Translations under genes and position numbers: made by a program
The notes under the pieces: generated by a model
What the model saw: the letters and a program-made list of their open reading frames with translations, nothing else
The model's database searches: none
Told to the model about the DNA's origin: nothing
NCBI GenBank assembly: GCA_019359125.1
Contig: JAHHHY010000019.1
Coordinates: 1-60,435, forward strand
Reading direction: 5' to 3'
DNA length: 60,435 nt
DNA from: Pleurocapsa minor GSE-CHR-MK 17-07R
Lineage (GTDB): Bacteria; Chloroflexota; Anaerolineae; Aggregatilineales; Phototrophicaceae
Part shown: piece by piece, positions 1 through 60,435 of the stretch
How the letters are laid out: each line of letters opens with the position of its first letter
Position numbering within the stretch: the first letter of the stretch is position 1

Positions 1-127
1 AAAGATATGGATTATAATGTCTTCTGTAGTCACGGGGTGCACTCCACTCGAATTCGCACTTTAAGTGTGTGCTGTCCTCGTGACTACTTCAAATTTTCCT
101 ACTCATAAAACCCGCACCACTGGTTAT
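1..127. mobile_element. Insertion-sequence end (leader side), partial
   Basis: Positions 105-127 are a perfect 23-bp inverted copy of 60309-60331, where the repeat abuts a transposase C-terminus. The IS interior should therefore lie to the left of 127. Read leftwards it shows no long open frame in the visible 104 bases but does contain a long imperfect hairpin with perfect 9-bp arms (GTAGTCACG near 26-34, CGTGACTAC near 79-87) and a TATAAT-like box near 12-17 on the minus strand, fitting an untranslated 5-prime leader of an IS. It is cut by the window edge. Confidence 0.6.
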
Positions 128-134
128 TAGGAGT

Positions 135-1571
135 TTATGAGGAATGCGATTCAAACCAGAAGCATGGTCGCGCAACTGCACCAAAGTAGAATCTAGGAGG
201 AGTGATGGTAATAGACTGCACAATTGTTTGGTCGATGATACTAAACACATCCAAAGTATTCGTATTTGAGTCCTCTCTGCGTAAGCCCATTAAAGTATAT
301 CCATCTTCTGACCAGATTACAGAAGGAAAAGAGTATTGAGGCAGCGCCACTGAACTGGAAAATTGACTAACGCGAGTGAGCCAAGACACGTCAGAGCTCG
401 CAAATACAATATGATCTCCGTCGGGTCCAAACGAGAAGCTAACATTCACAGATGGATTCTCTATCGACCCGGTAGAGGTGAGATGTATGTCTGACATCGT
501 TCGTTCTTCGGTTACTGTGTTTTCAAGAAATACAGCCCAAGTGTTGGACGATGGTTCTGTGGTTGCCCGGTCAATGCCAAACGTATATTCACTCACCGAG
601 TAACTCATGGGCTGCATTACGCTGTTTCCCGTTGAAATGCTCGCGAAATATTGCATATACCTCTCTGGAAATGACCGAGGGATATTATTTACGAATATCC
701 CAGCTTCAAAGTCAAATGCCGTAAGAGGCTGGCCATAAAAGTCGAACAAAATGAGAACATTGCCATCTATTGACCAACCTACACTGCCGGGATGTTCAGA
801 TAGATTATCTACAGGGAAAATGTCAACATCTCCGTCTCTCGTTGCTCTGTAGATATATTGGTTGTAATCGATGGCAACCAGACCGCCGAAGAACTGACCG
901 TCAATGGTCCAGGCATTTTCATTTATATAACCCGATGACATTTGTTCCGTAGCATTGACGTTGGTTAACAAAGAAACAATCTCGCCGTTGATTGTATTTT
1001 GCATGTATAGCGTGAGGTTAGAGTAGAAGTCATCATTAGTAGTATTCAATCGAGATGCAAAGATGATTCTCCCGCCGTCAGGGGATAAGCCTCCTCTTGA
1101 GGAAATCGGTTCAGTTACGGTTATAACCGTGTTCGTTGAGAAGTCAAATTTCTCGTACCCCACCTGCAAAAAATCTTCTGTGCTGGATACTAGCAACAGC
1201 GCGCAGCCAGTGGGATCATCGGAAGGGATAGAATTATTGTTGGTAAGTGATTCGGTAAAATATTCGTCATGATAACTTTCGATTGCCCAACCTGAAATGA
1301 CGCCCTGCTTTACAAACCACCAGTTGACCTGATCAATGCAGTTTGGACCTTCCAATAAATCAAATGTCGTGTGATAGCTAAACGATCCTGTGTATTCTGC
1401 GTCGAAACGAGGATGTGTGCGTAACAGGAACATATCGCCAAGCACGGTTCTCGCTTCTTGATTGACTTGTAAACGGCTAGGCAAGCAGTTGTTCTGCGCA
1501 CTTGATCGTAAGCCAATGACAGATGATGCTAAAAATATGGTTATATACCATAAGATTGCGCTTTTTTTCAT
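135..1571 (-). CDS. Secreted beta-propeller-like protein of unknown function
   Basis: This 478-residue protein begins with a Lys-Lys start and a hydrophobic stretch (residues 5-25) ending near SSAQ, a plausible Sec signal peptide. The body holds repeats of the type LSPDGGRIIFAS and FGPDGDHIVFASS, with WSIDGN and WSEDGY variants, spaced as in TolB/WD40-like propeller blades. No catalytic motif is visible. Its base composition is clearly more AT-rich than every neighbour, and it lies eight bases from an IS end, so recent acquisition is likely. It is separated by 159 bp from the next gene and seems to be transcribed alone. Function cannot be assigned beyond an extracytoplasmic binding or scaffold role. 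Confidence 0.8.
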   Translation of the reverse strand: MKKSAILWYITIFLASSVIGLRSSAQNNCLPSRLQVNQEARTVLGDMFLLRTHPRFDAEYTGSFSYHTTFDLLEGPNCIDQVNWWFVKQGVISGWAIESYHDEYFTESLTNNNSIPSDDPTGCALLLVSSTEDFLQVGYEKFDFSTNTVITVTEPISSRGGLSPDGGRIIFASRLNTTNDDFYSNLTLYMQNTINGEIVSLLTNVNATEQMSSGYINENAWTIDGQFFGGLVAIDYNQYIYRATRDGDVDIFPVDNLSEHPGSVGWSIDGNVLILFDFYGQPLTAFDFEAGIFVNNIPRSFPERYMQYFASISTGNSVMQPMSYSVSEYTFGIDRATTEPSSNTWAVFLENTVTEERTMSDIHLTSTGSIENPSVNVSFSFGPDGDHIVFASSDVSWLTRVSQFSSSVALPQYSFPSVIWSEDGYTLMGLRREDSNTNTLDVFSIIDQTIVQSITITPPRFYFGAVARPCFWFESHSS

Positions 1572-1730
1572 CTACTTTGATCCATTCCAATTGAGTCTAA
1601 AACATCCATTATAGATTCAATCGGTATCGTGTGTACAAATGACTTTCTTAACCATACGTTTCGCCCCTCACTTCCAAGTCAAACAGCGACGATAACCGCA
1701 GAACCCACATAACAACGTATTCACCTACAC

Positions 1731-2363
1731 CTACGCCTTCCGTCCGTGCACGATATACAGCGGGTCCCCCTGCGCCAGCCAGCCCTTACCCGGCTTCTGC
1801 CACGCCGTGACATCTCCCCAGCCGCCAGACTGTTCGAAATAGGCGGTCACCAGCGCCAGATGCGCCCGGTCTCCCGTGCCCTGCCAGACAGCGACCGCCT
1901 TGGTGGGGAAACACCGGTTTGAAAACGATACGATGAAAATACCGCCGGGCTTCAGCACACGTCGCACCTCGCTGAACACGGCTGTCGGCTGGGTGAGGTA
2001 TTGCACGCTCACCGTGCAGAACGCGCCGTCAAACGCGTCATCCTCGTAGGGCAGCATCGGATTCAGGTTCAGATTCTGCACGGTGTAGCGATTCAGCTGC
2101 GGATTATCAGCCATTTCCTCGGCGTTCATGCCCAGGCCGACCACGCGCTTCGGCTTTAGCGTCTCCGGCAGGTGCGAGCGCCAGCTGCTCATCAGGTCCA
2201 GCAGCGTGCCGTTTTGGGGCAGCAAGACGGCAAACTGCTCGCGCAGCGCCTGAATTGCGCCGTCGTCGATATGCACGACCTTGCGCGCCGTGGAGTAAAA
2301 CAAGCCGTCATCGCTCTCATCGATACGCTGAAAATATTCGCGGGGGAATTCCTGCGTGCTCAT
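1731..2363 (-). CDS. Class I SAM-dependent methyltransferase (type 11-like)
   Basis: The 210-residue protein has a Rossmann methyltransferase layout: TLLDLMSSWRSHLP (about residues 53-66) in the place of motif I, the acidic strand-2 region VVGLGMNAEEM, then DDAFDGAFCTVSVQYL (motif IV-like, about 108-123) and VLKPGGIFIVSFSNR after it. The usual Gly-rich motif I is replaced by a Ser/Trp-containing version. This is seen in a distinct group of small bacterial methyltransferases whose substrate is unknown. It is transcribed in the same direction as the membrane protein gene upstream, with a 78-bp gap. The ATG has an AGGGA about nine bases upstream. Confidence 0.8.
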   Translation of the reverse strand: MSTQEFPREYFQRIDESDDGLFYSTARKVVHIDDGAIQALREQFAVLLPQNGTLLDLMSSWRSHLPETLKPKRVVGLGMNAEEMADNPQLNRYTVQNLNLNPMLPYEDDAFDGAFCTVSVQYLTQPTAVFSEVRRVLKPGGIFIVSFSNRCFPTKAVAVWQGTGDRAHLALVTAYFEQSGGWGDVTAWQKPGKGWLAQGDPLYIVHGRKA

Positions 2364-2441
2364 GTGTGTTCGTCCCTGGGCTTGACCGTGTGGATTACGG
2401 CAGAGGTTACGACTTCAGGCTGAGTCCTGCGTGAGAAGCGG

Positions 2442-4142
2442 CTAATTGTCCCCTGCGTCCAGCGCGTAGACCGCTACCTCGTCGAGCCGCGTCACCAGCG
2501 ACAGGCGCGGCTGTGCGGCCACCTGCGCCAGCGTGAAGCTATTGTCATACGAGAGCGCCCATTCTGAGACCAGGATGGTTTCGACGCCCCACGCGGCCAG
2601 TTGGTCGAGCGCGGCATCGGCAGGAAATGTCGTCAGGGCGGGGTGACGCTGCCGATACAGCAGCGGCAGATAGGTGCCATAGCCAAACGTGACCGGCCTG
2701 CCGTGGATGCTGGTGTAGTACATGGCGGGCCCGCTGAGCGCTTCTCCAAGCGGATACTCCATGATGGGCGACGTTTCAGGCTGCTGCGCCAGCCAGAGAT
2801 CGACCGGGCGCGGCCTGATCTCGCTCAGCGTCAGCGGGCCCTGCCACGCGCCGAACAGCATCAGTCCCAGCGCGATGACCGCTGCTGCCCTGCGCCGGGT
2901 CGCCGGCCAGCGCAGTGTGACCACCATCAGTCCGGCAGCCGCCAGCAGCGCGAATGCCAGCATCACGAAAATCGAGAAGCGCCCCCAGCTGCGCACGCTG
3001 TCAGCAAACGGCATGACCTCGCGCAGAAACGCCGCTGGCAGCGGCAGGCCTAGCGGCAGGCGCGACAGCGTGAGCACCGGCCCCAGGCTGAGCACAAACG
3101 CCGCGGCCGCCAACCATTTCAGCGCACGCCATTGTCTGCCTGCGGCTGATTTCAGCGCGGCGAGCCCCAATATCAGCGTGACCCAGCCGATGGAGATGAC
3201 AAATTCGGTCAGCATCGGGGTGGGGAACGGCCACATCACGCCCTGCACAGCGCGTCCCCATAAGGGATGCAGTGGGTTCGGCATCAGATAGTCAGTGAAA
3301 CTGGCCGCCCAGAAGGTCGCGTCGGACAGCGGGACGATGGTCGCGCCTTCGGTGTCCAGTTGCAGATAGGGCAGTAGAAACGGCCCGCATAGCCCTACGA
3401 CGATCATCCCGCTTACGGCGATGCCCAGCCATGTCCGCCGGTTGCGCAGCAGTGGAAGCAGATTCCCCTGCAACGCCAGCGTATACACGGGCAGCAGCAG
3501 GCCCAACATGAAGGCAAAGTACCAGCTGGACAGCGCTGCGGCGGCGAACGCCAGGCCCAGCAGCATTGCGTGCGTCAGGCGGCGGGTCTCCAGCCATACA
3601 TCCAGCGCTAGCACGGTCAATGCCAGCCAGTGTGTGTCGAACAGGGGCAGGTGGCCGGTCAGCTTTTGCAGGCGCCACGCGCACACCGCGAAGGCTGCTC
3701 CGGCAAAGAAGCACGTGCAGGCGATCATGCGCGGCGACGCTGTAAGGCCGGGCGTGCGCCCAATCCAGCGGCAGGCCAGCGCATACACTGCCAGCCCGCT
3801 GAGCACAAACGACGCCAGCCCTGCCAGGTTGTAGCTCACGATCGGCCCCACCAGTAGCGTCACGGGAATCTGCCCGAACGTGTGAATCGGAGAAATTTCC
3901 CCGTAGGCCAGCGGATAGCCAAATGGCACGTAGATATCGGGAGCGAAGAAGGGGGAAATGCCGCGTTCGAACAGCGCATGCGGCACCCACCACATCTTCC
4001 ACACATACTCGTAGTTATCCAGCTGTGACGCGCCCATCACGTGCGTGCTGAGCTGCGTCACCAGCGGCCATGTAAAGACGACTGCGAGCAGCACATAGCC
4101 GGCCAGCGCCGCCCCCCAATGGCCACGCAGCACGCGAAGCAC
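2442..4142 (-). CDS. Polytopic membrane protein, GT-C/YfhO-like
   Basis: This 566-residue protein has about 11-12 hydrophobic segments followed by a soluble tail of about 110 residues. The first segment (about 11-30) is followed by a loop with an acidic/aromatic stretch (LDNYEYVWKMWW), the position where GT-C glycosyltransferases carry catalytic acids. The C-terminal soluble part (EYPLGEAL, YYTSIHGRPVTFGY) matches what I recall of Chloroflexota YfhO/DUF6044-type proteins. A glycosyl-transfer role from a lipid-linked sugar is inference. The start is GTG at 4142, four bases after the mutS stop, with AGGA eight bases upstream inside the end of mutS, so it is probably co-transcribed and coupled with mutS. 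Confidence 0.75.
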   Translation of the reverse strand: MLRVLRGHWGAALAGYVLLAVVFTWPLVTQLSTHVMGASQLDNYEYVWKMWWVPHALFERGISPFFAPDIYVPFGYPLAYGEISPIHTFGQIPVTLLVGPIVSYNLAGLASFVLSGLAVYALACRWIGRTPGLTASPRMIACTCFFAGAAFAVCAWRLQKLTGHLPLFDTHWLALTVLALDVWLETRRLTHAMLLGLAFAAAALSSWYFAFMLGLLLPVYTLALQGNLLPLLRNRRTWLGIAVSGMIVVGLCGPFLLPYLQLDTEGATIVPLSDATFWAASFTDYLMPNPLHPLWGRAVQGVMWPFPTPMLTEFVISIGWVTLILGLAALKSAAGRQWRALKWLAAAAFVLSLGPVLTLSRLPLGLPLPAAFLREVMPFADSVRSWGRFSIFVMLAFALLAAAGLMVVTLRWPATRRRAAAVIALGLMLFGAWQGPLTLSEIRPRPVDLWLAQQPETSPIMEYPLGEALSGPAMYYTSIHGRPVTFGYGTYLPLLYRQRHPALTTFPADAALDQLAAWGVETILVSEWALSYDNSFTLAQVAAQPRLSLVTRLDEVAVYALDAGDN

Positions 4143-4146
4143 AGGA

Positions 4147-6783
4147 TTATTCCTGCGAGGCGAGCTTTTTCAGCTCATACAGCTTGGTCAGCGCCTCGAT
4201 CGGGCTGAGATTGTCCACTTCCAGCGCGCGCAGCAGGTCCAGCGCGGCATGTTTGTTCGCGTCTGCCGGCGGCGTGAAAAAGCTGAGCTGTCCGGCGGGC
4301 GGCTCATGCCTGCGCGCTGGCTTTTTGGGCGGCTCGTGCGCATCAAACGTGCCCGCTTCCAGGCTGCGCAGTAATTCACGGGCGCGCTCCACGACGGCAC
4401 GGGGCAGGCCGGCCAGCTGCGCCACCTGCACGCCATAGCTGCGGTCTGCGCCGCCGGGCAGCACGCGATGCAGAAACACGATCTCGTCGCCCTGTTCGCT
4501 GACGCCCACGTTGTAGTTGCGCGCGCGCGGCAGCACATCGGGCAGGGCGGTCAGCTCGTGATAATGCGTGGCAAACAGCGTACGGCAGTTCAGGCGCGGG
4601 TTATTATGCAGATACTCTATCACGGCGCGGGCGATGGCCAGCCCGTCATAGGTGCTGGTGCCGCGCCCCACCTCGTCCAGGATTACCAGGCTGCGCGCCG
4701 TGCTGGCGGACAAAATGCGCGCCGTCTCGATCATTTCGACCATGAAGGTGCTGTAGCCGGCGTGAATCTCGTCCTGCGCCCCGATGCGCGCAAAAATGCG
4801 GTCGACGATGCCGATCACCGCTTCGTCGGCGGGCACGAAGCTGCCCACCTGCGCCATCAGCGTGATGATCGCCACCTGGCGGATGTAGGTCGATTTGCCG
4901 GCCATGTTCGGCCCGGTGATGATGTGGATGCGGTTCATGCTGTCAAAATGCGTGTCGTTGGGCACATAGCGCAGGCCCGTTTCCAGGCTGCGCTCCACGA
5001 CCGGATGGCGCCCGGCGCGAATCAGCAGGCGGTCGTCGCTGGTCAGGGTGGGGCGCACATAGCCCTCGCGCACGGCCACGTCCGCCAGCCCGCAGAAGGC
5101 GTCCAGATAGGCCAGCGCGCGCGCCGTCTCCAAAATGCGCGGGGCGTCGGCGGCGATATCGGCGCACACTTCCTCGAAGACGCGCCGCTCCACGCGCAGG
5201 ATTTGTTCCTCGGCATTCAGCACCAGCGTCTCGTATTCTTTCAGCTCTGGCGTGATGTAGCGCTCGGCATTGACCAGCGTCTGCTTGCGGATGTAGTCAT
5301 CGGGGATTTTGGCCGTGTTCGCGTGGCTGACCTCGATGTAGTAGCCGAAGACCTTGTTGAAGCCGACTTTCAGCGACGAAATGCCCGTGCGCTGGCGTTC
5401 CAGCGGCTCAAGCTGGGCGATCCAGTCGCGGGCGTCTTTGGTCGCCGTCAGGATTTGATTCAGTTCGTCGCTGTACTCGGCCCGAATCACGCCCATCTGG
5501 TTCATATTGGCGGGCGGGTCATCGGTGATGGCGGCGATGACACGTTCCACGGTGGTCGTGCACGGGTCCAGCCGTTCGGTCAGCGCGGCCAGCGGCGCAA
5601 ACGGCTCAGACAGGGCGCGCAATGCCGGCATGATTTCCAGCGTCAGCCGCAGCGCGACCAGGTCACGCGGGGTGGCCTTGCCCACGACGACCCGGTTGAT
5701 CAGCCGTTCCAGGTCGGACGTGGCGCGCAGGCGTTCGCGCATTTCGGCGCGCGCGATTTCATCTTTGGTCAGGGCTTCCACGGCGTTCAGGCGCGCTTCC
5801 AGTCGCTCGATTTCCAGAAGCGGCTGGGCCAGCCAGGTGCGCATCAGGCGCGTGCCCATGGCCGTCACGGTGCGATCCAGCACGCCGAGCAGGCTGCCCT
5901 TGTTGGCGCGTCCGCGCAGCGTTTCGGTCAGCTCCAGGTTCTGGCGCGTGAACTGGTCCAGCACCATAAAGCTGGCCGTCGAATACGGGCGGATGGTCGT
6001 GATCTGGTTCAGGCTGCTGCGCTGCGTATGCTGCAAATACGCGATGACCGCCCCGGCCGCGCAGACCGCCGCGGGCAGGTCGCCCAGGCCGAAGCCGTCC
6101 AGCGTGCGCACCTGAAAATGACTGGTCAGCACCTGGCGCGCGCTCGATTCCTCAAAGTGCCAGTCGGCATACTGCGTCAGATGGATGCCCTGCGGCAGCG
6201 ATGCCCCGCGCCCCGCCCAGCTTTCAGGCAGCAGCACTTCGCGCGGGCTCAGGCGGGCCAGCTCTTCCACCACCAGCAGGCCGGCATTCTCGCCGGAGAG
6301 CTGCGTCACGGCAAATTCGCCCGTCGAAATATCGATGTAGGCCAGCCCGGCCATCTCCCAGCGCCCCTGCTCGAGATTGCCCACCGGCAGGATCGCCATC
6401 AGGTAATTGGCGCGGTCTTCGGCCAGCAGCGCCGGCTCGATGATCGTGCCCGGCGTGATGACGCGCGTGACTTCGCGCTCGACGATGCCGCGCCCGTCCG
6501 GCTCGCTGACCTGCTCGCACACGGCGACGTGATAGCCTTTTTCAATCAGGCGGGCGATGTAGCTTTCCACGGCGTGAAACGGCACGCCTGCCATCGGCAC
6601 GCGCTCGCCTTTGCTGACCGGGCGGCCCGTCAGCACCAGGTCCAGCTCACGCGCTGCCACCTCGGCGTCGTGGTCAAACATTTCGTAAAAGTCGCCCAGC
6701 CGGAACATCAGGATGCAATCCGGGTACTGGCTCTTGATCTGCAGGTACTGCTGACGCAGCGGTGTGACGCCGTTGGTAGTCAT
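4147..6783 (-). CDS. mutS: DNA mismatch repair protein MutS
   Basis: MutS recognises mismatches and small loops as a dimer and recruits MutL through an ATP-driven clamp switch. The 878 residues match the family length. The N-terminal mismatch-binding domain has the F-x-E motif (Phe32-Tyr33-Glu34 in LGDFYEMF). Connector, lever and clamp regions follow, then the ATPase with Walker A GPNMAGKST (about 623-631) and Walker B LVILDEVGRGTSTYDG (about 699-714), and the dimer helix-turn-helix with a Pro/Arg-rich linker before the tail. The first ATG (MTTNGVTPLRQQY) aligns with other MutS N-termini. It is divergent from the ROK gene (111-bp gap). No mutL is in the window. Confidence 0.97.
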   Translation of the reverse strand: MTTNGVTPLRQQYLQIKSQYPDCILMFRLGDFYEMFDHDAEVAARELDLVLTGRPVSKGERVPMAGVPFHAVESYIARLIEKGYHVAVCEQVSEPDGRGIVEREVTRVITPGTIIEPALLAEDRANYLMAILPVGNLEQGRWEMAGLAYIDISTGEFAVTQLSGENAGLLVVEELARLSPREVLLPESWAGRGASLPQGIHLTQYADWHFEESSARQVLTSHFQVRTLDGFGLGDLPAAVCAAGAVIAYLQHTQRSSLNQITTIRPYSTASFMVLDQFTRQNLELTETLRGRANKGSLLGVLDRTVTAMGTRLMRTWLAQPLLEIERLEARLNAVEALTKDEIARAEMRERLRATSDLERLINRVVVGKATPRDLVALRLTLEIMPALRALSEPFAPLAALTERLDPCTTTVERVIAAITDDPPANMNQMGVIRAEYSDELNQILTATKDARDWIAQLEPLERQRTGISSLKVGFNKVFGYYIEVSHANTAKIPDDYIRKQTLVNAERYITPELKEYETLVLNAEEQILRVERRVFEEVCADIAADAPRILETARALAYLDAFCGLADVAVREGYVRPTLTSDDRLLIRAGRHPVVERSLETGLRYVPNDTHFDSMNRIHIITGPNMAGKSTYIRQVAIITLMAQVGSFVPADEAVIGIVDRIFARIGAQDEIHAGYSTFMVEMIETARILSASTARSLVILDEVGRGTSTYDGLAIARAVIEYLHNNPRLNCRTLFATHYHELTALPDVLPRARNYNVGVSEQGDEIVFLHRVLPGGADRSYGVQVAQLAGLPRAVVERARELLRSLEAGTFDAHEPPKKPARRHEPPAGQLSFFTPPADANKHAALDLLRALEVDNLSPIEALTKLYELKKLASQE

Positions 6784-6894
6784 AAGTTTATGGCAAGTCT
6801 CTTGGGTTTACGGCAAAATTACGGGACATGCAGCACGCAGGGCCGGAACAGAAATTCTATCCCGCGGCGCCGGGTGCCGCAACGTGGAGCGATT

Positions 6895-7872
6895 ATGTCT
6901 GACTATGTCATTGGCGTCGATTTGGGTGGTACGCGGCTGCGGTCTGCGCTCATGGATGACGACCTCGGCATCCTGTTTCGCCAGGAAGTGCTGACGCAGG
7001 CCGAGCAGGGCTTTGATGCGACCTATGCGCGGCTGGTGGCCGCGATTCGGGCGGTGTGGCCAGAGACGAATGTGCCCGTGCGTGGCATCGGGATATCGAT
7101 TCCCGGCCCGACCAACCCGTTCACCGGCGTGGTGGAGCTGGGCACCAATCTGGCGGGCTGGCACGGGATTGGCCTGGCGCGGCTGCTGAAAGACGAATTC
7201 GGCGTGCCGGTCTTTCTGGGCAACGATGCCAATGTGGCGGCGCTGGCTGAAGGCGCGCGCGGCGCGGCCGTGAACTATCGGCACATCGTGTTCGTTACGG
7301 TCAGCACGGGTATCGGCGGCGGCATCATCGTCGATGGCCGCATGCTGCTGGGCGAACAGGGGCTGGCCGCCGAAGTCGGGCATATGGTGATGATCGTCGA
7401 TGACCAGGTGAGCACGCTGGAAAAAGAGGCGGCTGGCCCGGCGCTGGCCCGCAAGGCGCGCGCCCGGATTGAGGCGGGTGCAATATCCAGGATGCACGAC
7501 ATGGTGAATGGCGACCTGGCGAAAATCACCGGCAAGGTGGTGGGCATGGCCGCCAATGACGGTGACCCGCTGGCCCGTGAGATTGTCAGCCGTGCGGGCT
7601 TTGTGCTGGGATGCGGCATGGTCAGCCTGCTGCACACCTTTAACCCGGAAATCCTGGTATTCGGCGGCGGCGTGAGCACGATTGGCCCGCTGCTGTTTGA
7701 CCCGATGCGTGAGGCCATCCAGAAATACTGCATCGATGACGCCTATTGGAAGACCTTACGCATCGAACGCGCCGCCCTGGGCGAGAATGTCAGCATCGTG
7801 GGGGCGGGCGCGCTCGTGATTACCCGTGGCGGCGTGGAAGACCTGAGCGCGGCCCGCGCCAGACTGGAATAA
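6895..7872 (+). CDS. ROK-family sugar kinase or regulator-like protein
   Basis: The 325-residue product shows the ROK/ASKHA fold: phosphate-1 motif VIGVDLGGTRLRSA (5-18), GIGISIPGP, catalytic region GNDANVAALAEG, phosphate-2 motif VTVSTGIGGGII and adenosine motif LVFGGGVS. This fits a glucokinase-type hexose kinase. It is odd that the cysteine-rich zinc loop usual after EVGHM is absent: the sequence runs EVGHMVMIVDDQVSTLEKEAAGPA with no CxCGxxGC. No N-terminal DNA-binding domain is present, which favours a kinase over an XylR-type repressor. The ATG at 6895 follows GGAG at 6886-6889. The frame stays open far upstream, but only as an antisense shadow of mutS. Confidence 0.88.
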   Translation: MSDYVIGVDLGGTRLRSALMDDDLGILFRQEVLTQAEQGFDATYARLVAAIRAVWPETNVPVRGIGISIPGPTNPFTGVVELGTNLAGWHGIGLARLLKDEFGVPVFLGNDANVAALAEGARGAAVNYRHIVFVTVSTGIGGGIIVDGRMLLGEQGLAAEVGHMVMIVDDQVSTLEKEAAGPALARKARARIEAGAISRMHDMVNGDLAKITGKVVGMAANDGDPLAREIVSRAGFVLGCGMVSLLHTFNPEILVFGGGVSTIGPLLFDPMREAIQKYCIDDAYWKTLRIERAALGENVSIVGAGALVITRGGVEDLSAARARLE

Positions 7873-7876
7873 CGCG

Positions 7877-8317
7877 CTAGTCCGGGATCTGCCGGCCGTG
7901 CCAGCCGCCGATGTTGCTGCTGCGGTTGAGCACGCTTTCCGGCTTGAAGCGCATCACGGTCCACACTTCTGTCAGCGCGACCTGCGAAACAGGCCCCCAG
8001 TTTGCCCGCGCGATCGCTTCCCAGCCGCGGTCACGGGTGAGGTCCGGCTTCGCTTTGCCCGTCACTTTCGGATAGGCCATCCACAGGCCGCCGTCTTCCT
8101 TCAGCGCTTCCATACCCGCTGGTGTCAGCGCATCGGCGTCGGCCTTGTTGGCGCAAAACGCGATCACCATGTCATACAGGCCATCGGGCTCGTTATCGAT
8201 GGTGACAGCCTCTGGCATCGGGTCGATGATCGGAACGATATCGATGACCGGGTTTAATACCAGCACGCGCATGCCGGCTTTTAGCGATAATTTCTGGGCC
8301 ATGGTTCTGGTGGCCAT
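7877..8317 (-). CDS. DUF3052-like small protein
   Basis: The 146-residue protein starts MATRTMAQKLSLKAG and contains VLVLNPVIDIVPII, LYDMVIAFCANKADADAL and LWMAYPKVTGKAKPDLTRD. This pattern resembles DUF3052-type proteins (a cryptic methyltransferase-like Rossmann half without a known activity). I chose the ATG at 8317 because AAAGGA lies about eight bases upstream; an in-frame ATG ten codons earlier lacks a site. It is convergent with the ROK gene, with only four bases between the stops, and divergent from the histidine kinase gene. Function is unknown. Confidence 0.75.
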   Translation of the reverse strand: MATRTMAQKLSLKAGMRVLVLNPVIDIVPIIDPMPEAVTIDNEPDGLYDMVIAFCANKADADALTPAGMEALKEDGGLWMAYPKVTGKAKPDLTRDRGWEAIARANWGPVSQVALTEVWTVMRFKPESVLNRSSNIGGWHGRQIPD

Positions 8318-8429
8318 CAGGCATTCCTTTCGATGGAAGTGCAGCACATGCAGGATAGTATAGAATAGAAATTATGTTCTGTCAGCCCATGCGCGGATAT
8401 TTGATCTGCGTAAGAAATTCCCGGCGCGA

Positions 8430-8459
8430 TTGATAGCCGATTCCGTGCTGTGCTAGACT
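8430..8459 (+). promoter_or_regulatory. Sigma-70-type promoter, likely leaderless start
   Basis: TTGATA (8430-8435), an 18-base spacer, and TAGACT (8454-8459) preceded by TGC, an extended -10. The expected transcription start falls at about 8466-8467, on the ATG of the next gene. No Shine-Dalgarno sequence can lie between, so the transcript is probably leaderless. Confidence 0.5.
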
Positions 8460-8466
8460 AGCCTGC

Positions 8467-10038
8467 ATGCTTGCCTTACTTGATTTCCGCCTGCGCCAGC
8501 GCGACTTTCTTCTGGAAATTTCGCGCGCGATTACCGAGCGCCTCGAACTGAACGAGGTGCTGAAACGCGTTGTCCATGCATCAGTGGTGATGCTGGCGGG
8601 GCAGTCTGGCGTGGTGGCCCTGCGCGACAGCACCGGCCGCTTCAAGATTCGCGCTGTGAAGGGCGTACCCCAGGATAAATTCGGCGCGCTGGACGAGCGC
8701 ATGCAGGCCATGATCGAGGTCGCCAGCGAGCGCGACCCGGAAATCCTGAACGCGGCCCTGCGCGAGATGGCCGCCGTCATCGATGCCACGCTGATTCAGA
8801 CGTTTGCCATTCCGCTGACGATCGCCGGTGAGGCGGTCGGCCTGCTGATCGTATTTCGCAATTTCCAGGGCGGCGCGACGCCTGATGACGTGCAGGTGCT
8901 GCAAAGCTTTGCCGACCAGGCCGCGATTGCCGTGCATAACGCCCAGTTGTATGAGCGCATCATGGTGGACCGCAAGCAGCTGGCCGCCGTGGTGCAGCAC
9001 AGCGCTGACGGCGTGATGATCCTGGATGCGAGCCTGCGCATCATGAGCTTTAACCGGGCGCTGGAGCGCATGACCGGCTGGTCCACGCCAGACGTGATCG
9101 GCCTGCCGCTGGACGAGGTTTTCCGGTTCTCGCATGTGGAGCGGGGTGACCTTCAGGAAGCGATGATGCGCGGCTGGCCGCGTGCAGACGCGACCGAGTC
9201 GGAAGACGAGGTGTATACCGTCGAGGCCGACCTGGTGCGCCGCGACGGGCTGTCGGTCAGCGTGGGGATTCGCTATGCGCCGCTGTTCAATGCCGACCGC
9301 AAGCTGGCCAATATCATCGCCAATGTACGCGACGTGACCAATTTCCGCCAGGCCCAGCAGATGCAGAATGTGTTTATCAGCACGGTGTCGCACGAACTGC
9401 GCACGCCAGTCACGCTGATTAAGGGCTACGCCGCCACGCTGCGCCGCGAAGATGTGACGTGGGAGCCGGAATTTGTGCGCGAATACTCCAGCGTGATTGA
9501 GGAGGAGGCCGACCGCCTGACCGAGCTGATCGAGAATCTGCTCACGGCCAGCCGCATCCAGGCCGAGAATACAGTCAAGCTGAATCTCGCGGATACGGAC
9601 ATCGAAGCGATTGCATCGCGCTCCGTCGAGCGCTTCCGCACGCAGACCACCAGGCACACCTTCAAGCTGGAATTTGCGCCGGACTTCCCGTTTGTGCAGG
9701 GCGATGAAACGCGCCTGCGCCAGGTGCTCGACAATCTGCTGAGCAACGCCATCAAGTACTCTCCAGACGGGGGTACGATTCGTGTGCGCGGCACGTATAA
9801 TGACGCCGCAATCACCATCAGTGTCATCGACCAGGGCGTCGGGCTGTCTGAGCAGGAGATGGAGCACGTCTTCGAGCGCTTCTATCGCGCAGACAGCACG
9901 CTCAGCCGCACGACTCAGGGGACTGGCCTGGGCCTGTACCTGTCGAAAGCGATCGTCGAGGCACACGGTGGTTCCATTCATGTGGAAAGTAATCCGGGTG
10001 AGGGATCCACTTTTGCCTTCACGCTGCCACGCACCTAG
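8467..10038 (+). CDS. GAF-PAS sensor histidine kinase, cytosolic
   Basis: This 523-residue kinase has no membrane segment. Order: a GAF domain (about 10-160, with VGLLIVF and DDVQVLQSFADQAAIAVHNAQL), a PAS domain (about 170-295, ADGVMILDASLRIMSFNRALERMTGW), HisKA with H-box STVSHELRTP (His309), then HATPase_c with N-box QVLDNLLSNAIKYSPDGG, G1 DQGVGLS, the F-box region FERFYRAD and G2 GTGLGLYL. It should autophosphorylate His309 and signal to an unlinked regulator; none is adjacent. A CpXC gene follows after 26 bases. The input ligand is unknown. Confidence 0.93.
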   Translation: MLALLDFRLRQRDFLLEISRAITERLELNEVLKRVVHASVVMLAGQSGVVALRDSTGRFKIRAVKGVPQDKFGALDERMQAMIEVASERDPEILNAALREMAAVIDATLIQTFAIPLTIAGEAVGLLIVFRNFQGGATPDDVQVLQSFADQAAIAVHNAQLYERIMVDRKQLAAVVQHSADGVMILDASLRIMSFNRALERMTGWSTPDVIGLPLDEVFRFSHVERGDLQEAMMRGWPRADATESEDEVYTVEADLVRRDGLSVSVGIRYAPLFNADRKLANIIANVRDVTNFRQAQQMQNVFISTVSHELRTPVTLIKGYAATLRREDVTWEPEFVREYSSVIEEEADRLTELIENLLTASRIQAENTVKLNLADTDIEAIASRSVERFRTQTTRHTFKLEFAPDFPFVQGDETRLRQVLDNLLSNAIKYSPDGGTIRVRGTYNDAAITISVIDQGVGLSEQEMEHVFERFYRADSTLSRTTQGTGLGLYLSKAIVEAHGGSIHVESNPGEGSTFAFTLPRT

Positions 10039-10064
10039 TACGTTTTAATCACAGTGGAGAAAAC

Positions 10065-11423
10065 ATGCTCAACCAACCGATGCTGCGCTGCCCGAACTGC
10101 GGGAACCAGGTGCCGGCGAAAGTCGTGTCTGTGGTCGATGCCGACCAGACACCCAATGAGAAAGTCATCCTGCTTTCGGGCAATCTGAATGCCTTCCAGT
10201 GCCCGAACTGCGGGTCGGTGGTGCGCGTGGCAGCCCCGCTGATGTATCACGATGCCAAGAAAGAGCTGCTGCTGGCCTTTGTGCCGCCGGAGCTGAACCT
10301 GCCCAAGGCCGAGCGCGAAAAAGTCATTGGCGATATGATGCGCGACCTGACCAAGATCATCCCGCAGGGCTCGTTCAAGAGCTATATGTTCCAGCCGCGT
10401 GAGGCGCTGACCATGCAGGGCATGATGGACACCATCTACGAGGCGGAAGGTATTTCCCCGCAGATGATGAAAGAGCAGCGCGAGCGTATGTCCCTGCTGG
10501 AACAATTGCTCGGCGCGCCGCCGGAATCGCAGGCATCGATCATTCGCCAGAACGACGCCCGCATCGACCAGCAGCTAATGCAGACGATCAGCCTGCTGAT
10601 CCAGCGTATGGCCAACGAAGGCCAGACCGAAGTGGCCCGCGCACTTGCCGCCCTGCAGCAGCTCATGCTGGAAAATTCGACCTTCGGCAGCCAGGTGATG
10701 GCCGACGCGCAGGCGCAGGAAGCGATCGTGCAGGAAGTGACCGAGGCGCTGAACGCGATCGGTGACCGGCCCACACGCGCTGATTTCCTGGCCAAAGCGG
10801 TCGAGTACGCCGATGACGAGCTGCGCCTGCAGGCGCTGGTCGGGCTGGCACGGCCCGTGTTTGACTACCAGTTCTTCGAGGAACTGACGGCCCGAATTGA
10901 GTCGGCGACGGGTGATGAACGCCTGACGCTGGAAGGCCTGCGCGAAGATTTGGTTGAGCTGACGCAGGTGCTGGATGCCCAGTCGCAGGCCGGCGTCGAG
11001 GGTGCTATGCAGACGCTGCAGACGCTCACCCGAGCTGCCAGCCCTGAGGCGCTGGACGACCTGATCCGCGAGAACCTGCCCGCCTTTGATGAGACCTTCC
11101 TCAGCGTGCTGATGGAGATGCTGCAGCAGGCCGAAGAAGCCGGGAATGCCGCGCTGCTGAACCGCCTGCAGGCCATTTATTCGCGGGTGATGGCCGCGCT
11201 GCGCCAGCAGATGCCGCCCGAGCTGCTGCTGGTGAATGAGGCCCTGACCGCGCCCAGCGAGGAAGAAGCTGCCGCCCTGATTAATGCGCGCGCCAAAGAC
11301 ATGGGCATGGCGCTGCTGGGCACGATCGATGCGGTACGCGATGCCGTGGCCGCCCGTGGCGAGCCAGAGCTGGTCGCACGGCTGGCCAAAGTGCGCGAGC
11401 TGGCCATCGCCGCCCTGAAGTAA
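10065..11423 (+). CDS. CpXC-domain protein with long helical tail
   Basis: The 452-residue protein opens with a CpXC domain (about 1-130). It has two CPNCG knuckles, one near residue 5 (LRCPNCGNQVPAKV) and one near 46 (FQCPNCGSVVRVA), that probably bind one zinc, and the typical continuation HDAKKELLLAFVPPELNLP. The remaining 300 residues are Leu/Ala/Glu-rich and predicted to be nearly all helical, with repeats of the type EALDDLIRENLPAFDETFLSVLMEMLQQAEEAG. A protein-interaction role is inferred. A GGAG five bases before the ATG and the short gap to the kinase gene suggest one operon. A strong bidirectional hairpin follows the stop. Confidence 0.85.
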   Translation: MLNQPMLRCPNCGNQVPAKVVSVVDADQTPNEKVILLSGNLNAFQCPNCGSVVRVAAPLMYHDAKKELLLAFVPPELNLPKAEREKVIGDMMRDLTKIIPQGSFKSYMFQPREALTMQGMMDTIYEAEGISPQMMKEQRERMSLLEQLLGAPPESQASIIRQNDARIDQQLMQTISLLIQRMANEGQTEVARALAALQQLMLENSTFGSQVMADAQAQEAIVQEVTEALNAIGDRPTRADFLAKAVEYADDELRLQALVGLARPVFDYQFFEELTARIESATGDERLTLEGLREDLVELTQVLDAQSQAGVEGAMQTLQTLTRAASPEALDDLIRENLPAFDETFLSVLMEMLQQAEEAGNAALLNRLQAIYSRVMAALRQQMPPELLLVNEALTAPSEEEAAALINARAKDMGMALLGTIDAVRDAVAARGEPELVARLAKVRELAIAALK

Positions 11424-11450
11424 ACAGCCCCCGACAGGTGACAGAATACG

Positions 11451-11489
11451 AAAACGGCCTGTGTATCACGACGATACGCAGGCCGTTTT
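11451..11489. terminator. Bidirectional rho-independent terminator
   Basis: AAAACGGCCTG at 11451-11461 pairs with CAGGCCGTTTT at 11479-11489, and inner GTATC/GATAC arms extend the stem through one T-G wobble around a five-base ACGAC loop. The flanking A and T tracts let it stop transcription both from the CpXC gene and from the convergent serine-hydrolase-like gene. Confidence 0.85.
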
Positions 11490-11512
11490 GCTTTCAGTGG
11501 CGCAGGATGCGG

Positions 11513-13240
11513 CTAGTTGGCTATCAGCTCACCGATGACCGGGCTGCCCAGCAGCGCGTTGTTGCACGCCTGCACATCGCCGATGCCCTCGATCAGGCGA
11601 ACGGCCTCGAGCGGGGCATCAGGATTGAAATAGTTGTAGACCGTGCGCGACATTTCGCCAATCAGCGGCTCGCTCTGCTCAAAGTTCAGCCAGATGGGGC
11701 CGTGCATCAAGGTGACAATGACGTAGGCGCCGCCCGGCGAGAACACAATCGCTGCGTCGCCGTGCGTGTCATCGATCCAGCCATGCTTGTGCGAAATGGC
11801 GACATTGGCGGGCACGCCCGTCTCCAGCAGCACGCCGATCCGGTTGTAGTTCATCACGCTCAGCATCAGGCGGCATTCGTTGGGCGTAAACTGGTCGGGA
11901 TAGGTCTCCAGCAGCAGGCCGGAGCTGTTATAGGCGCACTGGTAGATGCTGTTCAGCAGCGCGCCGGTCTGCTCCACCGTGATCTGGTTATACGGGTCCG
12001 GCTGGGCAGACACCTGATCGGCATCGGTGCGGCGCGACAGTGGTGCCTGCGGCGTGATAAACGGGTCATTGGCGTAAGGCGTGAAGATGAACGACCGCTC
12101 CAGCCCAAGCTCGCTCAGCATGGCGCTCACGTCCTCGGCACCGGTGTAGGGATTGCCGCCGCCAATGGCCGACAGCATCTCGTTGGTGCTGATATTTTCA
12201 CTGCAGATCATGGCCTCGCCCATGGTCACGGCCTGGTCGTCGCGCAGCGGGGCTTCAAATGTGCGGAAGTAGTCGGTCAGGATGGCCAGTTTGTTCACGC
12301 TGGTGCCGCTGAAGGCGACATCTCCGCCGACGGAAATGGCCTCGCCGGTTTGCAGGTCCATCACGAAAAATGCGCCGAACCTGCTGGTGGCCGGGTCGAA
12401 CCCTGCCGCCAGCATCTGACTGAACAGATTATCGCCCAGTGCGGCAAATTCTGCTGAGACCGGGGGCGGGGCCGCCTGGCCGATGACGCTGGCCGGACGC
12501 CAGGCCGCTGGCGTCGGCGTGAGCGTGGGCAGCAGCAGGTCGGTGATGCTGGTGGCGGGCAGGCTGGTCAGGTCGCCCTCGATTTGCAGCAATTCCACAG
12601 CGACCCAGCCGAATCCGTTTGGCGACGGGGCATATTCCACCTGCACCCACGGCAGGGTGGTGTGCCACTGCGTGATGACAAAGACGGTGCCCGCCTGCAC
12701 CACGCCGATGCGCGGGTAGTCCACGCCGGGGCCATAGCGCACATTGATTTCGCCGGCGACGTTGCCAATGACCGATCCGGCAGGCGCGGGTGTCGCCGGA
12801 AGCGGCTCAGGCGTAGCACCAGGCGCGACTGCCGAGGCGGGCACATTCGCGGGTGACAGGGTGCCGGTGGCCTGCGGAGCCGGGGCAGGCGACCCGCCCG
12901 CCGCCCCGATTTCCTGGCTGGAGATCGGCACGGTTGCCAGATTGCCGCGCACGGTGACCAAATCGTTAAACACCCAGCCCAGAATTGTGCCATCGGCGGG
13001 GCTGGCGATCAGCACCCACGGGAAGAACTCGCTGCGTCCGACGATCGGATACTGCGTGCCGCTGTTGATCGTGCCCAGCAGCTCGCCCTCGACCGCGGCG
13101 ACAGAGCGAATATTGGCTGTGCCAATGGCTTCAGCGGTGACACCCGTCTGGGCGACGGCCACGGCCACCAGACACAGGACGAGCGTGGCCACGATCGAGC
13201 AGGCCAGAAAGAGCTTTCGCAGGCGCGTGATGGATGTCAT
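11513..13240 (-). CDS. Secreted SH3b plus class A beta-lactamase-fold protein
   Basis: The 575 residues comprise a signal peptide (about 1-31, ending VAVAQTG), an SH3b-like domain (about 35-100), a Pro/Ala-rich linker, a second SH3b domain (about 155-222, INVRYGPGVDYPRIGVVQAG), a TPTP linker and a C-terminal serine beta-lactamase/transpeptidase-like domain from about 265. The active-site SxxK is SVNK (Ser314, Lys317), the second motif is SEN (347-349) in place of SDN, and HKHGWIDD stands where KTG is expected. The SH3b domains suggest cell-wall binding. True beta-lactamase activity is not implied; this fold is common in cell-wall hydrolases of unknown substrate. Promoter and start are ordinary. 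Confidence 0.85.
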   Translation of the reverse strand: MTSITRLRKLFLACSIVATLVLCLVAVAVAQTGVTAEAIGTANIRSVAAVEGELLGTINSGTQYPIVGRSEFFPWVLIASPADGTILGWVFNDLVTVRGNLATVPISSQEIGAAGGSPAPAPQATGTLSPANVPASAVAPGATPEPLPATPAPAGSVIGNVAGEINVRYGPGVDYPRIGVVQAGTVFVITQWHTTLPWVQVEYAPSPNGFGWVAVELLQIEGDLTSLPATSITDLLLPTLTPTPAAWRPASVIGQAAPPPVSAEFAALGDNLFSQMLAAGFDPATSRFGAFFVMDLQTGEAISVGGDVAFSGTSVNKLAILTDYFRTFEAPLRDDQAVTMGEAMICSENISTNEMLSAIGGGNPYTGAEDVSAMLSELGLERSFIFTPYANDPFITPQAPLSRRTDADQVSAQPDPYNQITVEQTGALLNSIYQCAYNSSGLLLETYPDQFTPNECRLMLSVMNYNRIGVLLETGVPANVAISHKHGWIDDTHGDAAIVFSPGGAYVIVTLMHGPIWLNFEQSEPLIGEMSRTVYNYFNPDAPLEAVRLIEGIGDVQACNNALLGSPVIGELIAN

Positions 13241-13344
13241 ACCGGTTTATCCCTGGTCCAATTCGCCCGAATTATAGCATGACGAACCTGACGACAAGGT
13301 GTGCGTAGGCGAAAAGTTCCCTGATAGTCGGGTAAACTCGGGCA

Positions 13345-13372
13345 TTGACAACCCATGTCTCTTTGCTAGAAT
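13345..13372 (+). promoter_or_regulatory. Promoter of tRNA-Leu
   Basis: A consensus TTGACA (13345-13350), a 16-base spacer and TAGAAT (13367-13372) with an extended TGC just upstream. The expected start, near 13379, lies shortly before the mature tRNA 5-prime end at 13387. Confidence 0.7.
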
Positions 13373-13386
13373 TTAAATCACTCCAG

Positions 13387-13470
13387 GCCGACGTGGCGGA
13401 ATTGGCAGACGCGCTACGTTCAGGGCGTAGTTCTCGCAAGGGAGTGTGGGTTCGACTCCCACCGTCGGCA
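13387..13470 (+). tRNA. tRNA-Leu (anticodon CAG)
   Basis: Acceptor GCCGACG (13387-13393) pairs with CGTCGGC (13463-13469) and A13470 is the discriminator. Anticodon stem CTACG/CGTAG encloses loop TTCAGGG with anticodon CAG at 13421-13423. The long variable arm is typical of a class II tRNA-Leu, and the T-loop GGTTCGACTCC is present. CCA is not encoded (the next bases are CAA). Confidence 0.96.
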
Positions 13471-13476
13471 CAAGGC

Positions 13477-13503
13477 AAAGCCCGGTTTACCCCGGGCTTT
13501 TTT
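13477..13503 (+). terminator. Rho-independent terminator after tRNA-Leu
   Basis: AAAGCCCGG (13477-13485) pairs with CCGGGCTTT (13492-13500) around a six-base loop, followed by a run of T. It ends the tRNA-Leu transcript just before the DivIC-like gene. Confidence 0.85.
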
Positions 13504-13522
13504 ATTTGCTATACTGGGAACC

Positions 13523-13978
13523 ATGATCGATAAATCTCGCTTCCAGGAAACCAGCCGTCCCACCGGCCAATTCTCCGGCATCCAGATTATGTTTGCCGCG
13601 ATTATTGCGATTGGCCTGTTTCTGGCCATCGACTTCAGCAACCGCATCAGCGCCAGCCAGCCGATGGAAGAAGCCTATGATCGTGTCCAGCGCGAGATTG
13701 CGGCGCTGCGTGAGCAGCAGGCTGCGCTGATCGAGCAGCGCGATACCGTGCGCGGGGATGCCTATGTGGCGCAGTGGGCGCGCAGTGAAGGACGCATGGC
13801 GCTGCCCGGTGAACTGCTGGTGATCCCGGTGCCGGCAGGCAACGTCGCAGCCGCGGCGCCCATACAGGCTGCGCCCACACCCGTCCCGCAGGAAATCATC
13901 GATTCGCAGAATGTTCAGGAAGAGAGTTGGACGCTGTGGTGGGCGCTGTTTTTTGACAGTCCGCCGCCTGACTTTTAG
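13523..13978 (+). CDS. Septum-formation-initiator-like protein (DivIC/FtsB family)
   Basis: This 151-residue single-pass protein has a membrane segment at about 20-42 (IMFAAIIAIGLFLAIDFSNRI), then a short coiled coil (about 48-75, MEEAYDRVQREIAALREQQAALIEQRD) and the family signature YVAQWARSEGRMALPGELLVIPVPAG. That order matches DivIC/FtsB, which binds FtsL/FtsQ in the divisome and regulates septal wall synthesis. The C-terminal 50 residues are Pro/Ala-rich and end with a Trp-rich patch (WTLWWALFF). It sits between two tRNA genes, each with its own terminator. Confidence 0.85.
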   Translation: MIDKSRFQETSRPTGQFSGIQIMFAAIIAIGLFLAIDFSNRISASQPMEEAYDRVQREIAALREQQAALIEQRDTVRGDAYVAQWARSEGRMALPGELLVIPVPAGNVAAAAPIQAAPTPVPQEIIDSQNVQEESWTLWWALFFDSPPPDF

Positions 13979-14001
13979 CATCTGGCCTGCCTGATGCGGG
14001 A

Positions 14002-14030
14002 TTGAATCCGCCCGCTGCTTCAGGTAAAGT
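14002..14030 (+). promoter_or_regulatory. Promoter of tRNA-Val
   Basis: TTGAAT (14002-14007), a 17-base spacer and TAAAGT (14025-14030). Its position, about 20 bases before the mature tRNA, is right for a tRNA promoter. Confidence 0.55.
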
Positions 14031-14048
14031 AAGCGCGATTCAGCACAG

Positions 14049-14122
14049 GGGCTGTTAGCTCAGTTGGTTAGAGCGCTCGCCTTACAAGCGAGAGGTCAAA
14101 GGTTCGAGCCCTTTACGGCCCA
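14049..14122 (+). tRNA. tRNA-Val (anticodon UAC)
   Basis: Acceptor GGGCTGT (14049-14055) pairs with ACGGCCC (14115-14121), with discriminator A14122. The D-arm TTAGCTCAGTTGGTTAGAGC is standard. Stem CTCGC/GCGAG encloses CTTACAA with anticodon TAC at 14083-14085. CCA is not encoded. Confidence 0.96.
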
Positions 14123-14135
14123 CAAGTTCACACAC

Positions 14136-14172
14136 AGGCGGCATCCGGCAGCAGGCTGGAGCCGCCTTTTTT
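14136..14172 (+). terminator. Rho-independent terminator after tRNA-Val
   Basis: GGCGGC (14137-14142) pairs with GCCGCC (14161-14166), followed by six T (14167-14172). Confidence 0.75.
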
Positions 14173-14242
14173 GTGCCGCAGCACCACCAATCGCGTTTAA
14201 TTATTACAATGCTGGTGTTCTTTTTTTGAAATGAAATTTACG

Positions 14243-14284
14243 ACAAATTCATGCGCATGGCCCATCTTTAACGCATGAATTTGT
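14243..14284. promoter_or_regulatory. Perfect 13-bp inverted repeat upstream of histidine kinase gene
   Basis: ACAAATTCATGCG (14243-14255) and CGCATGAATTTGT (14272-14284) are a perfect inverted repeat with a 16-base spacer, in an unusually AT-rich 285-bp gap. There is no T run, and the arms lie about 170 bases before the next start codon. It may be a regulator-binding site or a structured leader. The rest of the 14173-14457 gap shows no gene. Confidence 0.45.
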
Positions 14285-14457
14285 TATTCGGCACTAAACT
14301 TAAGCTGTATTACAGCGAGAATCTGTTCAGTGGTTGAGGGCACTGTAATATGGCCTGAATAAGTGCTGCATGAGGCTAGTTTTTCGGCGCAATACCCCCC
14401 AACACAATGCAGTGGACGCGCAGTAGATGACTGTCGTTGTTCCTCTGGAGAACACCC

Positions 14458-16683
14458 ATGGAAGACATGAATTCCAGGTCAACGATGCTTGAGGACGCAC
14501 AGCGCAGCCAGCGCCAGCGAATTTCCACACAGCGTATTAAAGTCTCCTATCTCACGGCACTGGCCGTTACTGCCGGTCTGGCACTGTTCATTTTCTTCGG
14601 CCTGCTGCGGCTGAATAACGAGCAGGACATCACCATTCATGAGATTAACGCTTATTCCACCCAGCGTGTGGATTTTCAACGTGTTGTTCTGCTGTCAACA
14701 CTGCTGCTCAGCCAGTTCGACAGTGATTCCTACCAGAGTAACTATAATGAAATGACCGAGCGAATAGCTGATTTGACGGCATTTAATCGTGAGCGCCAGC
14801 AGAATACCTATCGCGCGACCATGCCTGCTGAAGCCCTGGAGATCCTGCTCGATCCGGTCAGTGGTCTTGACCTGTTGCTACCGAGATTTCTGGAACTGGC
14901 AAACACGGTGATGGACGAAACGCAGTCGGTGGCGGCGCGCACGACCGCCGCACAAGAACTGGTTACGGTAGGCCCCACCATCCGCGAACAGCTTAGTTCA
15001 ATCATTCAGGTACTGGAACGTATTAATCAGGAGCAGGTCAACGGGATTCAGCGCCTGACCATCGTCTTCCTTGTCGGCATCATGCTGGCGCTGCTGCTGG
15101 AGGGCGTGTTTATTTTCCGCCCGATGGAAAAGGCCATCCGCACACAGCAAGACCTGCTGTTTGCCGAAATAGAACAACGCGCCCAGGCCGAGCACTTTTA
15201 CCGCGAGGCGAAAGAACGCTACCGTACGCTGGTCAGCCACCTGCCAGACATGGCGGTGATGGTGTTTGACCGGGACAAGCGCATCACGCTGGCGGGCGGC
15301 CCTTATCTGGAGCGCACCGGCTTTACGCGTGAAATGGTGGAAGGCCGGCTGGCCAGCGACATTCTGCCGCCTGACCGCTATGCCGCGCTGGAGCCGTACT
15401 ATGTGCGGGCGCTGGCCGGGGAAGCTGTCGACTTTGAACGTTCCTACAAGGATACGACCTATCGGGCGCAGTATGTGCCGTTGTTTGACAGCGGCGGACA
15501 GGTGACCGGCGGCCTGGTTGTCACAGAAGATATCACGCGCATGAAGCAGGCGGATGCTGCCGTGCGCGCCAGCGAAGAACGCCTGCGCATGGTCACGGAC
15601 AGGGCGCAGGACCTGATCTGCCTGCTAGACGACGAACTGAAAATCGTGTATGCCAATCCTGCCTTCGAGGCCATCCTCGGATACAAAACGGATGAACTGG
15701 TTGGCCAGCCGTTTTTCGAGTATCTGCGCCCTGAAGACCGCACGCGCCTGACAGAGCGGCGTCTGGCACCTGGTGAAGACGGGACGGCGACCGATCAGGA
15801 TATCCTGCATGTGCGCCACAGGGACGGGCACTATGTGTCGCTGGAGATGCGCGCCAGCCTTCAGTTTGGCCGTGGCGATGTCAAGTTCAGCGGCACGCTG
15901 GTGATGCGCGACATACGCGAACGTGAGCATATGCAGCAGTTGGCGCTGGAGCGCGAGCGTCTGCAGACGGCGCTGGCCAAGGAAACCGAGCTGAGCGGCC
16001 TGAAGACGCGCATGATGGTGCGTATCGCACATGAATTCCGCACGCCGCTGGCCGTCATTCAGTTGGCGACAGAAAACCTGCATCGCAACCTGGATAAGAT
16101 GTCTCCGGCACAGCGTGATGCCAAGGCAGCGACGATCGCATCCGAGATCCATTCCATTACAATGATGCTGGATGATATCGGGCTGGCGGTAAATGGCCTG
16201 TTTGTGCCCGCTTCCATTCTGGTTGAGCAGGTCGATCTGGCCGAAGTGTGCAGTTACGCCGCTGCCCACATCGAGTCTGAGCATTACAGCCCCGGGCGCT
16301 TCAAGCTGGACCTGAAGCCCGTGTGCGTGAAGGCGGATCGTGGCACGCTGCTGCGCGCGCTCGATGGCATCTTCATGAATGCGCTGCGCTTCAGCAGTGA
16401 TGGCTCTCCAATCTACGTGACGCTGAATGCTGTCGATGGTAGTGCGGAAATCACCGTGCACGACAATGGCATTGGTATCCTGCTAGATGAACTGCCGCGT
16501 ATCTTTGAGCCGTTTTTCAGAGGCAGCAATATCCATGAGATGAGAGGGCTGGGCCTGGGGCTGCCGATTGCGAAGGCCGCCATCGAGGCCAATGGCGGCA
16601 CGATCACCGTCGACAGCAAGGCAGGCGCGGGCACCACCGTGACCATCAGCCTGCCACAGGCGACTGCCGAAATGCCCAACTAA
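14458..16683 (+). CDS. Membrane sensor histidine kinase with two PAS domains
   Basis: The 741-residue kinase has TM1 (about 31-50), an extracytoplasmic helical sensor (about 51-198), TM2 (about 200-220), a short coiled coil, PAS1 (about 252-365), PAS2 (about 372-490), a second coiled coil, HisKA with IAHEFRTPLAVIQ (His525), and HATPase_c with HDNGIGIL, FEPFFRGSN and GLGLGLPIAK. The N-box is weak (ALDGIFMNALRFSSDG), with Asn retained. I start it at ATG 14458 because GGAG at 14447-14450 is seven bases upstream; a TTG at 14437 is unsupported. No cognate regulator is adjacent, though a winged-helix regulator lies at 18760. Confidence 0.92.
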   Translation: MEDMNSRSTMLEDAQRSQRQRISTQRIKVSYLTALAVTAGLALFIFFGLLRLNNEQDITIHEINAYSTQRVDFQRVVLLSTLLLSQFDSDSYQSNYNEMTERIADLTAFNRERQQNTYRATMPAEALEILLDPVSGLDLLLPRFLELANTVMDETQSVAARTTAAQELVTVGPTIREQLSSIIQVLERINQEQVNGIQRLTIVFLVGIMLALLLEGVFIFRPMEKAIRTQQDLLFAEIEQRAQAEHFYREAKERYRTLVSHLPDMAVMVFDRDKRITLAGGPYLERTGFTREMVEGRLASDILPPDRYAALEPYYVRALAGEAVDFERSYKDTTYRAQYVPLFDSGGQVTGGLVVTEDITRMKQADAAVRASEERLRMVTDRAQDLICLLDDELKIVYANPAFEAILGYKTDELVGQPFFEYLRPEDRTRLTERRLAPGEDGTATDQDILHVRHRDGHYVSLEMRASLQFGRGDVKFSGTLVMRDIREREHMQQLALERERLQTALAKETELSGLKTRMMVRIAHEFRTPLAVIQLATENLHRNLDKMSPAQRDAKAATIASEIHSITMMLDDIGLAVNGLFVPASILVEQVDLAEVCSYAAAHIESEHYSPGRFKLDLKPVCVKADRGTLLRALDGIFMNALRFSSDGSPIYVTLNAVDGSAEITVHDNGIGILLDELPRIFEPFFRGSNIHEMRGLGLGLPIAKAAIEANGGTITVDSKAGAGTTVTISLPQATAEMPN

Positions 16684-16690
16684 CCACTGA

Positions 16691-17647
16691 CTAGCGGCCC
16701 AGCGTCCGGCTGTGATGCTCCCATTCCAGCGCCAGCGCCGCGTCTGCATCCACTTTAACCGCAATCTGGATCGGTCTGCGCCCTGCCCAGGCCGATTCGA
16801 CATCGGACCTGCCCACAGCGGGCCACGTCTTGCCGCGACCCAGGCCGGTCAGCTCCACGCGAACCGGATGGCCTTCCAGCGTAAACAGGTCTGGCCTCAG
16901 CAGATAGCTGATGGTGGACGAATCGTGCACATGGATGCCATCCAGCCCAAGCTGGCGCACATGAAAGTCGCGGTAGCAGGGCAGGATGCGCGCCAGATGA
17001 TCTGCCCGTGGATTGCCCAGGCTGGCAAACTGCTCCAGTCTTGATCCTGGCAGGAACAGGTGCTCGGTCACATCCAGCCCGATCATGACGATATTGCAGT
17101 CTGCGCCAAAGACGATGTCCGCCGCTTCCGGGTCGTTCCAGATATTCGCCTCAGCGGCAGGGGTGATATTGCCGGGCACGAATGCCGCGCCACCCATCAG
17201 CACGATCTCGCGGATATACTGTGGCAGGTCCGGCTTCAGCAGGAAGGCCAGCGCGATATTGGTCAGCGGGGCCAGCGGCACCAGCGTGATTTCACCCGGC
17301 GCGGCCATCACCTGATCGATGATGAACTGCGCAGCATGCATGCTGACTGGCTTCCCGGCGGGCGCGGGCAGGAACAGATTGCCCTGCGCGTCGGCGCCAT
17401 GCACCTGCGGCGCGCCCCCCTGGAATGCCATGCCCATCGGCCGTTCGGCTCCGTGGGCCACCGGAATATCGGTCCGCCCGGCAATCTCCAGCAGATGCAG
17501 CGCATTGGCCGTCGACATCTGCGTGCTGCCATTGCCAAATACCGTGGTCAGGCCGAGGATTTCCAGCTCCGGTGCGGCCAGCGCGTAGAAAATGGCCAGG
17601 GCGTCGTCGATGCCCGGGTCTGTGTCGATGATGATTTTGCGTGCCAT
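16691..17647 (-). CDS. Inosine/uridine-preferring nucleoside hydrolase
   Basis: The 318-residue protein has the family hallmark IIDTDPGIDDALAIF near the N-terminus, whose Asp cluster binds Ca2+ and activates water, followed by LGLTTVFGNGS, a substrate-region VLMGGAAFVPGN and ITPAAEANIWNDPEAA. It should cleave the N-glycosidic bond of ribonucleosides to give base and ribose, feeding purine and pyrimidine salvage. The ATG at 17647 gives MARKIIIDTDPG, the normal family N-terminus; an upstream in-frame ATG adds 14 unlikely residues. It is convergent with the kinase gene (seven bases apart) and divergent from the exchanger gene. Confidence 0.93.
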   Translation of the reverse strand: MARKIIIDTDPGIDDALAIFYALAAPELEILGLTTVFGNGSTQMSTANALHLLEIAGRTDIPVAHGAERPMGMAFQGGAPQVHGADAQGNLFLPAPAGKPVSMHAAQFIIDQVMAAPGEITLVPLAPLTNIALAFLLKPDLPQYIREIVLMGGAAFVPGNITPAAEANIWNDPEAADIVFGADCNIVMIGLDVTEHLFLPGSRLEQFASLGNPRADHLARILPCYRDFHVRQLGLDGIHVHDSSTISYLLRPDLFTLEGHPVRVELTGLGRGKTWPAVGRSDVESAWAGRRPIQIAVKVDADAALALEWEHHSRTLGR

Positions 17648-17675
17648 GTGATTCTCTCTGGTGGGGTGTGTTTGT

Positions 17676-17705
17676 TTGTAAAAGCACACTATACCACGCT
17701 AGAGT
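17676..17705 (+). promoter_or_regulatory. Candidate promoter of exchanger gene
   Basis: TTGTAA (17676-17681), an 18-base spacer and TAGAGT (17700-17705). The start would lie about 28 bases before the ATG at 17741, leaving room for AGGAG. Confidence 0.4.
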
Positions 17706-17740
17706 TTGCTGCGCGCCTTCATGCACGTCAGGAGTGACGA

Positions 17741-18700
17741 ATGAATGTTCAGGCAGTTCTGTTTCTGGCCATCGGCCTGGTGACCCTGTTTTTTGGCGGG
17801 AACCTGCTGGTGAAGTCTTCGGCCAGGCTGGCGACGTCGCTGGGCGTGCCGATTGTTGTGGTCGGTCTCACCGTGATTGCAATTGGCACGTCGGCCCCGG
17901 AAATGGTGGTCAGCATAAGCGCGGCGGTCGGCGGTCAGGGGGATATCGCCCTGGGGAATGTGATTGGCTCAAACATTGCCAATGCCTGCCTGATCCTGGG
18001 CATCGCTGCCGTCATCACGCCGGTTCGCGTGAGCGCCAGCGTCGTGCGGCGCGAGATTCCGTTCATGCTCGTGGTCAGCGGGGCAGCAGTTCTGGCGTCT
18101 CTGGACGGCCAGATTACCCAGATCGAAGGGCTGCTGTTCGTGACAGGGTATTTTGCGTTCACCCTGTTTTTGTATATGGATGCGCGTCGCGCCCGCAGCG
18201 TGACCCAGCTTCAGGAAGGTGTGGTCGAAATCCGCAAGGAAGAAGATCCCGCGCGTATCAGCCGCCTGCGCGAGGCGCTGATGACCGTGTTATCGCTGGG
18301 GATGCTGATCCTGGGCGCGCAGCTCACCGTGGGCGGAGCCGTCAGCATCGCGCAGGCAGTCGGCATCAGCGAGCTGGCCATCGGCCTGACCATCGTCGCG
18401 ATTGGCACCTCGCTGCCCGAAATCACCGCCTCGCTGGTCGCTGCGCGCCGTGGCCACGATGATATCGCTATCGGCAATGTGGTCGGCTCCAATATCGCCA
18501 ATATCCTGATGATTCTGGGTATCACAGCGATGATTCAGCCTATCGCCGTAGGTTACGAGAACCTAACATTTGAAATTCCGTTCATGGTGCTGGTGTCTGC
18601 GCTGCTGCTGCCGCTGGGCCTGCGGGGCGCGCTGAACCGAAACATCGGCCTGCTGCTGCTGGCGCTGTATGCTGTTTTTGTGGTGGTATCTCTCGTATAA
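17741..18700 (+). CDS. Calcium/sodium antiporter, CaCA family
   Basis: The 319 residues form about ten membrane segments in two inverted halves. Each half has the alpha-repeat of the family: first GLTVIAIGTSAPEMVVS with GNVIGSNIANA, second GLTIVAIGTSLPEITAS with GNVVGSNIANI. The two acidic residues (Glu in SAPE and LPE) should coordinate Ca2+. The central cytoplasmic loop (about 155-185) is charged. It matches YrbG-like K+-independent Ca2+/Na+ or Ca2+/H+ exchangers. AGGAG lies six bases before the ATG. Confidence 0.94.
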   Translation: MNVQAVLFLAIGLVTLFFGGNLLVKSSARLATSLGVPIVVVGLTVIAIGTSAPEMVVSISAAVGGQGDIALGNVIGSNIANACLILGIAAVITPVRVSASVVRREIPFMLVVSGAAVLASLDGQITQIEGLLFVTGYFAFTLFLYMDARRARSVTQLQEGVVEIRKEEDPARISRLREALMTVLSLGMLILGAQLTVGGAVSIAQAVGISELAIGLTIVAIGTSLPEITASLVAARRGHDDIAIGNVVGSNIANILMILGITAMIQPIAVGYENLTFEIPFMVLVSALLLPLGLRGALNRNIGLLLLALYAVFVVVSLV

Positions 18701-18759
18701 ACGAAGATTGGCACCAGTTGCTTGCGCGTTTTCAAAGTTAGATTACACTAGGGGGTGCA

Positions 18760-19509
18760 TTGGTATTTGGTTTGCAAAACGCAACAGGTTCCCGGGCCCT
18801 CTTTATGGTGAGCAGCAGCGATAATTCCCGCAGTGTCCTGATGGTGGTGTCTGATCCAGAGACGAGTGAGACTGTCAGCGCACTGGTCTCGCCGATCGGC
18901 TACTCTGCACAGACGGTGCAGTCGCTGGATCCCGACGAAACGGCATCCGCGCCTGCGCATGATGTGCTGCTGGTGGATATCGGCAAATCCACCGATGCTG
19001 AAGCCTCGGAAAAGCTGCGCCAGGTGCGCGCCACGACGGACGCCCCTGTGATCGCCATCAATGCGCGCTCTGCCCAGGCGGCGGTGGCCGCCCTGAATGC
19101 CGGGGCCGATGAAGTGGTCGACTCTGACCGCCTGCGCACCGAACTGGTGCCGCGCATGAACGCGCTGATCCGCCGTATCGAGCGCACACCGCCCGCCGAA
19201 GACCGGCTGGTCATTCGCGGTATCGAGCTGCATCTGACGCGCCGCCTGGTGATGATGCGCGGACAGCGTCTGCACCTGACCCCCATTGAATATGACATTC
19301 TGGTGACGCTGATGCGCAACGCTGGCCACACGGTCACGCATGATGATTTGCTGGGCGCGGTGTGGGGCAGCGGCTATGCCGGCGATTACTCGGTGCTGCG
19401 CGTGAATATCTCGCGCCTGCGCCAGAAGCTGGAAGACAATCCCCGCAACCCGTCGTATATCGTGACCGTGGCCGGTGAAGGCTACGTCATGCCCACTGCC
19501 AGCCGCTAA
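18760..19509 (+). CDS. OmpR/PhoB-type winged-helix regulator with degenerate receiver
   Basis: An N-terminal receiver-like domain (about 25-145) precedes a winged helix (about 155-249) with LTPIEYDILVTLMRNAGHTVTH and YSVLRVNISRLRQKLEDNP, typical of OmpR/PhoB DNA-binding domains. The receiver has a central Asp (VLLVDIGKS), but the acidic pair is reduced to SDPE and the conserved Lys is replaced in VIAINARS, so phosphorylation may be lost. The start is uncertain. TTG 18760 follows a GGGGG tract, ATG 18805 gives MVSSSDN, and a promoter-like TTGCGC-N16-TACACT at 18722-18749 would place transcription within a few bases of 18760. No kinase is adjacent. Confidence 0.82.
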   Translation: MVFGLQNATGSRALFMVSSSDNSRSVLMVVSDPETSETVSALVSPIGYSAQTVQSLDPDETASAPAHDVLLVDIGKSTDAEASEKLRQVRATTDAPVIAINARSAQAAVAALNAGADEVVDSDRLRTELVPRMNALIRRIERTPPAEDRLVIRGIELHLTRRLVMMRGQRLHLTPIEYDILVTLMRNAGHTVTHDDLLGAVWGSGYAGDYSVLRVNISRLRQKLEDNPRNPSYIVTVAGEGYVMPTASR

Positions 19510-19589
19510 CCGACCCGCCGACTCTGGCATCCCACCCCGAAGTTTGCTACCCTACACCTGCATAGCTTTCGTGGGGATGCACACGCACC

Positions 19590-20240
19590 ATGCGGTTACG
19601 ATTGTTGGCAGTGTTCATTGGCGCTGTGTTGGTGGCGCTCACGTTTACCTTCCCGGTCTGGCAGCCCCTCTTTCAGGGTGAGGATGCCGGGCCGCAGCGT
19701 GCGCTGCCCGGTTTGCCCGACGACCTCGAGGCAGTGTTTCAGGCGCTGCCCGCTGACCAGCAGGCCGCCTATCAGGTGATCGCTGCCGAGAACATCGATA
19801 ACGTCATCGCGATGCTCAATGCGTCGATTCAGCAGCCTGTTCAGGCCCCGTCTGAAATGGAGCTGCTGCCCTCACTGACCGGCCCCGTACGTATAGGCAC
19901 CGGCACCTTCCAGCGTATTGATGTGCTGCGCTGGGGACAGGGTGATGTGGTCATTTACGAAGAAGTGGATGACGACAAGCTGCTGCGCCTGGAAAACTTC
20001 AATGTGGCCAACGGCCCCAATCTGCGTGTGGTGCTGTCTGCCAGCAGCGAGCCGCTGACGGTGGATGCCATGCGCCAGGACAACCTGGACATCGACCTGG
20101 GACAGCTGGCGGGCACCGTGGGCAACCAGAATTATGAGGTGCCTGCCGACACCGATATGTCGCGCTATCGCACGGTGGTGATCTACAGCCCCAGCGTGAA
20201 CCTGATCTATGCCTATGCACCCCTGTTTATCACCCAATAG
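19590..20240 (+). CDS. Exported DM13-domain protein
   Basis: This 216-residue protein begins with a signal-anchor (residues 3-24, LRLLAVFIGAVLVALTFTFP). After a Pro/Gln-rich spacer it has a C-terminal DM13 domain (about 95-216): GTGTFQRID, LRLENFNVANGPNLRVVLSAS, LDIDLGQLAGTVGNQNYEVPADTDMSRYRTVVIYS, and a final hydrophobic strand. DM13 is thought to take part in extracytoplasmic redox reactions, often through a conserved Cys. Here the usual Cys after the VVIYS strand is missing, so redox activity is doubtful. It leads a tight four- to five-gene set. Confidence 0.85.
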   Translation: MRLRLLAVFIGAVLVALTFTFPVWQPLFQGEDAGPQRALPGLPDDLEAVFQALPADQQAAYQVIAAENIDNVIAMLNASIQQPVQAPSEMELLPSLTGPVRIGTGTFQRIDVLRWGQGDVVIYEEVDDDKLLRLENFNVANGPNLRVVLSASSEPLTVDAMRQDNLDIDLGQLAGTVGNQNYEVPADTDMSRYRTVVIYSPSVNLIYAYAPLFITQ

Positions 20241-20249
20241 AGTGTCTGT

Positions 20250-20254
20250 GGAGG
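20250..20254 (+). promoter_or_regulatory. Shine-Dalgarno site fixing a TTG start
   Basis: GGAGG at 20250-20254 is six bases before TTG 20261. The nearby ATG at 20256 is out of frame, so the methyltransferase gene uses TTG. Confidence 0.65.
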
Positions 20255-20260
20255 CATGCC

Positions 20261-21043
20261 TTGTCGATTACTGCCTATGATACGCTGGCCCCGATTTACG
20301 ACAGGCTGGGTCTGTCGAAGGACAGCGAAGCGCTGATGCCGCGCCTGTATCAGCGCATCCAGAGCCGTTATGGCTGGGTGGGCCGCCGTGTGATGGAGCT
20401 GGGCAGCGGCACCGGCGGCAATGCCATCTGGCTGGCGCACCGCGGCCTGAATACGTTGGCGCTGGAGCAGTCTGGCGAAATGATCATGCAGGCGCGCGTG
20501 CGCACGGATACGCTGGGGCTGGGCCTGACCTGGAAGCAGCATGACGTGCGCCAGATGAAAGCCCAGTTCGAGACGACCGATCTGGTGCTGGCGCTGAACC
20601 TGTTCAACGATTTCGCCAACCTGCGCGAGCTCGAGCTGATCATCTCCAGCACGTATAACCTGCTGGAGCCGGGCCGCCTGTTTGTGTTTGATATGATGAC
20701 GATCGAAGGCCTGACCGAGCTGGGCCGCCACAGCGGCGAGCTGTACAGCGACGATCGACTGCTGGTGTATGTCACGCGCAGCTATGACTTTGACCGGCAG
20801 GCCAACACCTCGAAGTTTGTGATTTTCACCCACAACGAAGGCTTGTGGCACCGAGAAGATGCGGTGCTGGTGCAGCGAGGTTATCCGGTGCAGGCGATTA
20901 TCGCACTGCTGCAGCGCACGGGATTTGTGCTGAGCGGGCTGGAAACGAGCGACTTCGTGCCCTATGATCCCACCACTTCACGCGGCGAACGCGTCATTTT
21001 TTATGCACAGAGGCCAGCATCGGCAAACGGGGCATCCAAGTGA
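20261..21043 (+). CDS. Class I SAM-dependent methyltransferase
   Basis: The 260 residues start ITAYDTLAPIYDRLGL, the familiar N-terminus of small-molecule methyltransferases. Motif I is VMELGSGTGGNAIWLA (about 44-59), the acidic residue after strand 2 is Glu in LALEQSGEMI, and the strand-4 region reads TTDLVLALNLFNDFANL. The C-terminal half (VIFTHNEGLWHREDAVLVQRGYP) resembles the WD/YXHR-type cap of the family. It begins 20 bases after the DM13 gene and its TGA overlaps the GTG of the next gene, so the genes are probably translated together. The substrate is unknown. Confidence 0.88.
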   Translation: MSITAYDTLAPIYDRLGLSKDSEALMPRLYQRIQSRYGWVGRRVMELGSGTGGNAIWLAHRGLNTLALEQSGEMIMQARVRTDTLGLGLTWKQHDVRQMKAQFETTDLVLALNLFNDFANLRELELIISSTYNLLEPGRLFVFDMMTIEGLTELGRHSGELYSDDRLLVYVTRSYDFDRQANTSKFVIFTHNEGLWHREDAVLVQRGYPVQAIIALLQRTGFVLSGLETSDFVPYDPTTSRGERVIFYAQRPASANGASK

Positions 21044-21720
21044 CAATGACCAGTGTGGCACACACCACCACAACCTTTCAGGTAGACCGTGAACAGAGTA
21101 GCCTGCGCTTTGTCATTCCCGGGATTTTTGTCGGCGGGGGCATCCTGCTGTATTTCATCCTTAATCTGCTGGTGGCCTCCAGCGGACTGAACATCATCGC
21201 GGTGCTGGGCGCGCTGATCGGTGCGGCCGGCATCTCGTATTTTGCCGAGAAATATCTCAAGCCGCGCTGGCCCAGCAGTCGTGTGCTGGAAATGGATGCA
21301 GACGGCATGCGCCTGGCGAAAAACGGCCAGTTGCAGGTGGCAATCGGTGCGGGGGACGTGCCGCAGCAGCTCAAGTGGCGTTTTGAGATCAACAAGCGCG
21401 CGCGCATCCCCAAGGGCTGGTGGATGCTGGCCTATGGCCTGGAGACGGAAGACCGCATGCTGGTTGTCTACACGTTCGTGTCGCCCGGGCATCTGGCCGC
21501 GTCTGCGCTGGCCGACGACTTCACCGTGCTCACCGGCAAGAAGGCGCGTGACAAATCCGCCGCAGCGGGCGCGACGCTCCGCGCCGCTGGCGAGGATCGC
21601 CGACTGCGTGCGGCCGAAGAAGTGCGCTGGGTCGCCGGGGCTGAAATGACCTTCGAGGAATTTCAGGCGGTGCTGGCGCTGAAAGACAAGCTGTTTCCAG
21701 AGTGGGAACCAATCTCGTGA
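21040..21720 (+). CDS. Two-TM membrane protein of unknown function
   Basis: The 226-residue protein has two adjacent hydrophobic segments (about 22-46 and 47-67). A cytoplasmic region of about 155 residues follows, with a PH-like pattern (RVLEMDADGMRLAKNGQLQVAI, LKWRFEINKRARIPKGWWMLAYGLE, MLVVYTFVSPG). The last third is charged and helical. I do not recognise a named family. It begins with GTG overlapping the upstream stop (GTGA); an ATG two codons later is an alternative start. Its own stop overlaps the start of the next gene in the same GTGA manner. Confidence 0.7.
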   Translation: MTMTSVAHTTTTFQVDREQSSLRFVIPGIFVGGGILLYFILNLLVASSGLNIIAVLGALIGAAGISYFAEKYLKPRWPSSRVLEMDADGMRLAKNGQLQVAIGAGDVPQQLKWRFEINKRARIPKGWWMLAYGLETEDRMLVVYTFVSPGHLAASALADDFTVLTGKKARDKSAAAGATLRAAGEDRRLRAAEEVRWVAGAEMTFEEFQAVLALKDKLFPEWEPIS

Positions 21721-23237
21721 GACGATTTCTTATGGCGCTGGCGGCGGGTCTGTTGGGCATGAGCGGGCTGGCCAGCGCGCAGTCGGCCGTGACGGTGACG
21801 CCTTTTGAGCCGGTCACTGGCGAGGTGACCGACGCGAATCCGCTGGCGTATACATTTTCCGGCATCAGCGGGCAGGTCATATCAGTGTCTGTGACCGCCG
21901 ACGACGGATTCGATCCCGTGGTCGCCCTGCGCGACAGTTCCGGCACGCGCCTGATTGGCGACGATGATGCCCTGGGCGAGTCGCGCGATGCGCTCCTGCA
22001 GGCGATCACCCTGCCGCGCACTGACACTTATACGCTGGAGGTGTCTGGTTATGGCGATTCTGTGGGCGGCTTCACGCTGCTGCTGACAACCGGCTTCGCG
22101 GAAATTGCGCAAATTTCCCCCCTCGACGATGTCGCTGCGTGGCGTCCGCTGGACACGGCCAGTACGACGGCCGAATCAGTTGACAGCGGCATCCGGGTTG
22201 GCTTTGATGGGCAGGCCGCTGCTGGCACGCTGCTGTCTTCGGCGGGGGCATTTCAGGACTTTGCCGTGCGGGCCCAGGTCAGCGCGGTCACGGGGACGTC
22301 GTGGGTGGCCGGGCTGGCAGGGCGCGAGAATGGTGGCAGCCTGTATGCCTATCAGGTGAACAGCGAAGGCCGCTGGCGCTTCGTGTTCATCGATGGAGAC
22401 TCGACCGAAGTGCTGAGCGACTGGCGCTCGCATCCGGCCATTCGCCCGGGCGAGACGCGTTTCTCGCTCATGCTGATGGCCAGGGCAGGCGGCTTTGATT
22501 TTTTCTATGATGATGCATTCGTCGGCAGCCTGGCCGATACCAACCGGATTCGCGCCGGGCGCATTGGCCTGCTGGCAGGCACAACATCCTCAGTGACGGC
22601 GCAGGTTGGCGTCACATTTGAAAGCGTGCAGGTTACCGCGCCGGTGACCGCTGGCGACGCGGTTGTGATTCCCAATGAGCTGATTGTTGGCGATGGCGTG
22701 AGCATGGCGCAGGCGCTGGTGCGTCGGCATGTGGCGGGTGCGGACGGTGAACTCACGCTGACAGTGCCCACCGCCACCGTCAATTTTGCCCGTGGCGGCA
22801 TCAATACCTTCCTGCTGGGCCAGCGGCGCAGCTTTGGCGATTTTGCCCTGGGCGCCACCGTGACCATCAGCAACCCGCGCAATGACCCGAACGGCTGCGG
22901 GATGGTGTTTCGCTACACCGACGAAGCAAACTATGTGGCTGCATTCCTGGATGCGCAGGGCGGCTATGGCGCATCAGAGCAGGTGGCGGGGCAGTTTGTC
23001 CCCGGACTGTTCGATCAGCAGGAGCGTTTGGCGGGCGGTGGGCAGCATCATTTGCTCGTAATCGCATCCGGGAATAGACTCTTTTATTACATCGACGGCA
23101 TCAGCGCAGGGTCGATGGACCTGGAAGCACAGGCGGGGCAGGTGGGCGCAGCGGTCGTGAATTATGCGGCCAGCGAAACCAACTGTACCTTTACGAATGT
23201 CTGGCTGTGGGAATGGCCCGCCGCACAGACGCCGTAG
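21717..23237 (+). CDS. Secreted PPC plus jelly-roll repeat protein
   Basis: With the GTG at 21717 (GTGA overlap) the product is 506 residues starting with a clear signal peptide (RRFLMALAAGLLGMSGLASAQ). A PPC-like beta-sandwich follows (about 25-120: GQVISVSVTADDGFDPVVALRD, TDTYTLEVSGYGDSVGGFTLLL). Two concanavalin-like domains come next (about 135-305 and 320-500), each with an F.DFA or FGDFALGATV strand and a YQV or YVAAFLDAQ strand; domain one ends with RIGLLAGTTSS. Such proteins bind polymers or the cell surface. An in-frame GTG at 21702 would add five residues inside the upstream gene. Confidence 0.82.
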   Translation: MRRFLMALAAGLLGMSGLASAQSAVTVTPFEPVTGEVTDANPLAYTFSGISGQVISVSVTADDGFDPVVALRDSSGTRLIGDDDALGESRDALLQAITLPRTDTYTLEVSGYGDSVGGFTLLLTTGFAEIAQISPLDDVAAWRPLDTASTTAESVDSGIRVGFDGQAAAGTLLSSAGAFQDFAVRAQVSAVTGTSWVAGLAGRENGGSLYAYQVNSEGRWRFVFIDGDSTEVLSDWRSHPAIRPGETRFSLMLMARAGGFDFFYDDAFVGSLADTNRIRAGRIGLLAGTTSSVTAQVGVTFESVQVTAPVTAGDAVVIPNELIVGDGVSMAQALVRRHVAGADGELTLTVPTATVNFARGGINTFLLGQRRSFGDFALGATVTISNPRNDPNGCGMVFRYTDEANYVAAFLDAQGGYGASEQVAGQFVPGLFDQQERLAGGGQHHLLVIASGNRLFYYIDGISAGSMDLEAQAGQVGAAVVNYAASETNCTFTNVWLWEWPAAQTP

Positions 23238-23278
23238 TCGCCGCCTGCGTGAATGCGCTGCATGGGGGCCACACCTGA

Positions 23279-24226
23279 GTGAACGACCTCGAAGAAGCTG
23301 TACTCAAGACTGTGCTGTATGCCGACATCTTCAGCTTTCCGCTGACAGCCGCCGAAATCCATCATTTTCTGATCGCTGACCGGCCGTATGCGTTGGCCGA
23401 TATTCAGGGCGCCCTGGAGTCGTCTGCTGCCCTGCGCGTCCACCTGGAACAGCGTGATGGCTTCGTGGCCTGCAAGGGCCGGGACGGGCTGGTGACGACG
23501 CGCCTCGAACGCGATCAGGCGGCGACCGCGCTGCTTCCCGCCGCGCTCTCGTATGGCCGTCTGCTGGCGGCCCTGCCGTTTGTGCGCATGGTCGGGCTGA
23601 CGGGCGCGCTGGCCATGCGCAATCCTGCTCATGTGACTGACGACATTGATTATGTGCTGGTGACAGCGCCCGGACGGGTGTGGACAGCGAGAGCGTTTGC
23701 GATTGTGCTGGTGCGGCTGGGCCGACTGCGCGGGGTCACGCTGTGCCCGAATTACGTGCTTTCCGAGACGACGCTCTCGCATGCCCCAGGCAACCTGTAT
23801 ATTGCCCACGAAGTCACGCAGGTGCTGCCGTTATTTGGCCGCGAAATCTATGATGCCCTGCGCGCTGAAAACCCGTGGGTGGCCGACTGCATGCCCAACG
23901 CGATGCATCCGTTTCATGCTGTGCCGATGAGCCAGCCGGGCACCGGCCTGCGCCTGTTGAAATCGGCGCTGGAGGCCCTTTTATCCGGCTGGCTGGGGGA
24001 TCGATTCGAGGCGTGGGAATTTCGGCGCAAACAGGCGAAATTCGCCGCCCAGATGCAGCAGCGCGAAGATCACGCCGCGCAGATCGATGCCGAGCGCGTG
24101 AAAGGCCATTTCAACGACCATGGCCATCCGGTGCTGCGGCAGTATATCGAGCGGCTGGCGCGCTATGGCCTGAACCACAGCTCACCACGCGATTATCGTA
24201 GCGCCGAAATGCCCGCCGCTGACTGA
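23279..24226 (+). CDS. Nucleotidyltransferase-fold protein with N-terminal winged helix
   Basis: This 315-residue protein (GTG start) opens with a winged-helix-like region (about 1-60, VLKTVLYADIFSFPLTAAEIHHFL). It then has a minimal nucleotidyltransferase motif: VGLTGALAMRNPAHVTDDIDYVLV (about 105-128), where Gly109-Ala110 replace the usual Gly-Ser and Asp122/Asp124 give the DxD pair. The rest is helical with no known domain. I recall similar proteins beside polysaccharide and membrane-protein genes of Chloroflexota. Catalysis is plausible but not certain because the Gly-Ser is altered. Its last 34 bases overlap the 3-prime end of the convergent glycosidase gene. Confidence 0.72.
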   Translation: MNDLEEAVLKTVLYADIFSFPLTAAEIHHFLIADRPYALADIQGALESSAALRVHLEQRDGFVACKGRDGLVTTRLERDQAATALLPAALSYGRLLAALPFVRMVGLTGALAMRNPAHVTDDIDYVLVTAPGRVWTARAFAIVLVRLGRLRGVTLCPNYVLSETTLSHAPGNLYIAHEVTQVLPLFGREIYDALRAENPWVADCMPNAMHPFHAVPMSQPGTGLRLLKSALEALLSGWLGDRFEAWEFRRKQAKFAAQMQQREDHAAQIDAERVKGHFNDHGHPVLRQYIERLARYGLNHSSPRDYRSAEMPAAD

Positions 24227-25584
24227 TACGACACGTTGCGCTGCGCGCCAGGCAGCTCGACGATACGTACTGCTCCGGCCACCACCACGAAACTCATGTC
24301 GATCATCTCTGCGCCCGGCGCCGGGATGACGGCGTTGTTGCCATCGCGCCCGGCCGGGATGATATTGCCTGGTGCGTCTGCGTAGGCCACCTCCGGCACG
24401 TCTCCCGCATTGATGAGGAAATTGCCGCCTTCGGTGCCTGTACTCCACAGGATGTAGACCGTGCGATCCCCAAACGAGGCTGTGACCATCGCGGCGCCGT
24501 TCGTCGCAAACTGGCGCACATTGCCCGCGCCCGTCAGCCGGCGAATCACCTGCTGATAGGCAAACCAGGCCGGGCGCAGCGAATTATCCGCGCGCATCAG
24601 GCCCCACGGTTCGCTGACACCGGGTGTGAAGTCGTTGTCCCACAGGCGATACACGGCCATGCGGTCGACACCCTGGGCCAGTGCCAGCGCCGCGGCCTGC
24701 ACGACGAAATCGGCCTGCTGTTCCAGCGACACCTGGAACGGTGAGCCGATACTCGCGGCCGGGTCACGCCGTGGGCTGGCGTTGAACTCGCTCATCCAGA
24801 TGTCTTTGTTTTGCAGGCCATAGGCACGCAGGATACGTTTGTTGGCCGCGATAATGTCGTCCACGCTGTCGGTCGTGAAGTAGATATGCAGCGAAATGCC
24901 ATCGAAATAGTAGCCATTGGAGCGGGCATTCGGGTCGCCGTTCAGCGTGCTCAGCAGGCGCGCCAGATACGGCTCGCGATAGGCGTTCACGTCATACCAC
25001 CACGTCAGGCCAGCCAGCTGCACATGCGCGCCGGGATCGACCGATTTGATGGCACGGTAGGCGGTCCGCAGCAGATTCGCATAGTCAGCCACCTCACCCT
25101 CAAATTCGACGATGCCTTCGCCAGCACGGATATCCGGCTCATTCCAGATCACCCAGTGATGCACGCCACGCGGGGCATAGGCCTCGACCAGGCGGCGCAC
25201 AAATGCCCCGAAGGTATTCGCGGGGTCGTCATGGGCCAGTTCGACACCAAACGGCAGTCCAGCCGGCGTCTGCGAGGCCGATGCCCAATGCGGCGTTGAC
25301 TTGATGACGCCGACGATCTGGCGATTACCCGCAGCGGCATCGGCCAGAAACTGGTCGGGCACGCTGGACGTGTCAAATTCATCCGGGCTGTTGGGCTGGA
25401 AGCGATTCCAGGCGAAGACGATGCGGTCCCAGGTGACGCCCAGCGCGGCGGCTTCGCCTGGCCGGTAGTACGACTCGATCGCGCCAAACACGCGCGACGG
25501 GTCGCTGGGCGGCTGGGCGGATACGGCCCCCACGACGACAAACAGCAGCAGGCACAGGCTGGACAGAAGGGATTTTGCTTTCAT
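24193..25584 (-). CDS. Secreted glycoside hydrolase, clan GH-A (GH39-like)
   Basis: The 463-residue product starts MKAKSLLSSLCLLLFVVVGAVSAQ, a signal peptide. The TIM-barrel has TWDRIVFAWNRFQP at strand 2, the acid/base Glu149 in VIWNEPD, and the probable nucleophile Glu266 in DIWMSEFNAS, the order expected for a retaining clan-A enzyme. Closest in style are GH39/GH5-type beta-glycosidases of Chloroflexota. The substrate is not readable from sequence. I preferred the ATG at 25584 to an upstream frame start that lies inside a terminator. It lies downstream of a second secreted glycosidase gene in the same direction. Confidence 0.85.
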   Translation of the reverse strand: MKAKSLLSSLCLLLFVVVGAVSAQPPSDPSRVFGAIESYYRPGEAAALGVTWDRIVFAWNRFQPNSPDEFDTSSVPDQFLADAAAGNRQIVGVIKSTPHWASASQTPAGLPFGVELAHDDPANTFGAFVRRLVEAYAPRGVHHWVIWNEPDIRAGEGIVEFEGEVADYANLLRTAYRAIKSVDPGAHVQLAGLTWWYDVNAYREPYLARLLSTLNGDPNARSNGYYFDGISLHIYFTTDSVDDIIAANKRILRAYGLQNKDIWMSEFNASPRRDPAASIGSPFQVSLEQQADFVVQAAALALAQGVDRMAVYRLWDNDFTPGVSEPWGLMRADNSLRPAWFAYQQVIRRLTGAGNVRQFATNGAAMVTASFGDRTVYILWSTGTEGGNFLINAGDVPEVAYADAPGNIIPAGRDGNNAVIPAPGAEMIDMSFVVVAGAVRIVELPGAQRNVSYQSAAGISALR

Positions 25585-25613
25585 GCGGTTGTTTTCCCGT
25601 GCGACGGTACGGA

Positions 25614-25650
25614 AAATAAAAAGGCGATCCCCTGTTTCCGGGGGACCGCC
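25614..25650 (-). terminator. Rho-independent terminator between the two glycosidase genes
   Basis: On the minus strand, GGCGGTCCCCC and GGGGATCGCC arms (25640-25650 and 25623-25632) form an imperfect stem with a GGAAACA loop, followed by TTTTTATTTT (25613-25622). It should end the transcript of the gene at 25675-27093. Confidence 0.75.
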
Positions 25651-25674
25651 CAACATCTTACCTGAAAATCTGGC

Positions 25675-27093
25675 CTAGCGCCGCATGACCGCCGCGAGGG
25701 TATCGCAGCCCGGGCACGAGCGGTCCGGACGGAACAGCGCGTAACCACCGGCCGGGTCGGATCCCCAGAACGGGAAGTCGACGTTCCACACGATCAGGAT
25801 GGCAACGCGGCCACTGTTAGCAGCTGCGACGGCTGCTTCGGCGATCCAGGTGGCCTGCTGCTGCACGGTCACGTTCTGGGCCCAGGCGAAGGCGCCGGGC
25901 AGCGGATCGTTGAAGCCCTGCGGAGACAGGTAGCCCAGCTCGGTGAAGCAGACCGGCTTGCCGCCAAACAGGTTGTAGCCACGGGCCAGCATCGAGCCGA
26001 AGTAGTAGGTGGGATAGTTGCCACGCGGGTCGCCGCTGCCGGCGGTGGGGCTCAGGATGCCTTCGTTGTAGTGCAGGCCCACGCAGTCCATATACTGGGC
26101 GGCACCGGCCGCAGCCATCTGCTGCATGAACACGTCGTCGTTGCAGCCGCCCGCCGCGCAGCCCGCCGCGCCGAAGAAGCCGGTCGGGGCAGGGGCACCG
26201 CTGATCACCAGCGTGTTCGGGTTGGCCGACTTGATGGCGTTGAAGGCCGCAGCCAGCAGACGGGTGTAGTTCGCACCGTTGATGCTGCCCGCAGGCCACT
26301 GACGGTCGATGTTGGGTTCGTTCCACACTTCGATAGCGTCGGCGCCAGCGCGGGCGACGTCAGCCACGAATGCGGCATACGACTGGATGTAGCTGTCGAA
26401 GTTGCCCATTTCACCGATTTCACCGGGGATGCCGATCAGCACCTTGAAACCCAGCGCGCGCGAGTTCAGGATGCCCGCGACTGCGCTGGCATTCTGGCCC
26501 AGGCGGAACACGTGCTGCTGCTTCACCCAGGTCATGCCCGAACGCTGCATCAGCGACACGGTGTTGGCGTTCATTTCCAGCGCATGGCCACCCAGCGCAA
26601 AGCCGCTGGCCAGCGCGGAACCCGCCACCGGCGGGGGCAGGTCGGGGTTGGTGACTGCCGGATCCACAGCGGCAGCTGTCGGCTCGGTCACTTCATCGCA
26701 GGTGGTGATGATGGTGGCATCGAAGCTGGAACGGCCTTCATACTGGCGGCCATCCAGCGCGGTGATGACGAAGCGCCAGCCGAAATACAGGCTGCGCGGC
26801 GATTCCACATTGGTCGAACAATCGTCGATACCATTGGTGAATTCGCGCTGTTCCCATTCGTAGTTGCGCAGAGGGCGCAGCGTGACATCGAAACGCTCTT
26901 CCAGCGCATTACGCACGCCTTCAAAAGCGCGCGTCAGCTGATCTGCGGGTGTGAAGGTGGGCTGAATCTCCTGTGCGGAGACGCGCGCCGCACTGAACTG
27001 GCCCATCAGCATCATGGCCGCCAAGAAAACGATGGCCATACTCACGACGCTGATATTCAACATTCGCCGCTTGTTTTGTGTTTGAGTCTGCAT
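25675..27093 (-). CDS. Secreted glycoside hydrolase-like protein, clan GH-A
   Basis: The 472-residue product has a signal or anchor segment (about 12-40). A small N-terminal domain follows (about 50-135) with two Cys (DDCSTN, ITTCDE) that may form a disulfide. A Pro/Ala linker leads to a TIM-barrel with Glu259 in IEVWNEPN and Glu385 in VCFTELGYLSPQ as putative acid/base and nucleophile. Extra Cys pairs (GCAAGGCND, SCPGCD) again suggest an exported, disulfide-bonded enzyme. ATG 27093 and TTG 27099 are both possible starts; AGGAGCAGGG lies just upstream. It is flanked by terminators and is probably monocistronic. Confidence 0.82.
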   Translation of the reverse strand: MQTQTQNKRRMLNISVVSMAIVFLAAMMLMGQFSAARVSAQEIQPTFTPADQLTRAFEGVRNALEERFDVTLRPLRNYEWEQREFTNGIDDCSTNVESPRSLYFGWRFVITALDGRQYEGRSSFDATIITTCDEVTEPTAAAVDPAVTNPDLPPPVAGSALASGFALGGHALEMNANTVSLMQRSGMTWVKQQHVFRLGQNASAVAGILNSRALGFKVLIGIPGEIGEMGNFDSYIQSYAAFVADVARAGADAIEVWNEPNIDRQWPAGSINGANYTRLLAAAFNAIKSANPNTLVISGAPAPTGFFGAAGCAAGGCNDDVFMQQMAAAGAAQYMDCVGLHYNEGILSPTAGSGDPRGNYPTYYFGSMLARGYNLFGGKPVCFTELGYLSPQGFNDPLPGAFAWAQNVTVQQQATWIAEAAVAAANSGRVAILIVWNVDFPFWGSDPAGGYALFRPDRSCPGCDTLAAVMRR

Positions 27094-27231
27094 ATGCAAA
27101 ACCCTGCTCCTGATTCCATAAACGCTGTCGAGGAATTCGTAATGACGAACTCTTGTGCCTGAATGCTACATAACATCTGGTGATTTTTCCATGCCCATAG
27201 GCAAAGCGTATGTTAAACGCGGCGCACGGGC

Positions 27232-27269
27232 AAAAAAACGGGCCACCTGATAAACAGGGCAGCCCGTTT
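27232..27269 (-). terminator. Rho-independent terminator of the sugar ABC operon
   Basis: On the minus strand AAACGGGC (27262-27269 arm) and GCCCGTTT (27236-27243 arm) pair around an inner CCTG/CAGG stem, followed by seven T (27232-27238). It closes the permease operon 35 bases after the stop at 27305. Confidence 0.85.
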
Positions 27270-27304
27270 GCATGACGTTTGTCGCAGATGCTGATGCCGA
27301 CCGT

Positions 27305-29218
27305 CTAGCCCTTCACACCACCCAGCGACAGTCCGCCGACGATGAAGCGCTGGAACGAGAAGAACAGGATCATGATCGGCAGCGAAATCAGAATCGACAG
27401 CGCGGCGAACTTCTGCATGTCCGGCGGGGGCTGATTGGCACCACCGGTCAGCGTGGCCAGGGCCATCGCCAGCGTGTAGTTCTGCGTCTGGCCGGTCATG
27501 AAAATCCACGACAGGATGAATTCCGTCCAGCCGTTCATGAAGCTGAACAGAATGACGATGGCGAAAGCGGGCAGCGCCAGCGGAATCATGATGCGGATGA
27601 ACGTTTGCAGGCGTCCGGCCCCGTCGATGAGCGCGGCTTCTTCCAGCTCTTTCGGAATGGTGTCGAAATAGCCTTTCAGGTTCCAGATGGCAAATGGCAG
27701 GCCACCGGACGAGAAGGCCAGCGCCAGGCCGAGCAGCGTGGTCCTCAGCGTTTGCTGATCGCCGCGCACCAGCGTCAGGCGATACTGGAGCGTCGAGATG
27801 GTGAATGCGACCACCAGGAACGCCATCACCGAAAACAGCATGATGTTAAGCACTGTCCTGCGTTCGATCGAAGCGGGCAGGGCGCGCAGGATGAACCAGA
27901 TCACGGCAGAGACGGCCAGCGCCGCGGCCCATGCGCCCAGGATATACGGGGTCATCTGGAGCAGCGTGTTGGTCTGGATGCTGGAGTAGAATGCGCCATC
28001 TTCGTTCTGCGCGGTAATCGCCGCGTTCAGGGTGTCGACGGCGATAGCCAGGCTGGCGGCTGCGTCTTCTGCGCCCTGGCGGGCAGACACGGCGCCGTCG
28101 CGCAGGCTGGTCGCTTCTTCCTGGGCGGTGACCAGGCTCGCATCAAGGCTGGCGATTGCCGCGTCTGCACCATCGGCGTTCAGGGCTTCGAGTGCGGCGA
28201 CAGAGGCCACAACAGCCAGATCATCGGGAGCGATGCCGCTGCGCTGATCGATGACGGCCTGCAGCTCTGTCGCCAGTTCCTCAGCGGTTGTCAGCTCGGC
28301 CAGACGGGCCACTTCGGCGGCTGATTCCTCAGCGACTGTAGCGCGCTCTTCGCGGCGCGTGGCGGTGGTTTCGCGCTGGCCAACGCTTTGTGTGCGCTGG
28401 TTGACTTCGGCTTGCGCGGCGATCACATTGGCGCTGAGCTGATTCAGCGGCTGGCCGACCGCTTCATTGAACATCGGCGTGCGCGCAAACATCACGGCGA
28501 ACGTCACGATGATGGCCACCAGCGAAAAGGCGGCGACAGTGCCCACCACCAGCTGCGGCGGTGGATTAATGGCGCGTTCCAGGTCGCGTTTGCCATAGCT
28601 GCGCACCACCCCAAAGATAATCGCGACAATGCTGGCGACCAGGATGCCGGCGAAGATGCTGGGGAAGAATTCCGCCACAGTGGAGCTGATTTGTACGGCA
28701 TTAAACATGATATACAGCGGGATGATCACGCCGGTGCTGGGCAGCAGCAGCAGCACGATGAACATCAGCATGCCCGTCTGACGGCCGACGAAGCGGAAAC
28801 GCGAGAACGCGTACGCAGCAGACGAGCCAAGCACCACGGTGAAGACCGAGACGCCCAGCGCGATGAACAGGCTGTTCATCAGCATGTTGCCCACATAGGC
28901 CGAGAACGTGTTCGAGATCGGCTCGCTGAGCAACCGGCGGAAGGCATCCAGGTTGGCGTTGGCCGGGAACAGGTTCAGGTCTACCGGGCGGGCGATGCCG
29001 CGCGGGTCGATCGCCATCGACACGATCCACATGATCGGGAACATCACCACGATCAGCATGAGGAGGAGGAACAATTGCAGCAAAACCTGCCGGATAACGA
29101 TCCCGCGCGATTTTTTGTTCAGCACAAAGCGGCCGGTCGTCGCGCCCGCTCTTGACGCCACAGAGGGGGCAGCGGGGATGCCCTTGGCGGTGGGCTGTGC
29201 AGTGGCTTTCATAGTCAT
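27305..29218 (-). CDS. MalG-type sugar ABC permease with a 310-residue insertion
   Basis: The core is a normal carbohydrate ABC permease: TM1 (about 48-70), TM2 (112-138), TM3 (149-172), EAA loop EEAALIDGAGRLQTFIRIMIPLALP (about 526-550) and TM5-6 to the end. Between TM3 (PLYIMFNAVQIS) and TM4 (LLGLALAFSSGGLPFAIW) about 310 residues (179-493) are inserted in frame. They hold two membrane segments (about 185-205, 223-244), an Ala/Glu/Gln-rich coiled coil (about 255-405), then two more membrane segments (about 424-444, 455-476). Arg/Lys-rich turns (RSYGKRDLER, RALPASIERR) put the coiled coil outside. Usual family length is about 280-300. It is 23 bases downstream of its partner permease gene. 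Confidence 0.9.
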   Translation of the reverse strand: MTMKATAQPTAKGIPAAPSVASRAGATTGRFVLNKKSRGIVIRQVLLQLFLLLMLIVVMFPIMWIVSMAIDPRGIARPVDLNLFPANANLDAFRRLLSEPISNTFSAYVGNMLMNSLFIALGVSVFTVVLGSSAAYAFSRFRFVGRQTGMLMFIVLLLLPSTGVIIPLYIMFNAVQISSTVAEFFPSIFAGILVASIVAIIFGVVRSYGKRDLERAINPPPQLVVGTVAAFSLVAIIVTFAVMFARTPMFNEAVGQPLNQLSANVIAAQAEVNQRTQSVGQRETTATRREERATVAEESAAEVARLAELTTAEELATELQAVIDQRSGIAPDDLAVVASVAALEALNADGADAAIASLDASLVTAQEEATSLRDGAVSARQGAEDAAASLAIAVDTLNAAITAQNEDGAFYSSIQTNTLLQMTPYILGAWAAALAVSAVIWFILRALPASIERRTVLNIMLFSVMAFLVVAFTISTLQYRLTLVRGDQQTLRTTLLGLALAFSSGGLPFAIWNLKGYFDTIPKELEEAALIDGAGRLQTFIRIMIPLALPAFAIVILFSFMNGWTEFILSWIFMTGQTQNYTLAMALATLTGGANQPPPDMQKFAALSILISLPIMILFFSFQRFIVGGLSLGGVKG

Positions 29219-29241
29219 AATGAAGTCGTCTCCCTTTACGC

Positions 29242-30510
29242 CTACGCTTCGTCAAACGCCTTCGTGGCGCGGGTGATGCGATTGTTGATCAGCGTGATGA
29301 TCAGCAGGATGAAGAACACGACGATGGAGAAGGCTGCCGCCACGCCATAGAGCTGTTCCTGCTGAATGAGCTTGTAGGACTGGGTGACCAGCAGTTCTGT
29401 CTGGCCTGCCGGGCCGCCCGACGTGATGAAGAAAATCACGTTGAACTGGTTAAATGTCCATACGGTGCCGAGCATGATCGCGGGCACCATCGCCGGGCGA
29501 ATCATCGGCAGCGTGATCTTGCGGAACTGGGTCCACTTGGTGGCGCCGTCCACGTCGGCCGCTTCATACAGGTCGGCAGGGATGCTTTGCAGCGCGCCGG
29601 TCGCGACGACCATCATGAATGGCCAGCCCAGCCAGATATTGGCCAGCAGCACGCAGTAGAACGCCAGCACCGGTGCCCCTGCGCGATCAAACAGCTTGAG
29701 GGCCTGATTGGAGGCGAAGCCGTTGTTGGAGATGACATCGAGGATGGTGCCCGCGGCCACTGCGCCGAACATGATGATGGCGCCGATGCTGAAGAAACCG
29801 CGCTGGGCGTCTAGCTTGCCCGTGGCCTTATTGATCAGCCCCAGACGGCGCGTGCGCAGCACCAGCCACACCACAATGATGATGCTGACGATGATGAGCA
29901 GGTAGGGCATGATGGGCAGCAGGTTGAATGGTCTGTCCTGCGACCCCAGCCAATTGGTGTTGACGGTGAAATTGGTGCCAAACCAGTTGTTGATCTGGGC
30001 AATCAGCAGGTTGAAGCCGCCGCCATTCTGCTGCCACAGGTTATTCCAGATGAGCGCGGTGATGTAGCCAGGCAGCGCCCAGGGCAGCACGAAAATTGCG
30101 CGATAGAAGCGGCGGAAGAGCACGCGCTCGCCATTGAGTGCGACGGCGACAGCGATGCCGATGGACGCGTGAAAGAAGACATTCACGATCGTCCACATGA
30201 TATTAAAGCCAAGCAGCGGCAGGAACGCGTAATTGGGCACATTCAGGTTGCCGGTAAAAACATTGACAAAATTTTCGAGGCCCACGTACGCGGCCGGTGC
30301 GCCGGTCAGATTTGGCGCCCTGAAATCGCGGAACGAAATCAGGATCTGATAGGCCTGGGGCAGAAAGGTGATGAAAACCATCAACAAAATAGACGGGACA
30401 ATAAAGAGCCAGGGGACGCCGCTGCTGCGCAGACCTGCCTTCAGGCTGTCCCACATACTCGACGGTTGGCTGGACGGTGTGCTGGTTACGGCTGACATAG
30501 GATGGCCCAT
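29242..30510 (-). CDS. MalF-type sugar ABC permease with two extra TM segments
   Basis: The 422-residue permease has TM1 (about 33-58), the core segments TM2 and TM3 (about 104-125 and 135-156), an EAA loop LYEAADVDGATKWTQFRKITLPMIRP (about 315-340) and the closing segments. Between the loop NTNWLGSQDRPFN and the TM starting APVLAFYCVLLANIWLGWPF about 80 residues (196-276) are inserted: a membrane segment (197-218), the basic loop RTRRLGLINKATGKLDAQRG, and another segment (239-260). The place matches the insertion in the partner permease. Either of two ATGs, 30510 or 30498, may start it; GGAGGAG touches the first. No ATPase gene is adjacent, so a shared MsmX-type ATPase is likely. Confidence 0.9.
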   Translation of the reverse strand: MGHPMSAVTSTPSSQPSSMWDSLKAGLRSSGVPWLFIVPSILLMVFITFLPQAYQILISFRDFRAPNLTGAPAAYVGLENFVNVFTGNLNVPNYAFLPLLGFNIMWTIVNVFFHASIGIAVAVALNGERVLFRRFYRAIFVLPWALPGYITALIWNNLWQQNGGGFNLLIAQINNWFGTNFTVNTNWLGSQDRPFNLLPIMPYLLIIVSIIIVVWLVLRTRRLGLINKATGKLDAQRGFFSIGAIIMFGAVAAGTILDVISNNGFASNQALKLFDRAGAPVLAFYCVLLANIWLGWPFMMVVATGALQSIPADLYEAADVDGATKWTQFRKITLPMIRPAMVPAIMLGTVWTFNQFNVIFFITSGGPAGQTELLVTQSYKLIQQEQLYGVAAAFSIVVFFILLIITLINNRITRATKAFDEA

Positions 30511-30524
30511 CTCCTCCAGTTATT

Positions 30525-30565
30525 AAAACGCACGGGGCAAAGCGATGTTTTGCCTTACCCCGTGC
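30525..30565 (-). terminator. Hairpin between binding-protein and permease genes
   Basis: GCACGGGG (30530-30537) and CCCCGTGC (30558-30565) pair perfectly, with an inner CAAA/TTTG extension, and on the minus strand the stem is followed by GTTTTAAT. In MalE-type operons such a leaky terminator or 3-prime stabiliser keeps binding protein above permease; that role is inferred here. Confidence 0.6.
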
Positions 30566-30625
30566 TGGTTTTAGTTCTTGCGTGGACGGGCACTCACTGG
30601 TGTGAATCCCCGTCCGAGGGGCAAA

Positions 30626-31846
30626 CTACATGCCGTCGATGCCGGTCTGGATGGCTTCGTAAGCGGCGGTAGCAGCTTCAGCCGGCGTCTGGCCGCCCGA
30701 GCCCACGGCTTCGATGGCCGCGCCCATGGGGCCCCAGAACTGGCTCAGCTCAGGACGGTTCGGGAACGGCGTGCCGAGGGCAAACTGCTCACCAAAGACG
30801 ACCAGGTTCGGGTTTTCAATTTCCACACCGCTGTTGACGGGCAGCAGGCCGCCTTCAACCGCGGCGATCGTCTGGCCTTCGACGCTGGTCACGCAAGCGG
30901 ACCAGTCAGCGAATGCAGCGAGCTTGGCTTCATCTGCACCAGCCGACGCGCTCATCATGAAGCCTTCGCCCTGGGAGAACAGCGCGGGAACGTTGCCGTT
31001 GTCCAGTGCGGGCATCAGCGCCACACCCAGGTCATCACCCAGGTCGCTTTCGAACTGAGCCAGGTTCCAGATGCCGTCGTACACCATAGCGACGGTACCC
31101 TGCTGGAAGCCGGGGTTCGGCGAGGAGCCGTCGATCACGACACCGCTGGCGGTATCCTGGCCGAGGGCATACATGTCAGCATGCAGCTGCAGGTAGGCTT
31201 CCATCGCGGCGAAGCCTTCGGTCTCCGGGGCGAACGCGGCGTTGCCATCGGCATCCATCAGGGCGCCATCGAGGGAGTACAGGAAGCCCGCGCTGTGGAA
31301 GAAGCCGTTCTGGAAGGCCAGGCCGGTCACGCCGTCCTGAGCGAGCTCGGCCGAGATGGCCAGCACGTCAGCCCAGGTTTCGGGCGCATCGGGAACCAGC
31401 GCACGGTTGTAGAAGAAGGCGAGGGTCTTGGCGCTGTATGGAACGCCCCAGATGTCTTCGTTGTAGCTGAACAGGCCCCAGGCGGTTTCGCTGGCATTGG
31501 CGCGCAGTTCGTCAGTCACGATCGAGGTCACGGGAGCAATCAGCTCGCTGTTGGCGAGTTCGCCGGCCCAGTCGTTCGCCCAGATGATCATATCCGGGCC
31601 TTCGCCCGAACCGATAGCAGCGCGCACGCTGTCCTGATAGGTATTGCTGGGGTTGAACACCTGCTCAACCGAGACGCCGTAGTCCGACGCGCAGTAATCG
31701 ATGAGGGCGAGCAGAGCATCGCCTTCAGCGTCCTGCTTGGCATGCCACAGCACCAGCGACGTGGAATCCTGGGCTGCCACCGAACCTACTGCCATAGCGG
31801 CGAGCATTGCTGCCGCCGACAAACCCACTAAACGTTTAGCCTTCAT
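30626..31846 (-). CDS. Sugar ABC transporter substrate-binding protein (MalE-like)
   Basis: The 406 residues begin with a signal peptide (KRLVGLSAAAMLAAMAVGSVAAQ) that has no lipobox Cys. The type I solute-binding fold follows: VLWHAKQDAEGDALLALIDYC, GEGPDMIIWANDWAGELANSELIAPV, GVPYSAKTLAFFYNRALVPDAPETWADV (a very typical cluster B region) and FGEQFALGTPFPNRPELSQFWGPMGAA near the end. The acidic ligand-site residues and Trp suggest an oligosaccharide. Without a lipid anchor it is either free in a periplasm-like space or held by the permeases, which have unusual outer domains. AAGGAG lies nine bases before the ATG. Confidence 0.94.
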   Translation of the reverse strand: MKAKRLVGLSAAAMLAAMAVGSVAAQDSTSLVLWHAKQDAEGDALLALIDYCASDYGVSVEQVFNPSNTYQDSVRAAIGSGEGPDMIIWANDWAGELANSELIAPVTSIVTDELRANASETAWGLFSYNEDIWGVPYSAKTLAFFYNRALVPDAPETWADVLAISAELAQDGVTGLAFQNGFFHSAGFLYSLDGALMDADGNAAFAPETEGFAAMEAYLQLHADMYALGQDTASGVVIDGSSPNPGFQQGTVAMVYDGIWNLAQFESDLGDDLGVALMPALDNGNVPALFSQGEGFMMSASAGADEAKLAAFADWSACVTSVEGQTIAAVEGGLLPVNSGVEIENPNLVVFGEQFALGTPFPNRPELSQFWGPMGAAIEAVGSGGQTPAEAATAAYEAIQTGIDGM

Positions 31847-31916
31847 TAGTTATTGCTCCTTGAACGTTTCATATGTGCGAGGGACTAGCGGTGAATTAAT
31901 TTCCTCGACTGTTACT

Positions 31917-31946
31917 ATGATACAGGATCTCACCAATCTTTCACAA
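31917..31946 (-). promoter_or_regulatory. Candidate promoter of sugar ABC operon
   Basis: On the minus strand TTGTGA (31946-31941), an 18-base spacer and TATCAT (31922-31917). It overlaps the last bases of the upstream gene and leaves a leader of about 65 bases before the ATG at 31846. Confidence 0.45.
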
Positions 31947-32540
31947 ACGATAGTCCCATACACTTTGCACAAATTGTCCCCGATTCGATGAGGAAATGTG
32001 TGTGTGCATGCTGACCACCTCCAGGGCGCGCAGCCATTCGTGCACGCAGGCCGACATTGCCTGAATAATGTCGGCCTGTCGGCGCAGGATTTCTGTCATA
32101 TGGGCGGTCAGGTTGGCGTACTGTTCCAGCGACTTGCGCAGGGCAGGCGCGGGCAGACTGGCCAGCTCGACGCAGCTGCCATGCACCTCGTTGACATAGC
32201 TGCTCAGCAGGCGCAGCGTCTGGTCATCCGGGCGCTGACGGGCGAATTCGTGGTCGGGCAGCGCGACCAGTGCATCCACAGCAGGCAGCAGGCGATACAG
32301 CATGCGCATCTGCTGCTGGGCTTTCTGAACCGATGCCAGGGGTTCGTGCAGATAGTCCAGCATGATGCGCAGGAACATCATCGGTGGCGTCTCGCGCATG
32401 ATCTGTGTGCCGATGAACTCGATAAAGGGCCCGGCGTCCAGATTGGTCAGGCATTCACGGGCGATAGCCGCCGCACGGTCGCGCAGCAGGGTGGTTTCCT
32501 GAAGCAGCGTCAGGGAATCCAGATGCAGGTCTGTCAGCAT
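31941..32540 (-). CDS. Helical protein of unknown function
   Basis: About 199 residues, predicted almost wholly helical, with no signal peptide, no membrane segment and no motif I recognise. Notable stretches are ETTLLRDRAAAIARECL, QKAQQQMRMLYRLLPAVDALV and LRKSLEQYANLTAHMTEILRRQADIIQAM. The ATG at 32540 is one base after the stop of the DUF971 gene, so the two are coupled; an ATG at 32555 would overlap that gene by 14 bases and is an alternative. Its 3-prime end abuts the sugar ABC operon promoter. Confidence 0.65.
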   Translation of the reverse strand: MLTDLHLDSLTLLQETTLLRDRAAAIARECLTNLDAGPFIEFIGTQIMRETPPMMFLRIMLDYLHEPLASVQKAQQQMRMLYRLLPAVDALVALPDHEFARQRPDDQTLRLLSSYVNEVHGSCVELASLPAPALRKSLEQYANLTAHMTEILRRQADIIQAMSACVHEWLRALEVVSMHTHISSSNRGQFVQSVWDYRL

Positions 32541-32541
32541 A

Positions 32542-32898
32542 TTATTCCGCTGCATTGGCTGGCCCTTCTTCCTGCGCGCTGTCTGGCGGGCACAGCCGCC
32601 TGAGGTAATCCCAGGTGTAGATGCCGGTGTGGTGGCCGTCGTCCCAGGTGGGCATCAGCGCATAATTGCCCACCAGATCGACCTTTTCGAGGCCGTACGA
32701 GCGTTTCGGCTTCAGCACCAGAATGTGCAGCGGATCGTGGTCGCGCCCCATATTGGCATGGCCGCCGCGACATTCCACGCACGGGCAGGCCTCGCGCAGT
32801 TCGCTCAGCGGGTAACGGCAGGTGGCGCCGTCACTCCAGGATATCTCCAGCACATGGGCTGGTTTGTTGACGGTGATGGCTTTCGGGATGATGGTCAT
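32542..32898 (-). CDS. DUF971 (GBBH-like) protein
   Basis: The 118-residue protein is a stand-alone DUF971/gamma-butyrobetaine-hydroxylase-like N-terminal domain: LEISWSDGATCRYPLSELREACPCVECRGG, then VGNYALMPTWDDGHHTGIYTWDYLRRL. The Cys pair CPCVEC plus the His-rich DDGHHTG loop fit the metal-binding pattern of the family, which is often linked to iron-sulfur or metal handling. It is the first gene of a minus-strand run and divergent from the lipoprotein gene. Confidence 0.88.
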   Translation of the reverse strand: MTIIPKAITVNKPAHVLEISWSDGATCRYPLSELREACPCVECRGGHANMGRDHDPLHILVLKPKRSYGLEKVDLVGNYALMPTWDDGHHTGIYTWDYLRRLCPPDSAQEEGPANAAE

Positions 32899-33016
32899 AG
32901 TGCAGTCGGTGGGTAGGCGGACAAAATGAGCCTTGCATGCGAGATGTTGCTGTTAAAACAATATCATATACGGGGGTCCAGAACGATTAAGCTCCCCGAA
33001 AGGCTGGGGGGCTTGC

Positions 33017-33044
33017 TTGCATCCCCTTTGGCCTCTGCTACAAT
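33017..33044 (+). promoter_or_regulatory. Candidate promoter of lipoprotein/glycosidase operon
   Basis: TTGCAT (33017-33022), a 16-base spacer and TACAAT (33039-33044) with an extended TGC. The leader would be about 60 bases before the ATG at 33111. Confidence 0.45.
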
Positions 33045-33110
33045 CGCACTCTGGTGTGCGTATACGAAATAGCGGCGCGCACCCTGGCTATCAATGTGGA
33101 GTAACACCCT

Positions 33111-33794
33111 ATGCGCTTGAAGATGATCCTGTTGGCCGCCCTTGTGGCTGCGGGCGTCGCGGCCTGTGACACACCGCCGCCGACGGTGGTATTTGTCGTG
33201 ACATCAACACCGGCCCCGGAAATTACCCCGGAAGTGACTGAATCTGCGACAGCACAGGTGGTGGCCCAGCCGACGACGCCGGCCCCGACCCTGTCGGCCC
33301 AGACGGGCCCAACAGCGACGCCTGCCGGCCCGACGCCCCTGCCGCCTGGTTTTCCGACGCCGGTTGCTGCCCAGGTGCAGTATGCCGAGCAGTTGTTTGA
33401 AGGCGGCCGTATGTTCTGGTTGCAGCCGATCGGCCAGATCTGGGTTCTCACCGTGACTGGCGAAGGCCGCGGCACGTGGGCGACTTACGAGGATACCTGG
33501 ACGGAAGGCGACCCGATCAATGACCCATCGATTGTGGTGCCGGGCGATAATCGCCAGCAGCCGGTGCGTGGCTTCGGCCAGCTGTGGCGCTCGAACACCG
33601 AAGTGCGCGATGTGCTGAGCTGGGCGACGCAGCCGGAATTTGGCTATGTCGGCGCCTATGAATATCACTCGGGCGGACAGATTAATGCTGCGGGCACGTA
33701 TGAACGCGGCCCTGGCTATCATATTATCTACAGCCTCTATGGAGAGCGTTTCCGCCTGAATGAGGCGGATGGCACCTGGACGCTCGGGGGCTAA
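33111..33794 (+). CDS. Lipoprotein with Thr/Pro linker
   Basis: The 227-residue product has a lipoprotein signal (LKMILLAALVAAGVAAC, lipobox VAAC, Cys19), a Thr/Pro/Ala linker (about 20-85) and a globular C-terminal domain (about 90-227) with YAEQLFEGGRMFWLQPIGQIWVL, TWATYEDTWTEGDP, GFGQLWRSNTEVRDVLSWAT and PEFGYVGAYEYHSGG. I recall this domain as recurrent in Chloroflexota surface proteins with no assigned function; the tail resembles the LGFP-type or PliI-like compact beta folds only loosely. GGAG lies nine bases before the ATG. The glycosidase gene follows after 14 bases. Confidence 0.8.
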   Translation: MRLKMILLAALVAAGVAACDTPPPTVVFVVTSTPAPEITPEVTESATAQVVAQPTTPAPTLSAQTGPTATPAGPTPLPPGFPTPVAAQVQYAEQLFEGGRMFWLQPIGQIWVLTVTGEGRGTWATYEDTWTEGDPINDPSIVVPGDNRQQPVRGFGQLWRSNTEVRDVLSWATQPEFGYVGAYEYHSGGQINAAGTYERGPGYHIIYSLYGERFRLNEADGTWTLGG

Positions 33795-33808
33795 CACAGG
33801 ACAATCCT

Positions 33809-36190
33809 ATGCAATTTGCAGCGCGGCAGTGGCAACTGGGTGAGAGTGATCCATTCTGTGCGGTGCTGGCCGCAAATGCGTTAACAAGTCCCACCGAGGC
33901 CAACGAGGACCATGTGTGGGACTTGTGGTTAGGCCGGGGCGATCACGCGGCGCTGGCGCTGGTGACCACCTTCAACCGCAAGGCTGAATTCGCCAGCATT
34001 GCCCCCCTTTGGTCAGTCAACAATGTGGTGATTTCACAGGCGAACGGGTATTCCGGCTCGCCTGTGATCACGCGTTTCCTGCCCGGCTATCTGCGGGCTG
34101 AGACACGGGTGACGGCTGCGCTGTCGGTCATGGCCGAGTTTATGGCCTTTGAGAGCCACGCGACGGGTGGCGCCTATAATCTGGCCAACAACGGCACGAC
34201 ACCGCTGAGTATTCGTCTGGAGCTGGTGGCGATGGCTGCCTCCAAAGACGGCGATTATGCCATGCAGGTGCTGCCTTCGGCCGAAGGCCAGGCGATGCTG
34301 GCATTCAAGATTCGCAAAGACTTTGTGCCCGTGCTGCTGATGGACGGGGCCAAGTCTGACGGGATGAGCCCGCACAAGGTGGGCGTCTCGGTGAAGCTGA
34401 ACCCGGGTGAAAAGCGGACTTTGCGCTGGTGCTGCGCTATGAAAGAGAGCGCCACGGCTTCGATTGCGCTGGCGCGGGAATGGCTGGCGCACGATTTCAG
34501 TGCGTGGCTGAAGAACGCGATTGATGCCTCTGCTTCGCTGCCCGTCATTGAGACCGGCAATGCCGATCTGGATGCCTTGCTCGCTGCCGGCGTGATGCAG
34601 ACGATGGGCGCGTTTGTCGGGCAGGGCGAAACTGCCTCGTTCCTGTCGCCGCGCGCGGGCATGAAGCCTGCCGGCCAGTCCAGCGGGCTGGCGACCCCAA
34701 CCGATGCGTATCTGCTAGCGCAGGCTTCGGCACCGCTCTCGCCCAGTCTGGCACAGGGCGTGCTGTCCCGTTTCCTGTCCACGCAGCAGGCCGATGGCTT
34801 TATCGACTGGCGGGCAGGCTATGCCGATTTTCGCAGCGCGCTGTTATGCCTGCCGATTCTGGCACGCCTCACCTGGGGCATTTTTCAGTACACCGAAGAT
34901 GAGGCGTTCCTGCGCGATGCCTTCCCGCGTATGCGCGCGTTCTTCCTGCGCTGGTTTGCCGCAGACGCGGATGCTGACGGCGATGGCTTCCCGGAATGGG
35001 CATCGTGGGCGCAGACGGGCTATCCGCTGGCGCTGATGCACGGCGGCAAGCTGCCGATCGTCGATGCGCGCGATATCCGCCTGACGGAATCGCCGGACCT
35101 GCTGGCTTTCCTGCTCAGCGAGGCGATCAGCATCCGCGAAATGGCCTTTTATCTGCGCGATAGCGTCGTGGAAGCCGAATTTGACGCGCACGTAACGGCG
35201 CTGTCGGCAAAGCTGGAAGCCTGCTGGGATGAATCGGCGCGCTCGTATCGCCCGCGTGACCGCGACACCCATGCCGCGCACGCGCCGGTCGCGCTGGTGA
35301 CCGATCTGCCGGGCGGCGAAACAGTGACGTTGGGCGAACGACTGGACGCCCCGGCGCGCGTGATGGTCTCGGTGGTTGGCGGGCTGAACATGACGCCGCA
35401 GTTTGAGCTGGTCATCACCGGGCTGGACAAAGACGGCGGCAGCGTGCTGGAGCACGTGTCGGCCGATGCGTTTGTCTGGTCTGGCGGGCGTGGGCGCTAT
35501 ACCAGCGAGGCGGTCTTTGCTGCCGTCGATACCCTGGGCACCATCGGCCTGACGCACCTGTACAAAGTCTCGGCGGGCACGCCCGATCATGTGCGCGATG
35601 ATCTTTCGTCGATCCTGCCAGTCTGGGCGGTCGCGATTCCTGAGAGACACCGCGATGCGTTGTTTGAGCGCCTGCTGTCCGACTATCTCCTGCCCAATGG
35701 CATCTCCATGTGCAGCCGCACCGACCCCGCCTATGCGCCGGATGAACAATTCGGTGCGGGCGGCATCTCGGTTTTCTGGAACACGGTCATGGGCGAGGCG
35801 CTGATTGAAGCCGGCCAGTTCGACAAGAGCGCCGACCTGCTGATGCGCGTGCTCAGGCTCCAGATCCAAGTGCTGAAAGCCTACGACAATACGTACGCCT
35901 ATTACCATCCAGAACGCGCTCGCGGGATGGGCGCTCCCGGCGCCGTATCCGGATTCGTGCCGCTGCACTGGTTCATGCGTGTGCTGGGGGCGCGAGTCGT
36001 CAATCCGCGTCGCGTGTGGGCGGGTGGGCCATACGCGCTGCCGATGCCGGTCACGCTGCACCAACACGGCGTCACCATCACGCGCTCGCCCAAAGGCACC
36101 GACATCACGTTCCCCTCTGGCACAAAACGCCATTTGCCCGCCGAGGCGGTCATGATGGAGGTCAGTGATGACGTGGACGGTGCGTCATGA
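33809..36190 (+). CDS. Six-hairpin glycosidase-like protein (GH63/GH78/debranching type)
   Basis: The 793-residue protein has no signal peptide. An N-terminal beta-rich domain (about 1-240) is followed by an (alpha/alpha)6-barrel (about 245-740). Its markers are LDALLAAGVMQTMGAF, GFIDWRAGYADFRSALLCLPILARLTWGIFQYTEDEAFL, a Ca2+-loop-like DADADGDGFPEWASWAQTGYP (about 388-408, with the candidate acid Glu) and ISVFWNTVMGEALIEAGQFDKSADLLMRVL. A beta-domain (about 500-590) appears to interrupt the barrel. Cytosolic trimming of imported oligosaccharides fits the neighbouring importer, but the family and substrate are inferred. AGGA precedes the ATG; the stop overlaps the next ATG. Confidence 0.75.
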   Translation: MQFAARQWQLGESDPFCAVLAANALTSPTEANEDHVWDLWLGRGDHAALALVTTFNRKAEFASIAPLWSVNNVVISQANGYSGSPVITRFLPGYLRAETRVTAALSVMAEFMAFESHATGGAYNLANNGTTPLSIRLELVAMAASKDGDYAMQVLPSAEGQAMLAFKIRKDFVPVLLMDGAKSDGMSPHKVGVSVKLNPGEKRTLRWCCAMKESATASIALAREWLAHDFSAWLKNAIDASASLPVIETGNADLDALLAAGVMQTMGAFVGQGETASFLSPRAGMKPAGQSSGLATPTDAYLLAQASAPLSPSLAQGVLSRFLSTQQADGFIDWRAGYADFRSALLCLPILARLTWGIFQYTEDEAFLRDAFPRMRAFFLRWFAADADADGDGFPEWASWAQTGYPLALMHGGKLPIVDARDIRLTESPDLLAFLLSEAISIREMAFYLRDSVVEAEFDAHVTALSAKLEACWDESARSYRPRDRDTHAAHAPVALVTDLPGGETVTLGERLDAPARVMVSVVGGLNMTPQFELVITGLDKDGGSVLEHVSADAFVWSGGRGRYTSEAVFAAVDTLGTIGLTHLYKVSAGTPDHVRDDLSSILPVWAVAIPERHRDALFERLLSDYLLPNGISMCSRTDPAYAPDEQFGAGGISVFWNTVMGEALIEAGQFDKSADLLMRVLRLQIQVLKAYDNTYAYYHPERARGMGAPGAVSGFVPLHWFMRVLGARVVNPRRVWAGGPYALPMPVTLHQHGVTITRSPKGTDITFPSGTKRHLPAEAVMMEVSDDVDGAS

Positions 36191-36891
36191 CAGATGTGCA
36201 GCGCGAGAAATTTTCGGAACTTCTGTGCCACGTGCTGCGTAATCAGGTCAGCGCGATGAGCGGCTTCGCTGATCTGATCGGCTTTGCCGGCGACCTGACC
36301 GAGGAACAGGCTGAATATCTGGGGCGGGTGACGGGCGCGGGGGCAAAGGTCAATGAGGCGATGCCCACGCTGATCGACATCGCCTGGCTGGAGGCTGGCC
36401 TGCCGATCGAACGGACGCCCCAGCCGCTGGAGGCCATGCTGGAAATGGCGCAGTCGCGCGTGCTGGAGCTGCCCAACTTCGATGCCCTCGGCGTCACGCT
36501 GGTGGAAGAAGACTTCGCCCGCGGGCTGACGGTCCATGCCAATGCCGCCCTGCTGTGGCGCGCGCTGTTCGAGCCGCTCAGGAACGCGGTTCTCTACAGC
36601 GGGCCTGGCAGCAGCGTCACGATTGTGCTGAAGCAGGCCGATGGACAGGCGCTGATCACGATTGCCGATGAGGGTATCGGCATGGCGTCGATGGACCGCG
36701 ATTCTGCCTTCGACCGGTTCTTCCGTTCGCGCGATCCGCGTGTGCGCGCTGTGCCTGGCCACGGCATCGGCCTGACGCTGGCGCAGCAGGTCATTCGCGC
36801 GCATGGGGGCACGATGACGCTGTCCAGCGAATTCGGCTCTGGCACTCTGGTCACGATTGCCCTGCCGCTGGGTTCGCCTGCTGGTTCCTGA
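36187..36891 (+). CDS. Small sensorless histidine kinase
   Basis: The 234 residues contain only HisKA-like and HATPase_c parts. The H-box is degenerate, LLCHVLRNQVSAMSGFADLI with His15, where HELRTPL is usual. The ATPase is well kept: N-box LFEPLRNAVLYSGPGSS, G1 DEGIGMAS, the F-box region FDRFFRSRD and G2 GHGIGLTLAQQVIRAHGG. There is no input domain or membrane segment, so a partner must supply the signal. Its ATG overlaps the glycosidase stop (ATGA), which ties its expression to that gene. No regulator is adjacent. Confidence 0.85.
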   Translation: MTDVQREKFSELLCHVLRNQVSAMSGFADLIGFAGDLTEEQAEYLGRVTGAGAKVNEAMPTLIDIAWLEAGLPIERTPQPLEAMLEMAQSRVLELPNFDALGVTLVEEDFARGLTVHANAALLWRALFEPLRNAVLYSGPGSSVTIVLKQADGQALITIADEGIGMASMDRDSAFDRFFRSRDPRVRAVPGHGIGLTLAQQVIRAHGGTMTLSSEFGSGTLVTIALPLGSPAGS

Positions 36892-36929
36892 CGTTTTACA
36901 CCTGATTTTCAGATTGAGGTCAACACATT

Positions 36930-38750
36930 ATGCTTCGTGGAATGCGCCGTGGGGGAAGACGCCGTGGCGGGCAGCCGAATGATGCCCTGGATGTGATCGA
37001 GACGCCGCCAGGTCCTGCCGACTGGCGGCGATTGCTGGGTTACCTGCGTCCGTACTGGCGGCGTATGGGCATTGCTCTGGTCGCGCTGGTCATCAGCTCT
37101 GCGCTCAGCCTGGTGTTTCCGGCGGTGATTCAGTTTGTTGTCGATGCGGTGCTGATTAACGGCAGCACCGAACTGCTGGACCGCGTGACGATTGTGCTGC
37201 TGCTGGTCTTCCTGCTGCGCTCGCTGACCACGTTTGTCGAGACATTTACGCTCAACTTCGTGGGTGAGCGCATGGTGGTCGACCTGCGCCTGCAACTGTA
37301 TCGCCACCTGATGGGCCTGCCGCTGGGATTCTTCGCCACGCGCCGTGTGGGCGAGCTGGTCTCGCGCCTGTCCAGCGATGTGACCGTGCTGCGCGGCACG
37401 CTGACCAACAACGTAAGCACGCTGTTTCAACAGTCGCTGATCATGATCGGCGCTGTTGTCATCATGCTGCTGCTCAATCCAAACCTGACGCTGTTCATCC
37501 TCATCCTGGTGCCGATTATCATCGCGGTGGGGGCGGGCTTTGGTCTGGTCTTCCAGCGCACCAGCACACAGATTCAGGATGAGCTGGCTGGCTCGGCCAC
37601 GATCGTGGACGAGGTGCTGCAAAACATCCGCGAGGTCAAGAGCTTCGTGCGCGAGGCCTACGAAAACAGCCGTTATGAGAGCGCGCTGATGCGGGCGTTT
37701 GCCGCCTCGCTGAAGCTGGTGCGCGTGCGCGCTGTGTTTGGCTCGCTGATGGCCTTCCTGGGCTTTGGCGGGCTGGCTGGCGTGCTGTGGTTTGGCGGAC
37801 GCGAGGTCATCGCCGGGCGGTTGTCGGGTGGCGAGCTGATCGCATTCCTGATTTATGGCCTGACGGTCGCGGGCAGCCTGGCCTCGCTGGTCGGCCTGTA
37901 CACGTCTTTGCAGGAGGCTATCGGCGCCAGCAAGCGCGTGTTTCAGATCCTCGACATGGCCCCGGAACGCAGCGAACAGCAGGCCAATACCGAGCTTGGC
38001 CACGTGGAAGGGCGCATCACCTTTGCAGGGGTATCGTTCGCCTATGACGAGCGCCAGCAGGTGCTGCACGAGATTGACCTGGATATCGCGCCGGGCGAAA
38101 TTGTCGCGCTGGTGGGCCCCAGCGGCGCTGGCAAGAGCACCATCTTCAACCTGATTCCTCGTTTTTATGATCCCACCCAGGGCACCATCCGCATGGATGG
38201 CATCGACCTGAAGACGCTGTCGCACCAGACGATTCGCGATCAGGTGGGCATCGTGCCGCAGGAGACGCTGCTGTTTGGCGGCACTATCCGCGAAAATATT
38301 CGCTATGGTCGTCTGGGCGCCAGTGATGCCGACCTGATCGAAGCCGCGAAGGCCGCCAATGCCCATGACTTCATCATGGGGCTGCCCGATCAGTATGAGA
38401 CGATTGTGGGCGAACGCGGCATCCGCCTCAGCGGTGGCCAGCGCCAGCGCGTGGCGATTGCACGCGCTATCCTGAAGAATCCGCGTATCCTGCTGCTGGA
38501 CGAAGCCACCAGCGCGCTGGACAGCGAAAGCGAACACGAGGTGCAGGAGGCATTGGCCCGGCTGATGCAGTCGCGCACCACCGTGATTATCGCGCACCGG
38601 CTGAGCACGGTCCGCATCGCCCACCGCATCGCTGTGCTGGACGCTGGGCGCATCATCGAGCTGGGCACGCATGACGAGCTGATCGCGCAGGACGGGCTGT
38701 ATGCCAAGCTGTACGCGATGCAGTTCCGCATACAGGTGCTGGAGGCCTGA
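36930..38750 (+). CDS. ABC exporter, fused membrane and ATPase domains (MsbA/MDR-like)
   Basis: The 606-residue half-transporter has an Arg/Gly-rich N-terminus, six membrane segments (about 45-335) with coupling-helix region RLQLYRHLMGLPLGFF, and an ATPase with Walker A GPSGAGKST (about 401-409), Q-loop VPQETLLFGG, signature LSGGQRQRVAIARAI, Walker B ILLLDEATSALD and switch AHRL. It should act as a dimer and export lipids, drugs or peptides; the substrate is unknown. It ends in TGATGA shared with the epimerase gene and leads a three-gene operon with the epimerase and a membrane-anchored methyltransferase. Confidence 0.95.
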   Translation: MLRGMRRGGRRRGGQPNDALDVIETPPGPADWRRLLGYLRPYWRRMGIALVALVISSALSLVFPAVIQFVVDAVLINGSTELLDRVTIVLLLVFLLRSLTTFVETFTLNFVGERMVVDLRLQLYRHLMGLPLGFFATRRVGELVSRLSSDVTVLRGTLTNNVSTLFQQSLIMIGAVVIMLLLNPNLTLFILILVPIIIAVGAGFGLVFQRTSTQIQDELAGSATIVDEVLQNIREVKSFVREAYENSRYESALMRAFAASLKLVRVRAVFGSLMAFLGFGGLAGVLWFGGREVIAGRLSGGELIAFLIYGLTVAGSLASLVGLYTSLQEAIGASKRVFQILDMAPERSEQQANTELGHVEGRITFAGVSFAYDERQQVLHEIDLDIAPGEIVALVGPSGAGKSTIFNLIPRFYDPTQGTIRMDGIDLKTLSHQTIRDQVGIVPQETLLFGGTIRENIRYGRLGASDADLIEAAKAANAHDFIMGLPDQYETIVGERGIRLSGGQRQRVAIARAILKNPRILLLDEATSALDSESEHEVQEALARLMQSRTTVIIAHRLSTVRIAHRIAVLDAGRIIELGTHDELIAQDGLYAKLYAMQFRIQVLEA

Positions 38751-39775
38751 TGAACGAAACGAGACGAACATTTGAAGGCGTGCCCGTATTGGTGACGGGC
38801 GCGACCGGCTTTCTGGGCGGCGCGCTGACGGAACGGCTGCTGGCAGAGGGCGCGCAGGTGAGTATTCTGGCGCGTTCGGCTGAAAAGGCGGCACGCTGGG
38901 CTGAGCGTGGCGTCCGCGTGACTGTGGGCGACCTGACCGACCTGGATGCCGTGCGCGAGGCGATGCGCGGCAGTCGCATCGTGATTCATTCTGCCGCGGC
39001 GCTGGACGGCACCTTTGACGAGATGGTTCCGGCCACCGTCATCGGCACGCGGAATGTGATGGCCGCCGCCGCTGAATTCAGCGATATCACGCGCGTCGTG
39101 CACGTCAGCTCGATCGCCATTTATGGGCTGTTTGGCGGGCGCGCGGTCATCACCGAAGACACCACTCCGGCCTATGCCGAATACCCGTATGTGCGCACCA
39201 AGCTGATGGCCGAGGGAGAAGTCCTGTCTGCGGGCGCGCGTAATGGCACGCTATACACGATCGTGCGTCCGGGGATGATCTATGGACCGCATGCCGGGCT
39301 GTGGACGGCCGGCCTGTTCAGACTGGCGACGACGCCGGCGGGCGCGGTCTTCTTTGGCGACGGAACGGGCACCGCTTTCCCGATTTTTGTCGATGATGTG
39401 GTCGACCTGCTGATGACCTGCGCGCTGCATCCTGCCGCCGCCGGGCAGGTGTTTAACTGCGCGCCAGACCCGGCCCCAAGCTGGCGTGAACTGCTGCTGG
39501 CTTATCAGGCGCTGACCGGCCGACCGGCGGGATGGGTCGGCCTGCCGCCGATTTTGCTGCGCGCTGCTGCTGCCGTGACAGCCATGCTGGCGCCGCGCGG
39601 CACGATTCTGCGCGACCTGCCGGATGGCGTGGACTGGCTGTTTGCGCGCCAGACGCACAGCATGGCCAAAGCGCGTGATTTGCTGGGCTGGCAGGCGCAG
39701 GTTAGCCTGTCTGAAGGGGTGGCGCGCTGTGCGCCGTGGCTGCGCGAGATTGGCCTGCTGGAGTCTGGCTCATGA
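38750..39775 (+). CDS. NAD(P)-dependent epimerase/dehydratase, extended SDR
   Basis: The 341 residues have the NAD-binding motif VLVTGATGFLGGALTERLL (about 14-32), GDLTDLDAVREAM with the acidic contact, the active-site Ser in VVHVSSIAIYG, and the Tyr-Lys pair in YPYVRTKLMAEG. The pattern resembles the 3-beta-HSD/sugar-epimerase group of extended SDRs. The C-terminal substrate region is typical (NCAPDPAPSWRELL). The start overlaps the ABC exporter stop (GGAGG four bases upstream). The natural substrate cannot be read; lipid or sugar modification is plausible given the exporter and methyltransferase. Confidence 0.92.
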   Translation: MNETRRTFEGVPVLVTGATGFLGGALTERLLAEGAQVSILARSAEKAARWAERGVRVTVGDLTDLDAVREAMRGSRIVIHSAAALDGTFDEMVPATVIGTRNVMAAAAEFSDITRVVHVSSIAIYGLFGGRAVITEDTTPAYAEYPYVRTKLMAEGEVLSAGARNGTLYTIVRPGMIYGPHAGLWTAGLFRLATTPAGAVFFGDGTGTAFPIFVDDVVDLLMTCALHPAAAGQVFNCAPDPAPSWRELLLAYQALTGRPAGWVGLPPILLRAAAAVTAMLAPRGTILRDLPDGVDWLFARQTHSMAKARDLLGWQAQVSLSEGVARCAPWLREIGLLESGS

Positions 39776-40461
39776 GCGACTGGCTGGCGGTCTTCGGCAT
39801 TGTCGCGCTGGCTGGCCTGATTGTTTTCCTGGTCTACTGGCTGCTGGTCGCCACCGAGGGCATTTACCTGGGCCAGCGCGTGGTGACCTGGCTGTATGAC
39901 GTGTATGCCGGCCGCTACGAGGATATCAAAGGCTTTCAGCCGCACCTCGAAATGCAGTATGTCGGCCAGCCGTTGATGCACGAAATCGAGCCGAATATGT
40001 CTCCGCTGGTGCTGGATGTCGCCACCGGCACGGGCCGCCTGCCGATGACGCTGCTGCGTTACAAGCGCTTTAGCGGGCGCGTGATCGGCGTCGACCTGAG
40101 CATGCGCATGATGGACGTGGCCATGCGCAAGACGGATGCGCCCAATGTTTCATTTGCCCAGGCCCCGGCGGAACGCCTGCCGTTCCCGGACTCTACCTTT
40201 GATGTGGTCACGTGCCTGGAGGCGCTCGAATTCATGCGCGATGCCCAGCAGGCGCTGGCCGAAATGCTGCGCGTGCTCAAACCGGGCGGTGTGCTGATGA
40301 CGACACGCCGCGTCACGGCCCGCTGGATGCCCACCCGCGCCTGGACGCCCGGCGCGATGATGGCGCGGCTGGAAGATATCGGCTACGAGCGCGTCGAATT
40401 CCAGCGCTGGCAGGTCGATTATGACCTGGTGTGGGCGCGCAAACCGGGTCCCCAGCCTTGA
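39772..40461 (+). CDS. Membrane-anchored SAM-dependent methyltransferase
   Basis: The 229-residue protein starts MSDWLAVFGIVALAG at an ATG overlapping the epimerase stop (ATGA), with GGAG eight bases upstream. One N-terminal membrane helix (about 5-27) is followed by a methyltransferase type 11 domain: motif I LVLDVATGTGRLPM, GVDLSMRMMDVA with the ribose-binding Asp, LPFPDSTFDVVTCLEALEFM and VLKPGGVLMTTRR. The anchor suggests a lipid or membrane-bound substrate such as a quinone or polar lipid, together with the adjacent epimerase and exporter; this is inference. A longer start 12 codons upstream lacks a ribosome site. Confidence 0.88.
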   Translation: MSDWLAVFGIVALAGLIVFLVYWLLVATEGIYLGQRVVTWLYDVYAGRYEDIKGFQPHLEMQYVGQPLMHEIEPNMSPLVLDVATGTGRLPMTLLRYKRFSGRVIGVDLSMRMMDVAMRKTDAPNVSFAQAPAERLPFPDSTFDVVTCLEALEFMRDAQQALAEMLRVLKPGGVLMTTRRVTARWMPTRAWTPGAMMARLEDIGYERVEFQRWQVDYDLVWARKPGPQP

Positions 40462-40464
40462 ATC

Positions 40465-40493
40465 TTGCGCCGCATCACATATCCCCCTAGAAT
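40465..40493 (+). promoter_or_regulatory. Candidate argS promoter
   Basis: TTGCGC (40465-40470), a 17-base spacer and TAGAAT (40488-40493), directly after the methyltransferase stop; the leader is about 32 bases. Confidence 0.5.
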
Positions 40494-40532
40494 GTCTCCA
40501 CTTCCACCCTCTTCGTATGCAGGACAACCCAT

Positions 40533-42248
40533 ATGCTGGTGCTGACGACAGAAATTACCCGGTTGGTGCAGGATGCAATCGCACGTGCGCAGGCCGCCGG
40601 AGAGCTGCCCGCCTTTGACGCTTCGGCAGTCGAGGTCAAGCCGAGCAAGCGCGCCGAGCAGGGGGACTATGCCGCTGCGCTGATGCCGCTGGCGAAGCCG
40701 GCAAAGATGGCCCCGCTGGCGATTGCCCAGGTCGTTGCGCGTCATCTGGCGGAAGCGCCATATGTCAGCCGCGCGGAGGTTGTGCCGCCCGGCTATCTGA
40801 ACATATTCCTGAATGAAGACTGGCTGCGCGCTCAGGTGCCCGCGATTCTGGCCGAGGGCGAGGGCGTCTTCACGCTGGCGCTGGGGCAGGGCAAGCGCGC
40901 CCAGGTGGAATTCGTCAGCGCGAATCCGACCGCGCCGCTGCATATCGGCCGCAGCCGCGGCGCGATTGTGGGCGACACCATGGCGCGTGTGCTGGAAGCT
41001 GCCGGGTATGAGGTGCAGCGCGAATACTATTTCAATAATGCCGGGGCGCAGATGCGCAACCTGGGCAACAGCCTGCGCCTGCGTTATCTGGAAGTGATGG
41101 GCCAGCCGCTGGCGCTGACGCCGGAAGAGGAAGCGACCTTTTACCGCGGCAGCTATCTGGTTGAATTTGCGCAGCAGCTTGTCGCGGAACAGGGCGACGC
41201 GCTGAAGGATGCCGACTATCAGCCATTCAAGCTGTACGCTGAACAGAAAATGTTCGAGATGATCAAGACCACGCTGGCCCGTGTGGACATTCATCACGAC
41301 GAGTTTTTCAACGAAAACTCGCTGTATGAAAATGGGGCCATCTGGGACGTGCTGGAGACGCTGGACGAAAAAGGCTTCATCTACAGGGCCGTGCGCCCGG
41401 AAGTGGATGACGAAGGCGGTGCGGCCGAGGAAGCCGACGGCAAAGGCGAGGCGACCTGGTTCCGCAGCAGTAAACTGGGCGACAGCAAGGACCGCGTGCT
41501 GGTCAAAAGCAGCGGCGAGCCGACCTATACCCTGCCGGACTTTGCCTATCACAAAAACAAGCTGGAGCGCGGCTTCGACGTGGCCGTGAATGTGCTGGGC
41601 GCGGATCATTACGTGCAGCATCAGGTGGTGAAGCGCGGGATTCAGGCGCTGGGCATGGAGGCAGACCGCATCCATGTCATTCTGGTGCAGCTCGTGTCGC
41701 TGATGCGCGGCGGCGAAGTCGTGCGTATGAGTTCTCGTAAAGGCGATTTTGAGACACTGGACGACCTGATCGACCAGACCAGCGCGGATGCGGTGCGCTA
41801 CATGCTGCTGGCGCGCAATTCAGACACGCATGTCAATTTTGATCTCGACCTGGCGGTGAAGAAATCGACTGAGAATCCGGTCTATTACGTGCAGTACGCC
41901 TATGTGCGCTGCGCGGGTATCTTCCGCGAGACGGCGCTGCGCGGCGTGAATACCGACGGTGCGGACATTGCCCTGCTGGGCGATGCCGAGCTGCGTTTTC
42001 TGCGCAAGGCGCTCGAGCTGGGCGAGGTCATTACCCTGGCTGCGGAGAACTTTGAGCCGCATCGCGTGGCCTTCTTCGCGCTCGAGATGGCCAATGCTTT
42101 TCACCCGATGTTCGATACGGTGCGCGTGCTGGCCAGCGACGTGCCGCCAGACATTGCCAAAGCGCGGCTGTTATTCTATGGGGCCGCGCAGGTCGTGTTT
42201 GGCCGCGTGCTGCGCCTGATGGGCATGACGACGCCGGATGTGATGTAG
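40533..42248 (+). CDS. argS: Arginyl-tRNA synthetase
   Basis: The 571-residue class Ia synthetase charges tRNA-Arg. Visible are an N-terminal Add-1 domain (about 1-95), VEFVSANPTAPLHIGRSRGAIVGD with the HIGH-type motif HIGR, tRNA/Arg pocket residues in YYFNNAGAQMRNLG, and the KMSKS-equivalent RMSSRKGDF. The helical DALR anticodon-binding domain starts near 450 (VQYAYVRCAGIFRE) and ends RVLRLMGM. Length and order are normal. An AGGA lies upstream of the ATG. dcd follows after 39 bases and may be co-transcribed. Confidence 0.97.
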   Translation: MLVLTTEITRLVQDAIARAQAAGELPAFDASAVEVKPSKRAEQGDYAAALMPLAKPAKMAPLAIAQVVARHLAEAPYVSRAEVVPPGYLNIFLNEDWLRAQVPAILAEGEGVFTLALGQGKRAQVEFVSANPTAPLHIGRSRGAIVGDTMARVLEAAGYEVQREYYFNNAGAQMRNLGNSLRLRYLEVMGQPLALTPEEEATFYRGSYLVEFAQQLVAEQGDALKDADYQPFKLYAEQKMFEMIKTTLARVDIHHDEFFNENSLYENGAIWDVLETLDEKGFIYRAVRPEVDDEGGAAEEADGKGEATWFRSSKLGDSKDRVLVKSSGEPTYTLPDFAYHKNKLERGFDVAVNVLGADHYVQHQVVKRGIQALGMEADRIHVILVQLVSLMRGGEVVRMSSRKGDFETLDDLIDQTSADAVRYMLLARNSDTHVNFDLDLAVKKSTENPVYYVQYAYVRCAGIFRETALRGVNTDGADIALLGDAELRFLRKALELGEVITLAAENFEPHRVAFFALEMANAFHPMFDTVRVLASDVPPDIAKARLLFYGAAQVVFGRVLRLMGMTTPDVM

Positions 42249-42287
42249 TCATTTTTCACAGCTATTGCAGACAGGGGGAGTAGTGAC

Positions 42288-42842
42288 ATGGGTTTGAAAG
42301 CCGACCGCTGGATCCGCCAGATGGCGCTGGAACACGGCATGATCGAGCCGTTTGTCGAGAATCAGGTGCGCGCAGGCGTCATCAGCTATGGCCTGTCGTC
42401 CTATGGCTATGACATGCGCGTGGCGGACGAATACAAGGTGTTCACGAACGTGTATTCGGCGGTGGTGGACCCGAAGAATTTTTCGCCGCAGTCGTTTGTC
42501 GATTTGCAGACCGATGTGGTCGTGATTCCCCCGAATTCATTCGTGCTGGCACGCTCGGTGGAATACTTTCGCGTGCCACGCACGGTACTGTGCGTGTGCC
42601 TGGGCAAGAGCACCTATGCCCGCGCCGGTTTGGTCGTCAATGTGACGCCGTTTGAGCCGGAATGGGAAGGGCACGTCACCATCGAGATCAGCAATACCAC
42701 GCCGCTGCCCGCGAAGGTCTATTCCAACGAAGGCATCTCTCAGGTGTTGTTCTTTGAGGGGGACGAGCCGTGCGAGACCAGCTATGCTGACCGCAAGGGC
42801 AAGTATCAGGGGCAGCGCGGCGTCACGCCACCCCGTCTGTAA
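42288..42842 (+). CDS. dcd: dCTP deaminase
   Basis: The 184-residue protein deaminates dCTP to dUTP for thymidylate synthesis. Family marks are [16 protein letters not shown], the nucleotide-binding [40 protein letters not shown] with its catalytic Glu, and the C-terminal closing loop [13 protein letters not shown]. It matches the E. coli-type trimeric deaminase (YQGQ.G tail) and not the bifunctional deaminase/dUTPase found in some archaea. A GGGGGAG lies seven bases before the ATG. It is convergent with ygfZ, with 26 bases between the stops. Confidence 0.96.
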
Positions 42843-42868
42843 CCGCGACTTTTGCGCGCTGGCCGGGA

Positions 42869-43948
42869 CTATGCTTCGGTTTCTTCGGCCAGCGCAGGCT
42901 GCACACCCGCATAGGCGACGACCTGTGCCTCGACCGTGCCCGCGGGCAGCGCGATTTGCAGGACAGTATCTGGCTGCGACGCCGAGACTTTCAGCACGCC
43001 GATGGCAAAATGGGAACCGTCCGGCGCGGTCACTGCGCTGGTGACCATGCCGACCTGTTTGCCGTTCATGAACAGCGGGGCAGGCGCGGCAATATCGCCA
43101 TCTGGCTTCAGCGTGACGATGGTGCGCGCCAGCTTGCGGCGGCTCTCCATGCGCGCGATGATTTCCTGGCCGGTGTAACAGCCCTTCGTGAAGCTCACCT
43201 CATCCCACAGGCCAATTTCCAGAGGAATATAGTCGGCGGTCAGCTCGCGCCCGACGCCCGGCCTGCCTGCCCGAATCCGCAGCACGTTGTACGTCAGCGA
43301 ACCTGCGGCTATCAGGCCTGCTTCAGCACCGCTTTTCAGCAGCGCATGCCAGACTTCCCCTGCTTGTTCATGCGGGGCAATGATCGACCACTGTGCCCCA
43401 CTGAGCGGCTTCACGCGGCTGACGATGCATTCCGTGCCCACGATCGACACTTTGCGCGAGGTCAGCGCGGGATTATCCGCGGCTTCGGGGGAAATGGCCC
43501 GTATGGCTTCATCTGCACGCGGCCCGGCCAGCATGAAGGCGTTGTGGGTGGCGCTCAGGTCCGTCATGCGAACTTCGTCGTTGAAGAAGGTATTGCGTCC
43601 GATGTATCCGCGCACGGCTTCACCGCGTCCCGGTTCCGTCAGCACCAGTGCCTCATCGCCCAGATGAAACACCGTCACGCGGTCGATCACGCGGCCAATC
43701 GGCGACGTGAACAGTGTGGGGACGCCCATGCCAGGTTTCAGGCGCGCCGTGTCATTGGTGCTGGTGCGGCCGATCAGATCCAGCCGGTCTTTGCCGGATA
43801 ACAACAGGCGGCCTTCGTGGCTGCGGTCCATCAGCACAGCGGCGTGCAGCGCAGCCTGATACTCGGCAGCCTGATCGCCAAAATGCAGCGGGATGCCGTC
43901 GCTGGCCAGGATGGCGCCTGTCGTCGTATGAAAGCTGGGTTGGGTCAT
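42869..43948 (-). CDS. ygfZ: YgfZ/GcvT-like folate-binding Fe-S protein
   Basis: The 359-residue protein has the GcvT-like folate-binding fold and the defining YgfZ motif KGCYTGQEIIARMESRRKL (from about 254) with the key Cys. The N-terminal half contains VLMDRSHEGRLLLSGKDRLDLIGRTSTND, and the C-terminal barrel has GKQVGMVTSAV. YgfZ proteins help make or repair certain iron-sulfur clusters using folate. Its ATG overlaps the stop of the guanylate-kinase gene (ATGA), so the two are translationally coupled. Confidence 0.93.
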   Translation of the reverse strand: MTQPSFHTTTGAILASDGIPLHFGDQAAEYQAALHAAVLMDRSHEGRLLLSGKDRLDLIGRTSTNDTARLKPGMGVPTLFTSPIGRVIDRVTVFHLGDEALVLTEPGRGEAVRGYIGRNTFFNDEVRMTDLSATHNAFMLAGPRADEAIRAISPEAADNPALTSRKVSIVGTECIVSRVKPLSGAQWSIIAPHEQAGEVWHALLKSGAEAGLIAAGSLTYNVLRIRAGRPGVGRELTADYIPLEIGLWDEVSFTKGCYTGQEIIARMESRRKLARTIVTLKPDGDIAAPAPLFMNGKQVGMVTSAVTAPDGSHFAIGVLKVSASQPDTVLQIALPAGTVEAQVVAYAGVQPALAEETEA

Positions 43949-44910
43949 GGGGTTTCCACGTGCATCTCTGCGGGCGTGAAGGAGGCTGTGCCGGGCATGC
44001 TGCCGGCATCTCCGTCGAGGAAAAAGCGATAGACATATACGGCGTCGTCGATATTGCCGTTATCGGTTTTCACATATAGTTCGTCAGGCGGGATGTAGCC
44101 GCCCTGTTCGCCATACTTGTAGTGCCAGGTGCCAGGGGGAAGGGCGCCGCCAAAGGCTGACTGGGCTGCCCGGATGGCGCTGAGGTGGGGCATTTCTTCA
44201 GGCTGCACGTCCGCCTGTGGACTGTCGGGCAGGGTGTCATCCGGCTCTCCGGCCGCGTTGAAAATGACGGCCCGCGCCACCAGCTTGAGCTGCGGCAGCG
44301 CACCACGCTGGATGTCGCATTTGTGGCCCGCCGCCTCGCTGCGAATAATGGCGACCAGCTGATCGGCTGCCTCGGCCTCAATGTCATTGACGATCACGTA
44401 ATCACATTCCGGGGCGACGGCCATTTCCTGCGGGGCGCGCAGCAGTCGCTTGCTGGTCTCGACGTGATTCTCGCCGCGTCCGTGCAGCCGTTTGACCAGG
44501 TCTGCCGAGGTGGGCGGGGTGATGAAGACGCTGACGACTTCGTCAGGATAGGCCTGTTTTGCCGCGCGCGCCCCCAGGTAATCAATGTCTGCGATGACCA
44601 GTTCGCCTGCATCCAGCACCTGTTTGGTTTTGGAACGCACCATGCCGTAGTAATTGGTGCCATGCACCACCTGCCACTCCAGCAGGTCATCCTGTTCGAT
44701 CATCTCTTCAAACTGCCCGCGCGACATGAAGAAATGCTCGCGCCCTTCTGATTCGTTGATACGCATGGGCCGGGAGGTCGCTGTGGGAAGCTGTCGCAGG
44801 CCCGGTACGGCGCTGATGGCCGCTTTCATCAGGCTGTTCTTGCCCGTGCCCGCAGGCCCTACCAGAATGAACAGCTTGCCTTGAGAAGTGCCGGAAGATG
44901 TCATCGTCAC
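43945..44910 (-). CDS. Guanylate kinase-like protein with C-terminal extension
   Basis: Residues 10-195 match guanylate kinase: P-loop VGPAGTGKNSLM, GMP-binding TATSRPMRINESEGREHFF and LEWQVVHGTNYYGM, and lid region PPTSADLVKRLHGRGENHVETSKRLL. It would phosphorylate GMP to GDP. About 125 further residues (ending VETP) have no family I recognise; they contain LPQLKLVARAVIFNAAGEPDD and GTWHYKYGEQGGYIPPDELYVKTDNG. The P-loop reads GTGKNS where GVGKGT is common, so Thr/Ser placement is slightly unusual. GTG 44910 (AGGA six bases upstream) or ATG 44904 starts it. It is coupled to ygfZ. Confidence 0.85.
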   Translation of the reverse strand: MTMTSSGTSQGKLFILVGPAGTGKNSLMKAAISAVPGLRQLPTATSRPMRINESEGREHFFMSRGQFEEMIEQDDLLEWQVVHGTNYYGMVRSKTKQVLDAGELVIADIDYLGARAAKQAYPDEVVSVFITPPTSADLVKRLHGRGENHVETSKRLLRAPQEMAVAPECDYVIVNDIEAEAADQLVAIIRSEAAGHKCDIQRGALPQLKLVARAVIFNAAGEPDDTLPDSPQADVQPEEMPHLSAIRAAQSAFGGALPPGTWHYKYGEQGGYIPPDELYVKTDNGNIDDAVYVYRFFLDGDAGSMPGTASFTPAEMHVETP

Positions 44911-45016
44911 AGTTGTTCCTGCGCTGATTGATGGGTGAAGGTATTGTAAAGTATCAGTTTATCAGTCAGTCATTTTGAGTTGTATGATGACTTTGTGAGA
45001 GAAGGGAATTCGTAGG

Positions 45017-45054
45017 AAAAAGACGGGGCACCCTGTTGTTCAGGATGCCCCGTC
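45017..45054 (-). terminator. Rho-independent terminator of the giant pilin-like gene
   Basis: AGACGGGGCA (45021-45030) pairs with TGCCCCGTCT (45046-45055) with an inner CCTG/CAGG stem and a TTGTT loop; on the minus strand a run of five T follows (45017-45021). Confidence 0.85.
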
Positions 45055-45080
45055 TGTATGTCTTCAGGTCGGCGCTGGAC

Positions 45081-48000
45081 TTAGCCTCTCACGACGACGT
45101 TACCGATCCAGATGCTGTCGCCCATCGCATTGGTGCCTGCGGAGCGGGTGTCCAGCCGGAAGCGGAAGGTGAACAGCGCGTTTCGGTAGGCCACCGGAAT
45201 GGCGATCGTGCGCTCCTGCCACGGATTGCTGGGCGGCATCAACGTCGCCGAACCATTGATATTCTCCGAGGAGATAACATCCCAGGTGAAGCCGCCGTCC
45301 GCCGAGAATTCCAGACGGAAGTTCGTGTTCGCCGTCAGGTTATAGTAGCGGGTATAGGTGAACTGCGGCGCCGGCGCACCCGTCAGGTCGATGACGCCAT
45401 TCAGCACCAGCGAATTCCAGCCGAAGTTGGCAGACGGTACAGCCGTGAAGCCGAAGCCACCGGTGGTTTCACCCGAACCACTCGTGCCTGTGTTCACATT
45501 GGGCGTGTCGGTCATGCTGAATGTGCCCGACGTCATACTGAGCACCATCACGGCGTTGCCACCATTTTCGATGTAATCCAGCGTCAGCGTGCGGTTGATG
45601 GTGCCACCGGTCACAGTGAACGTGGTGTAGTCGATCTGGGTGGAGTGGGCAGACCAGTTGTTGATAATGCGGCCTGCTGGCGCGGTCGCACCACCCGCCG
45701 GAATATCCGTGCCCGAACGATCATTGATCGTCAGGCGCACACCGTCGTCGGCGATGGTATACACGCGATAGCTGGAGCCACCTGTCAGGGTGACATTGCG
45801 CACCCAGCGCGCGCCCCATGTATTGTCGAACTCTGCCCCCGCACTGGGATGCGGCCGGGCGCTGCCCCACCAGTTGTTAATCTCGAAGGTCAGGTCAGCC
45901 GGGAACATGCCGGTCGGCAGCGGGCTGGTGGAGGCATCCAGCGACAGGCCCAGGGCTGCGTTGTCATTCAGCATCGTCTCGTTCGTGGTGTAGTTGCTGC
46001 ACGAGCCAGCGCCATAGTCCTCGCAGTTGATATAGAAGCCGTCCCACGGGCCGCCCAGGCTGACAGCAGACGGGCTATCTGGCGCGATGTACTGGAGCGT
46101 GGTGCCCCAGTTGCCTTCCAGAATCCAGTTCGCGCTGCCCGCGAAATACTCGTCAAAGCGGAAGGGAGGCGTGCCGGTATTGCGCGTGCTGATGCCCTGC
46201 GAGATTCGGATATCGTCCAGCATCAGGCCGTCTGCCTGGGTCACGGCATTCGAGGACAGGATGAAGCGAATGCGGATGCGCGTGCCTGCATAGGCGCTCA
46301 GGTTGACGCGGGCACGGAACCAGGTCTGCACTTCGTCAGGACCGGGGGAGGCGCTCCACGGCACGGTTGCGCCGGTGACAGTCTGGGCTGTCCATGCGCC
46401 CCAGCCAGCCAGGTCGTTGTAGGCCTGTGTGGTGTCCGAGGTGTTTTCCTGGGCAACTTCCACGCGCAGCGCGTCGCCAGAGCCGATGGCATAGCGGGTG
46501 AAGAAGTTCAGCGAAGGCAGCAGGGCAGGGTTCGACCCGCGCAGGTCAATAATCGGACGCAGCTCCAGAATGCTGAGCGCATTATCGTTATAGGTTTGCC
46601 CGGTCAGCGGGGAATCGCTGATCGAGAGCAGGCCGCTGCGCGCGGCGATCGAGGTGGTTTCCCACGTGCCGCCCGCGTACCAGCGCTTCTGGAACGTGTC
46701 GTTGAAGGCGAAGGCAGGGCTGCGCGTCTCGATGCTGTCGACAAACTGGCCGTCACCAGCGCCGGTCACGATCGACCCGAACGGCACCGCGTCCCACAGG
46801 CGATGCACATACGTGCCGCTGTTTTCAACGCGGATGTCATCGACATAGAAGCCGTCTCGGGAGACGCCGCCCGCGGTGTCCAGGCGGATGCGCACGCGGA
46901 TGTCATCGTCGTAGCAGTTGTCCAGATTGGCCAGGTTGCAGGTGTTCGCGGTGATGCTGGTGGCACCTGTGCCGCCCCACTGCCATGTGTTGTCGCCAGT
47001 AGCCGAGCGCAGATGACTGACGAGCGCCTGGGTCAGGTTGACTTCCACGCGTTCCCAGTCTTTCTGGATGCGGCGGCCGCTCACCTGATAGCGCCACGCC
47101 TGTGTCCAGGAATTGGTGCGCGCTGACCAGATGTCCACGTACAGATTGACGTTTTCGGCGTCGGTCTGGAACATGAACGACATGATCGGATTGATGGCCG
47201 CCGGGCGTGTCGAGCTTTCACCGTTTGGCGGATCATTGGCCGGGGTATCGTTCAGCAGGTCGACGATGCGCTGTAATTCCAGGCCAGTAGACGTGCCCAC
47301 GCTGTAGTCCGAGCTTGGGCTGTCGGCATAGGAATTGGCGGTGTTCTGGTAGCCAGTGCGCGCATTGGTGGCGGCCCATACACCTACCGGGCCGTTCTGC
47401 GTCCACAGCTTGGAGGTTTCGGTCGCGCTTTCGGCAGAGTCTGCCAGCGGATATGACGCATACAGGCTGGCATCTTCGCGCTCGATGCGCACATCGTCAA
47501 TGTACCAGTCGCTGACGGTGACGCTGCTGGGATAGCGCAGCGCAAAGCGCAGGCGGAAGGACTGGGTGTTCCAGTTGGGAATCTGGTTCAGGCGTACCTG
47601 AATTTCACGCATCGTCAGCGAGGTGCGCGTCGGGCCGCCGTCATTGCGGTTAACGCCAGCCGCGGCCCCGGTGCTGTTCAGCAGCAGGCCGTCAATCGGC
47701 ACGATCGTCCAGTTATCGGGCGTGCCGGACGAATCGTTCAGCGCATCGCGCGTGTATTCCACAGAGAGCTGGCCGCCGACAGCGATGTCGTAGGCCGTCC
47801 AGAAGGACAGCACGGGTGAGCCGTTGTCGCCTTCAAAGTCGAGCGTCGGCACAGCGGGTGAACGACTGCTGGTCACATCGACCTGTCGGCGGAACTCGAT
47901 AAAATGCACGCGCTGCTGATTGGCCGCGCCACCAGAGCCGACCGATGCCGGGAAGTTGCCACCCGGGCTGCCGTCCATGCTGCTGCCCGAACGGGCATTG

Positions 48001-49637
48001 GTGCTGGTGATGTTCCAGCGGAAGCCTTCGGTAGGCAGGCTGGCCACTTCACGTGTGTAATTGGCGTCCGCATTGAAGAAGAAGTCGTTCATCTGGCCGC
48101 GCGTATTGAAGTCCCACTCGTCGCCGACCGTGACAGTGGCGTCATCGGGCAGTACGGCCGGGTCTGCCAGCACTTGCAGGTCGTCGATATTCCAGCGCAC
48201 GTTGCCGGCGGATGTGCTGGTCAGCACGAAACGCAGCGCAATACTTGAGCTGAGGCCGAGGCTGTTGAGGTTGATCTGGTTGCGCGTCCAGTTGTAATTG
48301 GCTGTGCCGCCAGAGCGGATATCCAGCGTTTGCCAGCTGGCATTGTCGCGGTCGAAGAAACCGTTGCCATCGGTGATGTAATCCGCTATCTGAAGCCGCG
48401 CCTGTACACCAGAGTTGGCGCTGAAGTCCCACACATCCCACCAGGACAGCTTCGGATTGGCGGCTGTGCTCAGGTCGACATAGCCACGCAGTTCGAGGAT
48501 GCAGGTCTGGCCGGCGCTCCAGGCCGTCTGGGCCGTAGAGCCGCCTTCATCCCACACGCGCGACGCTGAGCTGGCGTAGTTGCCGTCTGAGTTGATGTTC
48601 AGCCAGCCGCAGCTCGCCGCCGAGTCTTCCGGATTGGCGAGGTTGCGCGAGACGCTGGCCGTCAGGCGGCCGTTGCGCGCTGAGCCTGAGGCTCCAATGT
48701 CGCGGTAGCGCACTTGCAGGGTGCGTGTGCCACTGCTGAAGGTGTAGTTGAAATTACCAGAGGCTTCCGTCGCGCTGCTGGCATTGGTAAAGGTGTGGAT
48801 AGACGTGCCGTCCACCCGGTACTCAATCGCATCAGACTGGCCGATGGTGTAGTTAAACGTGACAGGCGTATCGTCGCTGACCACGAAGGTTTTTTCGTAG
48901 ATGGCCGAGAATACATTGCCGCCCGACGGATAAGTCGGCACAAAGGGCGCCGCATCACGTGGATTGCTCAGGCCCCAGTTGTAATCGAGGAAGCCATTGC
49001 TGGTGGCCAGATAGTCGCTGTTGGTGTAAGCCGTGCCGGTGAAGTTGTCCAGCGCATAATAAGTGGCCGACCACTGGCCGCCGCCCACGCCAAAGGTGCG
49101 GTCGAGGCGCCACCAGTCGGCATTATCAGACAGGTCGGCATGCGGCACGCGGAACTGGATATCGTCAGGCGTGGAGGTGGGGCCGGGCGTAAATGTCGGT
49201 GTACTGGTGAAGGTATAGGTAAAGGTGGGCGTGTAGGTATTGGTCGCTGTAAAGGTGGGCGTGCGGGTATTCGACGCGGTTGGCGTAAGGAAGGTGGTCG
49301 GAACCAGCGTATTGGGCAGGCTGAGCGGCGTCGGGAAGGGCGTTTCCTGCTGCGGATTGGTCGCCACCCACTCGACGGTCAGCCAGAAATTATCGGCGCG
49401 CCCTGCGATCAGCTCATCGATATTTTCAGGATCGGTGCCGATCACATTGAACAGCACGTTGCTGAAAATATTGGCGATAGCCGGGCCTGTCGCGGCCAGC
49501 GTGATGCCCGCAGCGATAGCGACCAGTATGAGGATAAGGGCGTATTCGACCAGGGACTGGCCGGAACGCAGGCGATCCTGCCGGCGGGGCACGGCGGGTT
49601 CCGTCGTGCTGTGTTCGCATGGATTTAACGATGCCAT
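45081..49637 (-). CDS. Giant Flp-prepilin-like surface protein with PA14 and MAM-like domains
   Basis: The 1518-residue protein has a 26-residue basic leader ending SG, then QSLVEYALILILVAIAAGI: Gly26 at -1, Glu31 at +5 and Tyr32 at +6, as in type IVb Flp/TadE prepilins. A hydrophobic helix (about 33-50) is followed by a Thr/Pro-rich linker (98-158), a PA14-like domain (about 240-330), then four MAM/jelly-roll units ending near 490 (NIDDLQVL), 718 (YIDDVRIE), 937 (YVDDIRVE) and 1146 (MLDDIRIS), a second PA14-like domain (about 1255-1370) and a fifth sandwich at the C-terminus (DSIWIGNVVVRG). Normal Flp pilins are under 100 residues. A pilus-tip or surface adhesin role is inferred. GAGG lies eight bases before the ATG. 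Confidence 0.88.
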   Translation of the reverse strand: MASLNPCEHSTTEPAVPRRQDRLRSGQSLVEYALILILVAIAAGITLAATGPAIANIFSNVLFNVIGTDPENIDELIAGRADNFWLTVEWVATNPQQETPFPTPLSLPNTLVPTTFLTPTASNTRTPTFTATNTYTPTFTYTFTSTPTFTPGPTSTPDDIQFRVPHADLSDNADWWRLDRTFGVGGGQWSATYYALDNFTGTAYTNSDYLATSNGFLDYNWGLSNPRDAAPFVPTYPSGGNVFSAIYEKTFVVSDDTPVTFNYTIGQSDAIEYRVDGTSIHTFTNASSATEASGNFNYTFSSGTRTLQVRYRDIGASGSARNGRLTASVSRNLANPEDSAASCGWLNINSDGNYASSASRVWDEGGSTAQTAWSAGQTCILELRGYVDLSTAANPKLSWWDVWDFSANSGVQARLQIADYITDGNGFFDRDNASWQTLDIRSGGTANYNWTRNQINLNSLGLSSSIALRFVLTSTSAGNVRWNIDDLQVLADPAVLPDDATVTVGDEWDFNTRGQMNDFFFNADANYTREVASLPTEGFRWNITSTNARSGSSMDGSPGGNFPASVGSGGAANQQRVHFIEFRRQVDVTSSRSPAVPTLDFEGDNGSPVLSFWTAYDIAVGGQLSVEYTRDALNDSSGTPDNWTIVPIDGLLLNSTGAAAGVNRNDGGPTRTSLTMREIQVRLNQIPNWNTQSFRLRFALRYPSSVTVSDWYIDDVRIEREDASLYASYPLADSAESATETSKLWTQNGPVGVWAATNARTGYQNTANSYADSPSSDYSVGTSTGLELQRIVDLLNDTPANDPPNGESSTRPAAINPIMSFMFQTDAENVNLYVDIWSARTNSWTQAWRYQVSGRRIQKDWERVEVNLTQALVSHLRSATGDNTWQWGGTGATSITANTCNLANLDNCYDDDIRVRIRLDTAGGVSRDGFYVDDIRVENSGTYVHRLWDAVPFGSIVTGAGDGQFVDSIETRSPAFAFNDTFQKRWYAGGTWETTSIAARSGLLSISDSPLTGQTYNDNALSILELRPIIDLRGSNPALLPSLNFFTRYAIGSGDALRVEVAQENTSDTTQAYNDLAGWGAWTAQTVTGATVPWSASPGPDEVQTWFRARVNLSAYAGTRIRIRFILSSNAVTQADGLMLDDIRISQGISTRNTGTPPFRFDEYFAGSANWILEGNWGTTLQYIAPDSPSAVSLGGPWDGFYINCEDYGAGSCSNYTTNETMLNDNAALGLSLDASTSPLPTGMFPADLTFEINNWWGSARPHPSAGAEFDNTWGARWVRNVTLTGGSSYRVYTIADDGVRLTINDRSGTDIPAGGATAPAGRIINNWSAHSTQIDYTTFTVTGGTINRTLTLDYIENGGNAVMVLSMTSGTFSMTDTPNVNTGTSGSGETTGGFGFTAVPSANFGWNSLVLNGVIDLTGAPAPQFTYTRYYNLTANTNFRLEFSADGGFTWDVISSENINGSATLMPPSNPWQERTIAIPVAYRNALFTFRFRLDTRSAGTNAMGDSIWIGNVVVRG

Positions 49638-49858
49638 TCGCTTTTCCTCACCCCAGAAGTTACCTGATTCAGGTGTCGTTATGCCTTTACCACCACCTAT
49701 AATGTTACTCTACTCGCGAAAGAACTGAACTCGAAAATTGTGAAAAAGTTGTACAAAGGCATTGACAACTGGTGTTTCCCGGTCGGTTTTGGGGGGCTGG
49801 GCGCGCCGTGGTATGCTTTGCAGCCTGAGGTTCGTTCAATTGGAAATGGATTCAACGC
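49638..49858. other. Divergent intergenic region (giant protein / folD)
   Basis: This 221-bp AT-richer gap must hold both promoters. On the plus strand TTGACA is at 49762-49767, but no good -10 follows at 16-18 bases. No ORF, repeat or terminator is evident. Confidence 0.4.
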
Positions 49859-50758
49859 ATGAGTGCAGTCATTATCGATGGCGCGCTGGTAGCCGAAAAA
49901 TGGCGCGCAGATATCTCGGCGCGTGCGGCTGCCTTTGCCGCGCAGCACGGCCATGCGCCCGGACTGGGCGTGGTGCTGGTGGGCGATAATCCGGCCAGCG
50001 GGCAGTATGTGCGCATGAAGCGGCGCGCCTGTGAACAGGTGGGCATCACCTCGCTGGCGGAAATCCTGCCCGCCGATGCGACGCAGGAACAGGTGGAAGC
50101 GGCGGTGGCCCGTTTTAACGAGGATGCGCACGTGCATGGCATCCTGGTACAGCTGCCTATGCCCCCGCAGATTAACGAGGAACGGGTGCTGCGTCATGTC
50201 AGCCTGGACAAAGACGTGGACGGCTTTCACCCGGAGAATATCGGCCTGCTGGGCATGAAGGGGCGCGAACCGCTGTTCACCCCGGCCACGCCCACGGGTT
50301 GTATGGAGCTGCTGCGCGAATCCGGCGTGACGCTGGAAGGCGCCAATGCGGTCGTGATCGGCCGCTCGAATATCGTCGGCCTGCCGGTGGCGCTGATGCT
50401 GATGAAAGCCAATGCCACGGTGACCGTGTGCCACAGCCGCACGCGCGACATGGCGCGCATCGTGCGCGAGGCCGATATCGTGATCGCGGCGCTGGGCCGA
50501 CCGAATTTCGTCACGGCCGACTGGCTGAAGCCGGGCGCTGTCGTTATTGACGTGGGTACCAATAAAATTGAAGCGCCGGACGACCCGCGCGGCTATAAAT
50601 ACGTGGGCGATGTCGACTTTGAAGGCGCGCTGTCGGTGGCTGGGGCGATCACCAAAGTGCCGGGCGGGGTGGGGCCGATGACGATCACCATGCTGCTGGC
50701 TAATACCATGAAGGCGGCGGAGCGGCTGGCGTTGCATGCTGCCGACGGGGCGCGTTAA
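49859..50758 (+). CDS. folD: Methylenetetrahydrofolate dehydrogenase/cyclohydrolase
   Basis: The 299-residue bifunctional enzyme interconverts 5,10-methylene- and 10-formyl-tetrahydrofolate. Visible are PGLGVVLVGDNPASGQYVRMKRRACEQVGI with the catalytic Tyr/Lys pair (YVRMK), GILVQLPMP with the Gln-Leu-Pro signature, DKDVDGFHPENIG, FTPATPTGCMELL, the NADP-binding VVIGRSNIVGLPVALMLM and the C-terminal PGGVGPMTITMLLANT. Length is typical. It is followed 41 bases later by the amidohydrolase gene and may be its operon partner, linking one-carbon supply to purine salvage. Confidence 0.97.
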   Translation: MSAVIIDGALVAEKWRADISARAAAFAAQHGHAPGLGVVLVGDNPASGQYVRMKRRACEQVGITSLAEILPADATQEQVEAAVARFNEDAHVHGILVQLPMPPQINEERVLRHVSLDKDVDGFHPENIGLLGMKGREPLFTPATPTGCMELLRESGVTLEGANAVVIGRSNIVGLPVALMLMKANATVTVCHSRTRDMARIVREADIVIAALGRPNFVTADWLKPGAVVIDVGTNKIEAPDDPRGYKYVGDVDFEGALSVAGAITKVPGGVGPMTITMLLANTMKAAERLALHAADGAR

Positions 50759-50799
50759 CGGGACATGACTGGGTTGATGTGGGGAAGGGTCTGAACGCC

Positions 50800-52155
50800 A
50801 TGCCGACGGTACTGGTACGGAATATTCACACGCTGGTGACGATGGATGCGGCGCGCCGGGAGCTTCACAATGGTGCCATGCTCATCCATGATGGCGTGAT
50901 TACCGCGGTTGGGCATACAGACGACTTCCGCGAGGCGCAGGCCAATCGCGTGATCGACCTGCGCCAGCATGTCGTCATTCCGGGCATGGTGAATACGCAC
51001 CATCACATGTATCAGACGCTCACGCGTGTCGTGGCGCAGGACATTGAGCTGTTTGGCTGGCTGAAGTCGCTCTATCCGATCTGGGCACGGCTGACCGGCG
51101 AATCGGTGTATGTATCGGCCAAGCTGGCAATGGCCGAGCTGATGCTGTCCGGCTGCACCACCTCCAGCGACCACCTGTATATCTATCCGAATGATGTGCG
51201 CCTGGACGACGAGATTCGCGCTGCGTCTGAAATGGGGATGCGCTTTCATGCCGCGCGCGGTGCCATGAGCGTGGGCGAGAAGAAAGGCGGCCTGCCGCCG
51301 GACGCCGTGGTCGAGGAAGAAGACAAGATCCTGGCCGACATGCGCCGTGTGGTGGAGCAGTATCATGATGCCGCTGACCATGCCATGCTGCGCGTGGTGA
51401 TCGCGCCATGCTCGCCATTCTCGGTCAGCCAGGATTTAATGCGCGAGTCGGCAAAGCTGGCGCGCAGCTATGGCGTGCGCCTGCACACGCATCTGGCCGA
51501 GAATTCCAACGATATCGCCTACAGCCTGGAGAATTTTGGTATGCTGCCGGGCGACTATGCGCAGGATGTGGGCTGGCTGGGCGATGACGTGTGGCATGCC
51601 CACTGCGTGTGCCTGAATGAACGCGAAATCGGTCTGTTTGCCAGGACGCATACGGGGGTGTGCACCTGCCCGACGAGCAATCTGCGCCTCGCGTCTGGTA
51701 TTGCGCCGGTGCGCAAAATGCGCGACGCGGGTGTGCCCGTGGGCCTGGGCGTAGATGGCTCGGCCTCGAACGACAGCAGCGGCCTGCTGGAAGAAGCGCG
51801 TATGGCCATGCTGGTTGCGCGGGCGGGCGGCAATCCGGCGGCGTTGTCGGCCCGTGAAGCGCTGGAAATCGCCACGTTGGGTGGCGCTTCGGTGCTGGGC
51901 CGCAGCGACATTGGCGCGCTGGCACCCGGCATGTCCGCCGACTTTGCTGCCTTTCGCATCGACCAGATCGGCTATGCGGGTGCCCAGCACGACCTGGTGG
52001 CCGCGCTCGTGTTCTGCCGTCCTGCGAATGCCGACACGGTGATGATCAACGGGCGCGTGGTCGTCAGCGAGGGCCACCTGCTGACGCAGGATGTGCCCGT
52101 GCTGGTCGAGAAACACAATGCGCTGGCCAAAAGGCTGATCGACGGCAATCGGTAG
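50800..52155 (+). CDS. Amidohydrolase, 8-oxoguanine-deaminase/SsnA-like
   Basis: The 451-residue metal-dependent hydrolase has the HxH motif in VNTHHHMYQT (His67, His69), HLAENSNDIAYSLENFG with a metal His and Glu, a further metal His in VWHAHCVCL, and the final metal Asp in GLGVDGSASNDSS. The pattern SASNDSS with the MYQTLTR region fits the 8-oxoguanine deaminase/SsnA/hydroxyatrazine branch. It would deaminate an oxidised purine or related heterocycle. ATG 50800 is chosen because GGAAGGG lies upstream; a GTG seven codons earlier is the alternative. The Nudix gene begins three bases after its stop. Confidence 0.87.
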   Translation: MPTVLVRNIHTLVTMDAARRELHNGAMLIHDGVITAVGHTDDFREAQANRVIDLRQHVVIPGMVNTHHHMYQTLTRVVAQDIELFGWLKSLYPIWARLTGESVYVSAKLAMAELMLSGCTTSSDHLYIYPNDVRLDDEIRAASEMGMRFHAARGAMSVGEKKGGLPPDAVVEEEDKILADMRRVVEQYHDAADHAMLRVVIAPCSPFSVSQDLMRESAKLARSYGVRLHTHLAENSNDIAYSLENFGMLPGDYAQDVGWLGDDVWHAHCVCLNEREIGLFARTHTGVCTCPTSNLRLASGIAPVRKMRDAGVPVGLGVDGSASNDSSGLLEEARMAMLVARAGGNPAALSAREALEIATLGGASVLGRSDIGALAPGMSADFAAFRIDQIGYAGAQHDLVAALVFCRPANADTVMINGRVVVSEGHLLTQDVPVLVEKHNALAKRLIDGNR

Positions 52156-52158
52156 CGC

Positions 52159-53082
52159 ATGATGGCCGGTCAATCGCAGCCCTTGCGGCTGGGCGTGATG
52201 AGCGCCGTGTTTCGCCATGATGGCGCGCTGCTGCTCTCGCGGCGCGGCGACCTGAACGTGTGGGCGCTGCCCGGCGGTCGGCTGGACGCTGGCGAAACTT
52301 TGGGAAACGCTGCTGCCCGTGAAACGCTGGAAGAAGCGGGCGTCAGGGCGACGGGCTGGTGCCCCCTTGGACTGTATTTTCTGGAGGGCTTTGGCCGCCT
52401 CAACGTGCTGTATACCGCTCAGGCCGACAAGTCGCTGCCCGCCTCGCGCACCCCTGAAACCCTGGAGAATCGCTATTTTCCTCCTGCAAATATACCGCCC
52501 ATGCCGCTGGCCGAGATTGCTGCTGATGCTGCCGGGCATGTGGCCGCCTGCCGCGTGCTGGTCACACCCCCGCGTGAGCTGAGCTGGCTGAAGCGCAGGC
52601 TGGCGCTGCGCTATGTGGGGAATATGCTGCGCGGCCGGCCAGAGCCAAAGTTCCCGGAATTTCAGGTGCGCGCCGTGGGTGTGATCTTCACCAGCGAGGG
52701 CAGCCGCGTGCTGACGCTGAAGCCGCGCACGCCGGGCGCGTCGCCGCTGCGTGCGCTGCCGCGCATCGCCTGCGATGGCTCAGCCGCCCCGTGGGATTTG
52801 CTTCAGCGCGAGCTGACATATCGCCTCGGTATTCAGCCTGTGCTGCGCTGGTGTGGGCTGTGGCAGCATGCCGCCGCCAACCGCATTGAGCTGGTCTTCA
52901 GCGCCGATGTGCCGCACCGCGACCTGTTCCGCGGCGGTGAATGGTCTGGCGCGCGCATCGCCCCGCTGCCCGATCGTGACGCAGCCTATGTCCGCCTTGC
53001 CAATCAGCCCGCCGACAAATGCGCCATCTGGACCGTAAACCATGATGAAACTTTACACGCAGGCGATATAATAAGGCCCTGA
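52159..53082 (+). CDS. Tandem Nudix protein, second domain degenerate
   Basis: The 307 residues hold an N-terminal Nudix domain with an intact box (Gly40 to Val62: GRLDAGE, then REtlEEAGV), giving Glu and Arg for Mg2+-dependent pyrophosphohydrolysis. A second half (about 168-290) repeats the fold: VRAVGVIFTSEGSRVLTLKPRT aligns with LGVMSAVFRHDGALLLSRRG, but its box reads RIACDGSAAPWDLLQRELTYRLGI and lacks the catalytic Glu cluster. Domain two may dimerise or bind ligand. A linking segment (about 105-160) is basic. Its place between two purine deaminases suggests nucleotide clean-up; the substrate is unknown. Confidence 0.82.
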   Translation: MMAGQSQPLRLGVMSAVFRHDGALLLSRRGDLNVWALPGGRLDAGETLGNAAARETLEEAGVRATGWCPLGLYFLEGFGRLNVLYTAQADKSLPASRTPETLENRYFPPANIPPMPLAEIAADAAGHVAACRVLVTPPRELSWLKRRLALRYVGNMLRGRPEPKFPEFQVRAVGVIFTSEGSRVLTLKPRTPGASPLRALPRIACDGSAAPWDLLQRELTYRLGIQPVLRWCGLWQHAAANRIELVFSADVPHRDLFRGGEWSGARIAPLPDRDAAYVRLANQPADKCAIWTVNHDETLHAGDIIRP

Positions 53083-53116
53083 TCGTAAGCTGGTCTGGAA
53101 TGGTCGCGGAGGAAGC

Positions 53117-54841
53117 ATGGCCTTAGCCGAACGAATTGCGGCGGCGCGCGGAGATGTGCGCGCTGACCTGGTGCTGCGCAACGCGACGCTGTACAACGTG
53201 CTGTCGGGCGATATCTACCCGACCGATATTGTCATTCACGATGGCTATGTCGTCGCGCTGGGGCCCGGCTATGAGGCCGCTGAAGAAATCGACCTGACGG
53301 GCATGAGCGTATGCCCCGGCTTTATGGACGCGCATGTGCACATCGAGAGCAGCCTGTGCACCCCGCCGGAGTATGCGCGGGCGGTGCTGCCGCGCGGCGT
53401 CACCTCGGTGATGACCGATCCGCATGAAATCGCCAATGTGCTGGGCGCCGATGGCATCAGCTACATGATCGAGCGCGGCCGGGAAACCCCGTTCAATATG
53501 TTCGTCATGGCCAGCTCGTGCGTGCCCGCCACCGACATGGAGACCAGCGGCGCACGCCTGGAAGCCGACGAACTGGCCCCCTTGCTGAAGGACCCGATGG
53601 TGCTCGGTCTGGCCGAGATGATGAATTATCCCGGTGTGATTTATGGCGATGATGCGGTGCTGGCCAAGCTGGATGCGTTCGCCGGAATGCCGCTCGATGG
53701 TCATGCGCCGTCGGTGACCGGCAAGCCCCTGAACGCGTATGTCGCGGCAGGCATCCACAGCGACCATGAATGCACGACTGTCGAGGAAGCCCGCGAAAAG
53801 CTGCGCCTCGGCCTGACGATTTTCATCCGCGAGGGCACGACCACGCGCAACCTGAAGCCGCTGCTGCCGCTGGTCACGCCGATGAACCACACCCGTATGT
53901 GCTTCTGCACCGATGACCGCCAGCCGAACAGCCTGCTGGACGAAGGCGCCATTGACCACATGGTGCGCGTCGCGATTGCCGAGGGCCTTGACCCGATGAT
54001 GGCGATCCGTATGGCGACCGTCAACACGGCGAATTATTTCCGCCTGTATGACCGGGGCGCGGTCGCTGTCGGGCGGCGCGCCGATATCGTCGTCTTCAAG
54101 GATGTAAAAGACCTGCGCGCCAGCATGGTGTTCCGCGATGGTGTGCTGGTCGCCCGCGACGGCGCGATGATTGCCGGGCGCGCGCTTGCCCAGCAGATTC
54201 CCGTGCGCCCGTCGATGAACGTGGCCGCTGGCGCGCTCGATTTTCGGGTGCATGCCGCCGGGGCGCGCATCCATGTGATTGGCGCTGACCCCGACCAGGT
54301 GGTGAGCGAAAATCTGATCCTGGACGCGAAAATTGAGGATGAGCTGGTGGTCTCGGATATCGAGCGCGATATCCTCAAAATCGCCACGATTGAGCGCCAT
54401 AAGGCCAGCGGCAATATCGCCAAAGGCTTCATTCAGGGGGTGGGGCTGAACCGCGGCGCGATTGCCGGCAGCGTCGCCCACGATCACCACAACATCATCG
54501 TCATCGGCGCCGACGATGTCAGCATGGAAGCGGCCGTCCGCGCAGTCATGGCGCTGGGCGGCGGGCTGGCGGTGGCCGACGGCGGCAGCATCCTGGGGAC
54601 GCTGGCGCTGCCGGTGGCCGGCCTGATGACCGACGCGCCGATGGAAGACGTGCGGCGCGATTACGATGCCCTAATTACCCTGGCGCATGAACTGGGCAGC
54701 ACCATGCACGACCCGTTCATGCTGATGAGCTTCATGGGTCTGGAAGTCATTCCCAGCCTGAAGCTGACGGATATCGGCCTGGTGGACGTGGAAAAGTTCG
54801 CCGTGATCGATTTGTTTGATGCGGGCACCACGCCCGCCTGA
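53117..54841 (+). CDS. ade: Adenine deaminase
   Basis: The 574-residue enzyme converts adenine to hypoxanthine and ammonia. Typical features are CPGFMDAHVHIESSLCTPPEYA (His73, His75), GVTSVMTDPHEIANVLG, GLAEMMNYPGVI, GIHSDHECTT, MCFCTDDRQPNSLLDEGAIDHMVR (metal Asp) and the C-terminal QGVGLNRGAIAGSVAHDHHNIIVIGADDVSM. The length equals bacterial Ade proteins. GGAGG four bases before the ATG. It follows the Nudix gene by 34 bases and precedes the YgeY-like gene by 103, so a salvage or catabolic operon is likely. Confidence 0.96.
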   Translation: MALAERIAAARGDVRADLVLRNATLYNVLSGDIYPTDIVIHDGYVVALGPGYEAAEEIDLTGMSVCPGFMDAHVHIESSLCTPPEYARAVLPRGVTSVMTDPHEIANVLGADGISYMIERGRETPFNMFVMASSCVPATDMETSGARLEADELAPLLKDPMVLGLAEMMNYPGVIYGDDAVLAKLDAFAGMPLDGHAPSVTGKPLNAYVAAGIHSDHECTTVEEAREKLRLGLTIFIREGTTTRNLKPLLPLVTPMNHTRMCFCTDDRQPNSLLDEGAIDHMVRVAIAEGLDPMMAIRMATVNTANYFRLYDRGAVAVGRRADIVVFKDVKDLRASMVFRDGVLVARDGAMIAGRALAQQIPVRPSMNVAAGALDFRVHAAGARIHVIGADPDQVVSENLILDAKIEDELVVSDIERDILKIATIERHKASGNIAKGFIQGVGLNRGAIAGSVAHDHHNIIVIGADDVSMEAAVRAVMALGGGLAVADGGSILGTLALPVAGLMTDAPMEDVRRDYDALITLAHELGSTMHDPFMLMSFMGLEVIPSLKLTDIGLVDVEKFAVIDLFDAGTTPA

Positions 54842-54944
54842 AACCAGGTTCTTTCCGTAACGCGCGAGTTCAAATGCCCACCTGATGCTGACGAGACAGG
54901 CCCGGGCGCACGCGTACGGTTGTTCAAGTTTGAAGGACGCTTAC

Positions 54945-56144
54945 ATGGTGGAAAAAGCAGTTATCGAGAAAATTCAGCAGCGGGTGGCCGAGCAGCGCGA
55001 AGACATCATCCAATTCCTGAAAGAGCTGTGCGCGATTCCCAGCGCCGACAGCCAGATTCGGGCGGTGGGCGAGCGCGCTGAGGCGGAAATGCGCAGGCTG
55101 GGCTTCAGCGACGTCTGGTTCGACCAGATGGGCAACGTGGTCGGCAAGATTGGCACGGGCGAGAAAAAGCTGCTCTACGACAGCCACATCGATACCGTCG
55201 GCATCGGTGACCCGTCGTCGTGGGGCTGGGATCCATTCATCGGCAAGGAAGAAGACGGCGTGTTCTTCGCGCGCGGTGCCTGCGACGAGAAGGGCAGCAC
55301 CCCCGGCATGATTTACGGCCTGGCGATGGCGCACGAATTTGGTCTGTTGGATGGCTGGACCGGCTACTACTTCGGCAATATGGAAGAGTGGTGCGACGGC
55401 ATCGCGCCGCACGCGCTGGTCGAGGCTGAGGGCATCCGCCCGGATTTCGTCGTCATCGGCGAGCCGACGAAGATGCAGGTCTATCGCGGGCATAAAGGCC
55501 GCGTCGAGATGCAGGTCGTTGCCAAGGGCAAGAGCGCGCATGCCGCCAGCAATTTCCTGGGCGACAATGCCATTTACAAGCTGATTCCCATCATCGATGC
55601 CATCAGCAAGCTGGAGCCGGAGCTGGGCGACGATCCGTTCCTCGGCCACGGGCGCATCACCGTGAGCGATATGCACGTCAAGACGCCGAGCATCAATGCT
55701 GTGCCCGACGAGGCGCTGATCTATATCGACCGCCGCATCACGTTTGGCGAGACGCCAGCCAACGAGCTGGCGCGCATCCAGCGCATCATCGGCGACCGCA
55801 AAGACATCGAGGCCAGCATCCTGTTCTATGACGATCCCAGCTATACCGGCTTCGTCTTCCCGGTGGACAAGATTTTCCCGGCCTGGGCGCTGGACGAGGC
55901 GCATCCGCTGGTGCAGGCCGGTGTGCAGACCGGCGCGGCGTTGTGGGGCGATGCTATTCCCACGGGCAAGTGGGACTTCAGCACCAATGGCATCTACTGG
56001 ATGGGCAAGGCGGGCATCCCCAGCATCGGCTTCGGCCCTGGCGATGAAATTCATGCCCACACGGTGATTGACCAGGTCAAGCTGGATGATGTCGTTCGCG
56101 CGACGGAATGGTATGCGCTGCTGCCGGGGATGCTTGGCAAGTAG
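54945..56144 (+). CDS. ygeY: YgeY-like M20-family hydrolase
   Basis: The 399-residue M20 metallohydrolase has His81/Asp83 in LYDSHIDTVG, Asp114 in FFARGACDEKGSTPG, the catalytic/metal Glu pair in YFGNMEEWCDGIAPHAL, and FVVIGEPTKMQVYRGHKGRVEMQV, which is close to the YgeY (selenium-metabolism hydrolase) branch. YgeY acts in an anaerobic purine-degradation gene set in enterobacteria, proposed on a ureido or amido intermediate. ATG 54945 has AAGGA seven bases upstream; a longer open frame to 54885 has no site. A YgeW-like gene lies 1.1 kb downstream past a transposase. Confidence 0.9.
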   Translation: MVEKAVIEKIQQRVAEQREDIIQFLKELCAIPSADSQIRAVGERAEAEMRRLGFSDVWFDQMGNVVGKIGTGEKKLLYDSHIDTVGIGDPSSWGWDPFIGKEEDGVFFARGACDEKGSTPGMIYGLAMAHEFGLLDGWTGYYFGNMEEWCDGIAPHALVEAEGIRPDFVVIGEPTKMQVYRGHKGRVEMQVVAKGKSAHAASNFLGDNAIYKLIPIIDAISKLEPELGDDPFLGHGRITVSDMHVKTPSINAVPDEALIYIDRRITFGETPANELARIQRIIGDRKDIEASILFYDDPSYTGFVFPVDKIFPAWALDEAHPLVQAGVQTGAALWGDAIPTGKWDFSTNGIYWMGKAGIPSIGFGPGDEIHAHTVIDQVKLDDVVRATEWYALLPGMLGK

Positions 56145-56153
56145 TCGAGATCG

Positions 56154-56567
56154 ATGGTGCGCGCCGAGTGCACCTATCATGTGGTGTGGGCCACGTATCG
56201 GCGCCAGCCATGTGTTGATGCTGCTGCGGAACGCATCATTTTTCAGTCGATTCGTGAGCGTGCTCTGAAGCTGGGAAGTCGCGTGATGGCTGTAAATGGC
56301 ATGCCTGACCATATTCACGTGGTCGCACAGATTCCGCCGACCATAGCGCTGTCAGAGTGGATACGGCAGGTGAAGGGCGTATCGTCCCGTGACCTGAATC
56401 GGGCAAACGGCCTTACATCCCAGAAGTTTGCATGGCAGTCCGGGTATGGCGTGTTTACCGTTGGCCTGCGCGGTCTGCCAGACGTTGTCCGCTATGTGGA
56501 GAATCAGAAATCTCATCACGGCGCACAAACAATCATTGCTGCGGTGGAGGACATTGGGGACGACTAA
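56154..56567 (+). mobile_element. Y1/IS200-type transposase, RAYT-like
   Basis: The 137-residue protein has the HUH motif in NGMPDHIHVVAQI, the single catalytic Tyr in VRYVENQKSHH, and the WQSGYGVFTVG signature of REP-associated tyrosine transposases. It would nick and join single-stranded DNA at hairpin ends. Four palindromes lie just downstream. It begins nine bases after the YgeY stop and is the only sign of insertion inside the purine set. The protein looks complete; domesticated RAYTs are usually single-copy and not autonomous. Confidence 0.9.
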
Positions 56568-56577
56568 CCCTGCGCCG

Positions 56578-56716
56578 CCCCGGGTTCAAAACCCGGGGCT
56601 ACAAGAGACCCAAGTGGCTGAAGCCACTGTGAGGCCAGCTATCTGCCGTGTACGAGCGTGCTGATCAGCCTCGGAGAGGCTTGGGCTTTTAGGTAGCCAG
56701 GGGTTTCAACCCCTGG
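56578..56716. repeat. Cluster of four REP-like palindromes
   Basis: Hairpin arms: CCCCGGGTT 56578-56586 with AACCCGGGG 56590-56598; AGTGGCT 56613-56619 with AGCCACT 56622-56628; AGCCTC 56667-56672 with GAGGCT 56676-56681; CCAGGGGTT 56697-56705 with AACCCCTGG 56708-56716. First and last are similar in layout (G/C arm closed by TT..AA) and inverted in place, as expected of REP/BIME-like targets of the adjacent Y1 transposase. Confidence 0.7.
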
Positions 56717-56818
56717 TGGCGTGTAAACATGATCATCCTTGCGTCCCTCTGTGTTCACAACCTGAGCGGCGCAGGCAGCGGATTCAGATACATTCGACAG
56801 AAAACGGAGCAGCACACC

Positions 56819-57100
56819 ATGGTCATGATTACAGGACGATTCGACATTCAGCCCGAAATGCGCCAGGAATTCCTCGCGTTTGCGCATGACCTGATTACGC
56901 ACGAGCGCGGTGTACGCGGGTGCCGCAGCTTTGATATTTTCGAGGATGTGGCGGTGGCCAATCGCTTTCTCATGCTGGAGCAGTGGGACAACGAGACCGT
57001 CCTCGACCGCCACGCAGAGTCTGAGGTCTATGCCGAAAACGACGCCCGCCTGGAATCGTTTATGGCTGGCGAGCCGATGTGGGACGAATTTGTATTCTAG
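56819..57100 (+). CDS. Antibiotic-biosynthesis-monooxygenase (ABM) domain protein
   Basis: The 93-residue protein starts MVMITGRFDIQPEMRQEF. It has the ferredoxin-like ABM fold: a first beta strand (ITGRFDIQ), a helix (EFLAFAHDLITHERGVRGC), SFDIFEDVAVANRFLMLEQWDNETVLDRHAES and a final strand region. Such small dimers include quinol and heme-degrading monooxygenases, but the fold alone does not prove catalysis. I chose ATG 56819 because the frame upstream runs through a palindrome and has no ribosome site; GGAG lies nine bases before this ATG. It stands between the transposase region and the carbamoyltransferase gene. Confidence 0.85.
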   Translation: MVMITGRFDIQPEMRQEFLAFAHDLITHERGVRGCRSFDIFEDVAVANRFLMLEQWDNETVLDRHAESEVYAENDARLESFMAGEPMWDEFVF

Positions 57101-57199
57101 GCGGATCGCGCCGGGCCGACGACGGGTCAATGTGTCGTGCTCTGCGCTAGAATTGATGACAGGACTATAGCAGGCAGTTTCCAGGAGAGATGAGACATC

Positions 57200-58183
<984 letters not shown>

Positions 58184-58203
58184 GAAAAGTACTTGATAGT
58201 CAC

Positions 58204-58250
58204 GCCGTGCAGAAATTGGAGTCAAAGCCATTTCTGCGCGGCATTTCTGC
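58204..58250 (+). promoter_or_regulatory. Strong hairpin with an alternative arm upstream of the nucleotidyltransferase genes
   Basis: GCCGTGCAGAAAT (58204-58216) pairs with ATTTCTGCGCGGC (58230-58242) through one T-G wobble around a 13-base loop. A second ATTTCTGC at 58243-58250 can pair with the same left arm, so two structures compete. There is no T run, so a terminator for the carbamoyltransferase gene is possible but weak. Confidence 0.5.
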
Positions 58251-58271
58251 ATCTGATGAGAAGCTACTTTC

Positions 58272-59180
58272 ATGAATTTGCCTCTGATTTTGCCAAGTGG
58301 CACCCAGGTGGTCACGCTGACTGACATTTATAGTCATGCTGGTGAGATTCTTGTGCCTGCGGGCGGCGTTGGGGTGATTGTGGGCGTGCCGGTTGATCCC
58401 ACGCATGCCTACCGGGTTAGGTTCAGTGATGACAGTGAGCACACCTTGAAGCGGCGCGACCTGACAGTTCGCGCCCTGCAGCAGGAGCCAATTGCGGTTG
58501 AGCATGTAAATGATGAGATGTTCATTTGGGTCATTTACCGCTGCGTCATTGGTTCGCAGGCGTATGGATTGTCTCATCAGAATTCTGATACAGATATTCG
58601 CGGCATTTACCTGCCGCCTGCCGAGCAGCACTGGTCACTGGTTGGTGTGCCGGAACAGCTTGAGCGGGGTGAAGAAACCTACTGGGAACTTGAGAAGTTT
58701 CTTCTGCTGGCGCTGAAGGCGAACCCAAATATTCTGGAGTGTCTGTATACCCCAATGGTGCAGCACGTGACGCCGCTGGCCCAGGAACTGCTGGCGATGC
58801 GCCATATCTTTATGTCCCGGCTGATCTATCAGACGTACAGCGGCTACGTGGCATCGCAGTTCAAGAAGCTTCAGAAAGACATGGAGAATTACGGCAGCAT
58901 CCGCTGGAAACACGCCATGCATTTGATTCGCCTGCTGCTGGCAGGGATTACCGCCATGCGCGAAAAGCGTATTGAACTACATGTTGGTGAGCAGCGGGAG
59001 CGCCTGCTGGATATCCGCCGTGGGCTGGTGACGTGGGAAGAAATAAACGAATGGCGCAGGGCATTGCATCGCGAATTTGATCTGGCATTTCAAACGTCTG
59101 AGCTGCCGGAGCGGCCCGACTATGAACTCGCTAATGCCTATTTACTGCGCGCACGGCGCTCAATGGTACGTGACCTGTGA
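58272..59180 (+). CDS. COG3541-type nucleotidyltransferase with N-terminal SH3-like domain
   Basis: The 302-residue protein carries a small beta-rich N-terminal region (about 8-68, VVTLTDIYSHAGEILVPAGGVGVIVGV, SH3-like in appearance). Then a COG3541/YcgL-type polymerase-beta-like domain: CVIGSQAYGLSHQNSDTDIRGIYLPP, with Gly94-Ser95 and Asp106/Asp108, and a helical C-terminus (KFLLLALKANPNILECLY). The metal Asp pair and Gly-Ser are intact, so nucleotidyl transfer is plausible; the target is unknown. The stop overlaps the GTG of a paralogous gene. Proteins of this family are often found in mobile or phage regions. Confidence 0.85.
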   Translation: MNLPLILPSGTQVVTLTDIYSHAGEILVPAGGVGVIVGVPVDPTHAYRVRFSDDSEHTLKRRDLTVRALQQEPIAVEHVNDEMFIWVIYRCVIGSQAYGLSHQNSDTDIRGIYLPPAEQHWSLVGVPEQLERGEETYWELEKFLLLALKANPNILECLYTPMVQHVTPLAQELLAMRHIFMSRLIYQTYSGYVASQFKKLQKDMENYGSIRWKHAMHLIRLLLAGITAMREKRIELHVGEQRERLLDIRRGLVTWEEINEWRRALHREFDLAFQTSELPERPDYELANAYLLRARRSMVRDL

Positions 59181-59950
59181 ACGGTATGATCGAATATCCG
59201 GTGCCTCTTGAGTTGCTGCGCAGTGTCGCTGCGTCCCAGCCATATCCACTGGTTTTTGCTACGGTCAGCGGCGCACATCTGTACGGCTTTGCTTCGGCAG
59301 ATTCAGATTTTGACCTGCGCGGGGTGCACTATCTGCCGCTTCGCCTGCTGGTTGGCCTCGTCTCTGGTGAAGAGACCATAGAGGTGTCGCGTATCCAGGA
59401 TGGCCTCGAACTGGATTTGGTGACGCACGATGCTGCCAAGTTTTTTCGGCTGCTCTTGCGCCCTAACGGGTATGTGCTTGAACAGGTGCTTTCTCCGCTG
59501 ATCGTATATCGTACGCCGTGGCATGATCGGCTTATGGAGATTGCGCCAGCCTGTCTCACGAAACATCATGCACATCATTATCTTGGCTTTGCGCGCAACC
59601 AATGGACACTGTTGAGCAAGGAAAGTCCGCCGCGCATCAAGCCATTGTTGTATCTGTATCGTGTGCTGCTGACGGGAATACACCTGATGAAATCCGGTGA
59701 GCTAGAAGCGAATCTGCGCACGCTGAACGCGCTGTATCCGCTGCCATATCTTCCGGAACTGATAGCGCGCAAAGTCGACGGCAGTGAACACGAGACGCTC
59801 ACGATGGCCGATCTGGACTTTCATCAGCGTGAGTATCAGCGACTGATGGCAGAACTGGAATCTGCCCAGGGTGAAAGCACCCTGCCAGATGAACCCGAGG
59901 CGCACGATGCCCTGCATGCGCTTCTGCTGGAGATTCGTGGCGTATACTGA
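59177..59950 (+). CDS. COG3541-type nucleotidyltransferase, second copy
   Basis: This 257-residue paralogue lacks the N-terminal SH3-like part. Its motif is VSGAHLYGFASADSDFDLRGVHYLPL, with Gly32-Ala33 in place of Gly-Ser and Asp44/Asp46 intact. The rest shares the pattern FRLLLRPNGYVLEQVLSPLIVYRTPWHD and a long helical region (HHYLGFARNQWTLLSKESPPRIKPLLYLYRVLLTGIHLM). GTG 59177 overlaps the previous stop; ATG 59186 is an alternative. The pair of one intact and one Gly-Ala copy suggests a hetero-oligomer, which is inference. Confidence 0.82.
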   Translation: MNGMIEYPVPLELLRSVAASQPYPLVFATVSGAHLYGFASADSDFDLRGVHYLPLRLLVGLVSGEETIEVSRIQDGLELDLVTHDAAKFFRLLLRPNGYVLEQVLSPLIVYRTPWHDRLMEIAPACLTKHHAHHYLGFARNQWTLLSKESPPRIKPLLYLYRVLLTGIHLMKSGELEANLRTLNALYPLPYLPELIARKVDGSEHETLTMADLDFHQREYQRLMAELESAQGESTLPDEPEAHDALHALLLEIRGVY

Positions 59951-60099
59951 GATTGCGTTGACATCATCGAGTCTAAAGCTTTCTTGTATCCTGTATGATA
60001 CGAGAGTCAGAATTGCTGGAAATGATGTTGTTTTCTATCGAGTAACGGCATCATTATGAAGTGAACGTCAACCACACGCTGCATTTACGGTGAGACTGG

Positions 60100-60312
60100 A
60101 TGCACACAATGCCAAAGGTGTATGACTACAAAGACCTGGTGATGGCCTATATTGACGCCAATCGGCCTGGCTATCTGCATGAGGACTTTAAGACATACCA
60201 TCAGGCGCGGTTGCCGAAACTTGAAGAAGCATTTGATATCTACTTCAAGAACGGGGACAAGGCCCTGATGATGTATTTTCGTGCGGCAGCCGAGACGTAT
60301 TACTCTATATAA
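60100..60312 (+). CDS. Small protein of unknown function
   Basis: The 70-residue product (or 67 from the second Met) is charged and soluble, with YKDLVMAYIDANRPGYLHED and KLEEAFDIYFKNGDKALMMYF, suggestive of two or three helices. No family is recognised. A 149-bp gap after the second nucleotidyltransferase contains TTGACA at 59959-59964 and an imperfect inverted repeat CTTGTATC/GATACGAG (59983-60004), so it may be transcribed separately. It ends three bases into the IS end, whose inverted repeat overlaps its stop region. Confidence 0.55.
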   Translation: MHTMPKVYDYKDLVMAYIDANRPGYLHEDFKTYHQARLPKLEEAFDIYFKNGDKALMMYFRAAAETYYSI

Positions 60313-60435
60313 CCAGTGGTGCGGGTTTTATAAGCTGAAGTCCTTGATGCTGATTTTGAAGGGTTCAGCCAAGGGATTGAGCTTGTGCCACAAGGCGACG
60401 CAGACGTTGAACATGGCGGTGGTATAGGCGAGACG
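60309..60435. mobile_element. Insertion-sequence end (transposase side), partial
   Basis: 60309-60331 is a perfect 23-bp inverted match to 105-127. On the minus strand it directly follows a transposase stop codon, which places the IS to the right of 60309. The element is cut by the window edge. Confidence 0.7.
60328..60435 (-). CDS. DDE transposase C-terminus, partial (IS4-like)
   Basis: Only the last 35 codons and the stop are present. The peptide contains RLAYTTAMFNVCVALWH and ends PFKISIKDFSL, the characteristic tail of IS4-like DDE transposases, which end in IAEFSL or close variants. The stop codon lies inside the 23-bp inverted repeat. The rest of the gene is outside the window. Confidence 0.75.
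   Translation of the reverse strand, partial: RLAYTTAMFNVCVALWHKLNPLAEPFKISIKDFSL

Follow-up and report, generated by a model that had tools for sequence, protein, structure and literature searches.

A MalG-type permease split by an inherited insert with a predicted outer helical stalk

The stretch of DNA that we analysed (the window; 60,435 nucleotides), from an uncultured bacterium of the Chloroflexota, encodes a MalG-type permease in which a large insert occupies the outer loop between core transmembrane segments (TMs) 3 and 4. The insert is inherited, and the insert-bearing MalG is a real and unusual architecture within a known family. Among type I ABC importers, that for maltose is the textbook case, with a permease core regarded as invariant. 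In the window, MalF and MalG have each acquired membrane helices where their two ancestral half repeats meet, in one case together with a predicted outer rod of about 9 nm, and the orthologues of one family retain these added helices. The genes are ordered malE, malF and then malG on the minus strand, and the main features are as follows.

30626 to 31846, minus strand: MalE-type binding protein of 406 residues, with a signal peptide without lipobox and a net charge of about -45.
29242 to 30510, minus strand: MalF-type permease of 422 residues, with its own insert of two TMs (about 70-80 residues, at about residues 195-275).
27305 to 29218, minus strand: MalG-type (CUT1) permease of 637 residues, assigned from Pfam, NCBIfam, alignment to solved chains and Foldseek.
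27742 to 28684, minus strand: the MalG insert (residues about 179-493) in the outer TM3/TM4 loop of the core, placed from alignments, relatives and motif spacing.

The malG frame has no internal stops. Its match to PF00528 (BPD_transp_1) scored 50.3 bits, above the cut-off of 26.4, and is confined to about residues 436-626. The NCBIfam MalG model PRK10998 aligns in two stretches, and the solved MalG and SugB chains flank the insert, aligning to about residues 43-177 and 494-637. The alignments also contain both an EAA loop (EEAALIDGAG) and a MalG-like C-terminus (GGVKG). Because the PRK10998 score of 121 bits is below the equivalog cut-off of 261, we call the protein MalG-type and do not equate it with E. 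coli MalG itself. When the full AlphaFold2 model was compared with MalG and SugB using Foldseek, the top ten matches had E values of 1.2e-6 to 1.1e-5 with a probability of 1.00. Target TM-scores were 0.76-0.85 for the top 13 chains, showing that the model contains the six-TM core fold of solved MalG and SugB; the query TM-scores of the same matches were 0.34-0.37 and the overall rmsd was 5-21. Most core blocks of the model have a pLDDT above 90. In the type I sugar importer encoded here, this protein is the MalG half. The best profile for the window MalE is that of MalE (116 bits, short of the cut-off of 291), and an alpha-amylase gene adjoins malG in two of three loci of a second family described below, which suggests a maltodextrin-like substrate.

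The window also contains other genes. Downstream of malG are two genes with apparent signal peptides (24193-25656 and 25675-27099, both minus strand). The first gives a weak match to a glycosyl hydrolase catalytic core (26.4 bits, cut-off 21) and the second has no Pfam match. About 14 kb from malG, a gene at 11516-13240 (minus strand) encodes a protein with SH3_3 and a beta-lactamase fold, and a homologue of it occurs just past malG in 9 of the 12 family loci compared (locus L041 left out).

The insert runs from window position 28684 (residue 179) to 27742 (residue 493). As a measure of spacing we used the number of residues from the AYAFSR motif at the end of TM2 to the EAA loop. This survey of named genomes covered 80 loci of 159 confirmed relatives, of which 65 loci could be measured and 15 could not; the sample was picked by similarity and cut off at 80, and is not a census. 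The spacing was 74-88 residues at 58 of the 65 measured loci and about 393 residues in the window MalG, a net excess of about 310. Longer spacings were observed in four Chloroflexota (103-106) and an Oscillochloris MAG (144). Only two measured loci carry the stalk insert, with spacings of 394 and 715. These are L048, an Anaerolineae MAG (JAEURB010000259.1) whose protein is the same as that of G028 from the window's genus, and L049, a Chloroflexi groundwater MAG (JACRBG010000046.1) whose MalG is identical to that of G408. In the regions fetched from the window's own genome, 12 other permeases have the AYAFSR motif and 11 of these have spacings of 75-85. The twelfth, the MalG at L141, has a spacing of 131 and two extra TMs in the inner TM2/TM3 loop. 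The two-part alignment, the PF00528 match and the motif spacing bear out the claim of the initial annotation that an insert of about 310 residues splits a normal MalG core. The frame is open in 14 genomes and, in the four pairs tested, dS (which is saturated) greatly exceeds dN, so the insert is not a product of chance or artefact.

Four hydrophobic segments, at about residues 187-205, 224-242, 426-444 and 456-474, persist in a hydropathy average over 14 sequences. The short loops within each TM pair are basic (mean K+R of 3.6 and 2.6 over the 14 sequences), and the middle of the insert, with 175 residues (174-185 over the 14), is acidic (mean D+E of 29, K+R of 14). These charges match what is expected for the inside and the outside, respectively. 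We modelled the whole MalG with AlphaFold2 from 36 sequences, 3 of which have the stalk insert (mean pLDDT 82.9, pTM 0.65), and the insert alone from 3 sequences (mean pLDDT 72.2, pTM 0.50). The predicted parts of the insert are given below.

28484 to 28684, minus strand: first TM pair (a and b), residues about 179-245, from hydropathy; helices 179-216 and 221-245, pLDDT 58-83.
28298 to 28477, minus strand: stalk arm 1, helix 248-307; pLDDT 60-77 in the base up to residue 260 and 90-95 above it.
28349 to 28402, minus strand: best-conserved stretch of the stalk, residues 273-290, from conservation over 14 sequences.
28172 to 28285, minus strand: stalk tip, two short helices, residues 312-349; pLDDT 85-92.
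27881 to 28168, minus strand: stalk arm 2 and TM c as a single helix, residues 351-446; pLDDT 90-96 to residue 410, then 69-79.
27770 to 27862, minus strand: TM d, helix 453-483, from hydropathy; pLDDT 57-64.

In the whole-protein model, most of the stalk (residues 261 to 410) has block pLDDT values of 90-96 and the four added TM parts have values of 57-83. The insert-alone model repeated the stalk at 91-96 (one block at 84) and gave poor TM parts (35-69). Hydropathy, charge and these models support an insert consisting of two TMs, an outer antiparallel helical hairpin with a small tip, and two more TMs, and about 175 residues are predicted to sit outside as a rigid hairpin of this kind. With arms of about 60-66 residues each, at 1.5 Angstrom per residue, the stalk would be about 90-100 Angstrom (about 9 nm) long, a length that comes from arithmetic and not from coordinates. 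The earlier proposal that the core is normal and that the number of added TMs is even is supported by the alignments, relatives, charge and AlphaFold2, with modest confidence in the added TMs. The proposed outer coiled coil is likewise supported, with an outer part closer to 175 residues than to the 150 first claimed. A hydrophobic period of 3.5 residues was the strongest tested in both arms; its strength was matched by 311 of 2000 shuffles in arm 1, which is not significant, and by 28 of 2000 in arm 2.

Searches for kin of the insert returned little. Pfam and PHROGs gave just scattered weak matches to known domains among 14 members, the insert profile matched generic coiled coils among PDB sequences with an E value of 0.035 at best, and Foldseek of the insert alone gave zero matches at E <= 0.001. 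The highest Z from VIA-align was 11, for helical hairpins that included colicin, below the mark of about 13 that the tool sets for helical models. The shape is a common one; VIA-align shows no kinship, nor does the weakness or lack of a match establish a new fold. The insert profile also weakly matched an MscS-family protein (L187; 61 positions) and a DUF4349 protein (L189; 114 positions) at 18-24 bits, which probably reflects composition. An origin of the two TM pairs by internal duplication was considered and is unsupported (hhalign probability of 9.6).

The geometry of the model bears on one possible role, that of a regulator in which the stalk senses the state of the wall or the occupancy of a partner and gates transport. 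Helix 351-446 spans from the stalk to the membrane unbroken and could pass a signal. There is no signalling domain inside, and the cytoplasmic loops of the insert are just 14-18 residues long. We consider this role very unlikely.

We followed the insert in the window's own family (f1), in a second family of the same order (f2) and beyond. A query with residues 179-406 located the insert in 14 of 98 f1 genomes, from 4 of 24 genera. An insert profile matched 18 of 154 genomes of the order; 17 of the matches are MalGs (14 in f1 and 3 in f2) and the 18th (G512) is an MscS-type channel. A search with the C-terminal core at E <= 1e-38 reached 23 of the 154 genomes. The insert was present in all orthologues so found in f1 (14 of 14) and in f2 (3 of 3), and the TM3/TM4 site was without it in six genomes of two other families (one in f62 and five in f6). 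Close relatives with an uninterrupted gene would speak against the insert; in this search, insert-less permeases turned up in other families only. Across the phylum, the insert profile matched 4 of 400 genomes, namely the window's own genome and three with partial matches. Two of these three partial-match loci were read (G569 and G580; G835 was not) and neither encodes a permease that carries the EAA motif. In the class, a search of 396 genomes with a single sequence gave two matches, the window's own genome and one of its genus.

The insert-bearing MalGs of f2 are larger (ORFs of 889-943 residues in three genomes). These proteins (L049/G408, L185/G487 and L186/G490) have homologous TM pairs and a stalk at the same site (profile E of 1e-16 to 5e-8) and, unlike the window MalG, have about 285-340 further residues after TM d. 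In one of the three, the G490 MalG (L186:3727-6393, minus strand), the outer part contains a PDZ domain at residues 596-634 (PF17820; 33.9 bits, cut-off 27). PDZ is a protein-binding fold. The core tree groups the f62 row, which is without the insert, with f2 as its sister (99/93) and therefore requires two changes. Since the f1 and f2 inserts are homologous, one gain and one loss, or else transfer, is likely, and a single gain followed by a loss is the simpler reading.

We then compared constraint on the insert and the core. The stretch corresponding to window residues 179-495 has 317-329 residues in all 14 orthologues, and this length is kept while identity to the window drops to 30%. The orthologues average 35-39% pairwise identity in the insert (35% in the stalk and 38-39% in the TM pairs) compared with 73-81% in the core. 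In four pairs, the dN/dS of the insert is about 0.08-0.26, with dS saturated, and dN in the insert is four- to sixfold that in the core. It is well supported that the core is far more constrained than the insert, yet that the insert is under purifying selection and not decaying. An alternative that these rates address is that the insert is loop filler without a role, tolerated at a permissive junction. The higher non-synonymous rate would fit this, as would the f62 relative that lost or never gained the insert and the other inserts that the junction takes (a two-TM hairpin in L053 and a short Cys loop in L055, L056, L066 and L081). Against this, the frame, length and hydrophobic pattern are kept in all 14 family orthologues found and the dN/dS values are low, and we regard a roleless filler as highly improbable.

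The partner subunit has a related feature. MalG is built as a 3+3 TM repeat, and MalF TMs 3-8 correspond to MalG, as is argued in the accessible text of PMC3654945. The MalG insert lies exactly at the junction of the two ancestral three-TM repeats, and the two-TM insert of the window MalF is located at the equivalent junction. This MalF hairpin is found in all 13 complete MalFs of the insert-bearing f1 genomes; in the contig of L035, the remaining genome, malF is in two frames. The hairpin is absent from the three f2 MalFs and the one f62 MalF read. Among the 46 frames with an EAA motif in the fetched regions of the window's genome, two more MalF-type permeases, at L137 and L147, appear from their sequences to have TM inserts at the 3+3 junction.

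These observations raise the possibility of a membrane-side module, where the extra MalG and MalF helices stabilise the core or recruit a membrane partner and the stalk is secondary. The gain of TM hairpins by both subunits at pseudo-equivalent sites and the inserts of L137 and L147 are consistent with this. However, the TM pairs are barely more conserved than the stalk, and f2 keeps the MalG insert though it lacks the MalF insert. We think that such a module is an unlikely main function.

The survey also turned up other unusual permeases. The L147 protein (L147:7072-9039, plus strand; the window's own genome, C22) is a MalF-type permease of 656 residues in which the EAA loop is preceded by 13 hydrophobic segments instead of the usual four. 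It has about nine extra TMs, most apparently at the 3+3 junction. The L137 protein (L137:4270-5421, plus strand) is a CUT1 permease that appears to have an extra TM hairpin at this junction, and the one at L155 (3807-5477, minus strand) seems to have its hairpin in the first outer loop. Two further CUT1 permeases at L141 (4579-5742 and 5628-6773, both plus strand) also read as having extra hairpins, in the first outer loop of MalF and the inner TM2/TM3 loop of MalG. Outside this genome, MalG-type permeases from a WOR-1 MAG (L085; 479 residues) and a Mesoaciditogaceae MAG (L090; 933 residues) appear to have large inserts in the TM1/TM2 outer loop.

The initial annotation suggested that the insert could dock the binding protein, or span or sense the cell wall. 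The reading that we rank first, tentatively and at somewhat less than an even chance, is that the stalk is a docking post. Next to the translocation gate, the stalk would project outwards by about 9 nm and keep an extracytoplasmic partner near the gate; the likeliest partner is MalE, which is highly acidic and not lipidated. Contact would be made at about 4-6 nm from the membrane, through a patch that is conserved and mostly basic, and the four extra MalG helices and the MalF hairpin would seat and stiffen the post. Consistent with docking, malE, malF and malG are side by side in all 14 insert-bearing family genomes, the insert length is kept, the stalk is confidently predicted and the insert is acidic outside with basic inner loops. 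The position of the stalk, the 3.5-residue period and the enlarged outer part in f2, with PDZ in one of three, also fit. There is a precedent in E. coli, where the outer loops MalF P2 and MalG P1 bind MalE, according to the available portion of PMC3150292. The stretch at residues 273-290 has an identity of 0.54 over 14 sequences compared with 0.35 for the stalk average, and a mean charge of +2.2 in an otherwise acidic stalk, set against the MalE charge of about -45. On the other arm, the stretch next in conservation (residues 375-400) is at the same level along the stalk.

Other observations weigh against a docking post. The conservation of residues 273-290 was reached by 218 of 5000 column shuffles, so this patch is only mildly exceptional, and its charge varies from -1 to +5 among the 14 sequences. 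The facing stretch (residues 375-400) is acidic (-2.7). In f2 the patch is kept in part, as scattered R/E. The stalk evolves fast relative to the core, the period in arm 1 is not significant, and the added TM helices are modelled at modest confidence and poorly in the insert alone. MalE also does not travel with the insert. The one neighbouring binding protein in the second family is 24% identical to the window MalE and lipoprotein-like, and at two f2 loci, L185 and L186 (G487 and G490), malF and malG have no malE adjoining in the stretch read. At L185, a 395-residue ORF lies beyond malF on the opposite strand.

A further point against docking is that, in this genome, importers without the insert also have binding proteins that are comparably acidic and mostly unlipidated. 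The window MalE, matched by two solute-binding profiles of Pfam, has only 7 K+R, and 10 other binding proteins of its genome have computed charges of -34 to -52. A pattern test on the 37 SBP_bac_1 frames of the genome found 34 with a signal-like stretch and no lipobox-like pattern, two flagged for a lipobox (one of them doubtful since an AxA-Q site follows) and one with an unresolved start. This rarity of the lipobox was unexpected for a phylum considered monoderm. We also considered that the stalk substitutes for a lipid anchor by retaining a lipobox-less MalE. This was rejected as a specific explanation because insert-less systems are equally without lipobox and because the second-family MalE at L184 is lipoprotein-like even though its MalG bears the insert.

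A fixed-length spacer offers a possible though rather doubtful alternative, which we rank second. Such an envelope strut would reach into or through the wall and anchor the importer or carry proteins at its tip, without binding MalE, and it explains the kept length and drifting sequence about as well as a docking post does. A length held constant under sequence drift is ruler-like, and the spacing between the inner TM segments is close between the families (167-175 residues in f2 and 183 in the window) at about 19-29% identity. The additional outer residues of f2, once with PDZ, are also compatible with a strut. According to the accessible text of PMC13319060, the phylum Chloroflexota is regarded as monoderm, with layered envelopes in some members. 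By contrast, Pfam recognised no wall-binding domain in the window MalG, and conservation peaks in the middle of the stalk and not at its tip, which is no better conserved than the stalk average (0.33 versus 0.35).

If the rod docks the binding protein or anchors the importer in the wall, this bears on how importers of bacteria regarded as single-membrane retain their receptors, most binding proteins of this genome being without a recognisable lipid anchor. More broadly, though we hold it as a possibility to be doubted more than believed, the type I sugar importers of this Chloroflexota order may have evolved a docking stalk in which membrane grafts at the 3+3 junctions of both subunits fix the distance between the gate and the binding protein or another envelope partner, and this junction may be a general graft site in ABC importers. 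As a tolerant graft site, the junction would be useful for engineering.

E. coli/Salmonella MalG (PDB 2r6g chain G) and mycobacterial SugB share the core halves, the EAA loop and the C-terminal GG-VKG with the window MalG and, unlike it, have no TM3/TM4 insert. A search of the literature that covered few subscription papers found no description of such a MalG insert. The initial annotation stated that such an element is absent from MalG, which is true of the E. coli type. The statement needs qualifying for Thermotogales, whose MalG1 and MalG2 have a hydrophilic region of about 500 residues, of unknown function, between TM1 and TM2, as described in the available text of PMC2246101. This is likewise a large extra region in MalG, but it lies in a different loop and is described as hydrophilic, whereas the window insert has four hydrophobic segments; the L090 protein looks similar to the Thermotogales form. 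In E. coli, MalF P2 is another large outer insert of a MalFG subunit, and it touches MalE (PMC3150292, in the part available). P2 is in the loop that joins MalF TM3 to TM4, which corresponds to MalG TM1/TM2 (PMC3654945, from the same accessible text), and is described with beta-sheets, whereas the window insert is helical, brings its own TMs and is at another site, between MalG TM3 and TM4. The MalG of the Oscillochloris MAG (L053) has an insert at the same site as the window MalG, consisting of one two-TM hairpin of only about 60 residues, and falls on a different branch of the tree. The f2 MalGs have homologous TM pairs and stalk and, unlike the window MalG, are accompanied in their operons by a MalF without the hairpin.
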